NCBI GenBank assembly: GCA_902801885.1
Contig: CADCJX010000016.1
Coordinates: forward strand, 1 to 53,698
Direction of reading: 5' to 3'
Source of the DNA: an uncultured Bacteroidia bacterium
Lineage (GTDB): Bacteria; Bacteroidota; Bacteroidia; Bacteroidales; UBA932
DNA: 53,698 bases
Numbering within the stretch: position 1 is the stretch's first letter; the number at the start of each line of letters is the position of its first letter. The notes beneath the pieces are model-generated. The model was not told the origin of the DNA. It searched no databases and worked only from the letters and a program-made list of their open reading frames with translations. The position numbers and the translations under genes are program-made. Below, one piece after another: positions 1 through 53,698 of this stretch.

Positions 1-757
1 GAGGTGTCCATACCTTTTCTTCCAGGTAGTCGGCGAATCTACGGCCCGTAGCCCGCTCAATGACAAGTCCCAGAATCTCGGTAGTCATGCTCTCGTATCG
101 GTACTCAGTGCCAGGCTCGCAACGGAACTTCAGTTTCTTTACCTGCGCCTTGATATTGCGCCCGTAATACAACCTGGACATGGCATTCAGCCGTTTCAAA
201 TCTTGCAGCCTCAGCGAATAGGTATCGTCGAAGTCAAGGCCGCTCTGCATATCCAGCAGATGCCGGATGGTAAGCTTCTGCCACATCGGGTCTGCTTTCA
301 GCAGTTCAGTCAAATAAACCGTCACCGGCTCATCGATGCTCTTGATATACCCTTCATCCACTGCAATCCCGCAAAGCAGAGACGTGACGGACTTGGTGAC
401 TGAGAAGACGCCGGCAATCTTATCGGGAGTAATGTCGCCCGTGCATTTTTCATAGACGATGCTGTCATTCTGGACAATTAACACACCCTGCGTCTCCGTT
501 TTAGGGCCGATAGCCTCCCACATCGTGGTATTCGAATACATCCGGCCCTGGTTGAAGAAATGCAGCGTGTCAATCCACTCGCACTGAACCGATGCTTTCC
601 CGAAAGAAAAGGCCTCGCCTCGGTTGACAATGGTATCTTTCAACTGCTTCTCATAGCTGAAACTGGTCGGGCCATAAGCTCCATCGGCTATGTAGCCCCG
701 TACAATCGTGCAGGACGATAGTAGTAATAACGCTATGAAACTGAAATATTTATTCAT
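1..757 (-). CDS. Serine hydrolase, beta-lactamase family (C-terminus missing)
   Basis: Translation from the ATG at 757 runs off the left edge after 252 codons without a stop, so only the N-terminal part is present. Residues 1-16 form a lipoprotein signal (LLLLSSC, lipidated Cys16). The class C beta-lactamase/penicillin-binding-protein fold is shown by the catalytic SVTK motif (Ser119, Lys122), the following CGIAVDEGYI and IRHLLDMQSGLDF segments typical of the family, and Tyr221 in the YES motif that plays the Y-x-N/S role. Such lipoproteins act at the periplasmic face as esterases, D-amino-peptide hydrolases or carboxypeptidase-like enzymes; the substrate cannot be inferred. The gene is divergent from a LuxR regulator across a 207-bp shared promoter region, which suggests linked control. 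Confidence 0.88.
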   Translation of the reverse strand, partial: MNKYFSFIALLLLSSCTIVRGYIADGAYGPTSFSYEKQLKDTIVNRGEAFSFGKASVQCEWIDTLHFFNQGRMYSNTTMWEAIGPKTETQGVLIVQNDSIVYEKCTGDITPDKIAGVFSVTKSVTSLLCGIAVDEGYIKSIDEPVTVYLTELLKADPMWQKLTIRHLLDMQSGLDFDDTYSLRLQDLKRLNAMSRLYYGRNIKAQVKKLKFRCEPGTEYRYESMTTEILGLVIERATGRRFADYLEEKVWTP

Positions 758-820
758 CTGTTGATCCCAATTGAATTCCAATTAATCGTGTTAAAGTCAC
801 GCTTTATAGTTCTACGGATG

Positions 821-828
821 CAAAGATA
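821..828 (-). promoter_or_regulatory. -7 promoter element for the serine hydrolase
   Basis: On the minus strand this reads TATCTTTG, an exact match to the Bacteroidota -7 consensus TAnnTTTG. The predicted start of transcription lies about 60 nt before the ATG at 757. No clear -33 TTTG is seen; the expected place overlaps palindromic box 1 (852-865). Confidence 0.6.
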
Positions 829-851
829 CACAAACAAGCCTCTACCATCTC

Positions 852-904
852 TACCCGAAAGGGTAAAAAGCTTTACAACTCTTTTAGATTTACCCTCTCG
901 GGGA
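852..904. promoter_or_regulatory. Paired palindromic boxes in a divergent promoter
   Basis: Box 1 (852-865) is TACCC-GAAA-GGGTA, a perfect palindrome around a 4-nt centre. Box 2 (891-904) is TACCC-TCTC-GGGGA, with one imperfect arm position. Their centres are 39 bp apart, and together they also form a 13-of-14 inverted repeat (854-867 with 889-902). They lie between the minus-strand -7 box and the plus-strand -33 element, which is where an operator for both genes would be expected. That the adjacent LuxR protein binds here is inference. Confidence 0.55.
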
Positions 905-913
905 GAAGTCCTA

Positions 914-943
914 TTGTTGACCCGACAAAAATCTGTAACTTTG
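914..943 (+). promoter_or_regulatory. Promoter of the LuxR regulator
   Basis: TTGTTG at 914-919 and TAACTTTG at 936-943 match the Bacteroidota -33 and -7 elements with suitable spacing. Predicted transcription start is near 947, about 18 nt before the GTG at 965. This promoter lies inside the longer open frame that begins at 761, and so argues for the downstream start. Confidence 0.6.
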
Positions 944-964
944 TACCACCTAACAATACTGATA

Positions 965-1720
965 GTGACACAAATAGGAGACTTTTTCATTGACAGCAAC
1001 CGCATCACCGGTATTACCGACGAGGATTACATCCTAGCCGAACGGGCCCTTGATGCCGTAAAAGCCATCTCCCAGACTGCTTACCAAAGCGTCTATGTCA
1101 TCGATTATAATTGCCGGAATTTTCTTTATGTCTCCGACAACCCACTCTTTCTGTGCGGCTATTCCGCCCAGCAAGTAAAAGAGATGGGCTATGCTTTCTA
1201 CCTTAACAATGTTCCCAAGGATGAGCAAGCGATGTTGACAGAAATCAACTCAGCTGGTTTTTCAGCTTTCGAACAGGTTAGTCCAGAGGACAGGCCGAGA
1301 TGCACGATGTCCTATGACTTCCACCTTCTGATTCACGGCAAGAAGATGATGATTAACCATAAAATCACTCCACTTTTGCTGACACCAACGGGAAAAGTAT
1401 GGCTTGCTCTATGTACGGTAGCCCTTTCCTCCCGCAAAGAACCAGGACACATCTACTTTCGCATTCTTGGACAAAGCAGCCACAAGGAATATGACCTTGC
1501 CGACCATAGCTGGCATACTTGCGAAGCAATAACGCTCAAACCAGAAGAAAAGCAGATCCTCACGCTTGCAGCACAAGGCTTTACTACGAAAGAAATCGGC
1601 GAGCAACTCTTCCGTTCCGAAAACACAGTCAAGTTCTACCGCAAAGCCCTTTTCGAGAAACTTGAAGTCACCAGTATTACCGAAGCTCTTGCATTCGCTA
1701 CCAACTACGGCTTAATATAG
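965..1720 (+). CDS. LuxR-type transcriptional regulator with PAS-like N-terminus
   Basis: The C-terminal 65 residues are a GerE/LuxR helix-turn-helix: LKPEEKQILTLAAQG, then FTTKEIGEQLFRSENTVKF with the recognition helix, then RKALFEKL. The N-terminal region (about residues 30-160, with VYVIDYNCRNFLYVSDNP and FLCGYSAQQVKEMGY) looks like a single PAS sensor fold; there are no membrane segments. The open frame extends back to a TTG at 761, but a promoter match at 914-943 falls inside that extension and its translation is unlike the rest, so I place the start at GTG 965 (251 aa). It is divergent from a serine hydrolase lipoprotein and probably regulates it, itself, or both. The ligand is unknown. 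Confidence 0.75.
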   Translation: MTQIGDFFIDSNRITGITDEDYILAERALDAVKAISQTAYQSVYVIDYNCRNFLYVSDNPLFLCGYSAQQVKEMGYAFYLNNVPKDEQAMLTEINSAGFSAFEQVSPEDRPRCTMSYDFHLLIHGKKMMINHKITPLLLTPTGKVWLALCTVALSSRKEPGHIYFRILGQSSHKEYDLADHSWHTCEAITLKPEEKQILTLAAQGFTTKEIGEQLFRSENTVKFYRKALFEKLEVTSITEALAFATNYGLI

Positions 1721-1896
1721 ATACATTGTCGGCTTTCCGTGTCGATGTCAATATCAAAGCGGTCAAAGCCAGTTCGCTCCGCTAAAGCTGCGCTCACTCG
1801 CTTTGGTTCCGTCCTCCGGGGCACTCCCGCGCCCCTACGAACTCCACTCATGGCAGCTCCACTGCAAGATTCTTCCCGCCGCGCCAAGGCGCTCTG
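1721..1896. other. GC-rich gene-free stretch
   Basis: No credible gene is seen. Open frames here on both strands have compositions typical of shadows. In the frame of the response-regulator remnant downstream there is a stop at 1783. The part from about 1774 to 1860 is unusually rich in C and in GCTC/GCGC words, and may be inserted or degenerate sequence that separated the DNA-binding domain from the rest of its gene. Confidence 0.4.
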
Positions 1897-2193
1897 GTCA
1901 GAGACTCGCGGTCCCTCATCCCGCGCCTCGAGGCCGATATTCTCCAGCTCCTGTGCAAAGGCAGCGGCAGCATCATCCCCACCCAGAACTTCCTCCTGTC
2001 CCTCTGGGGCGACGATGATTTCTTCAACGCCCGCAGCCTTCAGGTCCTCATCACCCGCCTCCGCCACCGCTTCTCCCGCGACCCTCGCATCCAGATCCTG
2101 AATGTCAGGGGAACTGGCTACAAATTGATAGCAGAGTACCCCCAGACCTTATGGTCAGAAAAATGCATTATGATTGCAACAACACCTCTTTAA
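1897..2193 (+). pseudogene. Remnant of an OmpR/PhoB-type DNA-binding domain
   Basis: Reading from 1897 to the TAA at 2191-2193 gives about 98 codons containing a full winged-helix output domain: LIPRLEADILQLL, LLSLWGDDDFFNARSL, VLITRLRHRFSRDP and NVRGTGYKLIAEYP. These match the conserved LWG.DD.f..RSL...I..LR and n.RG.GYkL positions of response-regulator C-termini. The frame has no ATG, GTG or TTG at a useful place and no receiver domain: a stop lies at 1783 and the sequence in between is unrelated GC-rich DNA. It is therefore best read as the 3' end of a broken two-component response regulator. A tiny DNA-binding protein from a non-standard start cannot be fully excluded. Confidence 0.7.
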
Positions 2194-2200
2194 CGAATGA

Positions 2201-2267
2201 TAGACAAAGCGAAGTAGCCTAACAAACTGTCGTTTTAGGACCCCAGAAAACAAAGTTTGTTTGTCTA
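2201..2267. repeat. Competing inverted repeats before the terminator
   Basis: TAGACAAA at 2201-2208 pairs with TTTGTCTA at 2260-2267, and AACAAACT at 2221-2228 pairs with AGTTTGTT at 2254-2261. The two right arms overlap, so the two stems exclude or extend each other. Together with the terminator at 2353 this could be the fold of a small RNA or a 3' UTR, but no exact promoter is seen for a separate transcript. Confidence 0.35.
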
Positions 2268-2352
2268 AATGGGCATTATAATCTTTAATTCATTGATAAT
2301 CAATATAGGAATACATCTTTAACGAGGAAGAATATTAAAAAAAATGATTTAT

Positions 2353-2375
2353 ACCGCCCTTCGGGGCGGTTTTTA
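2353..2375 (+). terminator. Rho-independent terminator with TTCG loop
   Basis: ACCGCCC (2353-2359), a TTCG tetraloop and GGGCGGT (2364-2370) form a 7-bp perfect stem followed by a run of five T. It ends any plus-strand transcript coming from the LuxR gene, the response-regulator remnant, or an RNA in 2194-2352, and insulates the gene at 2400. Confidence 0.85.
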
Positions 2376-2399
2376 GTTTGGAACGTAACTGATCTGTAT

Positions 2400-3263
2400 A
2401 TGAATCACTTTTACAAACTCTTCATCCTGGCTGCTGCTACATTTGCAGCGGTCTCTTGCGGAAACGGGGCCAAGGACACTCCGATCCGTTTTGCCAATTA
2501 CAACATGCGGGTAATAACGTCCGCTGATTCCCTTGACAGAGCATTCGAAAACAGGAAGCCCAACATCCTGAAACGTATTTCCGACTATGATTTCGACATC
2601 ATCGGTGCACAGGAAGTCAATGACGATATGAAAGCTGCTTTGATGCAGGATCTCTCAGACACATATTCAGTCTTCGGCGAAGGCAGGAAGGCGACCCGCA
2701 AGGGTGAGGGAACTCCGATCTTCTACAAGACAGAGCGTTTCGAACTCATGGAAAGCGGCAATTTCTGGCTTTCAGAGACACCCGAAGTCCCCGGCAGCAA
2801 GAGTTGGGACGCTTCCGTCGAAAGGATAGCGACCTGGGGCAAGTTCCTCGACAAAAAGACCAGGAAGAAATTCTTCTATATCAACACCCATTTCGACCAT
2901 AAGGGCCCTCAGTCCAGGACCATGGCTGCAAAGATACTGCTGGACAAGGCCCGTGAACTCCACGAAGGTCTGCCCGTGTTCTTTACAGGAGACCTGAATA
3001 CATCCGCGACCACCGAGGCCATTGCAATCCTGTCAGACAATGAATTGGTAAAGGACAGCTACACATCAAGTGAAACTGTCCCTACCGGGCGCAAGAGCCC
3101 TTATTATGGTTTCAACTTCGACCGTCCAGACAGTGACAGGGGTGACTACATCTTTGTCCCCAAGGATTCCAGAGTGCTTTCCTACCGTTGCATCGATGAT
3201 GACATCACGAATCGTGAGTATTCATCCGACCATTGCCCGGTCCTGGTCGAAGTGATTCTTTAA
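2400..3263 (+). CDS. Endonuclease/exonuclease/phosphatase-family lipoprotein
   Basis: This 287-residue protein begins with a lipoprotein signal (FAAVSCGNG, lipidated Cys20) and continues as a single EEP domain (DNase I/Mg-dependent phosphoesterase fold). Family signatures are in order: FANYNMRV, DIIGAQEV with the metal-binding Glu, NTHFDHKGPQSR with the catalytic His, FFTGDLNTS with the GDxN motif, and the C-terminal SDHCPVLVEV with the SDH motif. Secreted Bacteroidota members of this family are usually predicted phosphodiesterases or sphingomyelinase-like enzymes; a nucleic acid, phospholipid or sugar phosphate could all be substrates. It sits alone on the plus strand and converges with the next operon 3 nt after its stop. 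Confidence 0.85.
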   Translation: MNHFYKLFILAAATFAAVSCGNGAKDTPIRFANYNMRVITSADSLDRAFENRKPNILKRISDYDFDIIGAQEVNDDMKAALMQDLSDTYSVFGEGRKATRKGEGTPIFYKTERFELMESGNFWLSETPEVPGSKSWDASVERIATWGKFLDKKTRKKFFYINTHFDHKGPQSRTMAAKILLDKARELHEGLPVFFTGDLNTSATTEAIAILSDNELVKDSYTSSETVPTGRKSPYYGFNFDRPDSDRGDYIFVPKDSRVLSYRCIDDDITNREYSSDHCPVLVEVIL

Positions 3264-3266
3264 TAT

Positions 3267-4967
3267 CTATTTTGAAATACTGCGCAGAAGGTCTTTGGAC
3301 TCGTTCACCAATGCGGTGATCTCTGAGTCGGAGACCTTCTCCCAGTCTATATCCCTGAACTTCATGAGTTGGGCGTCGAGCTGGGCGGCCTTCTTGCCAT
3401 CCAGGCCTTCGCGGATGATGCGGATCTTCTCGAAATCCTGGATACCTTCGATCAGACGCTCGGAACGGATGCTAGGCCCGTCAGGATAGACAAGGTAGCA
3501 GTCTCCGGCCCTCCAGGTGCGGAACCTGGCATCCACGCAAGGATCCTTGACCCAGCTGTTGTAGGCCCAGCGGAGATAGCCGCTGTAACCGGCTGAGGCT
3601 ACGAACCATCCCAGGAATGCCGACTCGGCAGGGTTGGAGTTGATGAACGTGTTGGGACGGGCTGGTGAGCAGCAGGTGTAGACCGTGATCTTGTTACCCT
3701 TGCCGATATGGTTGCTGACCTGTTCCTCGGGAAGGATAGGATGGGTGAACATGAAACTTATGTCATACATCCTTTCAGCCACCTCGGGACCGAAATAGTT
3801 GACGGCACCTTCGATCTTGAAATCCTTGTCGGCCTTGTAGATGATCTTGTAGGCATGCTCGAGGAGGTTCTTGGGGCGTTCGTCCATCGCAATGCAGGTC
3901 TTGTCAAACCATCCCTTAGCCCTTAGATGCTTTGCGAAATCGGTGAGGAAGGGGAGGAGGTAGTCCTCATATTCCTTCGAACCGGGTTCCATCTTCCTGG
4001 CAACGGTGCAATTCATCGTCTCGTCGTAATATTCGAAGGTGAGATGCCAGGGAAGGATCGAGTAGCAGTCGATCTGGCCTGTGATGCCGCAGCTCATCAT
4101 GAACTCGACCCATTTGTCAAAGACAGAATAGTCGTATTTCCATGTGCCGTCTCCTGCCCTGAACTTCCCGATCATGCTCTCGAAGGGATCTTCAGTCTGG
4201 CTGTTCCAGGGATGCTGGATGATGCTGGTGGTGATGACCTTCTCATCTGCAGAGGCCAGATATTCCATGATAGGGCGCATGTGGTCGAAATGCTCCTTAC
4301 TCCAGAGCGGGACGTTGAAGTACCTCGCCACTGAATATGGATTCTGCCAGAGGTCGAGGTGGAACTTCCAATCCTTGGGTTCAGGTAGCACCCTCTTGCC
4401 AACCTCGAGTGTGAACGGAATGACCATTTCAATCCCGTCGCAATCAGCTGTCAGGCTGCCCTTGTATTTGCCGGGGACGGCGTCTTTCGGGATTGAAATC
4501 GTAAGCCAGACCGGACGCACCGTCTTAGCGGGCACTGAAATGGATTCTTCTTCCACAAGGCGGTCCGGGCAGAGAACGATTTCGCCTCCCTGCTCTTTGA
4601 CTTCACCCATCACATAAGTCTCGAAATATCTCTTGACAGCGCTTGACGGGATGGAGTTCTTCCCTGACTTCAAGTCGCTTACCTTGAATTTGAATGAAGA
4701 GACAGCCTCCGGAGCCACCAGAACTGCCTGGGCGAACACCCTTTCTCCTCTCCAACCCGATAGCGATAGGGACTTGGAAAGGACTGGCACGTCGTCTATC
4801 TTGTACTTCGTGTCCACTGTGCCCCATCCGAAAGATGCGGTCTTGACATTGTTCCAAACCGCCACGGGAGTAGGGTGAGGATCCGGCATTTCTTTGACAG
4901 GAACCTGGGCTTGTGCGCCAATGCATGCAAACAGGATGCATGCTGAGATGAAGAACCTTGTTTTCAT
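3267..4967 (-). CDS. GH123-like glycoside hydrolase (DUF4091)
   Basis: 566 residues with a cleavable signal peptide ending in GAQAQ. The N-terminal 200 residues are beta-rich. The catalytic part contains HLDLWQNPYSVARYFNVPLWS and the MDERP motif with Asp362-Glu363, which correspond to the acetamido-polarising Asp and acid/base Glu of GH123 N-acetyl-beta-galactosaminidases. The C-terminal segment with GYLRWAYNSW and DGPSIRSERLIEGIQDFE is the DUF4091 signature. It probably cleaves GalNAc or a related N-acetylated sugar from host or microbial glycans in the periplasm or on the surface. It is the second gene of an operon, 4 nt after the upstream esterase stop. The exact specificity is inference. 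Confidence 0.85.
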   Translation of the reverse strand: MKTRFFISACILFACIGAQAQVPVKEMPDPHPTPVAVWNNVKTASFGWGTVDTKYKIDDVPVLSKSLSLSGWRGERVFAQAVLVAPEAVSSFKFKVSDLKSGKNSIPSSAVKRYFETYVMGEVKEQGGEIVLCPDRLVEEESISVPAKTVRPVWLTISIPKDAVPGKYKGSLTADCDGIEMVIPFTLEVGKRVLPEPKDWKFHLDLWQNPYSVARYFNVPLWSKEHFDHMRPIMEYLASADEKVITTSIIQHPWNSQTEDPFESMIGKFRAGDGTWKYDYSVFDKWVEFMMSCGITGQIDCYSILPWHLTFEYYDETMNCTVARKMEPGSKEYEDYLLPFLTDFAKHLRAKGWFDKTCIAMDERPKNLLEHAYKIIYKADKDFKIEGAVNYFGPEVAERMYDISFMFTHPILPEEQVSNHIGKGNKITVYTCCSPARPNTFINSNPAESAFLGWFVASAGYSGYLRWAYNSWVKDPCVDARFRTWRAGDCYLVYPDGPSIRSERLIEGIQDFEKIRIIREGLDGKKAAQLDAQLMKFRDIDWEKVSDSEITALVNESKDLLRSISK

Positions 4968-4971
4968 GAAT

Positions 4972-6105
4972 CTATTTGAAAAGTAATCTTGCGAATGTGT
5001 TGAGGTAATGCCTCCAGTTGGACCATGTGTGTCCGCCGTCGGACACGAAGAAAGTGTGGTCGAGTCCCTGCTCTGTCAGGGTCTTGTCGAGTGCCTTGGA
5101 CCCTTCGAAGAGGAAATCACTGTCTCCGCAGGCCAGGAAGTAGAGCTTGACTCCTGCCTTCTTGAGATTGGCGATCTGCTCGGGTGTAGCCTGTCCTGCT
5201 GCAGAGAGAGGGCAGATGTAGTCGAAGAGCTGAGGGTAGAGGATGGATGCGGAGATCGTGTGACCGCCACCCATCGAGAGACCGGCGATGGCCCTCGATT
5301 CAGGTTTTGCGATTACCCTGAAATTCTTTTCGATGAAGGGAACTATTTCTGTACAGAGGCTGTTGACGTAAGCGTTGCGGAACTCCTCTGAACGCCAGTT
5401 TATGCTCTTTTCTGGAAGGTTAAGGGTCCTGGCTGCCTGCTGACCGGGGTTGCCGTTAGGCATCACGACGATCATCGGTTCGGCGAGACCTTTCTCGATG
5501 AGGTTGTCCATGATCTGTGCCGTACGTCCCATCGAGATCCATGCTTCCTCGTCACCGCCTGCTCCGTGAAGGAGATATAGGACGGGGTACTTCTTTTTGG
5601 GGTTGGCTTCGTAGCCGTAGGGTGTGTAGACAGTCAGGCGGCGGCTGTAACCGAGTATCTTGCTGTCATACCAAGGATGGCTGACTGTACCGTGTCTGGT
5701 CGCCTCGACATAGTTTTCGGAACGCTCGCCGGGAACGAACAGCATCGGCAGATAGCGCGTTCCGTCGCGCTGGACAAGTACGTTCTGAGGGTCGTTGACT
5801 GCGACTCCGTCCACGACGAAATTATAGGTGTAGATCTCGGGGGCGGGAAGAGGAAGCTTGACTGACCAGATGTTGTTCTCTCCACGAGCCATGTCGACTG
5901 TGCCGCCATAAGGGTTGGCCATCCATGAACCGCTGAGTTTAACTACTGTGGCATAGTCTGCCTTGAGACGGAAAGTTACGCTGTCTCCCTGGATTTCAGG
6001 GGAGATGACGGGCCTGGAGCCCCTGGAAGCAAAATTGGAAAGCTCCTGCGCTTGCAGGCTTCCTGCGATTGCAAGGATCGCGATCGCTAATGATAACTTT
6101 TTCAT
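4972..6105 (-). CDS. Secreted CE1-like esterase with N-terminal Ig-like domain
   Basis: 377 residues: signal peptide (cleavage after LQAQ), an Ig/CBM48-like N-terminal domain (about 25-115, typical of esterases of this group), then an alpha/beta-hydrolase. The catalytic features are VLYLLHGAGGDE (oxyanion region), GLSMGG with nucleophile Ser277, CGDSDFLFEG with the acid, and SDGGHTWSNWRHYL with the His. This organisation matches feruloyl/acetyl esterases of carbohydrate esterase family 1 that remove ester groups from glycans. First gene of an operon with the GH123-like hydrolase 4 nt downstream, so the pair may de-esterify and then cleave one decorated glycan. Confidence 0.88.
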   Translation of the reverse strand: MKKLSLAIAILAIAGSLQAQELSNFASRGSRPVISPEIQGDSVTFRLKADYATVVKLSGSWMANPYGGTVDMARGENNIWSVKLPLPAPEIYTYNFVVDGVAVNDPQNVLVQRDGTRYLPMLFVPGERSENYVEATRHGTVSHPWYDSKILGYSRRLTVYTPYGYEANPKKKYPVLYLLHGAGGDEEAWISMGRTAQIMDNLIEKGLAEPMIVVMPNGNPGQQAARTLNLPEKSINWRSEEFRNAYVNSLCTEIVPFIEKNFRVIAKPESRAIAGLSMGGGHTISASILYPQLFDYICPLSAAGQATPEQIANLKKAGVKLYFLACGDSDFLFEGSKALDKTLTEQGLDHTFFVSDGGHTWSNWRHYLNTFARLLFK

Positions 6106-6118
6106 CTTATGGGATATA

Positions 6119-6149
6119 TTGTGTTTTTAGCGTTTTGTGGCTATATTTG
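6119..6149 (+). promoter_or_regulatory. Promoter of the short-chain dehydrogenase
   Basis: TTG at 6119-6121 and TATATTTG at 6142-6149 are spaced by 20 nt, an excellent match to the Bacteroidota promoter. Predicted start of transcription is near 6153, giving a leader of about 32 nt. Confidence 0.65.
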
Positions 6150-6184
6150 ATGTTACTTTGTAAATATACTTAAATTTTTTGACC

Positions 6185-6958
6185 ATGAAGAATTATTTCG
6201 ATTTAAAAGGACAGGTCGCTCTCGTAACAGGTTGTTCGGGAGGCCTTGGAGTGCAGATGGCGCGGGCCCTTGCATCTGCAGGTTGCAACATAGTTCCAAT
6301 CGCCCGCCGTATGGAGAAACTCGAGGAAGTCGCTGCTTCTCTCGAATCTGAGTTTGGTGTAGAGGCATTTCCTGTTCGCTGTGACATCACTTCGACCGAA
6401 CAGGTGGAAGGGACGGTAGCGAAAGCTATCGAAAAATTCGGCAGGATCGACATCGTAATCAACAATGCAGGAACCGGTGCCGTCGCTCCCGCCGAGGATA
6501 TCACTGACGCCCAGTTCGAGAATGAGATGCAGATCGATCTTTTCGGTTCTTTCCGTGTGGCCAGGGCCGTGGCCAAGTTGGCCATGATTCCAGCTCATTA
6601 CGGCCGCGTGATCAACATCGCCTCGATGTACGGCCTGGTCGGAAACAAGATAGCTCCTTGCTCTCCATACCATGCCGCCAAGGGAGGAGTTGTGAACCTC
6701 ACCCGCGGACTTGCAGCGGAATGGGGAAAGTATGGGATCACTGTCAATACCATCTGTCCGGGTTATTTCTACACTCCTCTGACAGTCGAGACACTTAATT
6801 CCGAGTATTTCCAGAATTACGCCAAGCAAGTCATCCCGCTTGAACGCTATGGTAATGAAGGTGAACTGGATACGGCAGTCCTGTTCCTTTCTTCCCCGGC
6901 ATCCGGCTATGTCACAGGTGCTGCAATTCCGGTTGACGGGGGCTATACCTGTGTGTAA
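6185..6958 (+). CDS. Short-chain dehydrogenase, gluconate 5-dehydrogenase-like
   Basis: 257 residues from ATG 6185 (a TTG two codons earlier is less likely). It is a classical SDR: TGCSGGLGVQMA near the N-terminus binds the dinucleotide, INNAGTG is the NNAG motif, INIASMYGL carries the catalytic Ser region, and Tyr162 and Lys166 in SPYHAAKGG are the active pair. The C-terminal VTGAAIPVDGGYT is also typical. The closest subgroup by pattern is gluconate 5-dehydrogenase/3-oxoacyl reductase-like enzymes of sugar-acid metabolism, but the substrate is not proved. It is a single gene with its own promoter; the PurF-like gene downstream has a separate promoter match. Confidence 0.88.
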   Translation: MKNYFDLKGQVALVTGCSGGLGVQMARALASAGCNIVPIARRMEKLEEVAASLESEFGVEAFPVRCDITSTEQVEGTVAKAIEKFGRIDIVINNAGTGAVAPAEDITDAQFENEMQIDLFGSFRVARAVAKLAMIPAHYGRVINIASMYGLVGNKIAPCSPYHAAKGGVVNLTRGLAAEWGKYGITVNTICPGYFYTPLTVETLNSEYFQNYAKQVIPLERYGNEGELDTAVLFLSSPASGYVTGAAIPVDGGYTCV

Positions 6959-6975
6959 ATGATAAGATTATTGAT

Positions 6976-6983
6976 TATCTTTG
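6976..6983 (+). promoter_or_regulatory. -7 promoter element of the PurF-like gene
   Basis: TATCTTTG matches TAnnTTTG exactly, 29 nt before the ATG at 7013. No good -33 element is visible because the site lies just after the upstream stop codon. Confidence 0.55.
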
Positions 6984-7012
6984 CACGAACGACTTGACAA
7001 GATATAGGATCT

Positions 7013-8452
7013 ATGGGAGCATTCTTCGGAACGATTTCAAAAAGTGAATGTGGAGCCGACCTATTCTACGGCACCGACTACAACAGCCATCTGGGTACGC
7101 GCCGAGCAGGCTTGGCAACTTACGACGAGAAACGCGGTTTCCTTCGTGGCATCCACAGCTTGGAAAACAACTATTTCAGGAATTGTTTTGAAGATGAGCT
7201 TGATAAATTCACCGGAAAGTCGGGAATAGGGATAATCAGCGATACCGATGCCCAGCCAATGCTGGTCAATTCACATCTGGGACGTTTTGCACTTGTCACT
7301 GTTGCCAGGATCAACAATGCAGAGGCTCTTGCCAAGAAACTCCTGGATGAAGGAATGTATCTTACCGAATTCAGCAGTGGCAAGATCAATGTCACCGAAC
7401 TGGTCAGCCTGCTTATCGTCAAGGGGAAGGACTTCGTGGAAGGAATCGAGAATGTCTACCGTGAAGTCAAGGGCTCTTGTTCGATGCTCATCCTTACCGA
7501 AGATGGGATAATCGCTGCCAGGGACACCTGGGGACGAACCCCCATCGCAATCGGACAGAGAGACGGAGCTATGGCGGTGAGCAGCGAAAGCACGGCATTC
7601 GCCAATCTTGGCTTCAAGACTTGCGGTTTCGTAGGCCCTGGTGAGATATTGCGTCTCAAGGCAGACGGCATCGAGCAATTAAGGAAGCCGAACCCCCGCA
7701 AGCAGGTCTGTTCCTTCCTTTGGATCTACTATGGTTTCCCTACTTCCTGCTATGATGGCAGGAATGTCGAAGAATCCCGTTTTGCATGCGGAAAGGCAAT
7801 GGCTAAGGCAGATACCGCCTCAGGCGGAGTAGATGCGGACTGCGTTTGTGGAATCCCGGACAGCGGAATAGGAATGGCCGTAGGCTATGCTGCCGGCAGC
7901 AATGTCCCTTATATGAGGACGATCGCTAAGTACACTCCCACATGGTCCCGTTCTTTCATGCCTTCCAGCCAGACGACCAGGAACCTCGTAGCCAAGATGA
8001 AACTTATCGACAACGAGGATATGCTCCGTGGTAAGAGCATACTTTTCTGTGACGACAGCATAGTCCGTGGGACCCAGCTTAGGGACAACACGCGCCAGCT
8101 GCATGAAAACGGAGCCAAGGAGGTTCACATGCGGATCGCCTGTCCTCCCTTGGTTTTCGGCTGCCCCTTCCTTAATTTCTCTGCCAGCAAGACTGAGTAT
8201 GAGCTAATAACAAGGAGGATTATCAAGGACTTCGAGGGAGAGGATTGCCAGGACGTGTCCAAGTACACGGATTCCAAGACTCCTGAATATTCCAGGATGA
8301 CCGGGGAGATCGCCCGTCAGCTCTGTCTTGATTCGTTGAAGTTCAACACGATAGAAGACCTTGTCGAGAGCATAGGCATTCCGAGGGAAGAGCTCTGCCT
8401 CCATTGCTTCGATGGATCTTCGGCCTTTACCCTGGAAGAAGAAAACAAATAG
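7013..8452 (+). CDS. Amidophosphoribosyltransferase paralogue without glutaminase Cys
   Basis: 479 residues aligned by eye over the full length of PurF. The phosphoribosyltransferase half is intact: LFCDDSIVRGTQ is the PRPP loop, and the iron-sulfur ligand cysteines of the Bacillus-type enzyme are present (Cys233 in KQVC, Cys384 in FGCPF, Cys462 and Cys465 in LCLHCFDG). The N-terminal glutaminase half is not intact. True PurF has Cys as the residue after Met, whereas this protein starts MGAFFG. The HNG oxyanion motif is replaced by ARIN, and the RYST motif is lost. It therefore probably cannot use glutamine, and may use ammonia, a protein partner, or have a regulatory role. A second canonical PurF would be expected elsewhere in the genome. 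Confidence 0.8.
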   Translation: MGAFFGTISKSECGADLFYGTDYNSHLGTRRAGLATYDEKRGFLRGIHSLENNYFRNCFEDELDKFTGKSGIGIISDTDAQPMLVNSHLGRFALVTVARINNAEALAKKLLDEGMYLTEFSSGKINVTELVSLLIVKGKDFVEGIENVYREVKGSCSMLILTEDGIIAARDTWGRTPIAIGQRDGAMAVSSESTAFANLGFKTCGFVGPGEILRLKADGIEQLRKPNPRKQVCSFLWIYYGFPTSCYDGRNVEESRFACGKAMAKADTASGGVDADCVCGIPDSGIGMAVGYAAGSNVPYMRTIAKYTPTWSRSFMPSSQTTRNLVAKMKLIDNEDMLRGKSILFCDDSIVRGTQLRDNTRQLHENGAKEVHMRIACPPLVFGCPFLNFSASKTEYELITRRIIKDFEGEDCQDVSKYTDSKTPEYSRMTGEIARQLCLDSLKFNTIEDLVESIGIPREELCLHCFDGSSAFTLEEENK

Positions 8453-8470
8453 GGATATATCCCTTCCACA

Positions 8471-9568
8471 TCAGCCGACAAGGTAGCGGCTTCCGGGGAT
8501 GAGGGATATGATCTTGGTTGTAACGGCGCTGCACAGGAATGTGAGCGCCGCTATTGCTGGTATGGCGAGTCCCACTGGGATCGACGGATTGGCTACATCA
8601 CCTGCTATGATCCATCTGGCGATTGGGCCCAGGAAGAAAAGATGCACAAGGTACATTCCGAAGGACAGTTTGGACAAGCCTGTTATCAGGCCAGGTGCGC
8701 CCTGTATGCATGAGAACAGAAGGAAGGCTCCGAAAGTGGCGAGAAGGATGTTTGGCGTACAGAACTCCCAGGACCATTCCAGCATAGGTGTTTCGATGAC
8801 CTGACCGGGGACTCCCTTCCACCAGAAACTCCAGGCTGTGAAAGTGGCTCCGGCAAGGAAGCATACCGACCCGACGATAAGCTTCTTCTTTCTGTCCCAG
8901 TCCAGGTGATTCCTTATGAAATGGGCAAGGACCAGATAACCCAGATAGCCGGAACAGTACCACAAGGCTGAGAAACCGTTCCAGAAACACTCCCCCCAGA
9001 GTTCGGCAGACACAAACCTGTGCAGCCATGGAATGAAGGTGGAAATCAGGAAGAGCCCCAGGAAGACCAGTTCTTCCTTTGCCGTTGCCTTTTCGAGCCA
9101 TGGCGACACTACCGGAATGATAAGGTAGAGACTGATAAGCGGATACATGAACCACAGGTGGCCGGCCATGGAAGGGAAATTGAAGGGCAGCATTTTCAGG
9201 TCGGCGAGCGACTGCTCCCAGGTCATCCCTCCCCAGAGAAGGGGCAGGAAGGTGTAGAGCAGCATGAAGCAGATGAAAGGAGGAAGGATGCGCCCGAAAC
9301 GTCTCTTGTAAAAACCTGTCATGGTCTGTCCTGGTTTCAGTGGTACAAGCAGGAAGGCCGAAACAATCATGAACAGCGGTACTGCCACCCGGCTGACGAA
9401 ACCGTCGTAAAAAGCAACCCAGAAACGGTTGCTCTCGTTGGCCAGCATGGACACGTTCCCGGCAAGTCCGGAAGAGTCGGCGGCATAGAAATTCTCGCTT
9501 GCATGGACCAGCATGACCATAAAGCAGGCTACGACGCGGATCCAGTCTATGAATGCAATTCTTTTCAT
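8471..9568 (-). CDS. Membrane acyltransferase (acyltransferase 3/OafA-like)
   Basis: 365 residues with about ten predicted membrane helices. The N-terminus IDWIRVVACFMVMLVHASENF contains the conserved R..A...V...H pattern of acyltransferase family 3, and FYKRRFGRILPPFICF is the second conserved arginine-rich segment. Proteins of this family transfer acetyl or other acyl groups from the cytoplasm to extracytoplasmic glycans, O-antigens or glucans. It overlaps the upstream lactonase-like gene by 4 nt (ATGA) and is the last gene of a three-gene operon. The acceptor is unknown. Confidence 0.85.
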   Translation of the reverse strand: MKRIAFIDWIRVVACFMVMLVHASENFYAADSSGLAGNVSMLANESNRFWVAFYDGFVSRVAVPLFMIVSAFLLVPLKPGQTMTGFYKRRFGRILPPFICFMLLYTFLPLLWGGMTWEQSLADLKMLPFNFPSMAGHLWFMYPLISLYLIIPVVSPWLEKATAKEELVFLGLFLISTFIPWLHRFVSAELWGECFWNGFSALWYCSGYLGYLVLAHFIRNHLDWDRKKKLIVGSVCFLAGATFTAWSFWWKGVPGQVIETPMLEWSWEFCTPNILLATFGAFLLFSCIQGAPGLITGLSKLSFGMYLVHLFFLGPIARWIIAGDVANPSIPVGLAIPAIAALTFLCSAVTTKIISLIPGSRYLVG

Positions 9569-10662
9569 TGAATAAATTTGATGCAGACAGGTTTGGGCAC
9601 ATTTATGTCATCGGCAGCTTTTTCAAGGCGGCCGTCTTCCTCCCCGATGGAGTAGACTTCTATCCTGTTCGAATCACGACAGGCCACCAGCAGGAATCGG
9701 CCGTCAGGGGAGACGCAGATGTTCCTCGGGTGGATGCCCGTTGGCGTGTAGGAGGTTTGCTCCAAGGTCCCGTCCCCATTGACCCTGAACACAGCGACAC
9801 CGTCATTCTCAAGCCTGTTGCTGGCAAAGAGGAAACGGCAGTCTGGCGTCATGCGGATGTCAGCGCTGCCCCTTGCATGGACCGGGTCGCAATCTATTAC
9901 CTGTTTGGGAATAAGGATACCTTCTGAATAGTCAAGGACGGTGATCTTTCCGGAGAGTTCACCGATCACATAGGCAGTCTTTCCATCGCGGAAAATAATA
10001 TGGCGAGGTCCATAATCGTTCTCAAGCCTGACGTCGGAATATTCCTTAAGGCTGTCTCCGTCAACCGAGTAGCAGATGATCCTGTCGGCGCTGAAATCAC
10101 TCGCAAGCAGATAATCCCCATCGGGGGTGAAAACTGTACAGTGCTCATGCGGAGCACTTTGCCTGGTTTGGTCCGGGCCTCCTACAGTCCCATGCAGCAC
10201 TTGTGACGGAAGAGCATCTTCCAGCCCACCGTCCTCATCCAGCCGGAACACCGAGACTGACCCTCCGCTGTAGTTTGCAGTGACCGCTATCCTGCCGTTT
10301 GTCTCCACGAAACATGGGTCTTCTCCAAGGGTGGGGGATATTCCCAGGAGACCGAATGACAATTCCTTCGGACCAAAGCTGAATGCAGCCAGGGCTGCTG
10401 TGCTGTCAGGACGTTCGCTGACCGCATAAATCCTGCTACCATCGTTTGAAGTAGTCAGATAAGATGCATCCCTTAGGTCGGCATGCCCCTGGACCCCGCT
10501 GATGACTTTCCCTGTGCGCTGGTCGAACCGGAAGGCATAGATGCCGCCACCATCATCCGATGAATATGTTCCTACCAGCATCGTAACCAAGTCCGGGGCA
10601 GGGCTGCACGACAAAAGGAGTGAAGCAGCAACCAGACAAAGGATCTTTCCTGCTAATCTCAT
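9565..10662 (-). CDS. Seven-bladed propeller lactonase-like lipoprotein
   Basis: 365 residues, with a lipoprotein signal (LVAASLLLSCSP, lipidated Cys19) followed by a seven-bladed beta-propeller of the 6-phosphogluconolactonase/muconate cycloisomerase-like family. Typical segments are LVGTYSSDDGGGIYAFRFD, TSNDGSRIYAVSE, GEDPCFVETNGRIAVTANYSGGSVSVF, PHEHCTVFTPDGDYLLASD and HPRNICVSPDGRFLLVACRDSN. The lipid anchor places it outside the cytoplasm, so it is not the housekeeping Pgl of the pentose phosphate pathway; it may hydrolyse sugar lactones or act as a binding propeller. It overlaps both neighbours by 4 nt, so the three genes are translationally coupled. Confidence 0.87.
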   Translation of the reverse strand: MRLAGKILCLVAASLLLSCSPAPDLVTMLVGTYSSDDGGGIYAFRFDQRTGKVISGVQGHADLRDASYLTTSNDGSRIYAVSERPDSTAALAAFSFGPKELSFGLLGISPTLGEDPCFVETNGRIAVTANYSGGSVSVFRLDEDGGLEDALPSQVLHGTVGGPDQTRQSAPHEHCTVFTPDGDYLLASDFSADRIICYSVDGDSLKEYSDVRLENDYGPRHIIFRDGKTAYVIGELSGKITVLDYSEGILIPKQVIDCDPVHARGSADIRMTPDCRFLFASNRLENDGVAVFRVNGDGTLEQTSYTPTGIHPRNICVSPDGRFLLVACRDSNRIEVYSIGEEDGRLEKAADDINVPKPVCIKFIQ

Positions 10663-11237
10663 AATGACTCCAGAACTTTCTCCAGTTTGTCGAGTACGAC
10701 GGTTCCGAAAACAACCTTCCCGTCAGGATCGACCAGATACATCGACGGAATCCAGTTGACCTTGTAGTCCTGTGACACCTGGCTCTCCTTCCACTTGACC
10801 ATGGGACTGACGTGGATCCAGTCCATCCCGTTCTCTTCGATGAATCCCTTCCATTTGTCGATCTCCGTATCGAAAGATATTCCTAAGAAAGCTATGCGCT
10901 CGGAAGAATACTTCTCCTTAAGCTCCTTCATCTTCGGCACATCCTTTCGGCAGTCCGGACACCAGGAAGCCCAGAAGTCGATGACAACGTATTTCCCTTT
11001 CAGGTCACTCAATGAGACTTCCTTGCCCTGGGGGTCTTTCAGGGTGAATGCGGGTGCAACCTCACCCTTCTTGAGAAGGTCGGCTGCGTACTTGAGATCC
11101 AGGTCTTCTTCGGCTGCCGCCTCAGTTGCTGCAGGTTCTTCTGCCTGGGCGGCTTTCTTTGAGGACTGCTTGCATGACAGGCAGAGGCAGATCGGGAGCA
11201 GCAATGAAGCTGCGATCAAGACAAATCTCTTGTTCAT
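10659..11237 (-). CDS. TlpA-like thioredoxin-fold lipoprotein
   Basis: 192 residues from ATG 11237; the longer open frame to 11297 crosses the upstream gene's terminator, so I reject it. The lipoprotein signal is ICLCLSC (lipidated Cys at about 19). A short Ala/Glu-rich linker precedes an AhpC/TSA-type thioredoxin domain with GEVAPAFTLKDPQGKEVSL, FWASWCPDC (redox pair CPDC) and IPSMYLVDPDGKVVF with the cis-Pro. Such proteins reduce or isomerise periplasmic thiols, including cytochrome c haem-binding cysteines. It is first in an operon with the lactonase and acyltransferase; the functional link between them is not clear. Confidence 0.88.
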   Translation of the reverse strand: MNKRFVLIAASLLLPICLCLSCKQSSKKAAQAEEPAATEAAAEEDLDLKYAADLLKKGEVAPAFTLKDPQGKEVSLSDLKGKYVVIDFWASWCPDCRKDVPKMKELKEKYSSERIAFLGISFDTEIDKWKGFIEENGMDWIHVSPMVKWKESQVSQDYKVNWIPSMYLVDPDGKVVFGTVVLDKLEKVLESL

Positions 11238-11254
11238 GACTATGTCGTTTAATT

Positions 11255-11282
11255 TAAAAAGGCCGGCACGATGGCCGGCCTT
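11255..11282 (-). terminator. Terminator downstream of the aquaporin gene
   Basis: AAGGCCGGC at 11259-11267 and GCCGGCCTT at 11274-11282 form a 9-bp perfect stem with a 6-nt loop. On the minus strand it is followed by five T (the A run at 11256-11260), so it ends the aquaporin transcript 20 nt after its stop codon. Confidence 0.85.
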
Positions 11283-11300
11283 GTCAGGCTGGTTCAAAGT

Positions 11301-11996
11301 CTATTTTTCGTCCTTTGCAGGAGCGAGTGCGCACCATACGATTGCACTCAGTGCACCACCGCAGAGAGGGGCTACGATAAACACCCAGAGGTCCTTGAGG
11401 GCCTGGCCGCCGGCGAAGAGGGCGGGTCCGATGGAACGGGCGGGGTTGACGGAAGTTCCGGTAAGGTTGATGCACACGAGGTGGATGAGGATAAGGCTGA
11501 GACCGATTGCGAGACCGGCGAAATTGCCAGCTCCAACCTTGCTGTCAGTGGTACCGAGGACCACGAGGACGAACAGGAAGGTGGCGACGACCTCGACAAG
11601 GAATGCACCACCGACACCACCGGCTCCGGCAACACCGTTGCAACCAAGACCGGCAGGATTTGCACCGACGAATTCGGCTGAAGGAGTCATCACGTTGGCG
11701 AAGAGGAGGAGGAGAGCACCGGCGATGATGGCACCGATGATCTGTCCGCACCAGTAGCCGCAGGCATCCTTCCAGCTCATGCGGCCTGAAAGGGCGACAC
11801 CGAGGGTGATGGCAGGATTGATGTGGCAACCGGAGATGCCTCCAATGGTGTAAGCCATGGCTACGACGGATAGACCGAAGGCAGCAGCCGTGGCGAACAG
11901 GCCAGCTGTAGTGCCGCATCCCACGAACATTGCCGTGGCGCAGCCGAGGAATGTCAGAACGAATGTTCCGATGCATTCAGCGATGTACTTTTTCAT
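11301..11996 (-). CDS. aqpZ: Aquaporin (MIP family)
   Basis: 231 residues from ATG 11996 (an in-frame TTG at 12005 is a weaker start). Six transmembrane helices and two half-helices carry the twin NPA motifs, HINPAITLG and SVNPARSIGPA. The narrow-filter arginine is the R of NPAR, and the length matches water-selective AqpZ proteins. It moves water, and perhaps small neutral solutes, across the inner membrane for osmotic adjustment. Unusually many Gly/Ala and a cysteine-containing loop (GLGCNGVAGAGG) lie between helices 3 and 4. It stands alone, with a strong terminator behind it and about 120 bp of AT-rich leader in front. Confidence 0.92.
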   Translation of the reverse strand: MKKYIAECIGTFVLTFLGCATAMFVGCGTTAGLFATAAAFGLSVVAMAYTIGGISGCHINPAITLGVALSGRMSWKDACGYWCGQIIGAIIAGALLLLFANVMTPSAEFVGANPAGLGCNGVAGAGGVGGAFLVEVVATFLFVLVVLGTTDSKVGAGNFAGLAIGLSLILIHLVCINLTGTSVNPARSIGPALFAGGQALKDLWVFIVAPLCGGALSAIVWCALAPAKDEK

Positions 11997-12082
11997 GATC
12001 TTCAATTATTAAGTTATTAAAGAGTATTATCCAATACATTGCCAATTTACGAAATATTCTGTTTAAATCCATCATTTTTCCC

Positions 12083-12090
12083 TAATTTTA
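12083..12090 (+). promoter_or_regulatory. Possible -7 element of manC
   Basis: TAATTTTA matches seven of eight positions of TAnnTTTG and lies 26 nt before the ATG at 12117, in the AT-rich gap divergent from the aquaporin gene. Confidence 0.4.
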
Positions 12091-12116
12091 CGAACAGAAA
12101 CTGAAACAGAAATCTT

Positions 12117-13211
12117 ATGGACACACACGTAGTCATAATGGCCGGCGGAGTCGGCAGCAGGCTGTGGCCGGTCAGTACACCTCAGAAGCCTAAGCAGTTC
12201 ATAGACATCCTTGGAATTGGGAAGACGCTTATCCAGATGACCGTCGACAGATTCCTTCCGGTCTGCAACATTTCCAATTTCTGGGTCGTGACCTCGGAGG
12301 CTTATGTGGACATCGTAAGGGAACAGCTTCCCTTGATTCCTGAGGATCATATCCTTGCCGAGCCTGAGCCGAGGAACACCGCCCCATGCATCGCCTATGC
12401 TTCATGGAAGATCGCAGCAGTGAATCCTAATGCCAATATAGTCGTAACTCCTGCCGACGCCCTTGTGATAAATGTCCACAAGTTTGCAGCGGCAATCCGC
12501 AAGGCCTTGAACTTTACAGATGGCACGGATAGGATCGTGACTGTCGGAATCGAACCGTCCAGGCCAGAGACAGGCTACGGTTACATCTGTGCTGAGGAGA
12601 AGAATCCGGATGAAGTGGTGAAAGTCCGCGAGTTCAAGGAGAAACCCAATCTCCGCACGGCTGAGGAATATCTTGCCGCAGGCAATTATTTCTGGAATGC
12701 GGGCATATTCATATGGAACTGCCGTACCATCGTCTCAGAGATCCATTCCCATGCTCCTCAAATCGCCTCCGTGATGGACAGGATTGCGGCCTCTTTCGGA
12801 TCATGGAAGGAAGAAGAAGTGCTTCATGAGCTCTTCCCCACATGCGAAAAGATCTCGATAGACTATGCTGTAATGGAAAAGTCTGCTGAAATATATGTCA
12901 TAGCAAGTGACCTTGGGTGGTCTGATCTCGGAAGTTACAGTTCGATCAAGGAAAATGTCCCCATGCCTGACGATGACCCTCTACCTGACGGTGGGGCTGC
13001 CAAGGCAGTGGAAGGAGACAACAAGGTAATCGGCCGTGACATCAGGTTGTTCGGATGTGAAGGATGCATGGTTCATGCAGAAGGAACCAGGACTGTGGTA
13101 GTTTCGGGGCTGAAGGATTATGTGGTTGCAGTGAACGGAGCGGATGTGCTTGTCTGCCCTCTTTCCGAAGAGCAGAAAATCAAGGATTATTCTGGCCCGC
13201 AAGTAAATTGA
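12117..13211 (+). CDS. manC: Mannose-1-phosphate guanylyltransferase
   Basis: 364 residues forming the nucleotidyltransferase domain of the ManC/CpsB family, without the C-terminal phosphomannose isomerase domain found in longer versions. MAGGVGSRLWPVS is the GTP-binding pyrophosphorylase signature, QKPKQF contains the conserved lysine, EPSRPETGYGYI and FKEKPN are the usual sugar-phosphate contacts, and NYFWNAGIFIW is a family hallmark. It makes GDP-mannose from mannose-1-phosphate and GTP in the cytoplasm, feeding mannosylation and GDP-fucose synthesis. The next two genes (phosphoesterase 5 nt downstream, then a glycosyltransferase) are likely in the same transcript and point to envelope glycolipid synthesis. 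Confidence 0.93.
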   Translation: MDTHVVIMAGGVGSRLWPVSTPQKPKQFIDILGIGKTLIQMTVDRFLPVCNISNFWVVTSEAYVDIVREQLPLIPEDHILAEPEPRNTAPCIAYASWKIAAVNPNANIVVTPADALVINVHKFAAAIRKALNFTDGTDRIVTVGIEPSRPETGYGYICAEEKNPDEVVKVREFKEKPNLRTAEEYLAAGNYFWNAGIFIWNCRTIVSEIHSHAPQIASVMDRIAASFGSWKEEEVLHELFPTCEKISIDYAVMEKSAEIYVIASDLGWSDLGSYSSIKENVPMPDDDPLPDGGAAKAVEGDNKVIGRDIRLFGCEGCMVHAEGTRTVVVSGLKDYVVAVNGADVLVCPLSEEQKIKDYSGPQVN

Positions 13212-13216
13212 CATCC

Positions 13217-13972
13217 ATGGACCGGGTTCATTACAAGACCGTCGTCATCTCTGACGTCCACATGGGTACTCCTTTCTCGAAGATAGGGGAGGTGACCCGT
13301 TTCCTTGGCCGGCTTTCATGCGAGAGGCTTGTGCTTGCCGGCGACATCATCGACGGCTGGCAGCTCAAGCAGGTGGATGACAAATGGACGGTTCAGGAGT
13401 CCGCCTTTTTCAGCGTGATCATGAAGATGCTTGAAAAGGACCAGACCGAAGTCGTCTATGTTACCGGCAACCATGACGATTTCCTGGACAACATCACTCC
13501 ATGCCAGCTCTTCTTCATCTCTTTCGTGAATGAGTACTTGATAGAAGATTTCGGGAAAAGATATGTAGTGATCCATGGACATGCCTTCGACAGTATCACG
13601 ACCCAGTTCAGGTGGATTGCCAAATTGGGAGGCCTGGCCTACAATGGCCTCCTGAGATTCAACAACCTATGGAACAAGGCCAGGGAGAAGAACGGCAAGG
13701 AGAAATATTCATTCTCCAAGGCCATAAAGCATGGTGTCAAACGGACGGTGAACCTGATTTCTGGCTTCGAATCCGATTTGGCCGAGTTCGCCCGTTTCAG
13801 GAAGTGCGACGGAATCATCTGCGGCCATATCCATCATCCGGAAGACAAGATCCTGAAATATGGCATCCGGTACCTGAACTGCGGCGACTGGGTAGAAAGT
13901 CTTTCTGCGTTGGCGGAGGATGACTCCGGTGAATGGAAGCTTCTAAGATACAGTGATTTGGTGACTGAATAA
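13217..13972 (+). CDS. LpxH-like calcineurin-type phosphoesterase
   Basis: 251 residues from ATG 13217; the frame is open further upstream but overlaps manC. Metal-binding motifs of the calcineurin-like superfamily are in order: ISDVHMG, AGDIIDGW, VTGNHDDF, VIHGHAFDS and CGHIHHPED. The pattern is that of UDP-2,3-diacylglucosamine diphosphatase-like proteins. Whether it does the LpxH step of lipid A or a related pyrophosphate cleavage is open, because Bacteroidota carry several paralogues. Its stop overlaps the start of the glycosyltransferase by one base (TAATG), so the two products are probably made together and may act on the same lipid-linked intermediate. Confidence 0.85.
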   Translation: MDRVHYKTVVISDVHMGTPFSKIGEVTRFLGRLSCERLVLAGDIIDGWQLKQVDDKWTVQESAFFSVIMKMLEKDQTEVVYVTGNHDDFLDNITPCQLFFISFVNEYLIEDFGKRYVVIHGHAFDSITTQFRWIAKLGGLAYNGLLRFNNLWNKAREKNGKEKYSFSKAIKHGVKRTVNLISGFESDLAEFARFRKCDGIICGHIHHPEDKILKYGIRYLNCGDWVESLSALAEDDSGEWKLLRYSDLVTE

Positions 13973-15078
13973 TGCGTTATCTCTTCATAATACAAGGCGA
14001 GGGAAGGGGGCATCTGACGCAGGCCATGACGATGGAGCGCCTCCTCCATGAAGCGGGACATGAAGTAGTTGGGATGCTCGTAGGAAAAAGTCCTGCGCGG
14101 GTCCTTCCACAGTTCTTCAAGGATGGTGTTTCGGCCCCGGTTGAGCAGTTCGAGAGCGTCAATTTCGTGGCATCCTCAGATAACCGCAAGCCTGATTATG
14201 CGAAGACGGGTCTTTACAACTTGATGAACCTTTCGGCCTATCTGCCATCGATGGTATTCATCATCAAGCGGATAAAGACACTCCGTCCTGACGTGATCGT
14301 CAATTTCTACGATGTCCTTGGCACAAATGCCTATAACCTTTCCCTGACTGACGCTCCAATGGTCTGCTTGGGACACCAGTTCCTTTTCAAGCATGGCGGT
14401 TTCAAGTTCCCTACTTTCGGTTATGAAGGACATGTCGCACTCAACATGTTCACGGACATGATCTCGTTGAGGGCCGCCAGGATCCTGGCCTTGAGTTTCA
14501 GGAATATGCCCCCTGACGGCAAGATACATGTCGTGCCTCCGCTCCTTCGTCCAGAGGTCAGGACCGTCCGGCAACCTGAGCCTGTCGAAGGGGGGAGCGC
14601 CCCCATCCACGGTTACCTCCTCAATGCTGGTTTTGCCCATGACGTCAGGGAGTGGCATTCCAGGCATCCTGAAGTCCCTTTGAGTTTCTTCTGGGACCGC
14701 CCCGACGAGTATGTGGACGAGACGCTTTCTTTCCACAGTCTGGACGACAAGGCCTTCCTTGAGGGTTTGGCTGGATGCCGTGCTTATGCATCCACCGCAG
14801 GTTTCGAGTCTGTCTGCGAGGCCATGTATCTTGGGAAACCCTTACTTATGGTCCCTTCGCACATCGAGCAGAAATGCAATGCCTTCGACGCAACCAACTA
14901 TGGCAGGCCACTGGATGGCAGCCGGACCGACGGCCCAAGGCCAGCCTGCACCTCTGATCATTTCGACCTGGACCTTTTGACAGAATTCGCAGCAAATCAA
15001 TATGAACCGGATCCGGATTTCAGGCCGTGGGTGGATTCTGCGGATCGGATATTCCTTGAAGAGCTGACCTCATTCTAA
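13972..15078 (+). CDS. GT-B glycosyltransferase with two in-frame insertions
   Basis: 368 residues of a GT28-like GT-B enzyme. The N-terminal IQGEGRGHLTQAMTMERLL is the glycine-rich acceptor-side loop (as in MurG-type enzymes), and the C-terminal YASTAGFESVCEAMYLGKPLLMVP plus EQKCNAFDA is the nucleotide-sugar-binding region. It probably adds a sugar to a lipid or polyprenyl acceptor at the cytoplasmic membrane, using an intermediate handled by the overlapping phosphoesterase. Two segments look foreign: residues about 198-213 (QPEPVEGGSAP) and about 311-327 (RPLDGSRTDGPRPACT). Both coincide with inverted-repeat DNA and interrupt well-conserved surroundings. The donor and acceptor are not known. 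Confidence 0.8.
   Translation: MRYLFIIQGEGRGHLTQAMTMERLLHEAGHEVVGMLVGKSPARVLPQFFKDGVSAPVEQFESVNFVASSDNRKPDYAKTGLYNLMNLSAYLPSMVFIIKRIKTLRPDVIVNFYDVLGTNAYNLSLTDAPMVCLGHQFLFKHGGFKFPTFGYEGHVALNMFTDMISLRAARILALSFRNMPPDGKIHVVPPLLRPEVRTVRQPEPVEGGSAPIHGYLLNAGFAHDVREWHSRHPEVPLSFFWDRPDEYVDETLSFHSLDDKAFLEGLAGCRAYASTAGFESVCEAMYLGKPLLMVPSHIEQKCNAFDATNYGRPLDGSRTDGPRPACTSDHFDLDLLTEFAANQYEPDPDFRPWVDSADRIFLEELTSF
14563..14610. repeat. In-frame GC-rich insert 1 in the glycosyltransferase
   Basis: The stretch holds CCTGAGCCTGTCGAAGG followed by GGGGG-AGCG-CCCCC, a 5-bp hairpin. ACCGT near the left side and ACGGT near the right side could close an outer stem. It encodes QPEPVEGGSAP without breaking the frame. 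The first 17-mer resembles a repeat I recall as common in several bacterial phyla; that recollection is not verified here. Confidence 0.45.
14903..14949. repeat. Possible in-frame insert 2 in the glycosyltransferase
   Basis: GCAGGC at 14903-14908 is repeated inverted as GCCTGC at 14944-14949, with a smaller GCCG/CGGC stem inside. The encoded GRPLDGSRTDGPRPACT breaks the usual short link between the NA-D-A segment and SDHFDLD. Evidence is weaker than for the other inserts. Confidence 0.3.
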
Positions 15079-15104
15079 AAAAGAGTCAAAAAAACTTTAA
15101 AAAA

Positions 15105-15136
15105 TTTGTTTTTTTCACCCGAAGAGTATAACTTTG
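15105..15136 (+). promoter_or_regulatory. Promoter of the tRNA-Lys unit
   Basis: TTTG at 15105-15108 and TAACTTTG at 15129-15136 are separated by 20 nt, a textbook Bacteroidota promoter. The preceding 40 nt are A/T-rich with A- and T-tracts that could act as an UP-like element. The first tRNA starts about 34 nt after the expected transcription start. Confidence 0.8.
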
Positions 15137-15173
15137 CAATCCCGATTCGGAGATATACCGAAGCGATTGGAAA

Positions 15174-15246
15174 GAATCGTTAGCTCAGTTGGTAGAGCAC
15201 AACACTTTTAATGTTGGGGTCTCGGGTTCGAGCCCCGAACGGTTCA
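15174..15246 (+). tRNA. tRNA-Lys(UUU)
   Basis: A 73-nt cloverleaf. The acceptor arm is GAATCGT with ACGGTTC (one T-G pair), the D-arm has GCTC/GAGC with AGTTGGTA, and the anticodon loop CTTTTAA has anticodon TTT. The T-arm has TCGGG/CCCGA around TTCGAGC, and the discriminator base is A. The 3' CCA is not encoded. Confidence 0.95.
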
Positions 15247-15278
15247 CAAAGGAGCAGGTTCTTTAAGTTCTTTTAAAT

Positions 15279-15351
15279 GCTTTGTTAGCTCAGTTGGTAG
15301 AGCAACTGACTCTTAATCAGTGGGTCTAGGGTTCGAGTCCCTAACAGAGCA
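15279..15351 (+). tRNA. tRNA-Lys(CUU)
   Basis: A 73-nt cloverleaf. The acceptor arm is GCTTTGT with ACAGAGC (one T-G pair), the anticodon stem ACTGA/TCAGT holds the loop CTCTTAA with anticodon CTT, the T-loop is TTCGAGT, and the discriminator is A. CCA is not encoded. It lies 32 nt after the first tRNA-Lys in the same transcript, so both lysine isoacceptors are made together. Confidence 0.95.
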
Positions 15352-15354
15352 CGG

Positions 15355-15389
15355 AAATCGCCTTCAGAGAGCATCTGGAGGCGATTTTT
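15355..15389 (+). terminator. Terminator of the tRNA-Lys unit
   Basis: A 14-bp stem (15355-15368 with 15373-15386; one wobble pair) is closed by a loop of about 4 nt and followed by a T run. It begins 3 nt after the second tRNA and ends the tRNA transcript before the symporter promoter. Confidence 0.9.
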
Positions 15390-15412
15390 CAGTATTTTTT
15401 GTGCGGCAGGTA

Positions 15413-15442
15413 TTGTTTCTCGTGCATAATTTGTTATCTTTG
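15413..15442 (+). promoter_or_regulatory. Promoter abutting the symporter start codon
   Basis: TTG at 15413-15415 and TATCTTTG at 15435-15442 are 19 nt apart. Only 3 nt separate the -7 element from the ATG at 15446, so the transcript is predicted to begin at, or within a base or two of, the start codon. Confidence 0.65.
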
Positions 15443-15445
15443 AAT

Positions 15446-16834
15446 ATGTTCGAAAAAATTGTATCCGCGGTTAACGACGTCATCTGGAGCCCGGCCCTCG
15501 TAGTCTTGCTGGTCGGCGCCGGTCTTTACTTTTCTGCAAGAACCCGTTTCGTCCAGCTCAGACGCGTCGGCCTCATGACACGCCTGCTGTTCCGCAAGCG
15601 GGAGAAAGGTGCCGAGAAGAAAGGAGTCTCCTCTTTCGAGGCTTTCTGCATCGCCCTTTCCGGCCGCGTCGGTACGGGAAATATAGTAGGAGTTGCGACG
15701 GCAATCGCCCTGGGTGGCCCCGGTGCGATTTTCTGGATGTGGATTATAGCCTTCTTTGGCGCATCCACCGCCTACGTTGAATCCACCCTTGCTCAATTAT
15801 TCAAGTTCAGCCATCCCAGCGGATTCCGTGGAGGGCCTGCCTGCTATATCGAGAGGGGATTGAAGGCGAAGTGGCTGGCTGTCGTTTTCGCCCTTGTCAC
15901 GATCATTGCCTGCGGCATGCTGCTGCCTACGGTGCAGGCCAACGGGATGGCCACGGCTGCGATGAATTCTTTCGGAATCAATCCTCTGTATTCTGGTCTC
16001 TTCCTGGCATTCCTGATAGGCCTTGTGGTCGTTGGAGGAGTACGCAGGATAGCAAAGGCGGCATCGATTGTCACTCCTTTCATGGCCGTCGTCTATGTAG
16101 TGATCTCGCTGTTCATCCTTGCGCTTAACTGGAGGGCGATTCCCGGCCTCCTCGGCTGCATAGTACAGAATGCATTCGGCATCAATCCTATCTGCGGAGG
16201 AATCCTGGGAAGTACTATCATGATGGGTGTGAAACGCGGATTGTTTTCCAACGAAGCCGGGCAGGGGACCGGGGCGATACCTTCAGCTTCAGCAGATGTC
16301 AAGCATCCCGCCGAGCAAGGTCTTGTCCAGGCCTTTTCGGTCTATGTTGACACCCTCCTTGTCTGTACGGCGACAGCTCTGATGATCCTGTCAGCAGGGA
16401 CGTTCAACATCCTCGATTCCAAGACTGGTGAGATGCTGGTTTCAAATGTCCCTGAACTTGGCGCTAACTATGTCGGATTCACCCAGGCTGCAGTGGATTC
16501 CGTTGTGGGAGGCTTCGGAGGAACTTTCGTGAGCATTGCCCTGGCCTTCTTCGTGTTTACCACGGTGATGGCCTATTACTTCTATTCAGAATCCAGCATA
16601 ATGTACCTCTGCAGTCTCGGGAAGAAGTTCTCTCCCAAGGTTGAGAACCTTCTTATCAGGATCCTCCAAGTCCAGATTCTCTCTGCCATCGTCTTCGGTG
16701 CGGTGAAGGAGGCCAACCTGGTCTGGACTCTCGGAGACATCGGAGTCGGAATCATGGCCTGGGTCAATGTCATAGCCATAATACTTCTTTCCCCGAAGGC
16801 CTTCTCTGCCCTCAAGGAATACGAAAACAGGTAG
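15446..16834 (+). CDS. Alanine/glycine:cation symporter (AGCS family)
   Basis: 462 residues from ATG 15446; the frame is open further back but runs into the tRNA gene. About ten transmembrane helices are visible. AGCS signatures are GRVGTGNIVGVATAIALGGPGAIFWMW near residue 75-100 and FSNEAGQGTGAIPSASA near residue 270. The family imports alanine, glycine or related small amino acids with sodium or protons across the inner membrane. The gene is a single unit between a tRNA terminator and a convergent GH2 gene. No alternative start exists before the first helix, which matters because its promoter leaves almost no 5' leader. Confidence 0.92.
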   Translation: MFEKIVSAVNDVIWSPALVVLLVGAGLYFSARTRFVQLRRVGLMTRLLFRKREKGAEKKGVSSFEAFCIALSGRVGTGNIVGVATAIALGGPGAIFWMWIIAFFGASTAYVESTLAQLFKFSHPSGFRGGPACYIERGLKAKWLAVVFALVTIIACGMLLPTVQANGMATAAMNSFGINPLYSGLFLAFLIGLVVVGGVRRIAKAASIVTPFMAVVYVVISLFILALNWRAIPGLLGCIVQNAFGINPICGGILGSTIMMGVKRGLFSNEAGQGTGAIPSASADVKHPAEQGLVQAFSVYVDTLLVCTATALMILSAGTFNILDSKTGEMLVSNVPELGANYVGFTQAAVDSVVGGFGGTFVSIALAFFVFTTVMAYYFYSESSIMYLCSLGKKFSPKVENLLIRILQVQILSAIVFGAVKEANLVWTLGDIGVGIMAWVNVIAIILLSPKAFSALKEYENR

Positions 16835-16843
16835 AATCCTGAA

Positions 16844-19519
16844 TCAAAGGTTCCTGGAACCGGAGTTCCAGCATTCAAAGAATATATTCAAGTTTCCTCC
16901 GGCATTCTCGCCGGGGGTGATGATGATTGTTCTGGACGAATGCGGCATCAGGGTGACGAAGTTGTCCGAATACATGGTCCCATGGATGGGAGCACCATCT
17001 GGATCCCTTAGCTGCAACCTGTTGAAAAAAGCTATTTTGCCTGATGTGTTCTTCAGAGTTACTTCAATCTTTCCGTAGGGCAGGTTCCGCTTTGTGAGGC
17101 GGACTTTTGCTGCCGGCATCTCCTGAAGGGATTCGAAGCCAGAGGTACACGGACCGGTGACTGTCTGCGGGCCGTCGTAGGAATCCGTCGAGCGCCAGTA
17201 GATGTTCTCAGAGACGACTTTCCCCGACTTGTCGGTCAGTACCAGCCTGATGAAGTGAACCTTCGAGATTCCTTCGGGGAATTCCAGGGTGAGGACATCG
17301 TTCAAGGCCTTGTCAGCCGGTATGTCAGCCGAGGCTTCCCAAGTGCGGATGCGCCGGCTGGCAAGATCGTATAATTCCGCCTTCAGCCTGAGTCCCTCAA
17401 AAGGCTCGGCATAGTCGTTGACTATGCTAACTGTATTCTTCAAGTAATCAAACTGGACATGCAGAGGCTCAAGTGAATGCATTGTATGATACAATGAAGC
17501 TGTGGGCTCCAGGTACCAGTCCCACATCCTAGCGCACACCTGCACGTTGGGGCTGTTGTGGTACCAGAACAGGAGGCCGGAACAGAAGCGGTCGCCGTCA
17601 TCCAGCCGGTTGTAGTTCCAGACTTCCCAGATGCTCTTTGAGTTCATAGCTCCGACGAGCTGGCCTTTCCGGGCATAATCCTCGATGTCCCTGGGAGTGC
17701 CGTAGCACTTAACCATGTCGTCATACAAAGTGCTCATCAGATGGAAGCCATTCCCGTCAAGATAATCCCAGGTCATCTTGTCCAGGGGCCAGAGCTTCTC
17801 CGCAGGCATCATATTCCTTAGGCTTTCGATGACAGGGAGGGTAGGGGCACCATATTCAGGATTGAAGCCGTCCACACGGCTTCCGCGGTCTGAAGCGGTG
17901 TTGGTGTAGTGGCGCATCGGATTGACTTGCTTGTATGGGCTTCCGTCATGGATACCGTCGCATTCAGACTGCATCTGGTAGGGTCGTGTACCGTCAAGGG
18001 CGTCGAGCAGTTCCGGAGTCCCGCTGACTTCCGTACTCTCGTTGGAGGCTACATAGAATATGATAGAAGGGTGGTTGCGGATCCTCTTCACCGTCGAGGC
18101 CACGTTATTGAAGTATATGGACTTGTCATGCGGATGGCGGGTGTCACCTGTCATCCAGAATTCCTGCCAGACCATGATTCCGTATTCATCACACAACTGG
18201 TAGAACAAGTCGCTTTCGGCAATGCCGCCTCCCCAAAGCCGGAGGAAGTTGATGCCGGACTGGTCGGTGTAGGCCATCTCGGTGCGCATGCGGTCGTCGT
18301 CGGTGCGGAGCATCGCTTCCGGTATCCAGTTGCTGCCCCGGATGAACATCCTTTTACCATTGACAATGAACACCTTCGACCTATCGGGAGTGTCGGTTGT
18401 TACTTGGATGTCACGGATCCCGAAGGGGACGACCGCCGAGTCGGAAACCTTGCCGTCAACGAGTACTTCCAGATTCAGCTTGTAGAGATTCTGGGGACCT
18501 TTGTTCTTTGGCCACCAGAGACGGGGATTCCTGATCTTGAGCTGGGGATAATCTTCAGGTGTGAAGGTCACTTCGGCTTCTTCTCCACGGATGAGGGTGG
18601 CTTCCTTCCGGAATGTTATTCCTGTCCCTTCGATTTCACCTTTCACGACGCATTTGACGGGCTCGTTGTTGGTGAATCCGCTGGCAGGATTGATTATCTC
18701 GACCGACACGGTCTGGGCTGATTCCTCCATCCCTGGCATCGAAAGGGATGATTTGATGAATGGGCTTCTTAGCGCGACGGGGCCGGTAGTGAATATCCTT
18801 ACAGACTTCCAGATACCGGTGTTGCGGTCGCGGATGCCGTCATCATACGAGAAGTCCCAGCCGACCGTCATGAGTTGAGTGGTGTTCCAACCGATGTCTC
18901 CGTCACCTCCGTTGCGATTCTCTCCGGGGGCTCCCCATGGCTTCGGCATGGTGGTACCGGGCACGTCGACAGGCTTGACGAGGACTGCAAGGGCATTCCG
19001 TCCGTCTTTCGCCACGAAATCGGTGATGTCGATCCTGTCCTCGTTGAACATTCCGGCCATGACGCTGACCAGGTGGCCGTTGAGCCACCATTCAGCCCTG
19101 TAGTTGATACCTTCTGGATTGAGCCAGATACGTCCTCCTTCTTCCACTGAGGGGGTGTTGAACTCGGTGCGGAACCAGTAGGTGTAGAACTCCCTTCCGG
19201 CATCGATGATGTCGGGGATCTTCTTTTCAGAAATCTTGTTGTTGGTTCCGTAATATGGTTCCGGATAGACTCCGTTCTCGACAAGGGAGGTCAGCACTGT
19301 ACCTGGAACTATGGCGCTCATCCAGCTGCTGTCGTCGTATCCGGCGGAAGACAGTTCCCTTGCAGCGGACCTGACCTCGTCGGCCCTGCACATCTTCCAT
19401 TCGTACTGACCGCCATGCCCCAGCCTCGAATCCAGCACCTGCCCCTGTGCATTAGCCTGCAGCATCGCCACCACCGTCAGCAGCCCGATCAAAACCAACC
19501 TCATCTTGCTTCGTACCAT
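16844..19519 (-). CDS. GH2 glycosidase, exo-glucosaminidase/beta-mannosidase-like
   Basis: 891 residues with a signal peptide ending in QANAQ (an internal ATG at 19504 is an alternative start). Order: N-terminal sugar-binding jelly roll (galactose-binding-like, with GINYRAEWWLNGHLV), Ig-like domain, then a TIM barrel with FLRLWGGGIAESD and WQEFWMTGDTRHP, followed by C-terminal beta domains. The acid/base is Glu494 in SNES and the nucleophile Glu565 in VIES, 71 residues apart, as in the CsxA exo-beta-D-glucosaminidase and endo-beta-mannosidase branch of GH2. It should trim beta-linked glucosamine or mannose residues in the periplasm or outside; which one is not decided. No SusC/D partner is near. 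Confidence 0.88.
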   Translation of the reverse strand: MVRSKMRLVLIGLLTVVAMLQANAQGQVLDSRLGHGGQYEWKMCRADEVRSAARELSSAGYDDSSWMSAIVPGTVLTSLVENGVYPEPYYGTNNKISEKKIPDIIDAGREFYTYWFRTEFNTPSVEEGGRIWLNPEGINYRAEWWLNGHLVSVMAGMFNEDRIDITDFVAKDGRNALAVLVKPVDVPGTTMPKPWGAPGENRNGGDGDIGWNTTQLMTVGWDFSYDDGIRDRNTGIWKSVRIFTTGPVALRSPFIKSSLSMPGMEESAQTVSVEIINPASGFTNNEPVKCVVKGEIEGTGITFRKEATLIRGEEAEVTFTPEDYPQLKIRNPRLWWPKNKGPQNLYKLNLEVLVDGKVSDSAVVPFGIRDIQVTTDTPDRSKVFIVNGKRMFIRGSNWIPEAMLRTDDDRMRTEMAYTDQSGINFLRLWGGGIAESDLFYQLCDEYGIMVWQEFWMTGDTRHPHDKSIYFNNVASTVKRIRNHPSIIFYVASNESTEVSGTPELLDALDGTRPYQMQSECDGIHDGSPYKQVNPMRHYTNTASDRGSRVDGFNPEYGAPTLPVIESLRNMMPAEKLWPLDKMTWDYLDGNGFHLMSTLYDDMVKCYGTPRDIEDYARKGQLVGAMNSKSIWEVWNYNRLDDGDRFCSGLLFWYHNSPNVQVCARMWDWYLEPTASLYHTMHSLEPLHVQFDYLKNTVSIVNDYAEPFEGLRLKAELYDLASRRIRTWEASADIPADKALNDVLTLEFPEGISKVHFIRLVLTDKSGKVVSENIYWRSTDSYDGPQTVTGPCTSGFESLQEMPAAKVRLTKRNLPYGKIEVTLKNTSGKIAFFNRLQLRDPDGAPIHGTMYSDNFVTLMPHSSRTIIITPGENAGGNLNIFFECWNSGSRNL

Positions 19520-19898
19520 AATATGTTAATAATAATTATTGTCAGGTCATGGTCATCCCCTCGGAGCCACGTCGACTGGACTACTCACATCGGCCGTGCT
19601 CGACGGCTCGCTAACTCGGGCCTGTAAGGTCCTCAGACAGACGCTCGCTTTTCGTCGGCCCGGCTCTCGTTCGCTACGTCCATTCTCCTAGTGCTCCTCG
19701 GGGACGCCATGGCCTGACGAATTCTATCGGGTTAGCCATTCCGTCCCGGAACCGATAGCTATTAATTGAAGTTCCGAGATTCTGGCTAATTAAAATTGCT
19801 CCGAACTTAGTGAGTTCAGGGAGTCTGAGGGGAACGACCCTCAGTCCCCTAGGGGTGCAGGGGGGTAGATGATGCACCAAGTTGGAAGCATTTGCTTC
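19520..19898. other. 379-bp gene-free gap between upp and the GH2 gene
   Basis: Both flanking genes are on the minus strand, so this is the leader of the GH2 gene and the 3' region of upp. I find no gene and no exact TAnnTTTG on the minus strand. Most of it is occupied by the repeat described at 19561-19872. An open minus-strand frame of 68 codons has no protein-like features. Confidence 0.6.
19561..19872. repeat. Dispersed repeat, long copy
   Basis: The left end (19561-19576, starting TCGGAGCCA) and the right end (19816-19872, containing CTGAGGG-GAACGA-CCCTCAG and GGGTGCAGGGGGGTAGATG) both match the segment at 37574-37646 inside the ABC exporter gene. The right 56 positions differ from the exporter copy by a few substitutions and a 2-nt indel. 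In the exporter copy the two ends are fused directly, so this may be a fuller version with about 240 bp of internal sequence. The internal sequence holds no recognisable gene. Confidence 0.6.
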
Positions 19899-20528
19899 CT
19901 ACTTCGTGCCGAAAATGCGGTCGCCGGCATCGCCGAGGCCGGGAACGATGTAGGCATTCTCGTTGAGGCAGTCATCTACCGCAGCGGTGTAGATGTCCAC
20001 ATCAGGATGCTCGTTCTGGACCTTCTTGATACCTTCCGGAACACTTACAAGGCACATCAGCCTGATGTTCCTGCAACCCTTCTTTTTCAGCATGCTGATT
20101 GCATCACAGGCACTGCCGCCTGTCGCAAGCATCGGATCGGTGACTATGACCAGACGGTCCTGGATGTCCTCCGGAAGCTTGCAGTAATATTCCACCGGCT
20201 CATGGGTCTCCTCGTTGCGGTACAATCCTATATGTCCAACCTTGGCTACAGGGACAAGGGTATGCAGTCCTTCGACCATCCCAAGACCTGCACGGAGGAT
20301 CGGCACTATCGCGAGCTTGCGACCGGAAACTTCCCTGGCGGTCATCTTGCAGATTGGAGTCTCAATTTCCACGTCTTCGAGAGGAATGTCCCTGGTGACT
20401 TCATAGCCCATGAGAAGCGAGATCTCGTTCAGGAGTTCCCTGAAATCCTTTGAACCAGTGTTCTTGTCCCTCATGATGGTCAGCTTGTGCTGTACCATCG
20501 GGTGGTTGATTACATGCAGTAAACTCAT
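19899..20528 (-). CDS. upp: Uracil phosphoribosyltransferase
   Basis: 209 residues, the usual length of Upp. [18 protein letters not shown] is the PRPP-binding loop, [11 protein letters not shown] the flexible loop region, and the C-terminal [16 protein letters not shown] is the uracil-binding signature. It salvages uracil with PRPP to give UMP in the cytoplasm. It follows the glycine-lipid gene glsB by 27 nt on the same strand, so it may share its transcript, although there is no metabolic link. The repeat-bearing gap downstream separates it from the GH2 gene. Confidence 0.95.
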
Positions 20529-20555
20529 AGCAGTGTATTGTAAATTAAAAAGGTA

Positions 20556-21641
20556 TCAATGGAATTCTATGTCCGGGGACTGTTTCATCCCGATCTGTTT
20601 CTGGAACTTGGTCAGCGCTTTGATACGCTTCTTGGCGAGCTGCTCGCGGTATTTCTCTATCACGGCTTCCGTAGCGTGTGGATAACGCTTCTGGAGGGAT
20701 TTGAGATTGTTCCTGATGAAAGCGTCCATGTGACGCTCTTTCTTGTCAGCATACATCTCGTCGAAGCAGATGAGGATGCCGGTTTCGATGGCGTCTCCAA
20801 GTTCGTCGTTGATGCATGAACCCAGCATCTTCATCGTTGAGGAGATGTTGATGTAGGAATTGACCAGAGGAGGAATGTTCGTACCAAGCTTCCTGACAAC
20901 GTCCTTCAGTATCCTGTAGTCTTTCTTCAAGTCATCTTCAACCAGGATCAGGTCGATCAGTCTCTCGTTGTCTGTCACGCCGATCTCTTGCTTTGGCTTG
21001 ATGAGATGCTGGGGATCATTGAAATGCTTGTTGAGGAAATGTATGATAAGGTTCCTTGCAGTCTCATCATAGGAAGGGTAGATGGTCATCTTCCCCAGGA
21101 AATACCAAGTGTCTGGATGGTGCAGGATGACAGTCGCAATCCCGTCCCACAAGTTGTCCATCGTGAACAGGGACTTGGCACCTGCCTTGGAACTCTGGTA
21201 TTCGGGAGCAACGAAGGAACGGCCAAGCTCCATCACATGGGGGAGATAATCCTTGATGAACAGGTCGGAGAAGTGGAACAGATGCGATGATGTAATATTG
21301 GGCTGGCCATCTTCCTTGAACTTGACATTTGTTCCAAGGATGTACCTGTAGCCCCCGATAATGGCCTTGGCATCCGGATCCCAGACAATGATCTGGCGGT
21401 ACGGCTCTTCCATGGTGTCAAATTCATCGAGATCCATTGCCTTGCCAGAACTTGCACCGGCATCACGGTACGAAATCTCACGTAACCTGCCGATCTCGCG
21501 TACCGTGTTGGGAGAATTGTGCCAGGTTACTACATAGAGTTCATTCCCACCTTTGTTGGTGTCTCCAAGTTTTTTCTCAGGGGTCAGTTCGGCCTCGATC
21601 AAACTCACGTCAACTGGATCGATGATCTGTTCCATATTCAT
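20556..21641 (-). CDS. glsB: GlsB-like N-acyltransferase (hemolysin/GNAT family)
   Basis: 361 residues. The N-terminal 230 residues form an acyl-ACP-type GNAT fold found in OlsB/hemolysin-like proteins, with LYVVTWHNSPNTVREIGRLREISYRDAG, GGYRYILG and ELGRSFVAPEYQ. The C-terminus is a basic helical tail. In Bacteroides thetaiotaomicron a linked pair GlsB/GlsA makes glycine lipids: GlsB N-acylates glycine with a 3-hydroxy fatty acid. Here it is coupled to the PlsC-type gene by a 4-nt ATGA overlap, which supports the same role. A lyso-ornithine or other amino-acid lipid is the main alternative. It acts at the cytoplasmic face of the membrane. Confidence 0.8.
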   Translation of the reverse strand: MNMEQIIDPVDVSLIEAELTPEKKLGDTNKGGNELYVVTWHNSPNTVREIGRLREISYRDAGASSGKAMDLDEFDTMEEPYRQIIVWDPDAKAIIGGYRYILGTNVKFKEDGQPNITSSHLFHFSDLFIKDYLPHVMELGRSFVAPEYQSSKAGAKSLFTMDNLWDGIATVILHHPDTWYFLGKMTIYPSYDETARNLIIHFLNKHFNDPQHLIKPKQEIGVTDNERLIDLILVEDDLKKDYRILKDVVRKLGTNIPPLVNSYINISSTMKMLGSCINDELGDAIETGILICFDEMYADKKERHMDAFIRNNLKSLQKRYPHATEAVIEKYREQLAKKRIKALTKFQKQIGMKQSPDIEFH

Positions 21642-22450
21642 TGAAGATTATACACTTCTTCCCTTATAACCTGCGCCCATTGCAGGGGAGACTTCGACGA
21701 GTCGAAGCGGGAAGGTGGAATAGGTTTTCCGAAAACGATGCTGTATTCCTGTCCTTTGGCCCTGTGCAATTCATCAGGCAGGAACAACATAGGTACATTG
21801 AATTTGATTCCCAATGCCTTGCAGAAGGAATCGACACGATAGAAATGGTTGGAATTGCGGCCGATAAAATGGATGGGTACTATCCATCTACCATTGTCTA
21901 TGCTCTTGGTTATGAATGTCTTTTTCCACTGGGGATCCTGGATGACTCCGTCGATCTTTCTGGAACACTTACCGGAGGGGAACATGATTATGTCGGCTTC
22001 GCTGGAGAATATCCCGTCCACATGGGTCGAAAGGTTCTTTGACTGGCCGCCTAGCTTGTTGACGGGGACACACATCGGCGCAAGGCCCTTGATATTCATC
22101 AGGAAGTCGTTGACCATAAGCTTCAAAGGACGCTTCATAGTACTGCCTATCAACCCGATCAGGGCAATCCCGTCGGCTCCTCCCAAAGGATGGTTGGAAG
22201 CATAGGTCAATTTCACCCCATCCGGAATCTCAAGTTCATCCAACCCTTTTACATGCAAGGTGACGTCGAGGTACTTAATGCACTCGGTGCAAAACTCTAC
22301 TCCTTCGTAGCCTTGTGAGAGATAGCCATTGATAAAGTCCTGGTGGATGAATCGTTCCATCATACTTGCCAGGAACCTGGGAATTTTCTTCCCGGTCCTT
22401 TCACTGATGATTCTGGCAATATCTATGGTTTGTCCAGCGTCCTGTGGCAT
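21638..22450 (-). CDS. glsA: GlsA-like O-acyltransferase (PlsC family)
   Basis: 270 residues from ATG 22450; a longer frame to 22483 begins within the promoter and is rejected. The PlsC motif appears as NHPLGGADG, where the His and Asp are separated by five residues instead of four, a variant I associate with this branch. PSGKCSRK takes the place of the FPEG-S-R motif, and WIVPIHFIGRNSNHFY is the third block. It would add the second, ester-linked acyl chain to the N-acyl-glycine made by the next gene, giving membrane glycine lipid. It is first in a likely operon with glsB and perhaps upp. Confidence 0.8.
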   Translation of the reverse strand: MPQDAGQTIDIARIISERTGKKIPRFLASMMERFIHQDFINGYLSQGYEGVEFCTECIKYLDVTLHVKGLDELEIPDGVKLTYASNHPLGGADGIALIGLIGSTMKRPLKLMVNDFLMNIKGLAPMCVPVNKLGGQSKNLSTHVDGIFSSEADIIMFPSGKCSRKIDGVIQDPQWKKTFITKSIDNGRWIVPIHFIGRNSNHFYRVDSFCKALGIKFNVPMLFLPDELHRAKGQEYSIVFGKPIPPSRFDSSKSPLQWAQVIREEVYNLQ

Positions 22451-22472
22451 CTCAAAAACTACCCCGTTATTG

Positions 22473-22480
22473 CAAATATA
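22473..22480 (-). promoter_or_regulatory. -7 promoter element of glsA
   Basis: On the minus strand this is TATATTTG, an exact match. Transcription would begin near 22469, giving a leader of about 19 nt before the ATG at 22450. Confidence 0.6.
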
Positions 22481-22513
22481 CAAAATCTGGAGTAATGTTA
22501 TACCCCATCGGCA

Positions 22514-24187
22514 CTACATTAGTTTCTTGTACTTGAATCGTTTTGGTTCTACGTTTCCGAGTCGTGCCTTCTTGTTCTCTTCGTACTCAGAATAGTTTCC
22601 GTCGAAGAACACTACCTTCCCGTCTCCTTCGAACGCCAGCATGTGGGTGGCGATCCTGTCGAGGAACCATCGGTCATGGCTGATCACTACGGCGCAGCCG
22701 GCAAAGTTCTCGAGACCATCCTCCAGGGCGCGGATGGTGTTGACATCCACGTCGTTAGTCGGCTCGTCCAGAAGCAGTACATTGCCTTCGTCCTTGAGGG
22801 TCAGGGCCAGATGCAGCCTGTTCCTTTCACCTCCGGAGAGAACTCCGCAGAGTTTCTCCTGGTCGGCTCCGCTGAAATTGAATCTCGAGACCCATGCGCG
22901 GGCATTGATGTCGCGATTCCCAAGACGCACCCATTCGGAGTTACCGGCTATGGTTTCGTAGACCGTCTTGTCCGGATCTATGCTTTTGTGCTGCTGGTCT
23001 ACGTAGGAGATCTTGACAGTCTCTCCGATGTCGATCGTACCTGAATCAGGCTCCTCTATGCCCATGATGAGGCGGAACAGGGTGGTCTTTCCGGCCCCGT
23101 TGGGACCGATGACACCAACTATGCCTGCAGGTGGAAGCGAGAAGCTCAGGTTTTCGAAGAGGACCTTGTCACCGAATGACTTTGAGACATCCTTGAACTC
23201 GATTACCTTGTTGCCGAGGCGAGGTCCGTTCGGGATATAGATCTCAAGGTTCTGCTCCTTTTCCTTTGTGTCGGCTGCCGCAAGTTTCTCGTAAGCTCCC
23301 AGACGTGCCTTCTGTTTGGCCTGGCGGGCTTTCGGAGCCATCCTGACCCACTCGAGTTCGTGTTCGAGGGTCTTGCGGCGGCGGCTCTCCTGCTTTTCTT
23401 CGAGGGCGAGACGCTTGGTTTTCTGGTCCAGCCATGAAGAATAGTTGCCCTTCCATGGAATACCTTCGCCCCTGTCAAGTTCGAGGATCCATCCGGCAAC
23501 GTTATCGAGGAAGTAACGGTCGTGCGTAACTGCTATGACAGTGCCTTTGTACTGTCTCAGGTGTGCTTCAAGCCACTGGATGCTCTCTGCGTCGAGATGG
23601 TTGGTAGGCTCGTCGAGAAGGAGTACGTCAGGCTCCTGAAGCAGGAGACGGCACAAAGCAACCCTCCTTCTCTCACCTCCCGAGAGGTTGGCGACCATGG
23701 CTTCCGACGGAGGACAGTTCAATGCGTCCATGGCCCTTTCGAGTTTTGAGTCTATGTCCCAGCCTCCGAGGTGGTCGATCGTCTCAGAAAGCTCTCCTTG
23801 ACGTTCGATCAGCTTGTTCATCTGGTCATCGTCCATGGGCTCCATGAACTTCAGGGAGATTTCATTGTACTCATTCAAGGCATCCATCACTTCCTGTACT
23901 CCCTCCTGGACAACTTCCAGAACGGTTTTTGAAGGGTCCATCTGTGGCTCCTGTTCTAGATAACCCACAGAGTAGCCAGGAGACCAGACTACTTCGCCCT
24001 TGTAGGACTGCTCGACACCTGCGATGATCTTGAGGAGGGTCGACTTTCCGGACCCGTTCAAGCCGATGATACCGATCTTCGCTCCGTAGAAGAAAGACAG
24101 GTAGATGTCCTTAAGAATCACCTTGTTATTGTTGGGGAGGGTCTTTCCCACTCCGCACATTGAGAAAATGATGGTTTCGTCTGCCAT
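22514..24187 (-). CDS. ettA: Energy-dependent translational throttle protein EttA
   Basis: 557 residues from ATG 24187, close to the 555 of Escherichia coli EttA. Two ABC-F ATPase domains are present: GLNGSGKSTLL with LSGGERRRVALCRLLL and LLLDEPTNHLD, then GPNGAGKTTLF with LSGGERNRLHLALTL and LLLDEPTNDVD. Between them is the charged P-site tRNA-interaction linker (EEKQESRRRKTLEHELEWVRMAPKARQAK region), and the first domain has the EttA-type arm insert. It binds the ribosomal E site and gates entry into elongation according to the ATP/ADP ratio. It has its own promoter (24212-24219) and stands next to the glsA promoter. Confidence 0.95.
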   Translation of the reverse strand: MADETIIFSMCGVGKTLPNNNKVILKDIYLSFFYGAKIGIIGLNGSGKSTLLKIIAGVEQSYKGEVVWSPGYSVGYLEQEPQMDPSKTVLEVVQEGVQEVMDALNEYNEISLKFMEPMDDDQMNKLIERQGELSETIDHLGGWDIDSKLERAMDALNCPPSEAMVANLSGGERRRVALCRLLLQEPDVLLLDEPTNHLDAESIQWLEAHLRQYKGTVIAVTHDRYFLDNVAGWILELDRGEGIPWKGNYSSWLDQKTKRLALEEKQESRRRKTLEHELEWVRMAPKARQAKQKARLGAYEKLAAADTKEKEQNLEIYIPNGPRLGNKVIEFKDVSKSFGDKVLFENLSFSLPPAGIVGVIGPNGAGKTTLFRLIMGIEEPDSGTIDIGETVKISYVDQQHKSIDPDKTVYETIAGNSEWVRLGNRDINARAWVSRFNFSGADQEKLCGVLSGGERNRLHLALTLKDEGNVLLLDEPTNDVDVNTIRALEDGLENFAGCAVVISHDRWFLDRIATHMLAFEGDGKVVFFDGNYSEYEENKKARLGNVEPKRFKYKKLM

Positions 24188-24211
24188 GAAGGTTTGTGTT
24201 TGTGGTTTACA

Positions 24212-24219
24212 CAAAAATA
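24212..24219 (-). promoter_or_regulatory. -7 promoter element of ettA
   Basis: Minus-strand TATTTTTG matches TAnnTTTG exactly. The predicted transcription start is near 24208, about 21 nt before the ATG. Confidence 0.6.
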
Positions 24220-24286
24220 ATCAATAAATCAGAAAATAATCGTAAATTGTGGGTTGAAACTGAATAATCAATTAACAGATACATTC

Positions 24287-25120
24287 ATGAGAAAGTCATT
24301 ATCATTCGCCATCATTGCAGCGGCCGTCATTTCACTGTCCTTTGCCGCCCCTGTCAAGGCCCAGCTCGTGTCCGGTCCTCACGGATCAGAGGACATGAAG
24401 ATCGGTGTGGCAGGGTATTCCTACCGTAATTTCAGCATCGACGAAACCCTTGCAATGCTCCAAAGCATGGATGTCAAGTACCTCTCCATCAAGGACTGGT
24501 GGCTGCCTCTGGATTCCACGAAGGAACAGATGGATGCATTCAAGAAGAAATGTGTAAGCTATGGAGTCGACGGCTACATCCTCGGTCCTATCTACATGCA
24601 TTCCCAAGCTGAGGTCGACCGGGCATTCGCCTACACTGAGCGTTATGGTATAAAGATGTTCATCGGTGTCCCTGACTATGACCTCATCGACTACGTTATC
24701 GCCAAGGTCAAGGAGACTGGCATCAAGGTGGCTATCCACACCCACGGCCCTGACGGCGCTGCCTTCCCGAGCATCTATAAGATCATGGAACTTGTCAAGG
24801 ATCCTTCCCTCGGGGTTGGATGCTGCCTTGACATGGGTCATTCCGTCCGTAGCGGGGAAGACATAGCACAGATAGTAAAGAAGTACCACAAATGGATCTA
24901 TGATGTCCACATCAAGGACGAGACCGCCCCTTCAAAGGCCGGGCAGACCTGGGAGATGGGCAGGGGAGTCATCGACTTCAGGCCTATAGTGAAAGCCCTC
25001 CGCAAGGTTGGCTACAAGGGCGTCCTGTCAATCGAATTCGAGAAGAGCGGTGACAATCCTCATCCTGGAATAGCAGAATCCGTCGGATACCTTCGCGGAA
25101 TCCTCGACGCTACAAAGTAG
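24287..25120 (+). CDS. Secreted xylose-isomerase-like TIM barrel protein
   Basis: 277 residues from ATG 24287 (the frame opens earlier, at 24254). A signal peptide ends at about VKAQ, so the protein is exported. The rest is a sugar-phosphate isomerase/epimerase-like barrel (AP endonuclease family 2): GVAGYSYRNFSIDETLAML, GVDGYILGPIY, VAIHTHGPDG, CCLDMGHSVRSG and YDVHIKDETAPS, with the His, Asp and Glu (LSIEFEKSG) that would bind a divalent metal. Such exported members often occur near glycan-degradation genes, but their substrate is rarely known. It is followed by an MFS transporter 21 nt downstream, which may take up the product. Confidence 0.82.
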   Translation: MRKSLSFAIIAAAVISLSFAAPVKAQLVSGPHGSEDMKIGVAGYSYRNFSIDETLAMLQSMDVKYLSIKDWWLPLDSTKEQMDAFKKKCVSYGVDGYILGPIYMHSQAEVDRAFAYTERYGIKMFIGVPDYDLIDYVIAKVKETGIKVAIHTHGPDGAAFPSIYKIMELVKDPSLGVGCCLDMGHSVRSGEDIAQIVKKYHKWIYDVHIKDETAPSKAGQTWEMGRGVIDFRPIVKALRKVGYKGVLSIEFEKSGDNPHPGIAESVGYLRGILDATK

Positions 25121-25141
25121 TTTCCCTCCTGCTTCAAGCAC

Positions 25142-26326
25142 ATGGCTAAGAAACCGTCTAAACTGGCACCGGGGATGCTCGTCACCCTGGTGCTTTGTTA
25201 CTTCACAGAAGGCTTTGTGGACATAGTGGGCGTAGTCAGCAACATGGTCCAGCAAGACTTGGGCCAGACTCACACCCAGGCCAGCCTGATGCCTTCGATG
25301 GTCTTCATCTGGTTCCTTATCCTTTCGGTACCTGCCGGCCTCCTTACCAACCGTATAGGGAGGAGGAAAATGGTCCTGGGAAGCATATTCCTGAGCGTGC
25401 TGGCCCTCGTCCTGCCTCTTCTTGGGTACAGTTATCCGGTCATACTGCTGGCTATGATGCTCGTAGGAATCGGTCATGTGGCGCTTCAAGTCTCGCTGAA
25501 GCCATTGGTTTCTACCATGGTGCCAGGTGATGACCTGGCCGGAATAATGAGTTTCGGGCAGTTTACCAAGGCCATAGCCTCCTTAACCGCCCCTATCATC
25601 GCTTCTTTGGGAGCGATCTGGTTCGCCGGAGGAATCGGCTGGCGTCTGCTCCTGCCTGTTTTCATGGTGATAGGCTGCCTTGCCTTTGCCTCGCTGAGCC
25701 TGAGCAAGGTACATGAGCCGTCCATGGAAGACAACCAGAACCTTGGCGTGAAAGAAGGCTTCCAGGACTGCCTCAAACTGCTTGGATCATCCCTCGTCCT
25801 TCTGACCTTCGTCGCCATTCTCTGTCACGTCGGAGTAAATGTGGGCATGAACATTTCATCGCCTAAGATCCTCATGGAGCGCTGCGACCTCCCTTTGGAA
25901 AAGGCTGCGCTGGCGTCGACGGCATATTTCCTATCGAGGACAGTCAGCAGTTTCTGCACTCCCTTCATCCTCAGGCTGGTCCCTGGCAGGAAGTATCTGA
26001 CTGTATGCCTCTCGCTCATGACGTTGGGACTCCTTGCCATGGCTTTTGGCCGCAATGCCGTCCTTCTCTATTCAGGAATATGCCTGGTAGGTTTCGGTGG
26101 AGTCAACATCTATCCGCTCATCTTCTCCAATGCCATACTGAAGGTTGAGGACAAGAAACGTAATGTCTTCTCCAGCCTTATGGCGATGGCATTCATCGGG
26201 GGCGCTGTATTCCCGACCCTCATGGGTGTTGCCGGTGACCGTTTCGGTCAGATAGGGTCTGTAGCCATGATGGCTGTCGGCTTGGCTTACCTGTGGTTCT
26301 ATTCCCGCTCTGAAGCCAGAAACTGA
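25142..26326 (+). CDS. MFS transporter, sugar-type
   Basis: 394 residues with twelve predicted membrane helices. The loop 2-3 signature is present as LLTNRIGRRKMVLG, and a second half-repeat contains SRTVSSFCTPFILRLVPGRKYL. The protein looks like a single-component proton-coupled importer of the FucP/sugar-like group, acting in the inner membrane. It follows the exported isomerase-like gene by 21 nt, so both are probably co-transcribed and may use the same sugar. The substrate cannot be read from the sequence. Confidence 0.85.
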   Translation: MAKKPSKLAPGMLVTLVLCYFTEGFVDIVGVVSNMVQQDLGQTHTQASLMPSMVFIWFLILSVPAGLLTNRIGRRKMVLGSIFLSVLALVLPLLGYSYPVILLAMMLVGIGHVALQVSLKPLVSTMVPGDDLAGIMSFGQFTKAIASLTAPIIASLGAIWFAGGIGWRLLLPVFMVIGCLAFASLSLSKVHEPSMEDNQNLGVKEGFQDCLKLLGSSLVLLTFVAILCHVGVNVGMNISSPKILMERCDLPLEKAALASTAYFLSRTVSSFCTPFILRLVPGRKYLTVCLSLMTLGLLAMAFGRNAVLLYSGICLVGFGGVNIYPLIFSNAILKVEDKKRNVFSSLMAMAFIGGAVFPTLMGVAGDRFGQIGSVAMMAVGLAYLWFYSRSEARN

Positions 26327-26334
26327 AAAAGTCT

Positions 26335-26342
26335 TATATTTG
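26335..26342 (+). promoter_or_regulatory. -7 element abutting the nucleoside kinase-like start
   Basis: TATATTTG is an exact -7 match, with 3 nt before the ATG at 26346, the same spacing as at the symporter gene. It begins 8 nt after the MFS stop codon. No good -33 element is visible. Confidence 0.5.
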
Positions 26343-26345
26343 TAT

Positions 26346-28013
26346 ATGGTCAAGATATTCTGCAAGAACACCGGTACATCCAAGGAGTTCGAGGAAGGAA
26401 CTTCACTGGGCGCAATCTCAAGGGAATTCGATTTTGACAAGCCCTACGACATCCTCGCAGCAAAGGTCAACAATGTCGCCCATGGCTTGAAATTCAATGC
26501 TTATCACAGCCTGGACGTGGAATTCCTGGATTACAGGACGTACATTGGCCGCAATTTCTATTGCCGCTCGCTGTGTTTCCTCCTGTACAAGGGAGTGAAG
26601 GATCTATTCCCTGGATCTGCCCTGACGATCCGCCGCCCGATCTCCAAAGGGTATTTCTGTTCTGTCGACAAGGGAGACGGCACCGGTTTGACCGAGGCTG
26701 ACGTGGATGCCATCAGGGCGAGGATGATGGCCTTGGTGGAACAGGACCTGGTCTTCCGCCGACATGAGGTACGTGTCGACGAGGCTATAAAGAAATTCAC
26801 CGAATCAGGCGACCTGGACAAGGTCAAGCTCCTGGAGACCTGTGGTGAGGTCTATGTGTATTATTATACGCTTGGCGGCACTCCGGACTATTATTGCGCA
26901 GGTCTTGTGCCGAGTACAGGGTATCTGCGGACATGGAGCGTCAGTCCCTACCATGGCGGAATCCTTCTCCGTGTTCCCGACCGCCACCATCCGGAGAACC
27001 TTGCTCCCTTTATTGAACAGCCTAAGACTTTCGAGGTCTTTGCGGAATCCCGGAAGTGGAATTCTATCATGGACCTCGACAATGTGGGAGATGTGAATGA
27101 AGCGATCCTAAGGGGCAATGCGTCCGACCTTATCCAGATAGCTGAAGCCCTCCAGGAAAAGAAGATCGTGCAGATTGCCGAAGAGATCGAAAGGCGCCAT
27201 AACGATCCTGACTTTCCCGTCAGGCTTGTACTGATCACAGGGCCGACCAGTAGCGGTAAGAGCACTTTCTGCAAGAGGCTTAGCATACAGTTGAAGGCCT
27301 GCGGACTGCATCCTATCTCATTCTCGACGGATGATTACTTCGTAAACCGTCTTGACACTCCGAAACTTCCTGACGGATCCTTCGATTTTGACAATTTCGA
27401 GACGGTCGACCACGACTATCTCCAGAAAGACCTGCTCAAGCTCCTTTCTGGGGAGGAGGTTGAAGTGCCTGAGTTCAATTTCGTGACCGGCCTGAGGGAG
27501 TATGGCGGGAAAAAACTGAAACTGGGAGAAAGATCTGTTCTCCTTATCGAAGGAATCCACGCCCTTAATCCAAGGCTTTCCGACCAAGTCCCCGAATCAG
27601 AGAAATTCAGGATATTCATAAACACGATAACCTCCATTTCCCTTGACTCACATAACTGCATCCCGACCAGCGACAACCGTCTTCTGAGACGCATCGTACG
27701 GGATTTCCTCAAGGGAGCATTCTCTGCCCGGGAGACAATCTCCAACTGGCCGAACGTCCGGCGTTCAGAGGTCAAATGGATTTATCCCTTCCAGGAGGAT
27801 GCAGACGTACTCTTCAATTCAGCCTACCTAGTGGAGTTCGCTGTGTTGAGGACCCAGGCGGAAAGGATACTCGCCACGGTGCCAAAGAACTGCCAGGAGT
27901 ACTGCGAAGCCAACAGGCTGCTGCAGTTCCTTCATTATTTCGTTCCGGTCTCAGACAAGGAGATTCCTCCTACATCCTTGCTCCGCGGTTTTATCGGAGG
28001 AGGAAGTTTTTGA
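26346..28013 (+). CDS. Uridine kinase-like protein with TGS/SAD-like N-terminus
   Basis: 555 residues. The N-terminal 60 look like a ubiquitin-like TGS domain (VKIFCKNTGTSKEFEEGTSL, AAKVNNVAHGLKFN), followed by a region related to the second additional domain of threonyl-tRNA synthetase. The C-terminal half is a phosphoribulokinase/uridine kinase domain: Walker A GPTSSGKST (about 299-307), STDDYFVNR, DFDNFETVDHDYL, LLIEGIHALNP and a basic lid segment RRIVRDFLKGAFSARETI. This combined architecture is common in Bacteroidota and Firmicutes, usually annotated as nucleoside kinase. The true substrate is unsettled. The upstream ATG at 26346 follows directly on a promoter element. Confidence 0.85.
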   Translation: MVKIFCKNTGTSKEFEEGTSLGAISREFDFDKPYDILAAKVNNVAHGLKFNAYHSLDVEFLDYRTYIGRNFYCRSLCFLLYKGVKDLFPGSALTIRRPISKGYFCSVDKGDGTGLTEADVDAIRARMMALVEQDLVFRRHEVRVDEAIKKFTESGDLDKVKLLETCGEVYVYYYTLGGTPDYYCAGLVPSTGYLRTWSVSPYHGGILLRVPDRHHPENLAPFIEQPKTFEVFAESRKWNSIMDLDNVGDVNEAILRGNASDLIQIAEALQEKKIVQIAEEIERRHNDPDFPVRLVLITGPTSSGKSTFCKRLSIQLKACGLHPISFSTDDYFVNRLDTPKLPDGSFDFDNFETVDHDYLQKDLLKLLSGEEVEVPEFNFVTGLREYGGKKLKLGERSVLLIEGIHALNPRLSDQVPESEKFRIFINTITSISLDSHNCIPTSDNRLLRRIVRDFLKGAFSARETISNWPNVRRSEVKWIYPFQEDADVLFNSAYLVEFAVLRTQAERILATVPKNCQEYCEANRLLQFLHYFVPVSDKEIPPTSLLRGFIGGGSF

Positions 28014-28030
28014 AACTTAAAAGATAAGCT

Positions 28031-29899
28031 ATGAACAGGATCAAAGTAATCTTTATTGCGGCTGCCTTCCTTTTGACCTCACCTGCCTTTTCGCAGAAGG
28101 GGAGCGTAGCCGTGAAAGACGTTTTGGAGCCCCTGCCTGGCGGTAATGCCAAGATGGAGGGCTATTTCGGCGATGACATCCTCCTTGTCCAGGAAAACTG
28201 GGCGAAAGGAGTGATGCCGTACGATGAAGTCATAGAGTTCTTCCGGTCCGGAAGGACAAAGTTCGCCCTCGGTGAGATGCCGGGGAAGAGCATCCGAACC
28301 AATTCCCTTTTGTGGCGCTACACCAGGGATCCGCAGCTCAAGGCCCTTACCAAGGGAGTGGTCTATTCTCTTATTGCTACGACTAAGGAGAACGGATCGA
28401 TCAGTTGCACGCCGGTTGACAAACAGCCTGGTGAACATGACGGCGATATCTGGGAGAGAAAATACGTCCTGCTCGGACTGAGCCAGTACTATCTTGATGT
28501 AGAAAAGGATCCTCTGGTGCTGGAGGCAATGGAGAAGGAAGCCCGTTCCGTAATGGACCAGGTCGGTCCGGCACCTAAGAAGAGCATTACTGAACTGGGA
28601 TGGAGCTCTACCAATATCGAGTCCTCTTCCATCCTGGAACCCTTCATGAGGCTGTACTTCATTACAGGCAAGAAGGAATATCTTGACTTCGCAACCTACA
28701 TCATCGAGGCCGGTGGATGCAAGGGAAGCAATATATTCACCCAGATCCACGACGGAGTCCCGATGACCGAAGTCGGTGCCCCTTATCCCAAGGCTTACGA
28801 GATGACCTCGATCTGGGAGGGCCTTGTTGAATACTACAGGGCGACCGGAGACCCGAAGTGGCTTCGTTGTATCCGGAACTTCTTCGAAGAAGTGAAGGAC
28901 AATGAGATCAGCATTATCGGCAACGGAGGTGCAGATGTCTACTGGCCTAAATTGATGGGCGAGGGCTGGAGCAACACAGCCGTTGAGCAGTCCAACCCTG
29001 ACATCAAGAGGATGATGGAGACCTGTGTCGGCGTGACCTGGATCAAGTTCTGTTCTCAGTACCTGCGCCTGACCGGTGATCCGGCTGCCGTCGACTGCAT
29101 TGAGAAATATGTCTACAACGGCCTTCTCGGAGCCATGCGGCCGGATGGTAAAGGTTTCAGCTACGTGAACCTGCTGAATGGTCCCAAGGTTACCAATAGT
29201 GGCTGGGGTATGGTTATCGACGGTCTTCCAGTGACCTGCTGCAACCTTAGCGGCCCCACAGGCCTGGCTTATATTCCCTATGTAGCTGTCATGCAGGGAG
29301 AGGAAGGTCCGGTGGTGAATCTTTACAACCGAGGAGTCTTCAAGTCAAAGACTTCCGATGGCCGATACGTTTCTCTGGGCATCGACACCGAATTTCCCAG
29401 GGAAGGAGACGTGAAGATCGCCGTCTTCCCATCAGGAGAGGGAGAGTTCAGCATAAGGCTGCATATTCCTTCATGGAGCGAATCAACCACAGTCAATGTG
29501 AACGGGAAGCCCGTCAAAGACGTTATCAGCGGGACTTATCTTGAAATCAAACGTGACTGGAAACCCGGCGACGAGATCCACCTGAGTTTCGACATGAAGG
29601 CCAGGATTATCCCTGCAAGGGATGGAAGGAATCCTGCAGGGAAGAATTTCCAGGCTCTGCAGTGGGGACCTCTGGTTCTCGCCCGTGACGAGAACATCGA
29701 CCATTCCTACAACGAGCCTGTGGGAATAGTAGCCGGCGAGGATGGGGTAGTGGATGTCACACGCGTAAAACCTCAGCGCAAGGGCACGAGGGTCCAGTTC
29801 ATGGTGCCTACTACTGACGGCCCTATTCCTATGGTTGACTATTCATCAGTCGACTGCTGGGAAGGGAAGCACGTCCAGACATGGCTTCCTATCAAATGA
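28031..29899 (+). CDS. GH127-family beta-L-arabinofuranosidase-like hydrolase
   Basis: 622 residues with signal peptide (cleavage near AFSQ). An alpha/alpha barrel of the DUF1680/GH127 type is followed by beta-sandwich domains. The catalytic and metal set of HypBA1 is conserved: Glu330 and Cys332 in METC, and Cys403-Cys404 in VTCCNLSG, where the second Cys is the nucleophile and the cysteines plus Glu hold zinc. It should release beta-L-arabinofuranose, or a related sugar, from plant glycans in the periplasm. The DUF362 gene downstream overlaps by 4 nt, an unusual partner. There is no SusC/D or sensor nearby. Confidence 0.88.
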   Translation: MNRIKVIFIAAAFLLTSPAFSQKGSVAVKDVLEPLPGGNAKMEGYFGDDILLVQENWAKGVMPYDEVIEFFRSGRTKFALGEMPGKSIRTNSLLWRYTRDPQLKALTKGVVYSLIATTKENGSISCTPVDKQPGEHDGDIWERKYVLLGLSQYYLDVEKDPLVLEAMEKEARSVMDQVGPAPKKSITELGWSSTNIESSSILEPFMRLYFITGKKEYLDFATYIIEAGGCKGSNIFTQIHDGVPMTEVGAPYPKAYEMTSIWEGLVEYYRATGDPKWLRCIRNFFEEVKDNEISIIGNGGADVYWPKLMGEGWSNTAVEQSNPDIKRMMETCVGVTWIKFCSQYLRLTGDPAAVDCIEKYVYNGLLGAMRPDGKGFSYVNLLNGPKVTNSGWGMVIDGLPVTCCNLSGPTGLAYIPYVAVMQGEEGPVVNLYNRGVFKSKTSDGRYVSLGIDTEFPREGDVKIAVFPSGEGEFSIRLHIPSWSESTTVNVNGKPVKDVISGTYLEIKRDWKPGDEIHLSFDMKARIIPARDGRNPAGKNFQALQWGPLVLARDENIDHSYNEPVGIVAGEDGVVDVTRVKPQRKGTRVQFMVPTTDGPIPMVDYSSVDCWEGKHVQTWLPIK

Positions 29900-30879
29900 A
29901 ATCTTATTGTCAAAAGAATATGAGTGATTATACAGGAAACAACAACGAATCCCTGGTCTATTTTACCAGGGAACTCAGCGCAGAGGGTCTGATCAAGGCC
30001 TATGCAAAGGTCTGCGGGAACATCTCCGGCAAGGTCGGAGTCAAGGTACACACCGGTGAACCGCATGGCCCCAACATCATTCCCCGGGAGTGGATCAAGG
30101 CCCTGATGGGAAGATGCATTCCCGAAGGCAGGATCATTGAGACGAACACCTATTACGACGGTGACCGCTACACCACCCAGCAGCATCGTGAGACCCTGAA
30201 GGTCAACGGCTGGGACTTCTGTCCTGTGGACATCCTCGATGAAGAGGGTACTGCTGAACTTCCCGTCGTTGGAGGAAAATGGTTCGACAGGATGTCTGTC
30301 GGAGGACATATCCTCAATTATGATTCGATGGTGGCCCTGACACATTTCAAGGGACACACCCAGGGAGGATTCGGCGGCAGCAACAAGAACATCGGCATCG
30401 GCTGTGCTGACGGGCGTATAGGAAAGGCATGGATCCACACTACTCCGGGCCAACCTGACCAGTGGGACATCGCCAAGGAGGAGTTCATGGAGAGGATGAC
30501 CGAATCCACCAAGGCTACGATCGACCATTTCGGAAAGCATGTGACCTATGTCAATGTGATGAGGAACATGTCAGTGTCTTGCGACTGTGAGGGAATCGAG
30601 GCCGAACCGGTTGTTACTCCAGATGTCGGAATCCTGTCCTCTACGGACATCCTTTCAGTGGACCAGGCCTGCATCGACATCATCTATGCCATGAAGGAAG
30701 AGGAGCATCACGCCATGGTCGAGCGCATCGAGTCACGACATGGACTGAGGCAGCTCTCCTACATGAAAGAACTGGGCATGGGAAACGACCATTATGTGCT
30801 AATCGATCTTGACAACGGTGGCCGGAGGATGACTGTCCAGGATGCCGTCAGGGACCTTAAGCCATTTACTGCAGGCTGA
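29896..30879 (+). CDS. DUF362-domain protein
   Basis: 327 residues from ATG 29896, whose ATGA overlaps the GH127 stop; an ATG at 29920 is a good alternative, since conservation appears to begin near ESLVYFTREL. The DUF362 domain is seen as KVGVKVHTGEPHGPNIIPREWIK, ETNTYYDGDRYTT, VALTHFKGHTQGGFGGSNKNIGIGCADGRIGK and CDCEGIEAEPVVTPDVGILSS. Several Cys and His residues could bind a metal or cluster, but no 4Fe-4S ferredoxin domain follows. There is no signal peptide, so it should be cytoplasmic, unlike its partner. The function of DUF362 is not established. Its 3' end overlaps that of the convergent GH106 gene by 14 nt. Confidence 0.8.
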   Translation: MKSYCQKNMSDYTGNNNESLVYFTRELSAEGLIKAYAKVCGNISGKVGVKVHTGEPHGPNIIPREWIKALMGRCIPEGRIIETNTYYDGDRYTTQQHRETLKVNGWDFCPVDILDEEGTAELPVVGGKWFDRMSVGGHILNYDSMVALTHFKGHTQGGFGGSNKNIGIGCADGRIGKAWIHTTPGQPDQWDIAKEEFMERMTESTKATIDHFGKHVTYVNVMRNMSVSCDCEGIEAEPVVTPDVGILSSTDILSVDQACIDIIYAMKEEEHHAMVERIESRHGLRQLSYMKELGMGNDHYVLIDLDNGGRRMTVQDAVRDLKPFTAG

Positions 30880-33800
30880 CAATCCTTACCGGACCGAGGA
30901 GACCTGAAGGAAGCAGGGGCTCTTCGGCTGTGAAGAAATCAATGGGGGTGTAGGTAATCTTTTCCCTTACCCCAGGCTGCATGTCACCAACGATCCGGTT
31001 ATGCCAGACGTTGGTGACTTCTATTTCTACCTCGTTGCGGCCTCTGCGTAGGGCTCCGGTGATCTCAACCTTGAAGGGATGGGTGAAAACTGTCCCCATC
31101 TGGGTACCGTTCACCCTTACGCTGGCGATATCCTTCACCTCGCCGAGGTCCAGGAACATCCTTCCCTTCCTGATATCCTTCTTCCTGATGGAGAATGATT
31201 TTGAATATGTTGCCTTGCCGGAGAAATACTTGATTCCGGGATCATTACTGAGTGAGAGCGATTTCAGTTCTTCGACAACTGCCGTTCCGGGAGCACCTCG
31301 ACCTTCCTGGAATGATACTTCCCATGGGCCTTCGAGGATTGCGATCGTTTCCGGTTCATTGACGGGAAGTGCCAGGCTCCCATCAGAAGTGTCTTCCGTG
31401 AACATTACGAACACGCTTTGGCAGCGGTCCAAATCAAGGCTTAAAGAGGTCCGGCCTTCTTCAATCCTGAACCCTGCGGGCTCCTCAGAACCGTCCTCGG
31501 CATGCCAGATGACAGGTTTCTTGCCCCAGACCCTGAACTTGGCCTCGATCCTGGCAGCCTCGTCCTTCAGGTTGGCAATCCAGTAGATATCTCCGTCTTC
31601 AAGCTCTCGGTGAACGAACTTGATGCCTTCCGCTCCAGAATATTCAAAGTCAGGCATTATGCCCTGGCCGGCAAGCACCTTTGCTGCAGGCACTCCGCAG
31701 GTGACATTCTTCCTGCCGCTTCCCCAGATACTCCTGACCAGTGTGTCGAATTCCTCCTGTGTGCCGGAATTTCCTGCCATGATCTCCGGCTTTGACCCGC
31801 ATATCACTATCCCTGCGTCAGAGAGTTCTTTGAGCTTCCTTAGAACATTGATTGACATGTACCTTACATTGGGGTCAAGCATCAGGACTCTGTAGCGCAT
31901 CCCTGATGGAACCGTTATCAAACCATCATCGGCCTTGGCTAGGTCAAGCAGTACGGACGGGCTGAAAAAGTCATAGTTGTAGCCAGCTGGGACCTCAGGC
32001 GAACTGTACATGAAGAGGCCGGTAGCATTATTGTCTTCCCCGTAGTAATAAGCGACGTCTGCCACGAACCGGCCTTGCTGGAGGAGGTAGCAGCTCCTGG
32101 AAAGGTAGTCCGTCCAAGTCCTTGCCTTGTCAGCCCATGTCTGGTGCCTGTTGAACCACTGGCCGTAGGGGCCGAGTCCGAGACCAGGGACCTTGTCGTC
32201 CACAGGCTGATGGACTGAAGTGTGGATCACGAAGCGGTTGAGCCCGGAAGCCATGGCTGCGTCAGCCGTGGGCTTAAGTACGGCAGGGGAGAAGACCCAG
32301 GCACCGTCCCGCGAGCCGTGGGAGGTGAAAGACTCAGCAGCCGCTATGTTCTGGCCATAGATATGGGCAACGGATGCCGATTCGCGGATGTCAGCCTCGA
32401 ACCTGCTGTTGAAAGTCTGTCCCTGATTGTACTGCATCCAGAAGGCAGACATCGGCACTTCCGCATATCTCTTGCAGTCCATTCCGTCGGTGAGGTTCGA
32501 TCTCCATGATTCGTGACTTTCTGTATAGAGCTTCATCCCGTAGGGCTTCAGCACCTCGTTCTGTAGGTCGTAATGGTATTCACTCATCATATCCCCGATC
32601 GTCCTTCTCCAGTCGAAGAGGAAACGTTCGGTCGCTGCAGTATTGTCCAGGATCATTCCTGTCAGCGCAGGAAGCCACCTGTGGAGGTCATAACCCTTCC
32701 TCTTACGGAACTCCTCGAACATGCGTCCTGTCCAAGTCTGTGATCCGGCTTCGTAGCTGTCGGTCAGCAGGTACTGGATGCCTTTCCCTCCGAGCCGGCC
32801 TCCGCTGGCTTCGCTGTAAGTTGCAAGGTATGCCTCTAGGTAGTCCCTTACGGCCTTCGGATCAAGTTTGTCGACTTCAAGTCCCGTGGCTTCAGGACTG
32901 GCGGGATGATTGGTCTTCCCAGTCAGGCTGTAGCCGAACCTGAATATCCTCCATCGGCCCTCAGGTACGTCCCAGTTCAGGACACCGCCCTTGAATCTGT
33001 CTGTCAGGTCTATCACATCTTCCAGCCTTGCCGCCACATCAGTCTCCGGCGTGGTCTCCTGTTGGAGAAGGCGGTAGAACATGTTCCCGGCCTTGTCACC
33101 GGCATCCTGTATCCTCGTGACAGTGGAAAGGATGAACTGTGAGACGCCGAAGGGGCTTTCCTGACCTTCCTCGGTATCTTGGAACCTTATCCGGAAATAT
33201 CTTGCCGTAACGGGAGAGAATGAATATGTTTTCTGCTGGGTAGCCTGGTATTCGAGTTTGGAAATGGTACGGAAGTTTATTCCGTCATCGCTGCACTGTA
33301 GTTCCCTGGTCAAGGCAGTCTCCGTCCCATTGACCTTCTTTTCTGTGACTATGACGGACCTGACCGTCTGGGGCTCATTGAAGGCGTACTGCACCCAGCT
33401 CCAGCCATCCTTCGGCTTGACGTTGATGAAATCGCCAACAGTGTCCGAGTTGAGCCGGCGTAACATTTCACTGCCGGGAAGAGACTCCACGGTACCGCTA
33501 GTCGTCACTACCGGCTCCAGTGCAGCCAGATCCAGATCCCTGTCACTTAGCCGGACGGCTACGACAGCGATGTCCTTGTAGAAACGGAGGCTGCTGAATT
33601 TTGATTCCAGCCCTTTGGGGGCCATCGGCAGGTCTTGGAACTTTCCTGTCACATTAAAGCCTTCCGGAAGGAGTATTTCTGTCGGTCTCTTGGACTGTCG
33701 AATGGACGGTACCGTCACATCAACCTGTCTCCAGACCAGTTTTTTCATCGCATTCTCTTCTATCACCCAGGGACCACCGGTTTCGCTCCAGCCAGGAGAG

Positions 33801-34159
33801 GCCGCAATCGTGACCTCCATTTCCAGGCTGTCGGAAAGGTCAAGGGCATAGTTGAAGCATTCCTTCCATTCCGGACTCATGTAGGGAATCCGTTTATCTA
33901 CGATCTGTGGGGTCTCCAATCCTGCATCGAAATTGTGGTAGCCCACGATGCCGGCTTCCTTCATCCAGAGCAGGTCCTTGCGGATCCCATCCTTGGTGAT
34001 GTTCCCGTTCATCCAATGCCACCAGACCCTTGGCCTGGCTTCCTTGGGTGGGGCTTGGAAACCTTCATGCAGCGTACTGCCGACGTTCTGAGCGAGGGAT
34101 GGACTTGAATATGCCAACGCAAGGGTAAAGGAGAGGATTGCAGGAAGCAGTGATTTCAT
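30866..34159 (-). CDS. GH106-family alpha-L-rhamnosidase-like hydrolase
   Basis: 1097 residues from ATG 34159; an upstream in-frame start at 34192 precedes the promoter and is rejected. A signal peptide ends near SLAQ. RPRVWWHWMNGNITKDGI and DLLWMKEAGIVGYHNFDAG are the hallmark start of the GH106 catalytic barrel. LTDSYEAGSQTWTG and the WRRTIGDMMSEYHYD segment follow, and the C-terminal carbohydrate-binding-like domains end with VTNVWHNRIVGDMQPG. The enzyme should remove alpha-L-rhamnose from pectic or microbial glycans in the periplasm. It converges on the GH127-DUF362 pair, and all three may serve one arabinose- and rhamnose-containing glycan. Confidence 0.88.
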   Translation of the reverse strand: MKSLLPAILSFTLALAYSSPSLAQNVGSTLHEGFQAPPKEARPRVWWHWMNGNITKDGIRKDLLWMKEAGIVGYHNFDAGLETPQIVDKRIPYMSPEWKECFNYALDLSDSLEMEVTIAASPGWSETGGPWVIEENAMKKLVWRQVDVTVPSIRQSKRPTEILLPEGFNVTGKFQDLPMAPKGLESKFSSLRFYKDIAVVAVRLSDRDLDLAALEPVVTTSGTVESLPGSEMLRRLNSDTVGDFINVKPKDGWSWVQYAFNEPQTVRSVIVTEKKVNGTETALTRELQCSDDGINFRTISKLEYQATQQKTYSFSPVTARYFRIRFQDTEEGQESPFGVSQFILSTVTRIQDAGDKAGNMFYRLLQQETTPETDVAARLEDVIDLTDRFKGGVLNWDVPEGRWRIFRFGYSLTGKTNHPASPEATGLEVDKLDPKAVRDYLEAYLATYSEASGGRLGGKGIQYLLTDSYEAGSQTWTGRMFEEFRKRKGYDLHRWLPALTGMILDNTAATERFLFDWRRTIGDMMSEYHYDLQNEVLKPYGMKLYTESHESWRSNLTDGMDCKRYAEVPMSAFWMQYNQGQTFNSRFEADIRESASVAHIYGQNIAAAESFTSHGSRDGAWVFSPAVLKPTADAAMASGLNRFVIHTSVHQPVDDKVPGLGLGPYGQWFNRHQTWADKARTWTDYLSRSCYLLQQGRFVADVAYYYGEDNNATGLFMYSSPEVPAGYNYDFFSPSVLLDLAKADDGLITVPSGMRYRVLMLDPNVRYMSINVLRKLKELSDAGIVICGSKPEIMAGNSGTQEEFDTLVRSIWGSGRKNVTCGVPAAKVLAGQGIMPDFEYSGAEGIKFVHRELEDGDIYWIANLKDEAARIEAKFRVWGKKPVIWHAEDGSEEPAGFRIEEGRTSLSLDLDRCQSVFVMFTEDTSDGSLALPVNEPETIAILEGPWEVSFQEGRGAPGTAVVEELKSLSLSNDPGIKYFSGKATYSKSFSIRKKDIRKGRMFLDLGEVKDIASVRVNGTQMGTVFTHPFKVEITGALRRGRNEVEIEVTNVWHNRIVGDMQPGVREKITYTPIDFFTAEEPLLPSGLLGPVRIVSLQ

Positions 34160-34179
34160 GAGTGGAGTTTTGATGTACA

Positions 34180-34187
34180 CAAAATTA
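34180..34187 (-). promoter_or_regulatory. -7 promoter element of the GH106 gene
   Basis: Minus-strand TAATTTTG matches TAnnTTTG exactly, with about 17 nt from the predicted transcription start to the ATG at 34159. It lies back to back with the ridA promoter, 20 nt away. Confidence 0.6.
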
Positions 34188-34207
34188 AGCATTATTTAAA
34201 AAATCTG

Positions 34208-34215
34208 TAAATTTG
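34208..34215 (+). promoter_or_regulatory. -7 promoter element of ridA
   Basis: TAAATTTG is an exact match 22 nt before the ATG at 34238. It probably drives the ridA-ABC exporter operon. Confidence 0.6.
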
Positions 34216-34237
34216 TACAGAACAACTTAAAGAGACG

Positions 34238-34615
34238 ATGAAACAGATCATTACACCTAATGCACCGGCCGCCATAGGGCCGTATAGCCAGGCCATCGAG
34301 CACGGCGGATTCATATTCGTATCAGGTCAGCTTCCTATCGATCCTGCCACCGGCAGTTTTCCCGAAGGGGGAGTGGAGGCCCAGACCAGGCAGTCCCTGT
34401 CAAATCTCAAGGCTATCCTGGAAGAGGCAGGATCCGGCCTCGACAGGGTCGTGAAGACCACCGTCTTCCTTGCTGACATGGGTGATTTCGGTGCAATGAA
34501 CGGGGTCTACTCGGAGTTTTTCTCAGTCCCTTATCCGGCCCGTTGCGCCTTTGCCGTCAAGACCCTTCCCAAGGGGGCTCTTGTCGAGATAGAATGCATT
34601 GCAACCAATGGTTAG
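34238..34615 (+). CDS. ridA: Reactive intermediate deaminase RidA
   Basis: 125 residues, the usual RidA length. IGPYSQAIEHGGFIFVSGQLPIDPATG is the family N-terminal block, and YPARCAFAVKTLPKGALVEIECIA contains the conserved Arg and Glu that handle the enamine/imine substrate. It hydrolyses 2-aminoacrylate and similar reactive products of PLP enzymes in the cytoplasm. Its last 8 nt overlap the start of the ABC exporter gene (ATG 34608), so the three genes are likely co-translated, an uncommon pairing. Confidence 0.95.
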   Translation: MKQIITPNAPAAIGPYSQAIEHGGFIFVSGQLPIDPATGSFPEGGVEAQTRQSLSNLKAILEEAGSGLDRVVKTTVFLADMGDFGAMNGVYSEFFSVPYPARCAFAVKTLPKGALVEIECIATNG

Positions 34616-36359
34616 GACCCTTCTCAAGCAGGTCAAGCAGTACAAGACAGCAGCCCTGCTGACCCCGGTCTGGACAACAGCCGAGGTCATCATGGGCGTG
34701 CTGATTCCGTATGTGACAGCTTCGCTCATCGATAAAGGTATCAACGCCGGAAACATGTCAGAAGTCTTCCGGTATGGAGGCATTATGCTCTTGATGGCCT
34801 TTTTCAGTACGCTTTTCGGCATTCTGTCGGCCCGCTTCGGAGCATATTCATCAACCGGCCTTGCCGCCAACCTTCGCGAGGCCATGTACAGGAACATCCA
34901 GAGGTTCTCCTTCTCGGACATAGACAAGTACTCTACAGCCGGCCTTGTCACGAGGATGACGACTGATGTAAGCAACATCCAGGGAGCGTTCCAGATGCTC
35001 CTGAGAATCAGCTTCAGGGCTCCGCTGAACTTGATATTCAGCCTTTTCATGTGCTTCTTCATCAATCCTAAACTTAGCCTGGTCTTCCTGATCGCCATGC
35101 TCATCTTGAGTGCATGCCTGTTTTTCCTGATCCGCAGGGCAGCCAGGCTTTTCGTGCAGATCTTCGAGAAGTACGACAAGCTCAACGGTGTCATCCAGGA
35201 GAATGTCTCAGGTATCAGGGTGGTCAAGGCCTTTGTACGCGAGGAGCATGAATTGAGCAAGTTCGATAAGGCCGCTCTCTCACTCTACAACCTTAACGTC
35301 AAGGCTGAAAGCCTTATGGCACTGAACCATCCCGTGATGAACCTGGTAGTGTACGGGAGTATCATATCGCTCTCGTGGTTCGGAGCTCATTTTATTGTAG
35401 GAGGCTCACTTACGACCGGCCAATTGACTTCTCTCTTTACGTATATCATGACAGTTATGTCATCTCTCATGATGCTGTCCATGATCTTCGTGCAGTTGAC
35501 CCAGAGCGCAGCTAGCGGCAAGAGGATAGCCGATGTGATCGACGAAGAACCTGATATGTTCGATCCTGATGAACCTCTGAAAGTAGTGAAAGATGGAAGC
35601 ATCGATTTCGAGAATGTCTCCTTCGCTTATAGTAAAGGTGGAGATTATGCTTTGGAAGGTGTTAATATTCATATAAATTCAGGTGAAACTATTGGTCTGA
35701 TAGGAGGTACTGGAAGCGGTAAGTCCAGCCTTGTTTTCCTGATCCCACGTCTTTACGACGCTTCCGAGGGAACGGTCAAAGTAGGTGGTATCGATGTTCG
35801 CAAGTATGGTATGGAAGCTTTGCGTGGACAGGTTGCCATGGTACTTCAGAAGAGCACACTGTTTTCAGGAACCATACTGGAAAACCTGAGGTGGGGGCGG
35901 GAAGATGCCACAGATGAGGAATGTATCGAGGCCTGTCGCCAGGCATGCGCCGATGAATTCATCGAGCAGATGCCTGATGGGTACAACACCTATATTGAGC
36001 AGGGCGGAACCAATGTTTCCGGTGGTCAGCGCCAGAGGATCTGCATAGCCAGGGCTCTATTGAAGAAACCCAAGGTGCTGATCCTGGATGATTCCACTTC
36101 AGCTGTCGACACGGCCACAGACTCTCACATCAGGCAGGCGATATCTTCCCGTGTCGAAGGCCTGACGAAGATTATCATCTCCCAGAGGATCCTCAGCATC
36201 AAGGATGCTGACAGGATAATCGTAATGGATGACGGAAAGGTCGTGGCTTTTGATTCGCACGAGAACCTCCTTGAGTCATGCTCTATCTATAAGGACATCT
36301 ATGAGATGCAGACTTCGGGCGCCGAAGCCGATTTTGACAAAAAGGAGGTGGCAGCATGA
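34608..36359 (+). CDS. ABC exporter half-transporter, degenerate ATP site
   Basis: 583 residues from ATG 34608 (a TTG at 34599 is a weaker start). An N-terminal six-helix exporter domain (about 1-320) is followed by a nucleotide-binding domain with Walker A GGTGSGKSS, signature VSGGQRQRICIARALL and Walker B VLILDDSTSA. The catalytic Glu after Walker B is Asp, and the H-loop His is Gln (IISQRILS). These are the marks of the degenerate subunit of heterodimeric exporters of the BmrCD/TM287-288 type. Its partner is the next gene, which overlaps by 4 nt. Substrates may be drugs, lipids or peptides; no clue is present. Its site is completed by the LSQGE signature of the partner. Confidence 0.9.
   Translation: MVRTLLKQVKQYKTAALLTPVWTTAEVIMGVLIPYVTASLIDKGINAGNMSEVFRYGGIMLLMAFFSTLFGILSARFGAYSSTGLAANLREAMYRNIQRFSFSDIDKYSTAGLVTRMTTDVSNIQGAFQMLLRISFRAPLNLIFSLFMCFFINPKLSLVFLIAMLILSACLFFLIRRAARLFVQIFEKYDKLNGVIQENVSGIRVVKAFVREEHELSKFDKAALSLYNLNVKAESLMALNHPVMNLVVYGSIISLSWFGAHFIVGGSLTTGQLTSLFTYIMTVMSSLMMLSMIFVQLTQSAASGKRIADVIDEEPDMFDPDEPLKVVKDGSIDFENVSFAYSKGGDYALEGVNIHINSGETIGLIGGTGSGKSSLVFLIPRLYDASEGTVKVGGIDVRKYGMEALRGQVAMVLQKSTLFSGTILENLRWGREDATDEECIEACRQACADEFIEQMPDGYNTYIEQGGTNVSGGQRQRICIARALLKKPKVLILDDSTSAVDTATDSHIRQAISSRVEGLTKIIISQRILSIKDADRIIVMDDGKVVAFDSHENLLESCSIYKDIYEMQTSGAEADFDKKEVAA
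36342..36349 (+). promoter_or_regulatory. Strong Shine-Dalgarno before the second ABC subunit
   Basis: AAGGAGGT lies 6 nt before the ATG at 36356, inside the end of the first subunit gene. Near-perfect Shine-Dalgarno sequences are rare in this window, as expected for Bacteroidota, so this one may be chance from the Lys-Glu-Val codons or may support internal initiation. Confidence 0.4.
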
Positions 36360-38410
36360 GCGCGCAGCAGAGAATGGGCGGCAGGCCCCGCGGTGGAGTC
36401 CGCGAACCTCACATGTCAAGGGAAGAACTCAAGTCGAGTCTCGGCAAGGGTTCTACCGTTTGGCGCCTTTTCAGTTTCATATTCAAGAATTATAAGATAA
36501 GGATAGGAATAGTCCTGGTGTGCATCGTGGTTTCAGCCCTGGCTACCCTGGCTTCTTCGCTCTTCACCAAGACCCTGATCGACGATTACATCACCCCTAT
36601 GCTTTCCATGGCGGCGCCGGATTATTCTCCTCTGGCTGTCGCCCTGTTCAAGTTGGGAGCAGTGCTGCTCGTCGGAGTCGTGGCTTCATATTCCTACCAC
36701 CTGATCATGATCTTCGTCGGGCAGGGGACGATGCTTCGATTGAGGGAGAACCTGTTCTCCCACATGGAGGACCTTCCTCTTTCGTATTTCGACTCGAATT
36801 CCCACGGAGACATAATGTCGGTCTACACGAATGACGTTGACACCCTGCGCCAGGTAATAGGAAGTACCCTTCCAAATCTCTTCCAGTCGCTTATTACCCT
36901 GATCTCTACCTTTGTCTCCATGATAGTCCTGTCAGTTCCGCTGACCCTTGTGTCAATCCTCATGGCAGTCCTAACTGTGAGAGTAACTACAGCCTTGGGA
37001 AAAATCTCGAAAGGCTATTTCGTGGAAAGGCAGAAGAACCTGGGCAAGGTCAACGGTTTTATCGAAGAAATGGTTTCCGGCCAGAGGGTGGTGAAGGTCT
37101 ACTGCCATGAGAAAAAGGCTGTGGAGGATTTCACCGTCCTGAACGAGCAACTCCGCTCCAGTGCCTACAATGCCAACAAGGTAGGAAGCATGGTGATGCC
37201 TATCAACGGCAACATCGGCAATCTTGGTTACGTCCTTACTGCTGTGGTCGGTGCAACGATCGCCCTCGGCGGTTTCACAGCCTGGTACCTTTGCGGAATC
37301 GGCGGTGCGACCCTGACATTGGGAACTCTCGTTGCCTTCCTTTCGTTGCAGAAGAATTTCACCAGGCCAATCTCGAGCATCTCCAATGAGATCAACTCGA
37401 TTGCCATGGCTTCTGCCGGTACAGACCGTGTCTATGGACTGCTCGATGAGCCCAAAGAGGTCGATAACGGAAATGTTACACTTGTTAACACAAGTGTTTC
37501 CGAGTCTGGTGATGTTGAAGTTAGCGAAAAGCGTACCGGCTCATGGGCTTGGTCCTCGCCATATATAGTGCCTTCGGAGCCAAGCGACTCAGGGAGTCTG
37601 AGGGGAACGCCCCTCAGTCCCCCTCGGGGGTGCAGGGGGGTGGATGGCTATGAAGCCTCGGAGAGGCTTGTGCCTCTCCGTGGCCAGGTCAGCCTCCAGG
37701 ATGTGGATTTCGGCTATGTTGAAGGGAAGCAAGTACTGTTCGACATCAGCCTGACTGCCTACCCCGGACAGAAAATCGCCTTCGTCGGAGGCACCGGTGC
37801 CGGCAAGACCACGATCACCAACCTGATCAACCGTTTCTACGAAATCCAGGAAGGAACCATCACCTACGATGGCTTTGATGTTCGAACCATCGAAAAGGAC
37901 TCCTTGAGACGAAGCCTCGGTATGGTCCTTCAGGAGACTCATCTCTTCTCCGCTTCCGTGCTTGACAACATCCGCTACGGACGCCTCGATGCGACAGATG
38001 AAGAGTGCAAGGAGGCAGCCAGGCTGGTTTATGCCGACTCTTTCATCCGCCGTCTGCCCCAAGGCTATGACACCGTCCTGGCGGCCGACGGAGGAAACCT
38101 GTCCCAAGGAGAGCGCCAGCTTCTGGCTATTGCACGGGCGGCAGTTGCCAATCCTCCTGTACTGATACTGGATGAGGCAACCTCATCGATTGACACCAGG
38201 ACCGAGAAACTGATCCAGAAAGGCATGGATTCCCTTATGAAGGGCCGCACGACTTTCGTGATCGCCCACAGGCTCTCGACTGTCCAGAACGCCAACTACA
38301 TCATGGTGCTGGACCATGGCCGGATCATCGAGCGTGGCAGGCATGACGAACTCCTCGACCTCAAAGGCAAGTACTACGAGCTCTACACCGGTAACCAGAT
38401 CACACAGTAG
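36356..38410 (+). CDS. ABC exporter half-transporter, catalytic subunit with insertion
   Basis: 684 residues, some 70 longer than usual for a half-exporter. Six-helix membrane domain (about 40-350), then NBD with Walker A GGTGAGKTT, signature LSQGERQLLAIARAA, Walker B VLILDEATSS with the catalytic Glu, and H-loop IAHRLS, all canonical except the Q in the signature. It forms a heterodimer with the preceding subunit and supplies the working ATPase site. The extra length lies between the membrane domain and the first NBD strand (about residues 375-443): SVSESGDVEVSEKRTG, then PSEPSDSGSLRGTPLSPP, then GYEASERLVPLRG. The DNA there is a chain of perfect hairpins and matches a repeat at 19561-19872. 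The frame is kept, so the gene is probably still functional. Confidence 0.88.
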   Translation: MSAQQRMGGRPRGGVREPHMSREELKSSLGKGSTVWRLFSFIFKNYKIRIGIVLVCIVVSALATLASSLFTKTLIDDYITPMLSMAAPDYSPLAVALFKLGAVLLVGVVASYSYHLIMIFVGQGTMLRLRENLFSHMEDLPLSYFDSNSHGDIMSVYTNDVDTLRQVIGSTLPNLFQSLITLISTFVSMIVLSVPLTLVSILMAVLTVRVTTALGKISKGYFVERQKNLGKVNGFIEEMVSGQRVVKVYCHEKKAVEDFTVLNEQLRSSAYNANKVGSMVMPINGNIGNLGYVLTAVVGATIALGGFTAWYLCGIGGATLTLGTLVAFLSLQKNFTRPISSISNEINSIAMASAGTDRVYGLLDEPKEVDNGNVTLVNTSVSESGDVEVSEKRTGSWAWSSPYIVPSEPSDSGSLRGTPLSPPRGCRGVDGYEASERLVPLRGQVSLQDVDFGYVEGKQVLFDISLTAYPGQKIAFVGGTGAGKTTITNLINRFYEIQEGTITYDGFDVRTIEKDSLRRSLGMVLQETHLFSASVLDNIRYGRLDATDEECKEAARLVYADSFIRRLPQGYDTVLAADGGNLSQGERQLLAIARAAVANPPVLILDEATSSIDTRTEKLIQKGMDSLMKGRTTFVIAHRLSTVQNANYIMVLDHGRIIERGRHDELLDLKGKYYELYTGNQITQ
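37478..37680. repeat. In-frame repeat insertion in the ABC exporter gene
   Basis: Three perfect hairpins lie in order: ACACTTGT-TAAC-ACAAGTGT (37478-37497), CTGAGGGG-AACG-CCCCTCAG (37598-37617), and CGGAGAGGC-TTGT-GCCTCTCCG (37659-37680). The part from 37574 to 37646 matches both ends of the intergenic repeat at 19561-19872. The whole stretch replaces the usual short linker just before the nucleotide-binding domain and keeps the reading frame open. Confidence 0.7.
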
Positions 38411-38415
38411 GGCAA

Positions 38416-38439
38416 ACCACATAAACGTGTGGTGTTTTT
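38416..38439 (+). terminator. Terminator after the ABC exporter operon
   Basis: ACCACA (38416-38421) and TGTGGT (38428-38433) form a short stem with a 6-nt loop, followed by G and five T. It lies 6 nt after the stop codon of the second ABC subunit. Confidence 0.7.
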
Positions 38440-38478
38440 GACCGGGATATGCCCTTTCTTTGCCTAAAACTGAATAGT

Positions 38479-39783
38479 ATGAAAAAGATAGCTATCCTCG
38501 TGTCTGCCCTCGTCCTTGCCAGTGGCTTGGCGTCGGCTCAAGGTACATTGTCCCGCCTGAAGGAACGCGCCAAGAACGCGGTCGAGAACAACATCGGCAA
38601 CAAGATCGAGAAAGGAATCAACGACGCACTCGACGGAAAGAAGAAGGACAAAGACAATTCCGGAAAGAATGCCGGTGAAGGAGCGGTCAGCGGCGACGAA
38701 ATCGCGAACGCTGATGCTCAGAACCAGAAGAACGACTTCGTCCGCGGAGGCGAGATCCTCTTCGTAGATAGTTTCGATGGTGAGCAAATGGGAGAATTCC
38801 CCTCCAAGTGGGATCTCAATGAGGGCGGAGCTGAAGTCGCTTCCATCGACGGCAAGAAGTATCTGAGCTTTACTGATGATTACAACTTTGTGGCTCCATT
38901 GATGACGAATATGGAATCATATCTGCCTGACGTGTTTACACTCGAGTGGGATATGTTCTGCAGCAAGGGCGGAGAATTCGGCGGTTCTGAACTTGAAGTG
39001 ATTTTCATGAAACAAGGATCCTGGAATGACCGGGCAGGCAGTGTCAGCTTTACCTACAGGTCGGATAATCCTGATGCCTATGGAAGCTATAGGTTCGAGA
39101 AAGCCAATGGGGCCAACGGCGAAGCAAATGGCGGTTTCGAATGGAATCAAATTAAAAAGTTCGTCAAGATCGGCCAGTGGAATCACTTTGCAGTGTCTTT
39201 TAACCAACGTGCGTTCAAATACTACATAAATGGTAACCGTGTCATCAATCTGCCGAATGCAAAAGCTCCTGAGCGTTTATTGATTTGGTGCGGTGGCAAC
39301 TATAAGTACAAGGGCATCACCAATGTCGTACTCGCCGCCGGTGCCAAGGACCTGTATGAGAGACAGGCTACGTACCTCTCTGAAGAAGTGAAGTCGGCCC
39401 CTTCCGCATCTGAGGTTTCTGCCGTCGAGAAGGCCATAGCCGAGACGGGTAAGTTCGTGACGAACAACATCCTCTTCGACACGGGGAAGGCAACGCTGAA
39501 GCAGGAGTCGATGATCGAGATCATGCGGGTAGCCCAGTACATGAAGAACAATCCCACAGCCCGCTTCGAGGTGCAGGGACACACCGACAACCAGGGCTCC
39601 GACAAGATCAACGACCCTCTCAGCCAGCAGCGTGCCGAGGCTATCGTCAAGGCACTCGAGGGCCTGGGAGTTGACGGCTTCAATCTAAAGGCTGTGGGCA
39701 AGGGATCCCATGAGCCTGTGGCCGACAATGGAACCGAAGAAGGCCGGGCAAAGAACCGCAGGGTTGAGTTCATAAAGAAATAG
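38479..39783 (+). CDS. OmpA-family envelope protein with lectin-like middle domain
   Basis: 434 residues from ATG 38479. Signal peptide (ending LASAQ), then a lysine/glutamate-rich helical stretch (about 20-75, charged, possibly coiled-coil), a beta-sandwich middle domain (about 95-300; LFVDSFDGEQMGEFPSKWD and QWNHFAVSFNQRAFKYYINGNRV look like a laminin-G/concanavalin-type fold), and a C-terminal OmpA peptidoglycan-binding domain. The last has ILFDTGKATL, EVQGHTDNQGSD, LSQQRAEAIVKAL and NRRVEFIKK. It likely sits in the periplasm or outer membrane and bridges to peptidoglycan. The middle domain may bind a glycan or protein. It is a single gene between a terminator and the TPR-LuxR gene. Confidence 0.87.
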   Translation: MKKIAILVSALVLASGLASAQGTLSRLKERAKNAVENNIGNKIEKGINDALDGKKKDKDNSGKNAGEGAVSGDEIANADAQNQKNDFVRGGEILFVDSFDGEQMGEFPSKWDLNEGGAEVASIDGKKYLSFTDDYNFVAPLMTNMESYLPDVFTLEWDMFCSKGGEFGGSELEVIFMKQGSWNDRAGSVSFTYRSDNPDAYGSYRFEKANGANGEANGGFEWNQIKKFVKIGQWNHFAVSFNQRAFKYYINGNRVINLPNAKAPERLLIWCGGNYKYKGITNVVLAAGAKDLYERQATYLSEEVKSAPSASEVSAVEKAIAETGKFVTNNILFDTGKATLKQESMIEIMRVAQYMKNNPTARFEVQGHTDNQGSDKINDPLSQQRAEAIVKALEGLGVDGFNLKAVGKGSHEPVADNGTEEGRAKNRRVEFIKK

Positions 39784-39794
39784 CCCTTTCAGAA

Positions 39795-39815
39795 TAATTG
39801 CTAATTTTGCAATTA
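39795..39815 (+). promoter_or_regulatory. Promoter of the TPR-LuxR gene inside a perfect palindrome
   Basis: The -7 element TAATTTTG (39802-39809) sits in the centre of a 7-bp perfect inverted repeat: TAATTGC at 39795-39801 and GCAATTA at 39809-39815. The last base is the A of the start codon. Five nt lie between the -7 element and the ATG, so the mRNA should have almost no leader. The palindrome is well placed to be an autoregulatory operator, which is inference. Confidence 0.5.
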
Positions 39816-41011
39816 TGAAGAAGTTATTCTTAATCCTCGCGGTCCTGTTGCCCGTTTCGGCGGCAGGTTACGGGGATCATCGCGGGCATAATCTGGACTC
39901 GCTCGAAAGGATCACTTCACGTTTCACTCCCGGGAAGCTGGCTTCTGCTTCTCGTGATGAAAAAATAGAATATTCCCAGGCTTGCCGCCAGCTTGCCTGG
40001 GGATATCTCAATCTGGACGGTCCGAAGTGTACATATTATGCTCACCAGGCCATCGCAGTTGCTGAAGACCTTGGTGGACAGAACACAATCTTCGATATGT
40101 CCATCCTGATCGGCCAGTGTTTCTGGGCCAAGGAAGAATACGATAGTGCAAGGGTTTACTACGGCAGGGCAGGAGATGTCCTGTCAGAGATTGTCGCAAA
40201 TGGAATAGAAACAGATCCACATGAGATAGAGGCCATGCAGTCCAGGCTCTGGGGAACTCTCGGCAACTTCTACGCAGCCCAGGACTCTGTGGAACAATTC
40301 GTCTATTACTACGGCAAGGCAGGGGAGTTGTTCGAGAAGTGGGGATGGCTGGAGGATTGCTCGACCCTTCACTGCAACATCGCGGAGGTATATTCAGACT
40401 ACGGCGACTTCAAGTCCGCGGGGCCTGAATATGAAAGGGCCCTTGACCTCGCCCGTCAGTCCGGTGATTCCCTGATCATCGCCCGGGCTATGTACGGGAT
40501 TGGCCGCTACTACAAGGAAACCGGAAAGGTCGCCAAGGCGTTGAAATACCTGGCGGATGCCTATGAATATTTTGGGAATCATCCGAGGGAAGAGGTGAAC
40601 AACAGGGCTGACACCTTGGAAGCCATGAAGGATAGCTACAGGCTTCTATACCGCAACACCCGCCTCCTTGCGTCGGGTTCGATAATCCTTCTCCTGCTGG
40701 TCGGAGTGATCCTTCTCATCTTGAGGCGGTTCAAGCGGACTTCCGAAGAACTGTCGGCGGCTGAAGAGGCCTTGGATGAGACTGTCAAGGAATTAAGGCC
40801 CGGCAGCGGCAGGGAAGACGAAATCGTCCTTACTGACCGTGAACTCAGGATTGTTCACCTCCTTGTAGAAGGAAAGAGCACCAAGGAAATAGCCGATGAA
40901 ATCCACCTCGGCACCAACACGGTTCTCTGGTACCGGAAACGTATTTACTCAAAATTTGATGTGCATAGCGTTGCCGCCCTGACTGCAGAAGCGCTCCGCC
41001 GTGGAATATGA
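39815..41011 (+). CDS. Membrane-bound LuxR regulator with periplasmic TPR sensor
   Basis: 398 residues. Signal peptide or first helix (MKKLFLILAVLLPVSAAG), then four or more TPR-like helical hairpins outside the cytoplasm (about 40-270, e.g. CQCF-like WAKEEYDSARVYYGRAGDVL, SDYGDFKSAGPEYERALDLA, ETGKVAKALKYLADAYEYF). One membrane helix follows (about 285-305, SGSIILLLLVGVILLILRRF), then a short coiled coil and a C-terminal LuxR/GerE HTH (LTDRELRIVHLLVEGKSTKEIADEIHLGTNTVLWYRKRIYSKF). It should sense an envelope signal and act directly on DNA while membrane-tethered. Its target is unknown; autoregulation is suggested by the palindrome over its promoter. Confidence 0.87.
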   Translation: MKKLFLILAVLLPVSAAGYGDHRGHNLDSLERITSRFTPGKLASASRDEKIEYSQACRQLAWGYLNLDGPKCTYYAHQAIAVAEDLGGQNTIFDMSILIGQCFWAKEEYDSARVYYGRAGDVLSEIVANGIETDPHEIEAMQSRLWGTLGNFYAAQDSVEQFVYYYGKAGELFEKWGWLEDCSTLHCNIAEVYSDYGDFKSAGPEYERALDLARQSGDSLIIARAMYGIGRYYKETGKVAKALKYLADAYEYFGNHPREEVNNRADTLEAMKDSYRLLYRNTRLLASGSIILLLLVGVILLILRRFKRTSEELSAAEEALDETVKELRPGSGREDEIVLTDRELRIVHLLVEGKSTKEIADEIHLGTNTVLWYRKRIYSKFDVHSVAALTAEALRRGI

Positions 41012-41026
41012 TATCCTGACAGGCCC

Positions 41027-42205
41027 TTACAAACTGTAGGCTGTGAGTGAGGCCAGGGCGTGACGGTAGTCACGCTCGGCTTCGAGGGTGGATTCCAGGG
41101 CTTCGTAATACAGGTCGATTTCAACCAGGTAGTCTATCATCGAGATTTCTCCCTTGGAAAGGGCGGACAGGAGGAATTCACGGCTGTCCGTGTCTTTCAG
41201 GGATATCCGCATCATCTCGGAGTTCTCTTTCATCGAATATGCCTTCGCATACTGGTTCCTCAGGTCGAAGAGGAACTCCTGTTCAGCGGCATTCCGTCTT
41301 TCCTTGGCTGCAGTCAATCTTGCCCGTGACTGACGGATCTTGTTCCCCGCGCTCCACAGAGGGATATTGACCCCGACAGTCACTCCGCGGAACTTCTCCT
41401 GGGTCCTGATTTCGCTCATGTAGCCGACCGCCAGCTCCGGAAGGCGGGAAGCCTTGTCTATCGCGAGCTGCCGGTCCTCAAGCTCAACTTGCTTTCTGAC
41501 ATAGGCGAGCAGCGGACTTCTCTGGGAGGCATCGTCAAACCAAGTCTCGAAATCTCCCGGGATGGAATCCTCAAGGTCATAGGAGAGGGCTTCGAAATCA
41601 ATCTCCTTTCCTCCGTTGAATGAACGCAGGGTCGTCATGAGGGTCTGCCTTTCAACTTCCGTCCTGTTGGCCTCTCCTTGAACTGCTGTAAGGTGGATCC
41701 TGGCCTTGTTCAGGTCCAGCACGGTCGACTCTCCTGCCTTCATCCTCTTCTCATAGGAACTTACCAGGGTGTTTGATTGCGTCAGATGGGTTTTGAGTTC
41801 AGACAGGATGGTATTGCAGTAGATGAGGTCTATGCAGGCCTGTTTTGCCTCCAGGAGTACTGCCTGGCGTTCAGTCTTGTACTTGAGTGAGGCGAGTTCT
41901 CCTATTCTTTCAGCCTTGCCGGCTTTCATTCCGGTGAGCGTCGGGATGTCGAAAGCCTGGCTGACCCTCAGGTCATGGCGGCCTCCTAAGTTTTCAGCTC
42001 CCCAGAGATAGTTGAATTCGACCTCGGGATTGGCAAGGATTGTCTCGGCCTTCCCGGCAAGTCGCTCCGCTTCTACCTCTGCTGCAGCAGCCTTCAGCCC
42101 AGGATTGTTCTTCTCAATCTCCCTTAACACGTTCTTCACCGTACTTTGACCAAAACTATAGATAGATGCTTGTACTGCTATTACTATTAGTAAAATATGT
42201 TTCAT
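41027..42205 (-). CDS. TolC-family outer membrane efflux protein
   Basis: 392 residues from ATG 42205; upstream in-frame codons cross the repeat element and are rejected. Signal peptide (ending YSFGQ), then two outer-membrane-efflux-protein repeats rich in long helices: NPGLKAAAAEVEAERLAGKAETILANPEVEF and SRLPELAVGYMSEIRTQEKF, with VGVNIPLWSAGNKIRQSRARL typical of the second. It forms the trimeric outer-membrane channel for the RND pump encoded just upstream in the same direction. A 124-bp inverted-repeat element lies between the two genes and may change its expression relative to the pump. Confidence 0.88.
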   Translation of the reverse strand: MKHILLIVIAVQASIYSFGQSTVKNVLREIEKNNPGLKAAAAEVEAERLAGKAETILANPEVEFNYLWGAENLGGRHDLRVSQAFDIPTLTGMKAGKAERIGELASLKYKTERQAVLLEAKQACIDLIYCNTILSELKTHLTQSNTLVSSYEKRMKAGESTVLDLNKARIHLTAVQGEANRTEVERQTLMTTLRSFNGGKEIDFEALSYDLEDSIPGDFETWFDDASQRSPLLAYVRKQVELEDRQLAIDKASRLPELAVGYMSEIRTQEKFRGVTVGVNIPLWSAGNKIRQSRARLTAAKERRNAAEQEFLFDLRNQYAKAYSMKENSEMMRISLKDTDSREFLLSALSKGEISMIDYLVEIDLYYEALESTLEAERDYRHALASLTAYSL

Positions 42206-42230
42206 AATAATTAAGGTATGATTATTATTC

Positions 42231-42354
42231 GATGACAGACATTTGACAAAGCGGACATGGCCGCCCTCGGCCAAAGAGAGGGAGGGGCCCGCTTGCAAAG
42301 CAAGTGGGAGGGGTGAGCGAAGCGAACCGTCCGCGGAGGCAAATGTCTGTCATC
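42231..42354. repeat. 124-bp palindromic element inside the efflux operon
   Basis: A 15-bp perfect terminal inverted repeat (42231-42245, beginning GATGACAGAC, with 42340-42354) encloses GCGGAC/GTCCGC and a central hairpin CCCGCTTGC-AAA-GCAAGTGGG with one wobble pair. It fills nearly the whole czcA-tolC gap, ending 4 nt after the czcA stop. It has no coding capacity, so it is either a REP/MITE-like element or a very strong attenuator. Confidence 0.7.
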
Positions 42355-42358
42355 ATGA

Positions 42359-45300
42359 TCATTTCTTTCTAGTGATAAGGAACATGACGGGGATGACGAA
42401 ACCATTCAAGAGTGTGGAGGAGAGGAGGCCGCCGAGGATGACTTTTGCCATTGGCGACTGTATCTCGTTGCCAGGCAGGCTTCCTCCAAGTGCCAGCGGC
42501 AGGAGGGCTAAGGCTGAGGTTACCGCAGTCATAATGATTGGATTGAGCCTGTCGAGGGAACCGGTCATGACTGTCTCGACAGGGGAGTAACCCTGTGAAG
42601 CAAGGACATTGTAGCGGTCGATCAAGAGCATGCCGTTTCTCGTGGCTATCCCGAAAAGGGAAATGAAACCGATGATGGAAGGGATACTCATGACCCCTCC
42701 GGTGAAGAAGATGGTTACAACGCCTCCGATGAGAGCCAGAGGCAGGTTCAGAAGCACGATGAAGCTCTGACCTGCATTCTTGAACTCTCCGAAAAGCAGC
42801 ATGAAGATTATGAATATGCTTAATATGCTCACGAGCGCTATTGTCCTCGATGCCCTTTCCTCGCTCTCGAACTGTCCTCCGAATTCAACCCTGTACCCTT
42901 CAGGCAGGGTGACGTGCTCATCGATCTCTTCCTTTATCGAGGCTACTGCCTTTGCCAGTTCTCCGCCCGTGGCATTGCAGGAAACAACGAGCTTGCGGCT
43001 CAGGTTCTCTCGGTTGATGGTGTTGGGACCGGCAGAAGAGACCACGTCAGCCACATAGCTGAGCGGAACCTTGGCTCCCGAAGGAGTGTCCAGCATGAGA
43101 TCCTGGATCCTTTCCATCGTGGAACGGGCGTCGTCCTTGACTTTGAGGGTAAGGTCGAAGGAGCGGTTGCCTTCGTAGACGGTGGAGACCCTCTCTCCTT
43201 CGAGCATAACCTTCACGAATTCGGCAAACTCCGGTATCGTGATTCCATAGCGTGAAAGCATCTCCCTTTTCGGGATTATGTTGAGCTCCGGCCTCTCGAC
43301 CTGCTGCTCGACATTGATGTCCGCAATACCTTCTACTTCGGAAATGGCAGCCTTGATCTCCTGGCCGATTGAGTGCATCTTGTTTAGATCCGTCCCGAAG
43401 ACCTTGATGGCAATATTCGACTGTGTTCCTGACAGCATTGCATCTATCCTGTGTGAGATAGGGCCACCTATTTCAATATTCACTCCAGGTAGAACCGAGA
43501 GTTTTTCGCGTACTTCTTCAGTGAGTGCATGCTTGCTTCTTCCCTTTAGTTCAAAGGGACACTCGAACTCAGAACAGTTCACTCCGAACGCATGTTCATC
43601 GAGTTCTGCACGGCCGGTTTTACGGCCGACTGTAATTATCTCCGGGATACTCATGAGGATCTCCTCAGCCTGGAGCCCGAGCTTGTCGGATTCTTCAAGT
43701 GATATTCCTGGAACCGAGCTCATGGCGATGGTGAAAGACCCTTCGTTGAAAGCCGGGAGGAAACTTCGGCCGAGGGAGAAGAACATGACCAGCGCTGCGA
43801 CCAGCAGGCAGGCGAATGTGCCTATGACGGCCTTCCGGTGCCTAAGTGCCCAGTCCAGCGCCTTGGCATAGTGCTTCTTAAGCCAGGACGCCACCGGCGC
43901 CTCTTTCTCGTCACGAACGGCATTTCCAGTAGCTTCATGTGCCAAAAGATAGGAACTCAGGACAGGAGTTACGGTGAGTGCAACCAGGGTGGATGTGACC
44001 AGGGAGATGATGAAGGTAATGCCGAGGGGCTTCAGCATGCGCCCTTCCATGCCTGACAGAAAGAACAACGGCAGGAAACTCGCGATGATGATCAAGGTCG
44101 AATTGAGCATCGGCATCCTGACCTCCTTCGAAGCTTCGTAGACCACTTGGAGGACGCTCCTTCCACGGGACTGCCGTAGACGCTTGAAGACATTCTCCAC
44201 ATCGACTATGGAATCATCCACAAGAGAACCGATTGCGATAGCTATTCCTCCGAGGCTCATGGTGTTGATGGTAAGTCCCAGGAACCTCATGGCAAGGAGG
44301 GTGATCACAATCGAAAGCGGGATCGAGACCAGTGAAATCAGGGTGGTCCTCCAGTTCATAAGGAATATGAACAGGACCAGGACTACGAAGATACCACCCT
44401 CGACGAGAGACTTCTTGACATTGTTGATCGACCCATCGATGAAGCGGGACTGCCGGAAGATCTCCGAATTGACCTTGACGTCCGAAGGAAGCCTTGTGCT
44501 GATGTCATCAAGGGCCTTGTCAAGGTTTCTAGTGAGTTCCAGGCTGTTGGTCGCAGGCTGCTTCGTGACGGTCAGGATGACGGCCTGCCTGCCATCGTTC
44601 GAGGCAAGTCCGAGGACGGGAGTCTTCGGGCCTATCTTCACGTCTGCTATCGCTTCCAAGGTGACCGGACTTCCGTTTTTCGAGGTTTTGACGACGGCCT
44701 TCTTCATCTCTTCTATATCAGAGGTAGAAAGAACCCCTCGGACTATGTATTCGTTGCCATATTCATACAAAGTACCTCCGGCGGCATTCTGGTTCATGCC
44801 TTTGACGGCATAGATGACCTCGTCCATGGTCACCCCGTAATGGCGCATACGTCCCGGATCCATGAGGATCTGGTATTCCTTGATGTCCCCTCCGGTGACT
44901 GCTACCTGGGCGACACCCCCGGTCGAGAGGAGTCTCGGCCTGATCGTCCAGTCCGCCAGTGTCCTGAGATCCTCCATAGAGGTGGTATCTGCAGTAAGGC
45001 CTATTATCATCAGTTCACCGAGGATTGATGCCTGTGGGCCGAGGGTCGGCCTGCCCACATTCCCGGGGAATTCGTCGCCGACCATTGCGATCTTCTCGCT
45101 CACGATCTGGCGTGCCCTGTAGATGTCGGTACCCCAGTCGAATTCCACGTTCACTATGGAAAAACCGGTACTGGATGATGAACGTACCCGGCGGACGTTG
45201 GTCGCTCCGTTGATGGCTGTCTCGATAGGGAAGGTTACCAGCCTTTCGACCTCTTCCGGGGCCATTCCTTCCGCTTCCGTCATTACAACTACCGTCGGGG

Positions 45301-45457
45301 CGTTGAGGTCAGGGAAAACATCCACTTCAGTGTGGATCGTTGAATATATTCCCGCGACAAGGCAAATGAAGGCGATCACCAGTACAGCCACCCTGTTGTT
45401 AAGCGAGAAACGTATGATCCCGTTCAGGAGACCATTTTCATGCTGGATCTGTTCCAT
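42359..45457 (-). CDS. Heavy-metal RND efflux pump, CzcA/CusA family
   Basis: 1032 residues with twelve transmembrane helices, two large periplasmic loops and the expected RND length. N-terminal RFSLNNRVAVLVIAFICLVAG and EVDVFPDLNAPTVVVMTEAEGMAPEEVE are the heavy-metal-efflux opening. GGIAIAIGSLVDDSIVDVENVFKRL is the TM4 motif with the acidic residues of the proton relay. The pump exports a cation, driven by protons, through the adaptor and TolC-type partners of the operon. Which metal is not clear: the TM4 signature is neither a classical copper/silver nor a classical cobalt/zinc/cadmium motif by eye. Confidence 0.9.
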   Translation of the reverse strand: MEQIQHENGLLNGIIRFSLNNRVAVLVIAFICLVAGIYSTIHTEVDVFPDLNAPTVVVMTEAEGMAPEEVERLVTFPIETAINGATNVRRVRSSSSTGFSIVNVEFDWGTDIYRARQIVSEKIAMVGDEFPGNVGRPTLGPQASILGELMIIGLTADTTSMEDLRTLADWTIRPRLLSTGGVAQVAVTGGDIKEYQILMDPGRMRHYGVTMDEVIYAVKGMNQNAAGGTLYEYGNEYIVRGVLSTSDIEEMKKAVVKTSKNGSPVTLEAIADVKIGPKTPVLGLASNDGRQAVILTVTKQPATNSLELTRNLDKALDDISTRLPSDVKVNSEIFRQSRFIDGSINNVKKSLVEGGIFVVLVLFIFLMNWRTTLISLVSIPLSIVITLLAMRFLGLTINTMSLGGIAIAIGSLVDDSIVDVENVFKRLRQSRGRSVLQVVYEASKEVRMPMLNSTLIIIASFLPLFFLSGMEGRMLKPLGITFIISLVTSTLVALTVTPVLSSYLLAHEATGNAVRDEKEAPVASWLKKHYAKALDWALRHRKAVIGTFACLLVAALVMFFSLGRSFLPAFNEGSFTIAMSSVPGISLEESDKLGLQAEEILMSIPEIITVGRKTGRAELDEHAFGVNCSEFECPFELKGRSKHALTEEVREKLSVLPGVNIEIGGPISHRIDAMLSGTQSNIAIKVFGTDLNKMHSIGQEIKAAISEVEGIADINVEQQVERPELNIIPKREMLSRYGITIPEFAEFVKVMLEGERVSTVYEGNRSFDLTLKVKDDARSTMERIQDLMLDTPSGAKVPLSYVADVVSSAGPNTINRENLSRKLVVSCNATGGELAKAVASIKEEIDEHVTLPEGYRVEFGGQFESEERASRTIALVSILSIFIIFMLLFGEFKNAGQSFIVLLNLPLALIGGVVTIFFTGGVMSIPSIIGFISLFGIATRNGMLLIDRYNVLASQGYSPVETVMTGSLDRLNPIIMTAVTSALALLPLALGGSLPGNEIQSPMAKVILGGLLSSTLLNGFVIPVMFLITRKK

Positions 45458-45460
45458 GGC

Positions 45461-46600
45461 CTAATGATTATGGGTGTGACCGGCAGGAACAGACGCGACT
45501 CCGGCAAGTTTCACATGTACCGCGCCTTCCACGACGATTGTCTCTCCTTCTTCAAGTCCCCTGAGGACAGGAATCCTGATCCCGTCAGATGTTCCCAGGG
45601 CAACTTCGCGACGTAAGAAATCGCCGTCGTCATCCTTGACGAACACATAGTTCACTCCCTGGTCTTCGACCACCGCTTTGACTGGAACAGTGATGCAGGG
45701 CTCGGATCCGGAAGACTGGAGGAAGACTTCGACGTAGGATCCTGGGACAAAGTCTCCCTTGTTGTCGAACTCGAAGGTCACGGGGATGAAGAAATCTCCG
45801 TCGGATGCCCTTCCATAGCTGGTAAGGCGTCCTCCAAGATCCTTGAGGCTGTAGACCTTGTCACTGTAGGATGTTACGAAGTTTGCATCGCGTATCTGGC
45901 CGAGCTTCCCGAAATACTTCTCTGAGAGGTCCGCCCTAAGCTTCAGTCTCCTGTTCTGGCTGACCGTAGCTATCGGAGCCCCGGTTTCGACAAAGTCTCC
46001 GCTCCTTACATTCAGGCTCTTTATGAAACCGGAGAGAGGGGAGGTGACCACGATCGATCCTGAAGCCCCGGAACCGGCCGTGAGTGCCTCGTATTCTGCC
46101 TTGGCGTACTCGTATTCCAATCTGCTCTGGTCCAGGTGACTCTCGCTGACAATATTGTCCTTGCTGAGCTGCAGGTCACGTTCGTATTCCTTCTTGGCGG
46201 TTTCATAAGTGATCCTTGCCTTTGCGAGCCTGTCTCCGGAACCGATGTCCCTGGATGAAATGGAGGCTATCCGGCCTCCTTTTCCGACAGGTGATCCTTC
46301 ACTCAATCCGGCCATGTTCACAATACCTTCGCTCTTGGCTACGACTGTCATTTCGTCGCCGGTTGAAGAAGCGATCTGTCCGCTGGTACGGATGACCTCG
46401 CTGAATTCTGTCCTGGCCACAGTGTCAGTTATTATACCGAGAGCTGCCTGGCGTTCCGGGCTTATCTTTACCGCGCCGTCGTGAACATGCTCCTCGCTTT
46501 CGTGTTCGCCTTCATGTTCGTGCTCATGCCCATGATTATGCTGCCCGCATCCATTCAGGATGGTGCAGACTGCCATTATAATGAAAAGGTTTCGTGTCAT
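45461..46600 (-). CDS. RND periplasmic adaptor (CusB/CzcB family), His-rich
   Basis: 379 residues with a lipoprotein signal (CTILNGCGQ, lipidated Cys18). Immediately after it is a histidine/glutamate-rich segment with many HE and EH pairs (about 20-43), which is probably a metal-binding tail. The rest is a membrane-fusion protein: barrel-sandwich halves on either side of an alpha-helical hairpin (AKARITYETAKKEYERDL, NIVSESHLDQSRLEYEYAKAEYEAL) and a beta-barrel domain. It joins the CzcA-type pump to the TolC-type channel. The pump gene starts 3 nt downstream of its stop. The extreme C-terminus (GHTHNH) is His-rich again. Confidence 0.9.
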   Translation of the reverse strand: MTRNLFIIMAVCTILNGCGQHNHGHEHEHEGEHESEEHVHDGAVKISPERQAALGIITDTVARTEFSEVIRTSGQIASSTGDEMTVVAKSEGIVNMAGLSEGSPVGKGGRIASISSRDIGSGDRLAKARITYETAKKEYERDLQLSKDNIVSESHLDQSRLEYEYAKAEYEALTAGSGASGSIVVTSPLSGFIKSLNVRSGDFVETGAPIATVSQNRRLKLRADLSEKYFGKLGQIRDANFVTSYSDKVYSLKDLGGRLTSYGRASDGDFFIPVTFEFDNKGDFVPGSYVEVFLQSSGSEPCITVPVKAVVEDQGVNYVFVKDDDGDFLRREVALGTSDGIRIPVLRGLEEGETIVVEGAVHVKLAGVASVPAGHTHNH

Positions 46601-46681
46601 ATGAATTGTTGGTTATCAATTGAATACGTCAATAATACCCCCTCTTCCCAAAGGGAGTACTGATAGGTAATCAAATGATGA

Positions 46682-47053
46682 TCAACAATTTATCCGCCAC
46701 GCTAGGATAGGTGGGGAAGACGATGCTGCCAGATAAGTCTGGGAATGCAAGCTGGAGAAAGAAATAGTTTTGTAGGCCACGGGAATCCTGATGACAGGAA
46801 CGGTCATGGCGAAGAAATCAATCCTGACGTCATCCGAAGGGACATACTTCTCGTGAGAGACGCAATGATTCTCTTCTTCTTCCTGGTTGGGGTCGGAATG
46901 CATGGTGTGCTCGTCATCGCAGCATCCGTCCAGGACACAGACTTCGTGCACCAGGCAGATCATGGCCTGGTGATGATGATGCGGGACAGCCATGGTGAAC
47001 AGGACTGTCAGCATCGCCATCATTGTCGGAATTATTGCGATTCTTCTAAGCAT
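46682..47053 (-). CDS. Small Cys/His-rich exported protein heading the efflux operon
   Basis: 123 residues from ATG 47053 (a codon at 47080 would precede the promoter; ATG 47023 is an alternative). A hydrophobic N-terminal helix (IPTMMAMLTVLFTMAV) looks like a signal peptide or anchor. It is followed directly by HHHH and then CLVHEVCVLDGCC, DDEHTMH and an acidic NQEEEENHC stretch, a clear potential metal-binding region. The C-terminal part is hydrophobic/aromatic without known motifs. I do not recognise a characterised family. Its place at the head of the adaptor-pump-channel operon suggests a periplasmic metal sensor, buffer or chaperone. This is inference. Confidence 0.65.
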   Translation of the reverse strand: MLRRIAIIPTMMAMLTVLFTMAVPHHHHQAMICLVHEVCVLDGCCDDEHTMHSDPNQEEEENHCVSHEKYVPSDDVRIDFFAMTVPVIRIPVAYKTISFSSLHSQTYLAASSSPPILAWRINC

Positions 47054-47058
47054 CCGTA

Positions 47059-47066
47059 CAAAAATA
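47059..47066 (-). promoter_or_regulatory. -7 promoter element of the efflux operon
   Basis: Minus-strand TATTTTTG matches the consensus exactly and lies 5 nt before the ATG at 47053, so the operon mRNA would be almost leaderless. It is divergent from the resB promoter 22 nt away. Confidence 0.55.
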
Positions 47067-47088
47067 GTAAAAAGAATCACATTTTACC

Positions 47089-47096
47089 TATCTTTG
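47089..47096 (+). promoter_or_regulatory. -7 promoter element of resB-ccsA
   Basis: TATCTTTG is an exact match, 27 nt before the ATG at 47124; the predicted leader is about 24 nt. Confidence 0.6.
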
Positions 47097-47123
47097 TGCG
47101 AACTTAAAATACAACGAAAAGAC

Positions 47124-48017
47124 ATGTCTTTATTCTCCAAACCCTGGAAACTGTCATCAGGCTTCATCTTCGGAGGAGTGCTTGTGTTGGTCGGTTTCCT
47201 TTTGCAAATCCTTGTCGGACCGGTCAGGTGGTCCCTTTTGGCCTCACCTGTCAACCTGGTCCTTTTGGTGCTTTTCATAGCATTTCTGTTCTTGGCCTAT
47301 GCCATGAAGGGCAAGGTCACTTTCTTTGCCTGGCTCGGTTCCTCTGCCGCTGCAGTTCCGTCCATCGCATGTACCCTGCTGATGACCATGATCATGGGTC
47401 TTACCGCCCAGATCCCTGAAAGGGGCTGGCTTGGCAACATGGTCACCTTCTGGCCTTTCGTGCTATGCTATGTCTGGTTGACAGCAGTCGTAGGCCTGGT
47501 GGCTGTCAATCACATCTGCCGTCTGTCCAGTTCATGGAAGGAAATCCCCGCCGTCCTGAACCATCTCGGCCTTTTCATCACCCTTGTCTGTGCGACCTTA
47601 GGAAGTGCTGACAAACAGGATCTTGAAATGATGCTCAAGGAAGGTGGGAGCCAGACGGTCGCTTCCCGAGAGGATGGAACAACCGTTCAGACAGGTCTGT
47701 CAGTACGTCTGAACGATTTCACCATGGAAACCTATCCCAGCGGCATGCCCAAGCGCTTTGCCTCCGATGTCGTCGTCACCTCAAAGTCCGGGAAGGAGAT
47801 TCCCGGAGTGATCGAGGTCAACAAACCTATGGAGGTCGACGGATGGAAGATGTACCAGTACGGTTACGATGAAGAAGCCGGTACCGAAAGTACTGTCAGT
47901 ATCCTTCAGCTTGTCAAGGATCCCTGGCTTCCATTTGTCTATGCAGGAATATTCATGATGCTTGCCGGAGCTTTCCTCATGATGATCGTTGGTTTTAAAA
48001 GGGAGGAAACAAAATGA
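47124..48017 (+). CDS. ResB/CcsB-like cytochrome c biogenesis protein
   Basis: 297 residues from ATG 47124; earlier in-frame codons precede the promoter. The protein has four membrane helices (about 10-30, 40-60, 75-95, 110-130), a periplasmic domain after about 160 and a last helix near the C-terminus. VGPVRWSLLASPVNL and EVNKPMEVDGWKMYQYGYDEE are ResB-like blocks, the latter including the conserved region that contacts apocytochrome. It forms with CcsA the System II haem lyase that attaches haem to CXXCH cytochromes in the periplasm. It overlaps ccsA by 4 nt (ATGA). No cytochrome or nitrite reductase gene is next to it. Confidence 0.88.
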   Translation: MSLFSKPWKLSSGFIFGGVLVLVGFLLQILVGPVRWSLLASPVNLVLLVLFIAFLFLAYAMKGKVTFFAWLGSSAAAVPSIACTLLMTMIMGLTAQIPERGWLGNMVTFWPFVLCYVWLTAVVGLVAVNHICRLSSSWKEIPAVLNHLGLFITLVCATLGSADKQDLEMMLKEGGSQTVASREDGTTVQTGLSVRLNDFTMETYPSGMPKRFASDVVVTSKSGKEIPGVIEVNKPMEVDGWKMYQYGYDEEAGTESTVSILQLVKDPWLPFVYAGIFMMLAGAFLMMIVGFKREETK

Positions 48018-48796
48018 GTTGGGATTCTTTCATATGGTTCGCCGCAGTATCGGTGATTCTTTGGGCGGTAGGTTCCATCCTGGCATGGACCGGTAACAAG
48101 AGGACGGCAGCAATGTCCATCTACGGACTTGGAATCGCAGTGTTCTTCGCCTTCATCCTTGCAATGTGGATATCCCTCGAGCGTCCCCCGCTCCGTACGA
48201 TGGGGGAGACAAGGCTCTGGTACTCCTTCTTCCTTGCAGTGGCAGGCATGATAGTCTACAGCCGCTGGAAATACAAGTGGATCCTTTCTTTCAGCACCAT
48301 AATGGCCCTGGTCTTCATCATTGTGAACCTCATGAAGCCGGAGATCCATTCAAAGGCCATTATGCCTGCACTTCAGAGTCCATGGTTCGCTCCCCATGTG
48401 ATCGTGTACATGTTCTCTTATGGTGTGCTAGGAGCCGCTACTCTCATGGCTCTGTACATCCTGATATTCAAGAAAGGACAGGAGACGTCCGATGACATGG
48501 CCACCGCCGACAACCTGGTTGCCACAGGCATGGCTTTCCTCACCTTCGGCATGCTCTTCGGAGCACTCTGGGCACAGGAGGCATGGGGAACCTATTGGGG
48601 TTGGGATCCCAAGGAGACCTGGGCTGCCATCACCTGGATGGCCTATCTGCTCTACATCCATTTCAGGATTGCAAGACCCAAGGACCATCAGACCGCAATG
48701 TGGATCCTCCTGCTGGCTTTCATCTGCCTGCAGATCTGCTGGTGGGGAATAAACTACCTTCCTTCAGCACACGCCACCTCGGTGCATGTCTATTAG
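48014..48796 (+). CDS. ccsA: CcsA cytochrome c biogenesis protein
   Basis: 260 residues with about eight membrane helices. The WWD haem-handling domain is present as WGTYWGWDPKETWAAITW, together with conserved histidines in APHVIVYMFSYG and SAHATS near the C-terminus. It exports haem and, with ResB, joins it to apocytochrome c in System II. The gene is coupled to resB by ATGA overlap. It converges on the C69 dipeptidase gene, with 5 nt between the stop codons. Confidence 0.93.
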   Translation: MSWDSFIWFAAVSVILWAVGSILAWTGNKRTAAMSIYGLGIAVFFAFILAMWISLERPPLRTMGETRLWYSFFLAVAGMIVYSRWKYKWILSFSTIMALVFIIVNLMKPEIHSKAIMPALQSPWFAPHVIVYMFSYGVLGAATLMALYILIFKKGQETSDDMATADNLVATGMAFLTFGMLFGALWAQEAWGTYWGWDPKETWAAITWMAYLLYIHFRIARPKDHQTAMWILLLAFICLQICWWGINYLPSAHATSVHVY

Positions 48797-48801
48797 GGGT
48801 G

Positions 48802-50343
48802 TCAGAATCCCATACCGAACTGCATCCAGTACTTGTTCTCCAGGGCTTTCCAGGACTTCACCGCTTCATTGTAAATGTAAGCGGTGTAGGAGTTGAGTAC
48901 TGCAGGGGAGGCTTCGCCTGAGGGCAGTCCTTCGAAGGCGAGGTCTTCAAGTCTCATGACTTCCTTGTTGAAACCTTCCTTGGTAGCCTGCCAAGATAGA
49001 GTGGCGAGTTTGTTGGCCCTCCTGAAACTCCAAAGGGCGCTGTTTTCTTCATAGCTGTTCTGTCCGCAGGTCCAGAAGCCTTCTGGAAGTATGGTCGTGC
49101 CGCAGAAGACCGGGATCCTGGGGCTCTGGGCTGGATTGTCGACTGATAGCCAGCAGATTCCGCCGACAGAATCAGGAAGCCAGGAACGGAGCTGGGTGAC
49201 ATGCGAATAGGCGCACCAGGCCACTGCTACGGTCCTCTTGAAATCGATGGTTCCGGGAGCTATTGTGTTGAGGGTGTTCCTCATGGTAGTGGTGAGCCAG
49301 GGGTTGGCGACAGGGCTGACCACGGTATCGGCCTCATGATCCCTTCCTGCGGGTCTTGCAAGCTTCCAGTTCCTGGTCATGTCGAATTCCGTACCCTCGT
49401 AGGTTTCACGGAAGAGAGCTGTGACCTCACGGATGTCCACCTTCTTTTCTGGTTTGACAGAGAAGGGCAGTTCATCAGAATCGAAGCGGAGCTTCAAGGA
49501 AGGAGCGAAGTGATTCAGGATGAAGTACTCCCTCTCCTTGAAGTTCTTTCCCTTCTCCGGATCAGAATTGAAAGCTTTCCAGAACAGGAACTTGCCTTTC
49601 CCGTCCCAAAGACCGTTGTCCTTGGCAACCTGCTCCACATTGTCGGAGGCCATCATGTCCTTGTCTTTCCTGTCGATCCTGCCTATTCTGGGAATATTGG
49701 CGGAGACGGCCACATGGTCGTCAGGGACCCGCTTGGCCACCCATGCGGCGCCGATCTTGTCCTTGCCGACTCCGACGATCTCGAACTGCCAGACCTCCAT
49801 CTTGTCTGCAACCGTAAGGCACTCCCCGCTGTCTCCATAGCCGTATTTCTCTGCCAAAGAGCCCATCAGCTTTATGGCATCCCTGGCATTGTCGCACCTC
49901 TGGAGAGCAACCCTTTCCAGTTCTTCGATGGTGAACCAGCCGGCAGGATTGATCAGAACCCTCGGGCCGCTGAAAGTGGTCTCGCCGATGGCAAGCTGCT
50001 TTTCGTTCAGACAGGGATAGGCTGTGTTGAGGTAGGCATATGTGTGGGCCGCCTCCGGGATTTCTCCCATGACTTTCACTCGTGTGGTGTCTCCATGGAA
50101 AGAAGTGTGCATAGTGCCCCTGAGGACCTGATGCATGGTCCCGGGTTCATGATCTGCAGCAGGCTCCATGTAGGCCCATGTGCGGTAGCGCCCGTCGCAG
50201 GTGTGGGAAGTAATGACTGAACCGTCGGCCGAAGCAAGCCTGCCGACCATGATGCTGGTGCAACTCTCTCCTTCATAATACTCCTGTCCCAGGACGGGAA
50301 ATGCGAAGGCCAGCAAAGCGAGGATAAAAGAGATCTTTTTCAT
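48802..50343 (-). CDS. C69-family dipeptidase
   Basis: 513 residues with a signal peptide (cleavage near VLGQ). Cys28 in GESCTSIMVGRLASADGS is the N-terminal nucleophile expected after maturation in the Ntn-hydrolase C69 (PepD-type) family. Other family segments are ETTFSGPRVLINPAGWFTIEELERVALQRCDNARDAIKLMG and YGYGDSGECLTVADKMEVWQFEIVG. It cleaves dipeptides, here in the periplasm. It begins directly after the PrsW stop (no gap) and is the last gene of the nfnAB-prsW-pepD-like operon. Confidence 0.9.
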   Translation of the reverse strand: MKKISFILALLAFAFPVLGQEYYEGESCTSIMVGRLASADGSVITSHTCDGRYRTWAYMEPAADHEPGTMHQVLRGTMHTSFHGDTTRVKVMGEIPEAAHTYAYLNTAYPCLNEKQLAIGETTFSGPRVLINPAGWFTIEELERVALQRCDNARDAIKLMGSLAEKYGYGDSGECLTVADKMEVWQFEIVGVGKDKIGAAWVAKRVPDDHVAVSANIPRIGRIDRKDKDMMASDNVEQVAKDNGLWDGKGKFLFWKAFNSDPEKGKNFKEREYFILNHFAPSLKLRFDSDELPFSVKPEKKVDIREVTALFRETYEGTEFDMTRNWKLARPAGRDHEADTVVSPVANPWLTTTMRNTLNTIAPGTIDFKRTVAVAWCAYSHVTQLRSWLPDSVGGICWLSVDNPAQSPRIPVFCGTTILPEGFWTCGQNSYEENSALWSFRRANKLATLSWQATKEGFNKEVMRLEDLAFEGLPSGEASPAVLNSYTAYIYNEAVKSWKALENKYWMQFGMGF

Positions 50344-51126
50344 TTATTGGATGTTATCCTGGTCTTCGGGTCTGCCGGACCAGTCGTGGTTTATATCATA
50401 ACCGTTTGAGCGTATGCTTGTTCCTGAACCTACATACTCATTCTCGGCTGCTTCCTGGAGGATGCGTTGGCGTGTCTTCTTGAACAGCCAGAAACAGAAG
50501 GCAATCAGGACCAGGGTGATTGCGAAAGAAAGCGCCTCATTCAACTCACTGAAGAAGCAGAGGGTGTCGTAAACCCCGTGGAGGATGACAGGGTACAGCC
50601 ACATCTTGAGTCCTGCTCCGGCCCTGTCCTTGCCACGGAAATGGTACTGTGAATAATAGTAGCCCATGGTGACAGCGAAGGCGAAATGCCCGGGGACAGC
50701 GAACAGGGCTCTTGTGAATGCTACATCCACCCAGTTGGCTCCGGCACTGATCACGTACATTATATTCTCAAAGGCCGCGAATCCGAGTCCGATGGTGGTC
50801 GCATAGACTATTCCGTCGTAGCGCTCGTCAAATTCCTGGCAGTTTCGGAGCAGCAGCCAAAGCATCAGCAGCTTGGCAGTCTCTTCCGGGACGGCAGCAC
50901 CGAAGAATGCTATCTTCACAGCTTCCTGCCAGGTGGCAGGCTCGGTGGTGTAGAATCCCATGTTAAGCAGTGGACCGGAGATGAAGGTCGACAGCAGGGC
51001 AGAGATTCCACCAAAACAGAAGCCTTTGAATATAAGTCTTGTAGGCTCAGGCTGCGTGTCCTTGTTGTAAACGTACCAAAGCAGGATCAACGCCGGCGCT
51101 ATCGCGGCGAATGTGAGCATCAGCAT
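50344..51126 (-). CDS. PrsW-family intramembrane metalloprotease
   Basis: 260 residues with about eight membrane helices. The PrsW/CPBP-like active-site features are VPEETAKLLML (the EExxK block), GFAAFENIMYV, PGHFAFAVTMGYYY and VILHGVYDTL, giving the Glu and His pairs. In Bacillus, PrsW cleaves an anti-sigma factor; no anti-sigma gene is near, so the substrate is unknown. The start is 1 nt after the nfnB stop, with a second ATG at 51120. The C-terminal 40 residues are hydrophilic (NEYVGSGTSIRSNGYDINHD) and may be a cytoplasmic tail. Confidence 0.88.
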   Translation of the reverse strand: MLMLTFAAIAPALILLWYVYNKDTQPEPTRLIFKGFCFGGISALLSTFISGPLLNMGFYTTEPATWQEAVKIAFFGAAVPEETAKLLMLWLLLRNCQEFDERYDGIVYATTIGLGFAAFENIMYVISAGANWVDVAFTRALFAVPGHFAFAVTMGYYYSQYHFRGKDRAGAGLKMWLYPVILHGVYDTLCFFSELNEALSFAITLVLIAFCFWLFKKTRQRILQEAAENEYVGSGTSIRSNGYDINHDWSGRPEDQDNIQ

Positions 51127-51127
51127 A

Positions 51128-52597
51128 TTACTTAGACTTTAGGTATTCATCTATTGCCTTGGCTGCCTTCCTTCCGGCACCCATGGCAAGGATAACGGTT
51201 GCGGCACCTGTCACGGCATCTCCGCCTGCGAATATTCCTTCGCGGGTGGTGCGGCCTTCATCATCTGCAACGAGGCCTCCGCGGCGGGTAGCTTCGAGTC
51301 CCTTCGTGGTATTGACGATAAGCGGGTTGGGAGCCGTTCCAAGGGCCATGATGACGGTCTCGGTCGGTATTTCGAATTCAGATCCCGGAATAGGGACAGG
51401 GGAGCGGCGTCCGCTCTCGTCCGGCTCGCCGAGTTCCATCCTGATGCACCTGAGGGCTTTCACCCAGCCGTTCTCGTCTCCGATGATCTCGACGGGATTG
51501 GTCAGCATCTTGAAGTCGATTCCTTCCTCCTTGGCGTGATGGACCTCTTCCTTCCTGGCCGGAAGTTCGACTTCCGTGCGCCTGTAGACGATGGATGTGT
51601 CAGCTCCCAGCCTCAGTGCTGTCCTGGCCGCGTCCATGGCGACATTGCCACCGCCCACTACACAGCATTTCCTGCCTGCGTGGATAGGGGTCATGTAGTC
51701 GTCCCTGAAGGCCTTCATAAGGTTGTTGCGGGTCAGGAACTCATTGGCTGAGAAGACTCCGTTGAGGTTCTCTCCCGGGATGCCCATGAACTTCGGAAGT
51801 CCTGCTCCGGTGCCCACGAAGACTGCCTCGAAACCTTCTTCGTCCATTAGGCTGTCGATGGTAACTGTCCTGCCGATGATCACGTCGGTCTCGATCTTGA
51901 CACCGAGTGCCTTGACCTCGTCGATTTCACGCTTGAGAACCTTCTCTTTGGGAAGGCGGAATTCAGGAATGCCGTATTCAAGGACTCCGCCGGCCTTGTG
52001 CAGGGCTTCGAATATGGTGACGTCGTACCCCCACTTCGCAAGGTCGGAAGCGCAGGCGAGTCCGGCCGGTCCGGAACCTATTATCGCCACTTTGCAGCCC
52101 GAGGGAGGAACACTACCCCCAGAAGGACGTGCCACCCGCGGCACGGAAGCGGGGGGACCGCCGGCATAGCCGGTGGTGGGGTCGGCGCAGCCGACTCCTG
52201 AAGGGGGTAGTGTTCCCCCCTCGGATGTGTGGTCAGCGACGAAGCGCTCGAGCTTGCCGATGGCCACCGGCTCACCCTTCACTCCGAGAATGCAGCTGCC
52301 CTCGCACTGCGTCTCCTGCGGACACACGCGCCCGCAGACTGCAGGCAGCGAAGAGTCCTCTGCTATGATGGCTGCAGCGCCGTTGATGTCTCCTTCCTTC
52401 ACCTTCGCGATGAACTCAGGGATCTTGATGCTGACAGGGCAGGCGCCCACGCAGCGCGGATTCTTGCAGTGTAGGCAGCGGGAAGCCTCAGTCATCGCTT
52501 CCTCGAGGTTGTAGCCGTAGCAGACCTCGTCGAAATTATGTGCACGTACCTTGGGATCCTGCTCCCTTACCGGTACCCTTGGAATTCTCTCTGCCAT
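51128..52597 (-). CDS. nfnB: NfnB-type NADPH oxidoreductase subunit with in-frame insertion
   Basis: 489 residues. The N-terminal iron-sulfur domain holds CLHCKNPRCVGACPVSIKIPEF and CGRVCPQETQCEGSCILG, the ligands of two 4Fe-4S clusters. A GltD-like FAD/NAD(P) double Rossmann fold follows: AIIGSGPAGLACASDLAKWGYD, then the second at CCVVGGGNVAMDAARTALRLGA. It is often annotated as glutamate synthase small subunit, but the FNR-like nfnA sits 1 nt upstream and no GltB is near. NfnB of the electron-bifurcating NADH-dependent ferredoxin:NADP oxidoreductase is therefore the better call. Residues about 125-166 are an insert (from SEGG to PPSG) between the iron-sulfur domain and the first FAD strand, encoded by palindromic DNA. 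Confidence 0.87.
   Translation of the reverse strand: MAERIPRVPVREQDPKVRAHNFDEVCYGYNLEEAMTEASRCLHCKNPRCVGACPVSIKIPEFIAKVKEGDINGAAAIIAEDSSLPAVCGRVCPQETQCEGSCILGVKGEPVAIGKLERFVADHTSEGGTLPPSGVGCADPTTGYAGGPPASVPRVARPSGGSVPPSGCKVAIIGSGPAGLACASDLAKWGYDVTIFEALHKAGGVLEYGIPEFRLPKEKVLKREIDEVKALGVKIETDVIIGRTVTIDSLMDEEGFEAVFVGTGAGLPKFMGIPGENLNGVFSANEFLTRNNLMKAFRDDYMTPIHAGRKCCVVGGGNVAMDAARTALRLGADTSIVYRRTEVELPARKEEVHHAKEEGIDFKMLTNPVEIIGDENGWVKALRCIRMELGEPDESGRRSPVPIPGSEFEIPTETVIMALGTAPNPLIVNTTKGLEATRRGGLVADDEGRTTREGIFAGGDAVTGAATVILAMGAGRKAAKAIDEYLKSK
52099..52224. repeat. 126-bp in-frame palindromic element in nfnB
   Basis: The outer arms (about 52099-52122 and 52201-52224) pair over more than 20 positions with one or two mismatches. 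Three inner hairpins follow: CGTGCC-ACCCGC-GGCACG, ACCGCCGGC-ATA-GCCGGTGGT and GTCGGC-GCA-GCCGAC. The length is 42 codons, so the frame is kept. Both arms encode almost the same peptide on the coding strand, GGTLPPSG and GGSVPPSG. Confidence 0.75.
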
Positions 52598-52598
52598 A

Positions 52599-53441
52599 TC
52601 ACTTCACGTATTTAGCCTTTTCCTCGGCCTCTTCAGCCTTGTACTGTCCGAGACGGCGCATAGCCTCGTCGAAATCAACGTCGTAGCCGTTGAACTCGGG
52701 GCCGTCCACGCAGGCGAACCTTGTCTTGCCGGCAACAGTTACCCTGCAGGCTCCGCACATTCCTGTGCCGTCGACCATAAGCATGTTCAGGCTGACGTCG
52801 ATCGGGATCTGGAGTTTCTTGCAGGTGAGGGTGGCGAACTTCATCATGATCATTGGACCGATGGCAACTGCCTGGGTGTATTCCTTGCCTTCAGAAACGA
52901 GTTTCTCAAGACAGGCGGTTCCGACTCCGTGGAAGCCTGCGCTTCCGTCGTCGGTGCAGAGATAGAGATTGTCGCAGGCGGAACCGAGTTCTTCAGTGTA
53001 GATGAGGAGGTCCTTGGTTCTGGCACCGATTATCACATCGACGGCCACGCCCCTGTCATGGAGCCACTTGGCCTGAGGGTATACGGGAGCTGTCCCGAGT
53101 CCGCCGGCGATGAAGATGTAGCGCTGTCCTTTCAATGCTTCTTCATCCATGTGGACGAAGGCAGAAGGGTTGCCCAGCGGGCCGACTACATCGCGGAAGA
53201 ATTCTCCTTCTTCTTTTGCTATTATGGCCGCGGAAGAAGCTCCTACGAGCTGGGTGACGATCGTCACTGTACCTTCTTCACGGTCATAATCACTGATCGT
53301 GAGCGGAATCCGTTCTCCTTCCTCTCCGGGAAGGACAATGAGGAACTGACCGGGCAAGGCTGCCTTGGCAATCCTCGGCGCTGACACCACCATCTTGCAG
53401 ATGTTAGGTGTCAGCATATCTCGTTTCAGGATCTTGAACAT
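52599..53441 (-). CDS. nfnA: NfnA-type ferredoxin-NADP reductase subunit
   Basis: 280 residues of an FNR-like FAD/NAD(P) module: LPGQFLIVLPGEEGERIPLTISDYD binds FAD, and IAGGLGTAPVYPQAKWLHDRG binds the nucleotide. The C-terminal DGTGMCGACRV followed by FACVDGPEFNGYDVDF gives the acid-plus-three-Cys set for a 2Fe-2S cluster, as in Nfn small subunits and dihydroorotate dehydrogenase electron-transfer subunits. With NfnB it should couple NADH and reduced ferredoxin oxidation to NADP reduction in the cytoplasm, balancing redox in an anaerobe. It is the first gene of a four-gene operon whose members are separated by 0-1 nt. Confidence 0.9.
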   Translation of the reverse strand: MFKILKRDMLTPNICKMVVSAPRIAKAALPGQFLIVLPGEEGERIPLTISDYDREEGTVTIVTQLVGASSAAIIAKEEGEFFRDVVGPLGNPSAFVHMDEEALKGQRYIFIAGGLGTAPVYPQAKWLHDRGVAVDVIIGARTKDLLIYTEELGSACDNLYLCTDDGSAGFHGVGTACLEKLVSEGKEYTQAVAIGPMIMMKFATLTCKKLQIPIDVSLNMLMVDGTGMCGACRVTVAGKTRFACVDGPEFNGYDVDFDEAMRRLGQYKAEEAEEKAKYVK

Positions 53442-53462
53442 TTCTTTGGTGTCCTTGTCAGA

Positions 53463-53490
53463 CTTTGTTTAGTTTTAGTAAACAAAGCTA
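53463..53490 (-). promoter_or_regulatory. nfnA promoter overlapped by a perfect inverted repeat
   Basis: On the minus strand TAGCTTTG (53490-53483) is an exact -7 element, with a leader of about 38 nt. CTTTGTTTA at 53463-53471 and TAAACAAAG at 53479-53487 are 9-bp perfect arms with a 7-nt spacer. The right arm overlaps the -7 box, and the expected transcription start lies at the arm's edge. A DNA-level operator, perhaps redox-responsive, is the likeliest reading. Confidence 0.55.
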
Positions 53491-53534
53491 ACAATTTCAA
53501 TTCAATTATCCTAATACGGCAGTCCGCCTGAGAA

Positions 53535-53698
53535 TCAGAGCAAATGGCCGAGGAAGCGGGCCTTCTCTTCCTGTGACATCCCGCGATGGGCGGCATATTC
53601 ATCGATTGCAGTGTCAGGGAGTCTCCTGATCTCGGGATAGGAAGCTTCGGGATGTATGAATATGAGTCCGCAGATGCTTGCATCAGGGATCATCGCGC
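53535..53698 (-). CDS. metH: Methionine synthase MetH, C-terminal end only
   Basis: The last 53 codons and the TGA (53537-53535) of a minus-strand gene running in from the right edge. AMIPDASICGLIFIHPEASYPEI, then TAIDEYAAHRGMSQEEKARFLGHLL, matches the end of the activation (S-adenosylmethionine-binding) domain of cobalamin-dependent methionine synthase, where S-P-A-A-S-V-SG-L-Y-F-HP-A-Y and a final DYA-R-G-EE--R-L pattern are usual. The enzyme methylates homocysteine using methyltetrahydrofolate. The 93-bp gap to nfnA carries the nfnA promoter, so the two genes are probably separate units. Confidence 0.8.
   Translation of the reverse strand, partial: AMIPDASICGLIFIHPEASYPEIRRLPDTAIDEYAAHRGMSQEEKARFLGHLL

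Follow-up and report, generated by a model that had tools for sequence, protein, structure and literature searches.

Palindromic elements that lie in frame within protein genes are known mainly from Rickettsia. The RPEs are, according to the passages cited, short palindromic repeats of several families that are found in frame in unrelated genes (PMC10969869, PMC3733652). In enterobacteria, RU and ERIC are described in the cited excerpts as small repeats that lie inside genes and have open frames (PMC2759123, PMC2229807). The REPs are given as 20–40 bp long and extragenic by name (PMC3733652, PMC2817692). Template switching has been reported, in the part of the account used here, to homogenise arms and to invert spacers in yeast (PMC8604942), and it has been discussed for coding palindromes in the cited sections of another paper (PMC6649704). 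Among the matches listed from the open-licence literature, no report was found of such elements in Bacteroidales or Cryptobacteroides.

This study concerns a window of 53,698 nucleotides from a rumen bacterium (the whole stretch of DNA that was analysed), with a short element E (family A), a larger family B, and a repeat C. By description, E is like the RPEs in being a dispersed short palindromic repeat that lies in frame, with an open frame, in unrelated protein genes. E and B differ from the RPEs in phylum, because the host is not Rickettsia or a relative but a member of the Bacteroidales, and in that many copies have next to them an inverted stretch copied from the gene in which they lie. 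In the cases read, the two arms of an E or B copy have stayed alike; for RPEs, by contrast, the passage cited describes a loss of repeat identity (PMC6649704). Both E/B and RU/ERIC are intragenic, but the excerpts used for this comparison, which is by description only, do not mention host-derived arms for RU and ERIC. E shares its short palindromic form with REP/BIME, and RAYT-like genes exist in E genomes; however, 20/20 strong E copies are in genes, whereas the cited passages place REPs outside them, and E copies overall do not lie mostly outside genes (25/40 are in ORFs). Family B is similar to MITEs in size and inverted-repeat layout, but its outer arms are copy-specific and pair only with their own partner. 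At template-switch quasipalindromes in coding DNA, as here, arms are homogenised and spacers inverted, but their spacers are given as a few bp in the part of the source cited (PMC8604942), whereas the spacer here can be a repeat of ~100 nt and the new arms reach about 25–29 nt. The palindromes of Nematomorpha mitochondria are likewise perfect inverted repeats in protein genes for which template switching has been discussed; unlike E and B, they are found in animal mitochondria and the cited sections describe no common repeat core (PMC6649704). Host-derived arms appear to set E and B apart from the RPEs, REPs and MITEs as those are described in the passages cited.

The exporter gene and its linker

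The features of the exporter gene are as follows, with positions counted from the first letter of the window.

36356 to 38410, plus strand: ABC exporter subunit of 684 aa that reads through the insert (translation, Pfam)
37472 to 37552, plus strand: native linker, residues 373–399, ending in WAW (alignment of relatives, structure model)
37478 to 37497, plus strand: hairpin 1, ACACTTGT-TAAC-ACAAGTGT, a perfect 8-bp stem within the native linker and outside the element
37553 to 37663, plus strand: inserted stretch, about residues 400–436 (missing from several close relatives; pLDDT)
37574 to 37645, plus strand: core of element E (family A), ~72 bp with three stem-loops, in frame in the exporter (copies, folding)
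37577 to 37590, plus strand: E stem-loop 1, GAGC-CAA-GC-ga-CTC, in which GA forms a bulge (read from the sequence)
37598 to 37617, plus strand: hairpin 2, which is E stem-loop 2, CTGAGGGG-AACG-CCCCTCAG, a perfect 8-bp stem (sequence)
37619 to 37639, plus strand: E stem-loop 3, with C-rich and G-rich arms (sequence)
37655 to 37667, plus strand: left arm of hairpin 3, GCCTCGGAGAGGC (sequence, relatives)
37672 to 37684, plus strand: right arm of hairpin 3, GCCTCTCCGTGGC, the native VPLRG codons (LVPLxG is conserved in relatives)

The exporter contains the Pfam domains ABC_membrane (51–335) and ABC_tran (462–610). The preliminary description of this DNA had judged the protein to be about 70 residues too long, which is so in comparison with distant homologues: TM_0288 (3qf4_B), the nearest solved homologue, has 4 residues where the exporter has 373–437. 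Against its own genus, the surplus is only ~36 residues (about 400–436). Linker residues 373–399 are conserved in the genus and beyond, with W397 and W399 invariant in 21 aligned sequences, and AlphaFold2 modelling with 21 homologues placed strands at 374–381, 387–389 and 396–401. Residues 404–435, which lie between strands 396–401 and 437–440, had pLDDT values below 50. The exporter was the one protein modelled, and only this pLDDT contrast was used since the mean pLDDT of the model was 68.

The alignment of orthologues that had been proposed as a check showed that the insert is absent from the linker of several close relatives (L066, L071, L073, L075, L079 and L095), and that other relatives hold different inserts at the same spot. 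Repeat C is found there in one orientation in L063 and in the other in L064, with the same arms on either side, while the linker of L097 holds E in reverse together with other repeats. The opposite picture, in which the genome would have no further copies and orthologues would keep the same linker, did not arise.

An inserted chain of three perfect hairpins had been described for this region. All three hairpins were found, and hairpins 1 and 2 have perfect 8-bp stems; hairpin 3 (37655–37684), with 13-nt arms, has one mismatch. As a chain, however, they do not form one insert, because the element covers only 37574–37645, hairpin 1 is native linker, and hairpin 3 lies on exporter codons. Hairpin 1 is host coding sequence, since the linker through WAW is native and conserved; its stretch was located in 22/26 relatives' loci (two of which are one genome), where the best stem was 3–8 bp, and it was dropped as a part of the element. 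Hairpin 3 was ruled out as an element part because its right arm is made up of conserved codons of the exporter itself (VPLRG). The left arm was probably copied, in inverted form, from these downstream codons. The right half of the left arm, about half of the arm, overlaps the ERL codons and is partly common to L066, L077 and L079, and for this reason the exporter alone is no proof of a copied arm.

Copies of element E

Two further features of the window lie about 18 kb away.

19804 to 19870, plus strand: second E copy, intergenic, adjoining the uracil phosphoribosyltransferase gene (19899–20528, minus strand)
19874 to 19909, plus strand: hairpin after the intergenic E copy (30/36, E-value 4e-5), one arm of which enters the 3′ end of the phosphoribosyltransferase gene

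The stretch 37574–37646 had been reported as nearly identical to the ends of a repeat at 19561–19872. For one end this was borne out, as 37589–37646 and 19816–19871 are alike in 53/58 columns (E-value 1.4e-13, search against the window), whereas the other end gave 17/20 with an E-value of 0.28 in pairwise comparison. The part of the 19561–19872 repeat that lies before 19804 had no other match in the genome below an E-value of 0.5, and only the last part is E. The E consensus reads SERSDSGSLRGTPLSPPRGCRGVD in frame +0 and is open in 3/6 frames, which is not special since same-base shuffles are most often open in three or four.

The window is contig C16 of a genome (G000) of 2.46 Mb in 31 contigs. 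A search of this whole genome for repeats, as had been suggested, gave four clear E copies beyond that of the exporter: the window copy at 19804 and copies in ksgA (C2:70081), the cardiolipin-synthase-like gene cls (C8:65605) and purL (C9:6595), making five in all, and more were found in the genus. The genome also has E fragments beside tRNA-Asp and tRNA-His. The genus was taken as Cryptobacteroides because the nearest relatives of the exporter, mostly rumen and gut Bacteroidales, include Candidatus Cryptobacteroides faecihippi; most of the named relatives are metagenome assemblies. E matches were present in 82/300 Cryptobacteroides genomes with at most two candidates scored per genome, and ten E-rich genomes that were fully scored had 6–16 E matches each, partial ones counted. 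A family-wide draw gave E in 9/249 genomes and 3/25 genera; six of these nine genomes belong to that same genus.

In a number of loci (L006, L008, L046, L047, L057), E copies or fragments lie within ~50–70 nt of tRNA or tmRNA genes, and in several of these the hairpin after E extends, by eye, into the 3′ end of the RNA gene. At two loci only (L151, L049), ~20-nt direct repeats of the host flank were seen by eye on both sides of E, besides the inverted arm. The assembly contig G072:C60 (L034) and its matching record L084 stop just past E, where the exporter hairpin would start. Since base 12073 is the last one in both contigs, L084 and G072 are apparently the same genome.

Reading frames of the inserts

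The reading frame was followed in 40 distinct E copies with a full 3′ end. Every one of the copies scoring at least 40 bits (20/20, three of which, L207, L247 and L277, came from gene-based fetches) was read through by an ORF of at least 250 aa. Among the weaker copies, 5/20 were within such read-through ORFs and 15/20 were outside long ORFs, so that 25/40 distinct copies in total are in ORFs of at least 250 aa. In 11 genes that were selected for an insert in at least one species, with the species taken as found, 109/109 gene-by-species sites were multiples of 3 without a stop, and 59/109 were at least 20 aa longer than the shortest orthologue. The latter was the case for 8/10 sites in miaA, 12/14 in rsmF and 9/11 in purH; pdhE2 and tldD had no clearly empty species.

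Pfam domains flank the insert by coordinates in 4/10 insert-bearing proteins (cls, tldD, a GH3 enzyme and the exporter). In ksgA, argD and a metallo-hydrolase (3/10) there are two stretches of one Pfam domain, with the second position not shown, and in purH, rsmF and a binding-protein-like ORF (3/10) the Pfam domain is on one side of the insert only. The genes that we take to be miaA, ispH, argC, recQ, the E2 subunit and purL were named in part from Pfam hits; the transporter that is presumably "matE" had no Pfam hit in the piece scanned.

Families B and C and shared hotspots

With partial matches counted, family B is found 24 times in the window genome and family C 12 times. With one cut locus dropped, 15 of the remaining 23 B matches are in ORFs of 340–812 aa (two of them sharing one ORF), and 8/23 lie outside such ORFs, near gene ends. 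The same loops of ksgA, purH, rsmF, argD, tldD and miaA hold different repeats or none, depending on the species.

Peptides such as LSEAKNL and RSAQND occur in many metagenome proteins. A repeat that reads LSEAKNL or RSAQND was also seen in frame in ksgA of G072 (L256) and in argD (L297 and L300). Additional in-frame families, PHRGARGGES and GREAQGAQAPF, were seen at the same hotspots in miaA of G017 and G189 (L413, L415) and argD of G162 (L304). In cls, the composite insert of B and E looks block-inverted between the sister species G000 (L269) and G072 (L270).

Inverted arms at the elements

A perfect stem of at least 9 bp was present within 75 nt past the 3′ end of E in 19/40 copies, which count orthologues apart (purL four times); if purL is counted once, the figure is 17/37. 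Such stems were present in 8/1264 control windows of the same loci, to which loci with two E copies contributed twice, and in 0/40 windows upstream of E. The 21/40 copies without this stem include those of ksgA and cls in the window genome. For family B, the pairing of a copy's own arms had a mean score of 14.6 compared with 6.3 for 506 mismatched pairs, and 18/23 copies were above the 99th percentile. For family C, whose arms lie partly inside the query, 2/12 copies were above the mismatched-pair threshold. Among 68 inserts in the 11 genes, 32 were above the 99th percentile of other-gene pairs and 36 were not.

Where empty relatives allow judgement, one arm is native and the other is its mirror copy. 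The native arm was told by eye, against relatives, in purL, cls (G072), argD (G042), purH (G212 and G090), miaA (G000 and G146) and tldD (G017). The feature looked for as a sign of template switching, a new arm that is the reverse complement of adjacent native DNA, was found in miaA, purL, cls of G072, argD of G042 and purH, and the spacer flips between the arms in miaA and in the exporter of L063 and L064. In purL the new arm is the left one, and the right arm is formed by conserved codons for WLLMF. In miaA, G090 has the CAGCTCGGAGGTATAGTGTCCTCCG arm alone, G146 has this arm followed by the B core and by the arm's reverse complement, in which one base is mismatched, and G000 has a perfect pair of 25-nt arms. 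In ispH, neither arm is recognisable as native.

Gain, loss and inversion between species

Matches to purL were found in 211 genomes, and 44 loci were fetched (the 30 best and 14 chosen), 42 of which were readable. Four of the 42 hold E, one has another insert, one has a bare hairpin, and 36 are native or at most 6 residues longer. The purL tree has two sister pairs, each with support of 100/100, in which one species holds E and the other is empty: G000 (with E) and G072, and G152 (with E) and G144. E-bearing G090 adjoins G146, which has the hairpin without E. The purL site of G146 can be read either as the state before E, with the hairpin first, or as a footprint left after the loss of E. Some of the shared sites, for example the purL hairpin of G000 and G146, could also be due to whole alleles that passed from one species to another.

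In miaA, the sister species G000 and G072 have the element in opposite orientations and their two arms have changed in concert, and G090 has the native arm only. In purH, the insert of G042 is long, G033 has a shorter stretch and G017 a palindrome of 12 nt, a series that suggests decay.

Origin of the elements

Copies of E are dispersed, with empty orthologous sites in close relatives and open frames that read through, and about half of them are followed at the 3′ end by a copy-specific hairpin, one arm of which is host sequence. From the distribution of E and B we infer that they are mobile. The proposal that the insert is a copied or mobile element, and not the outcome of ordinary protein evolution, agrees with the copies in unrelated genes and with the orthologous sites that are without E, but its extent was set too wide, as hairpins 1 and 3 are outside the element. 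Our preferred reading, to which we assign a probability of roughly 0.62, is that these are RPE-like elements of Bacteroidota whose host-derived arms are acquired or maintained via template switching by the polymerase. This confidence rests on genes other than the exporter. Counting against the reading are the poor arm pairing of family C, the 36/68 inserts and 21/40 E copies that fall short of the pairing thresholds, the ambiguous left arm in the exporter and the arms of ispH, the 15/20 weaker E copies outside long ORFs, the lack of a clearly empty species for pdhE2 and tldD, the alternative reading of the G146 purL site, possible allele transfer, and the fact that most named relatives are metagenome assemblies.

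According to this proposal, what enters the gene would be a single strand of E, or of the larger family B, in folded form. While synthesis passes through the hairpin, the polymerase would switch template, copy ~12–29 nt of adjacent host DNA backwards, which would yield a new inverted arm, and then go back to the normal template. Later switching of the same kind would keep the arms alike and could flip the intervening sequence. Survival would be limited to in-frame insertions in tolerant loops, and this may be why the same loops are hit repeatedly in different species; the low pLDDT of exporter residues 404–435 agrees with such tolerance. A more far-reaching version, which we regard as less likely than not, is that the elements have no fixed outer terminal repeats, and that fold-back synthesis on the host gene makes the inverted arms at the time of insertion ('snap-back' insertion).

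An enzyme that mobilises E or B was sought, and none was tied to either. The elements might instead be moved by a transposase acting in trans (a REP-associated tyrosine transposase or similar) that prefers existing hairpins, in which case the arms would be targets and not products. Matches to PF01797 (RAYT-like) in 13/15 genomes, 12 of them above the cut-off, agree with such an enzyme, as do E-like copies within ~1 kb of one such gene in G251 and E copies within ~2 kb in G033 and G000, the purL hairpin of G146 that is without E, and some intergenic E copies or fragments within ~50–70 nt of tRNA or tmRNA genes, where terminator hairpins may be old. However, the listed flanks of 20 RAYT-like genes have other palindromes or none, and E was not seen among them; in G000, G033, G072, G189 and G090 the gene simply adjoins ksgA, even where ksgA is without E; and the empty coding sites of close relatives (purL of G072, G144 and G042; miaA of G090) are without a hairpin. 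RAYT-like genes are not supported as movers of E, and we consider a transposase of this kind unlikely. The RAYT-like genes themselves (L205–L207, L209, L211, L216, L218–L223) are mostly about 290–320 aa long and form several families within one genus, and many are bordered by a palindrome of their own, for example AAAACGCATAG..CTATGCGTTTT or ATGTGTCCG..GGACATG. Reverse transcriptase (PF00078) was present in 6/10 genomes tested, and none was found in G000, G033, G146 (84% complete) and G152 (80% complete). Phage and plasmid records gave no match to E at an E-value of at most 0.01, and the exact patterns of E and B had no match in viral contigs.

Somewhat less probable again is an origin without any moving element, in which hairpins arise in tolerant loops through template switching during replication, and these loops then spread by recombination between species. 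The arms and flips do resemble template switching, and the same spots are common to related species, but within one genome, unrelated genes have similar E and B cores (24 B and 12 C matches in G000), and local template switching is unable to carry one core of 72–100 nt between genes. That the same loops are filled in many species, as in miaA, rsmF and purH, could also mean that the inserts are kept for a benefit, through mRNA structure or loop diversification. We think this very unlikely, given that the same spot has different cores or none according to species and that no common peptide motif was seen. The least probable explanation, for which we see hardly any chance, is that the insert is removed or skipped as a mini-intron, an intein or by ribosome bypass and is never in the protein. 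The inserts do lie in housekeeping genes and have strong hairpins, but skipping would not need all 109 sites to be in frame and stop-free, and there was no Rfam match at an E-value of at most 0.5 over window positions 18000–40000.

Significance

These data place in-frame palindromic elements at scale in a large gut genus of Bacteroidales, where purL, ksgA and miaA are among the core genes that hold them. On the practical side, the assembly contig G072:C60 stops just after E, at the expected start of the exporter hairpin. From the host-derived arms one can read how such elements enter or alter genes, and template switching may shape proteins between species. If snap-back insertion is true, the genus would have a standing process that writes and erases frame-keeping loops in housekeeping proteins and leaves a hairpin footprint behind.
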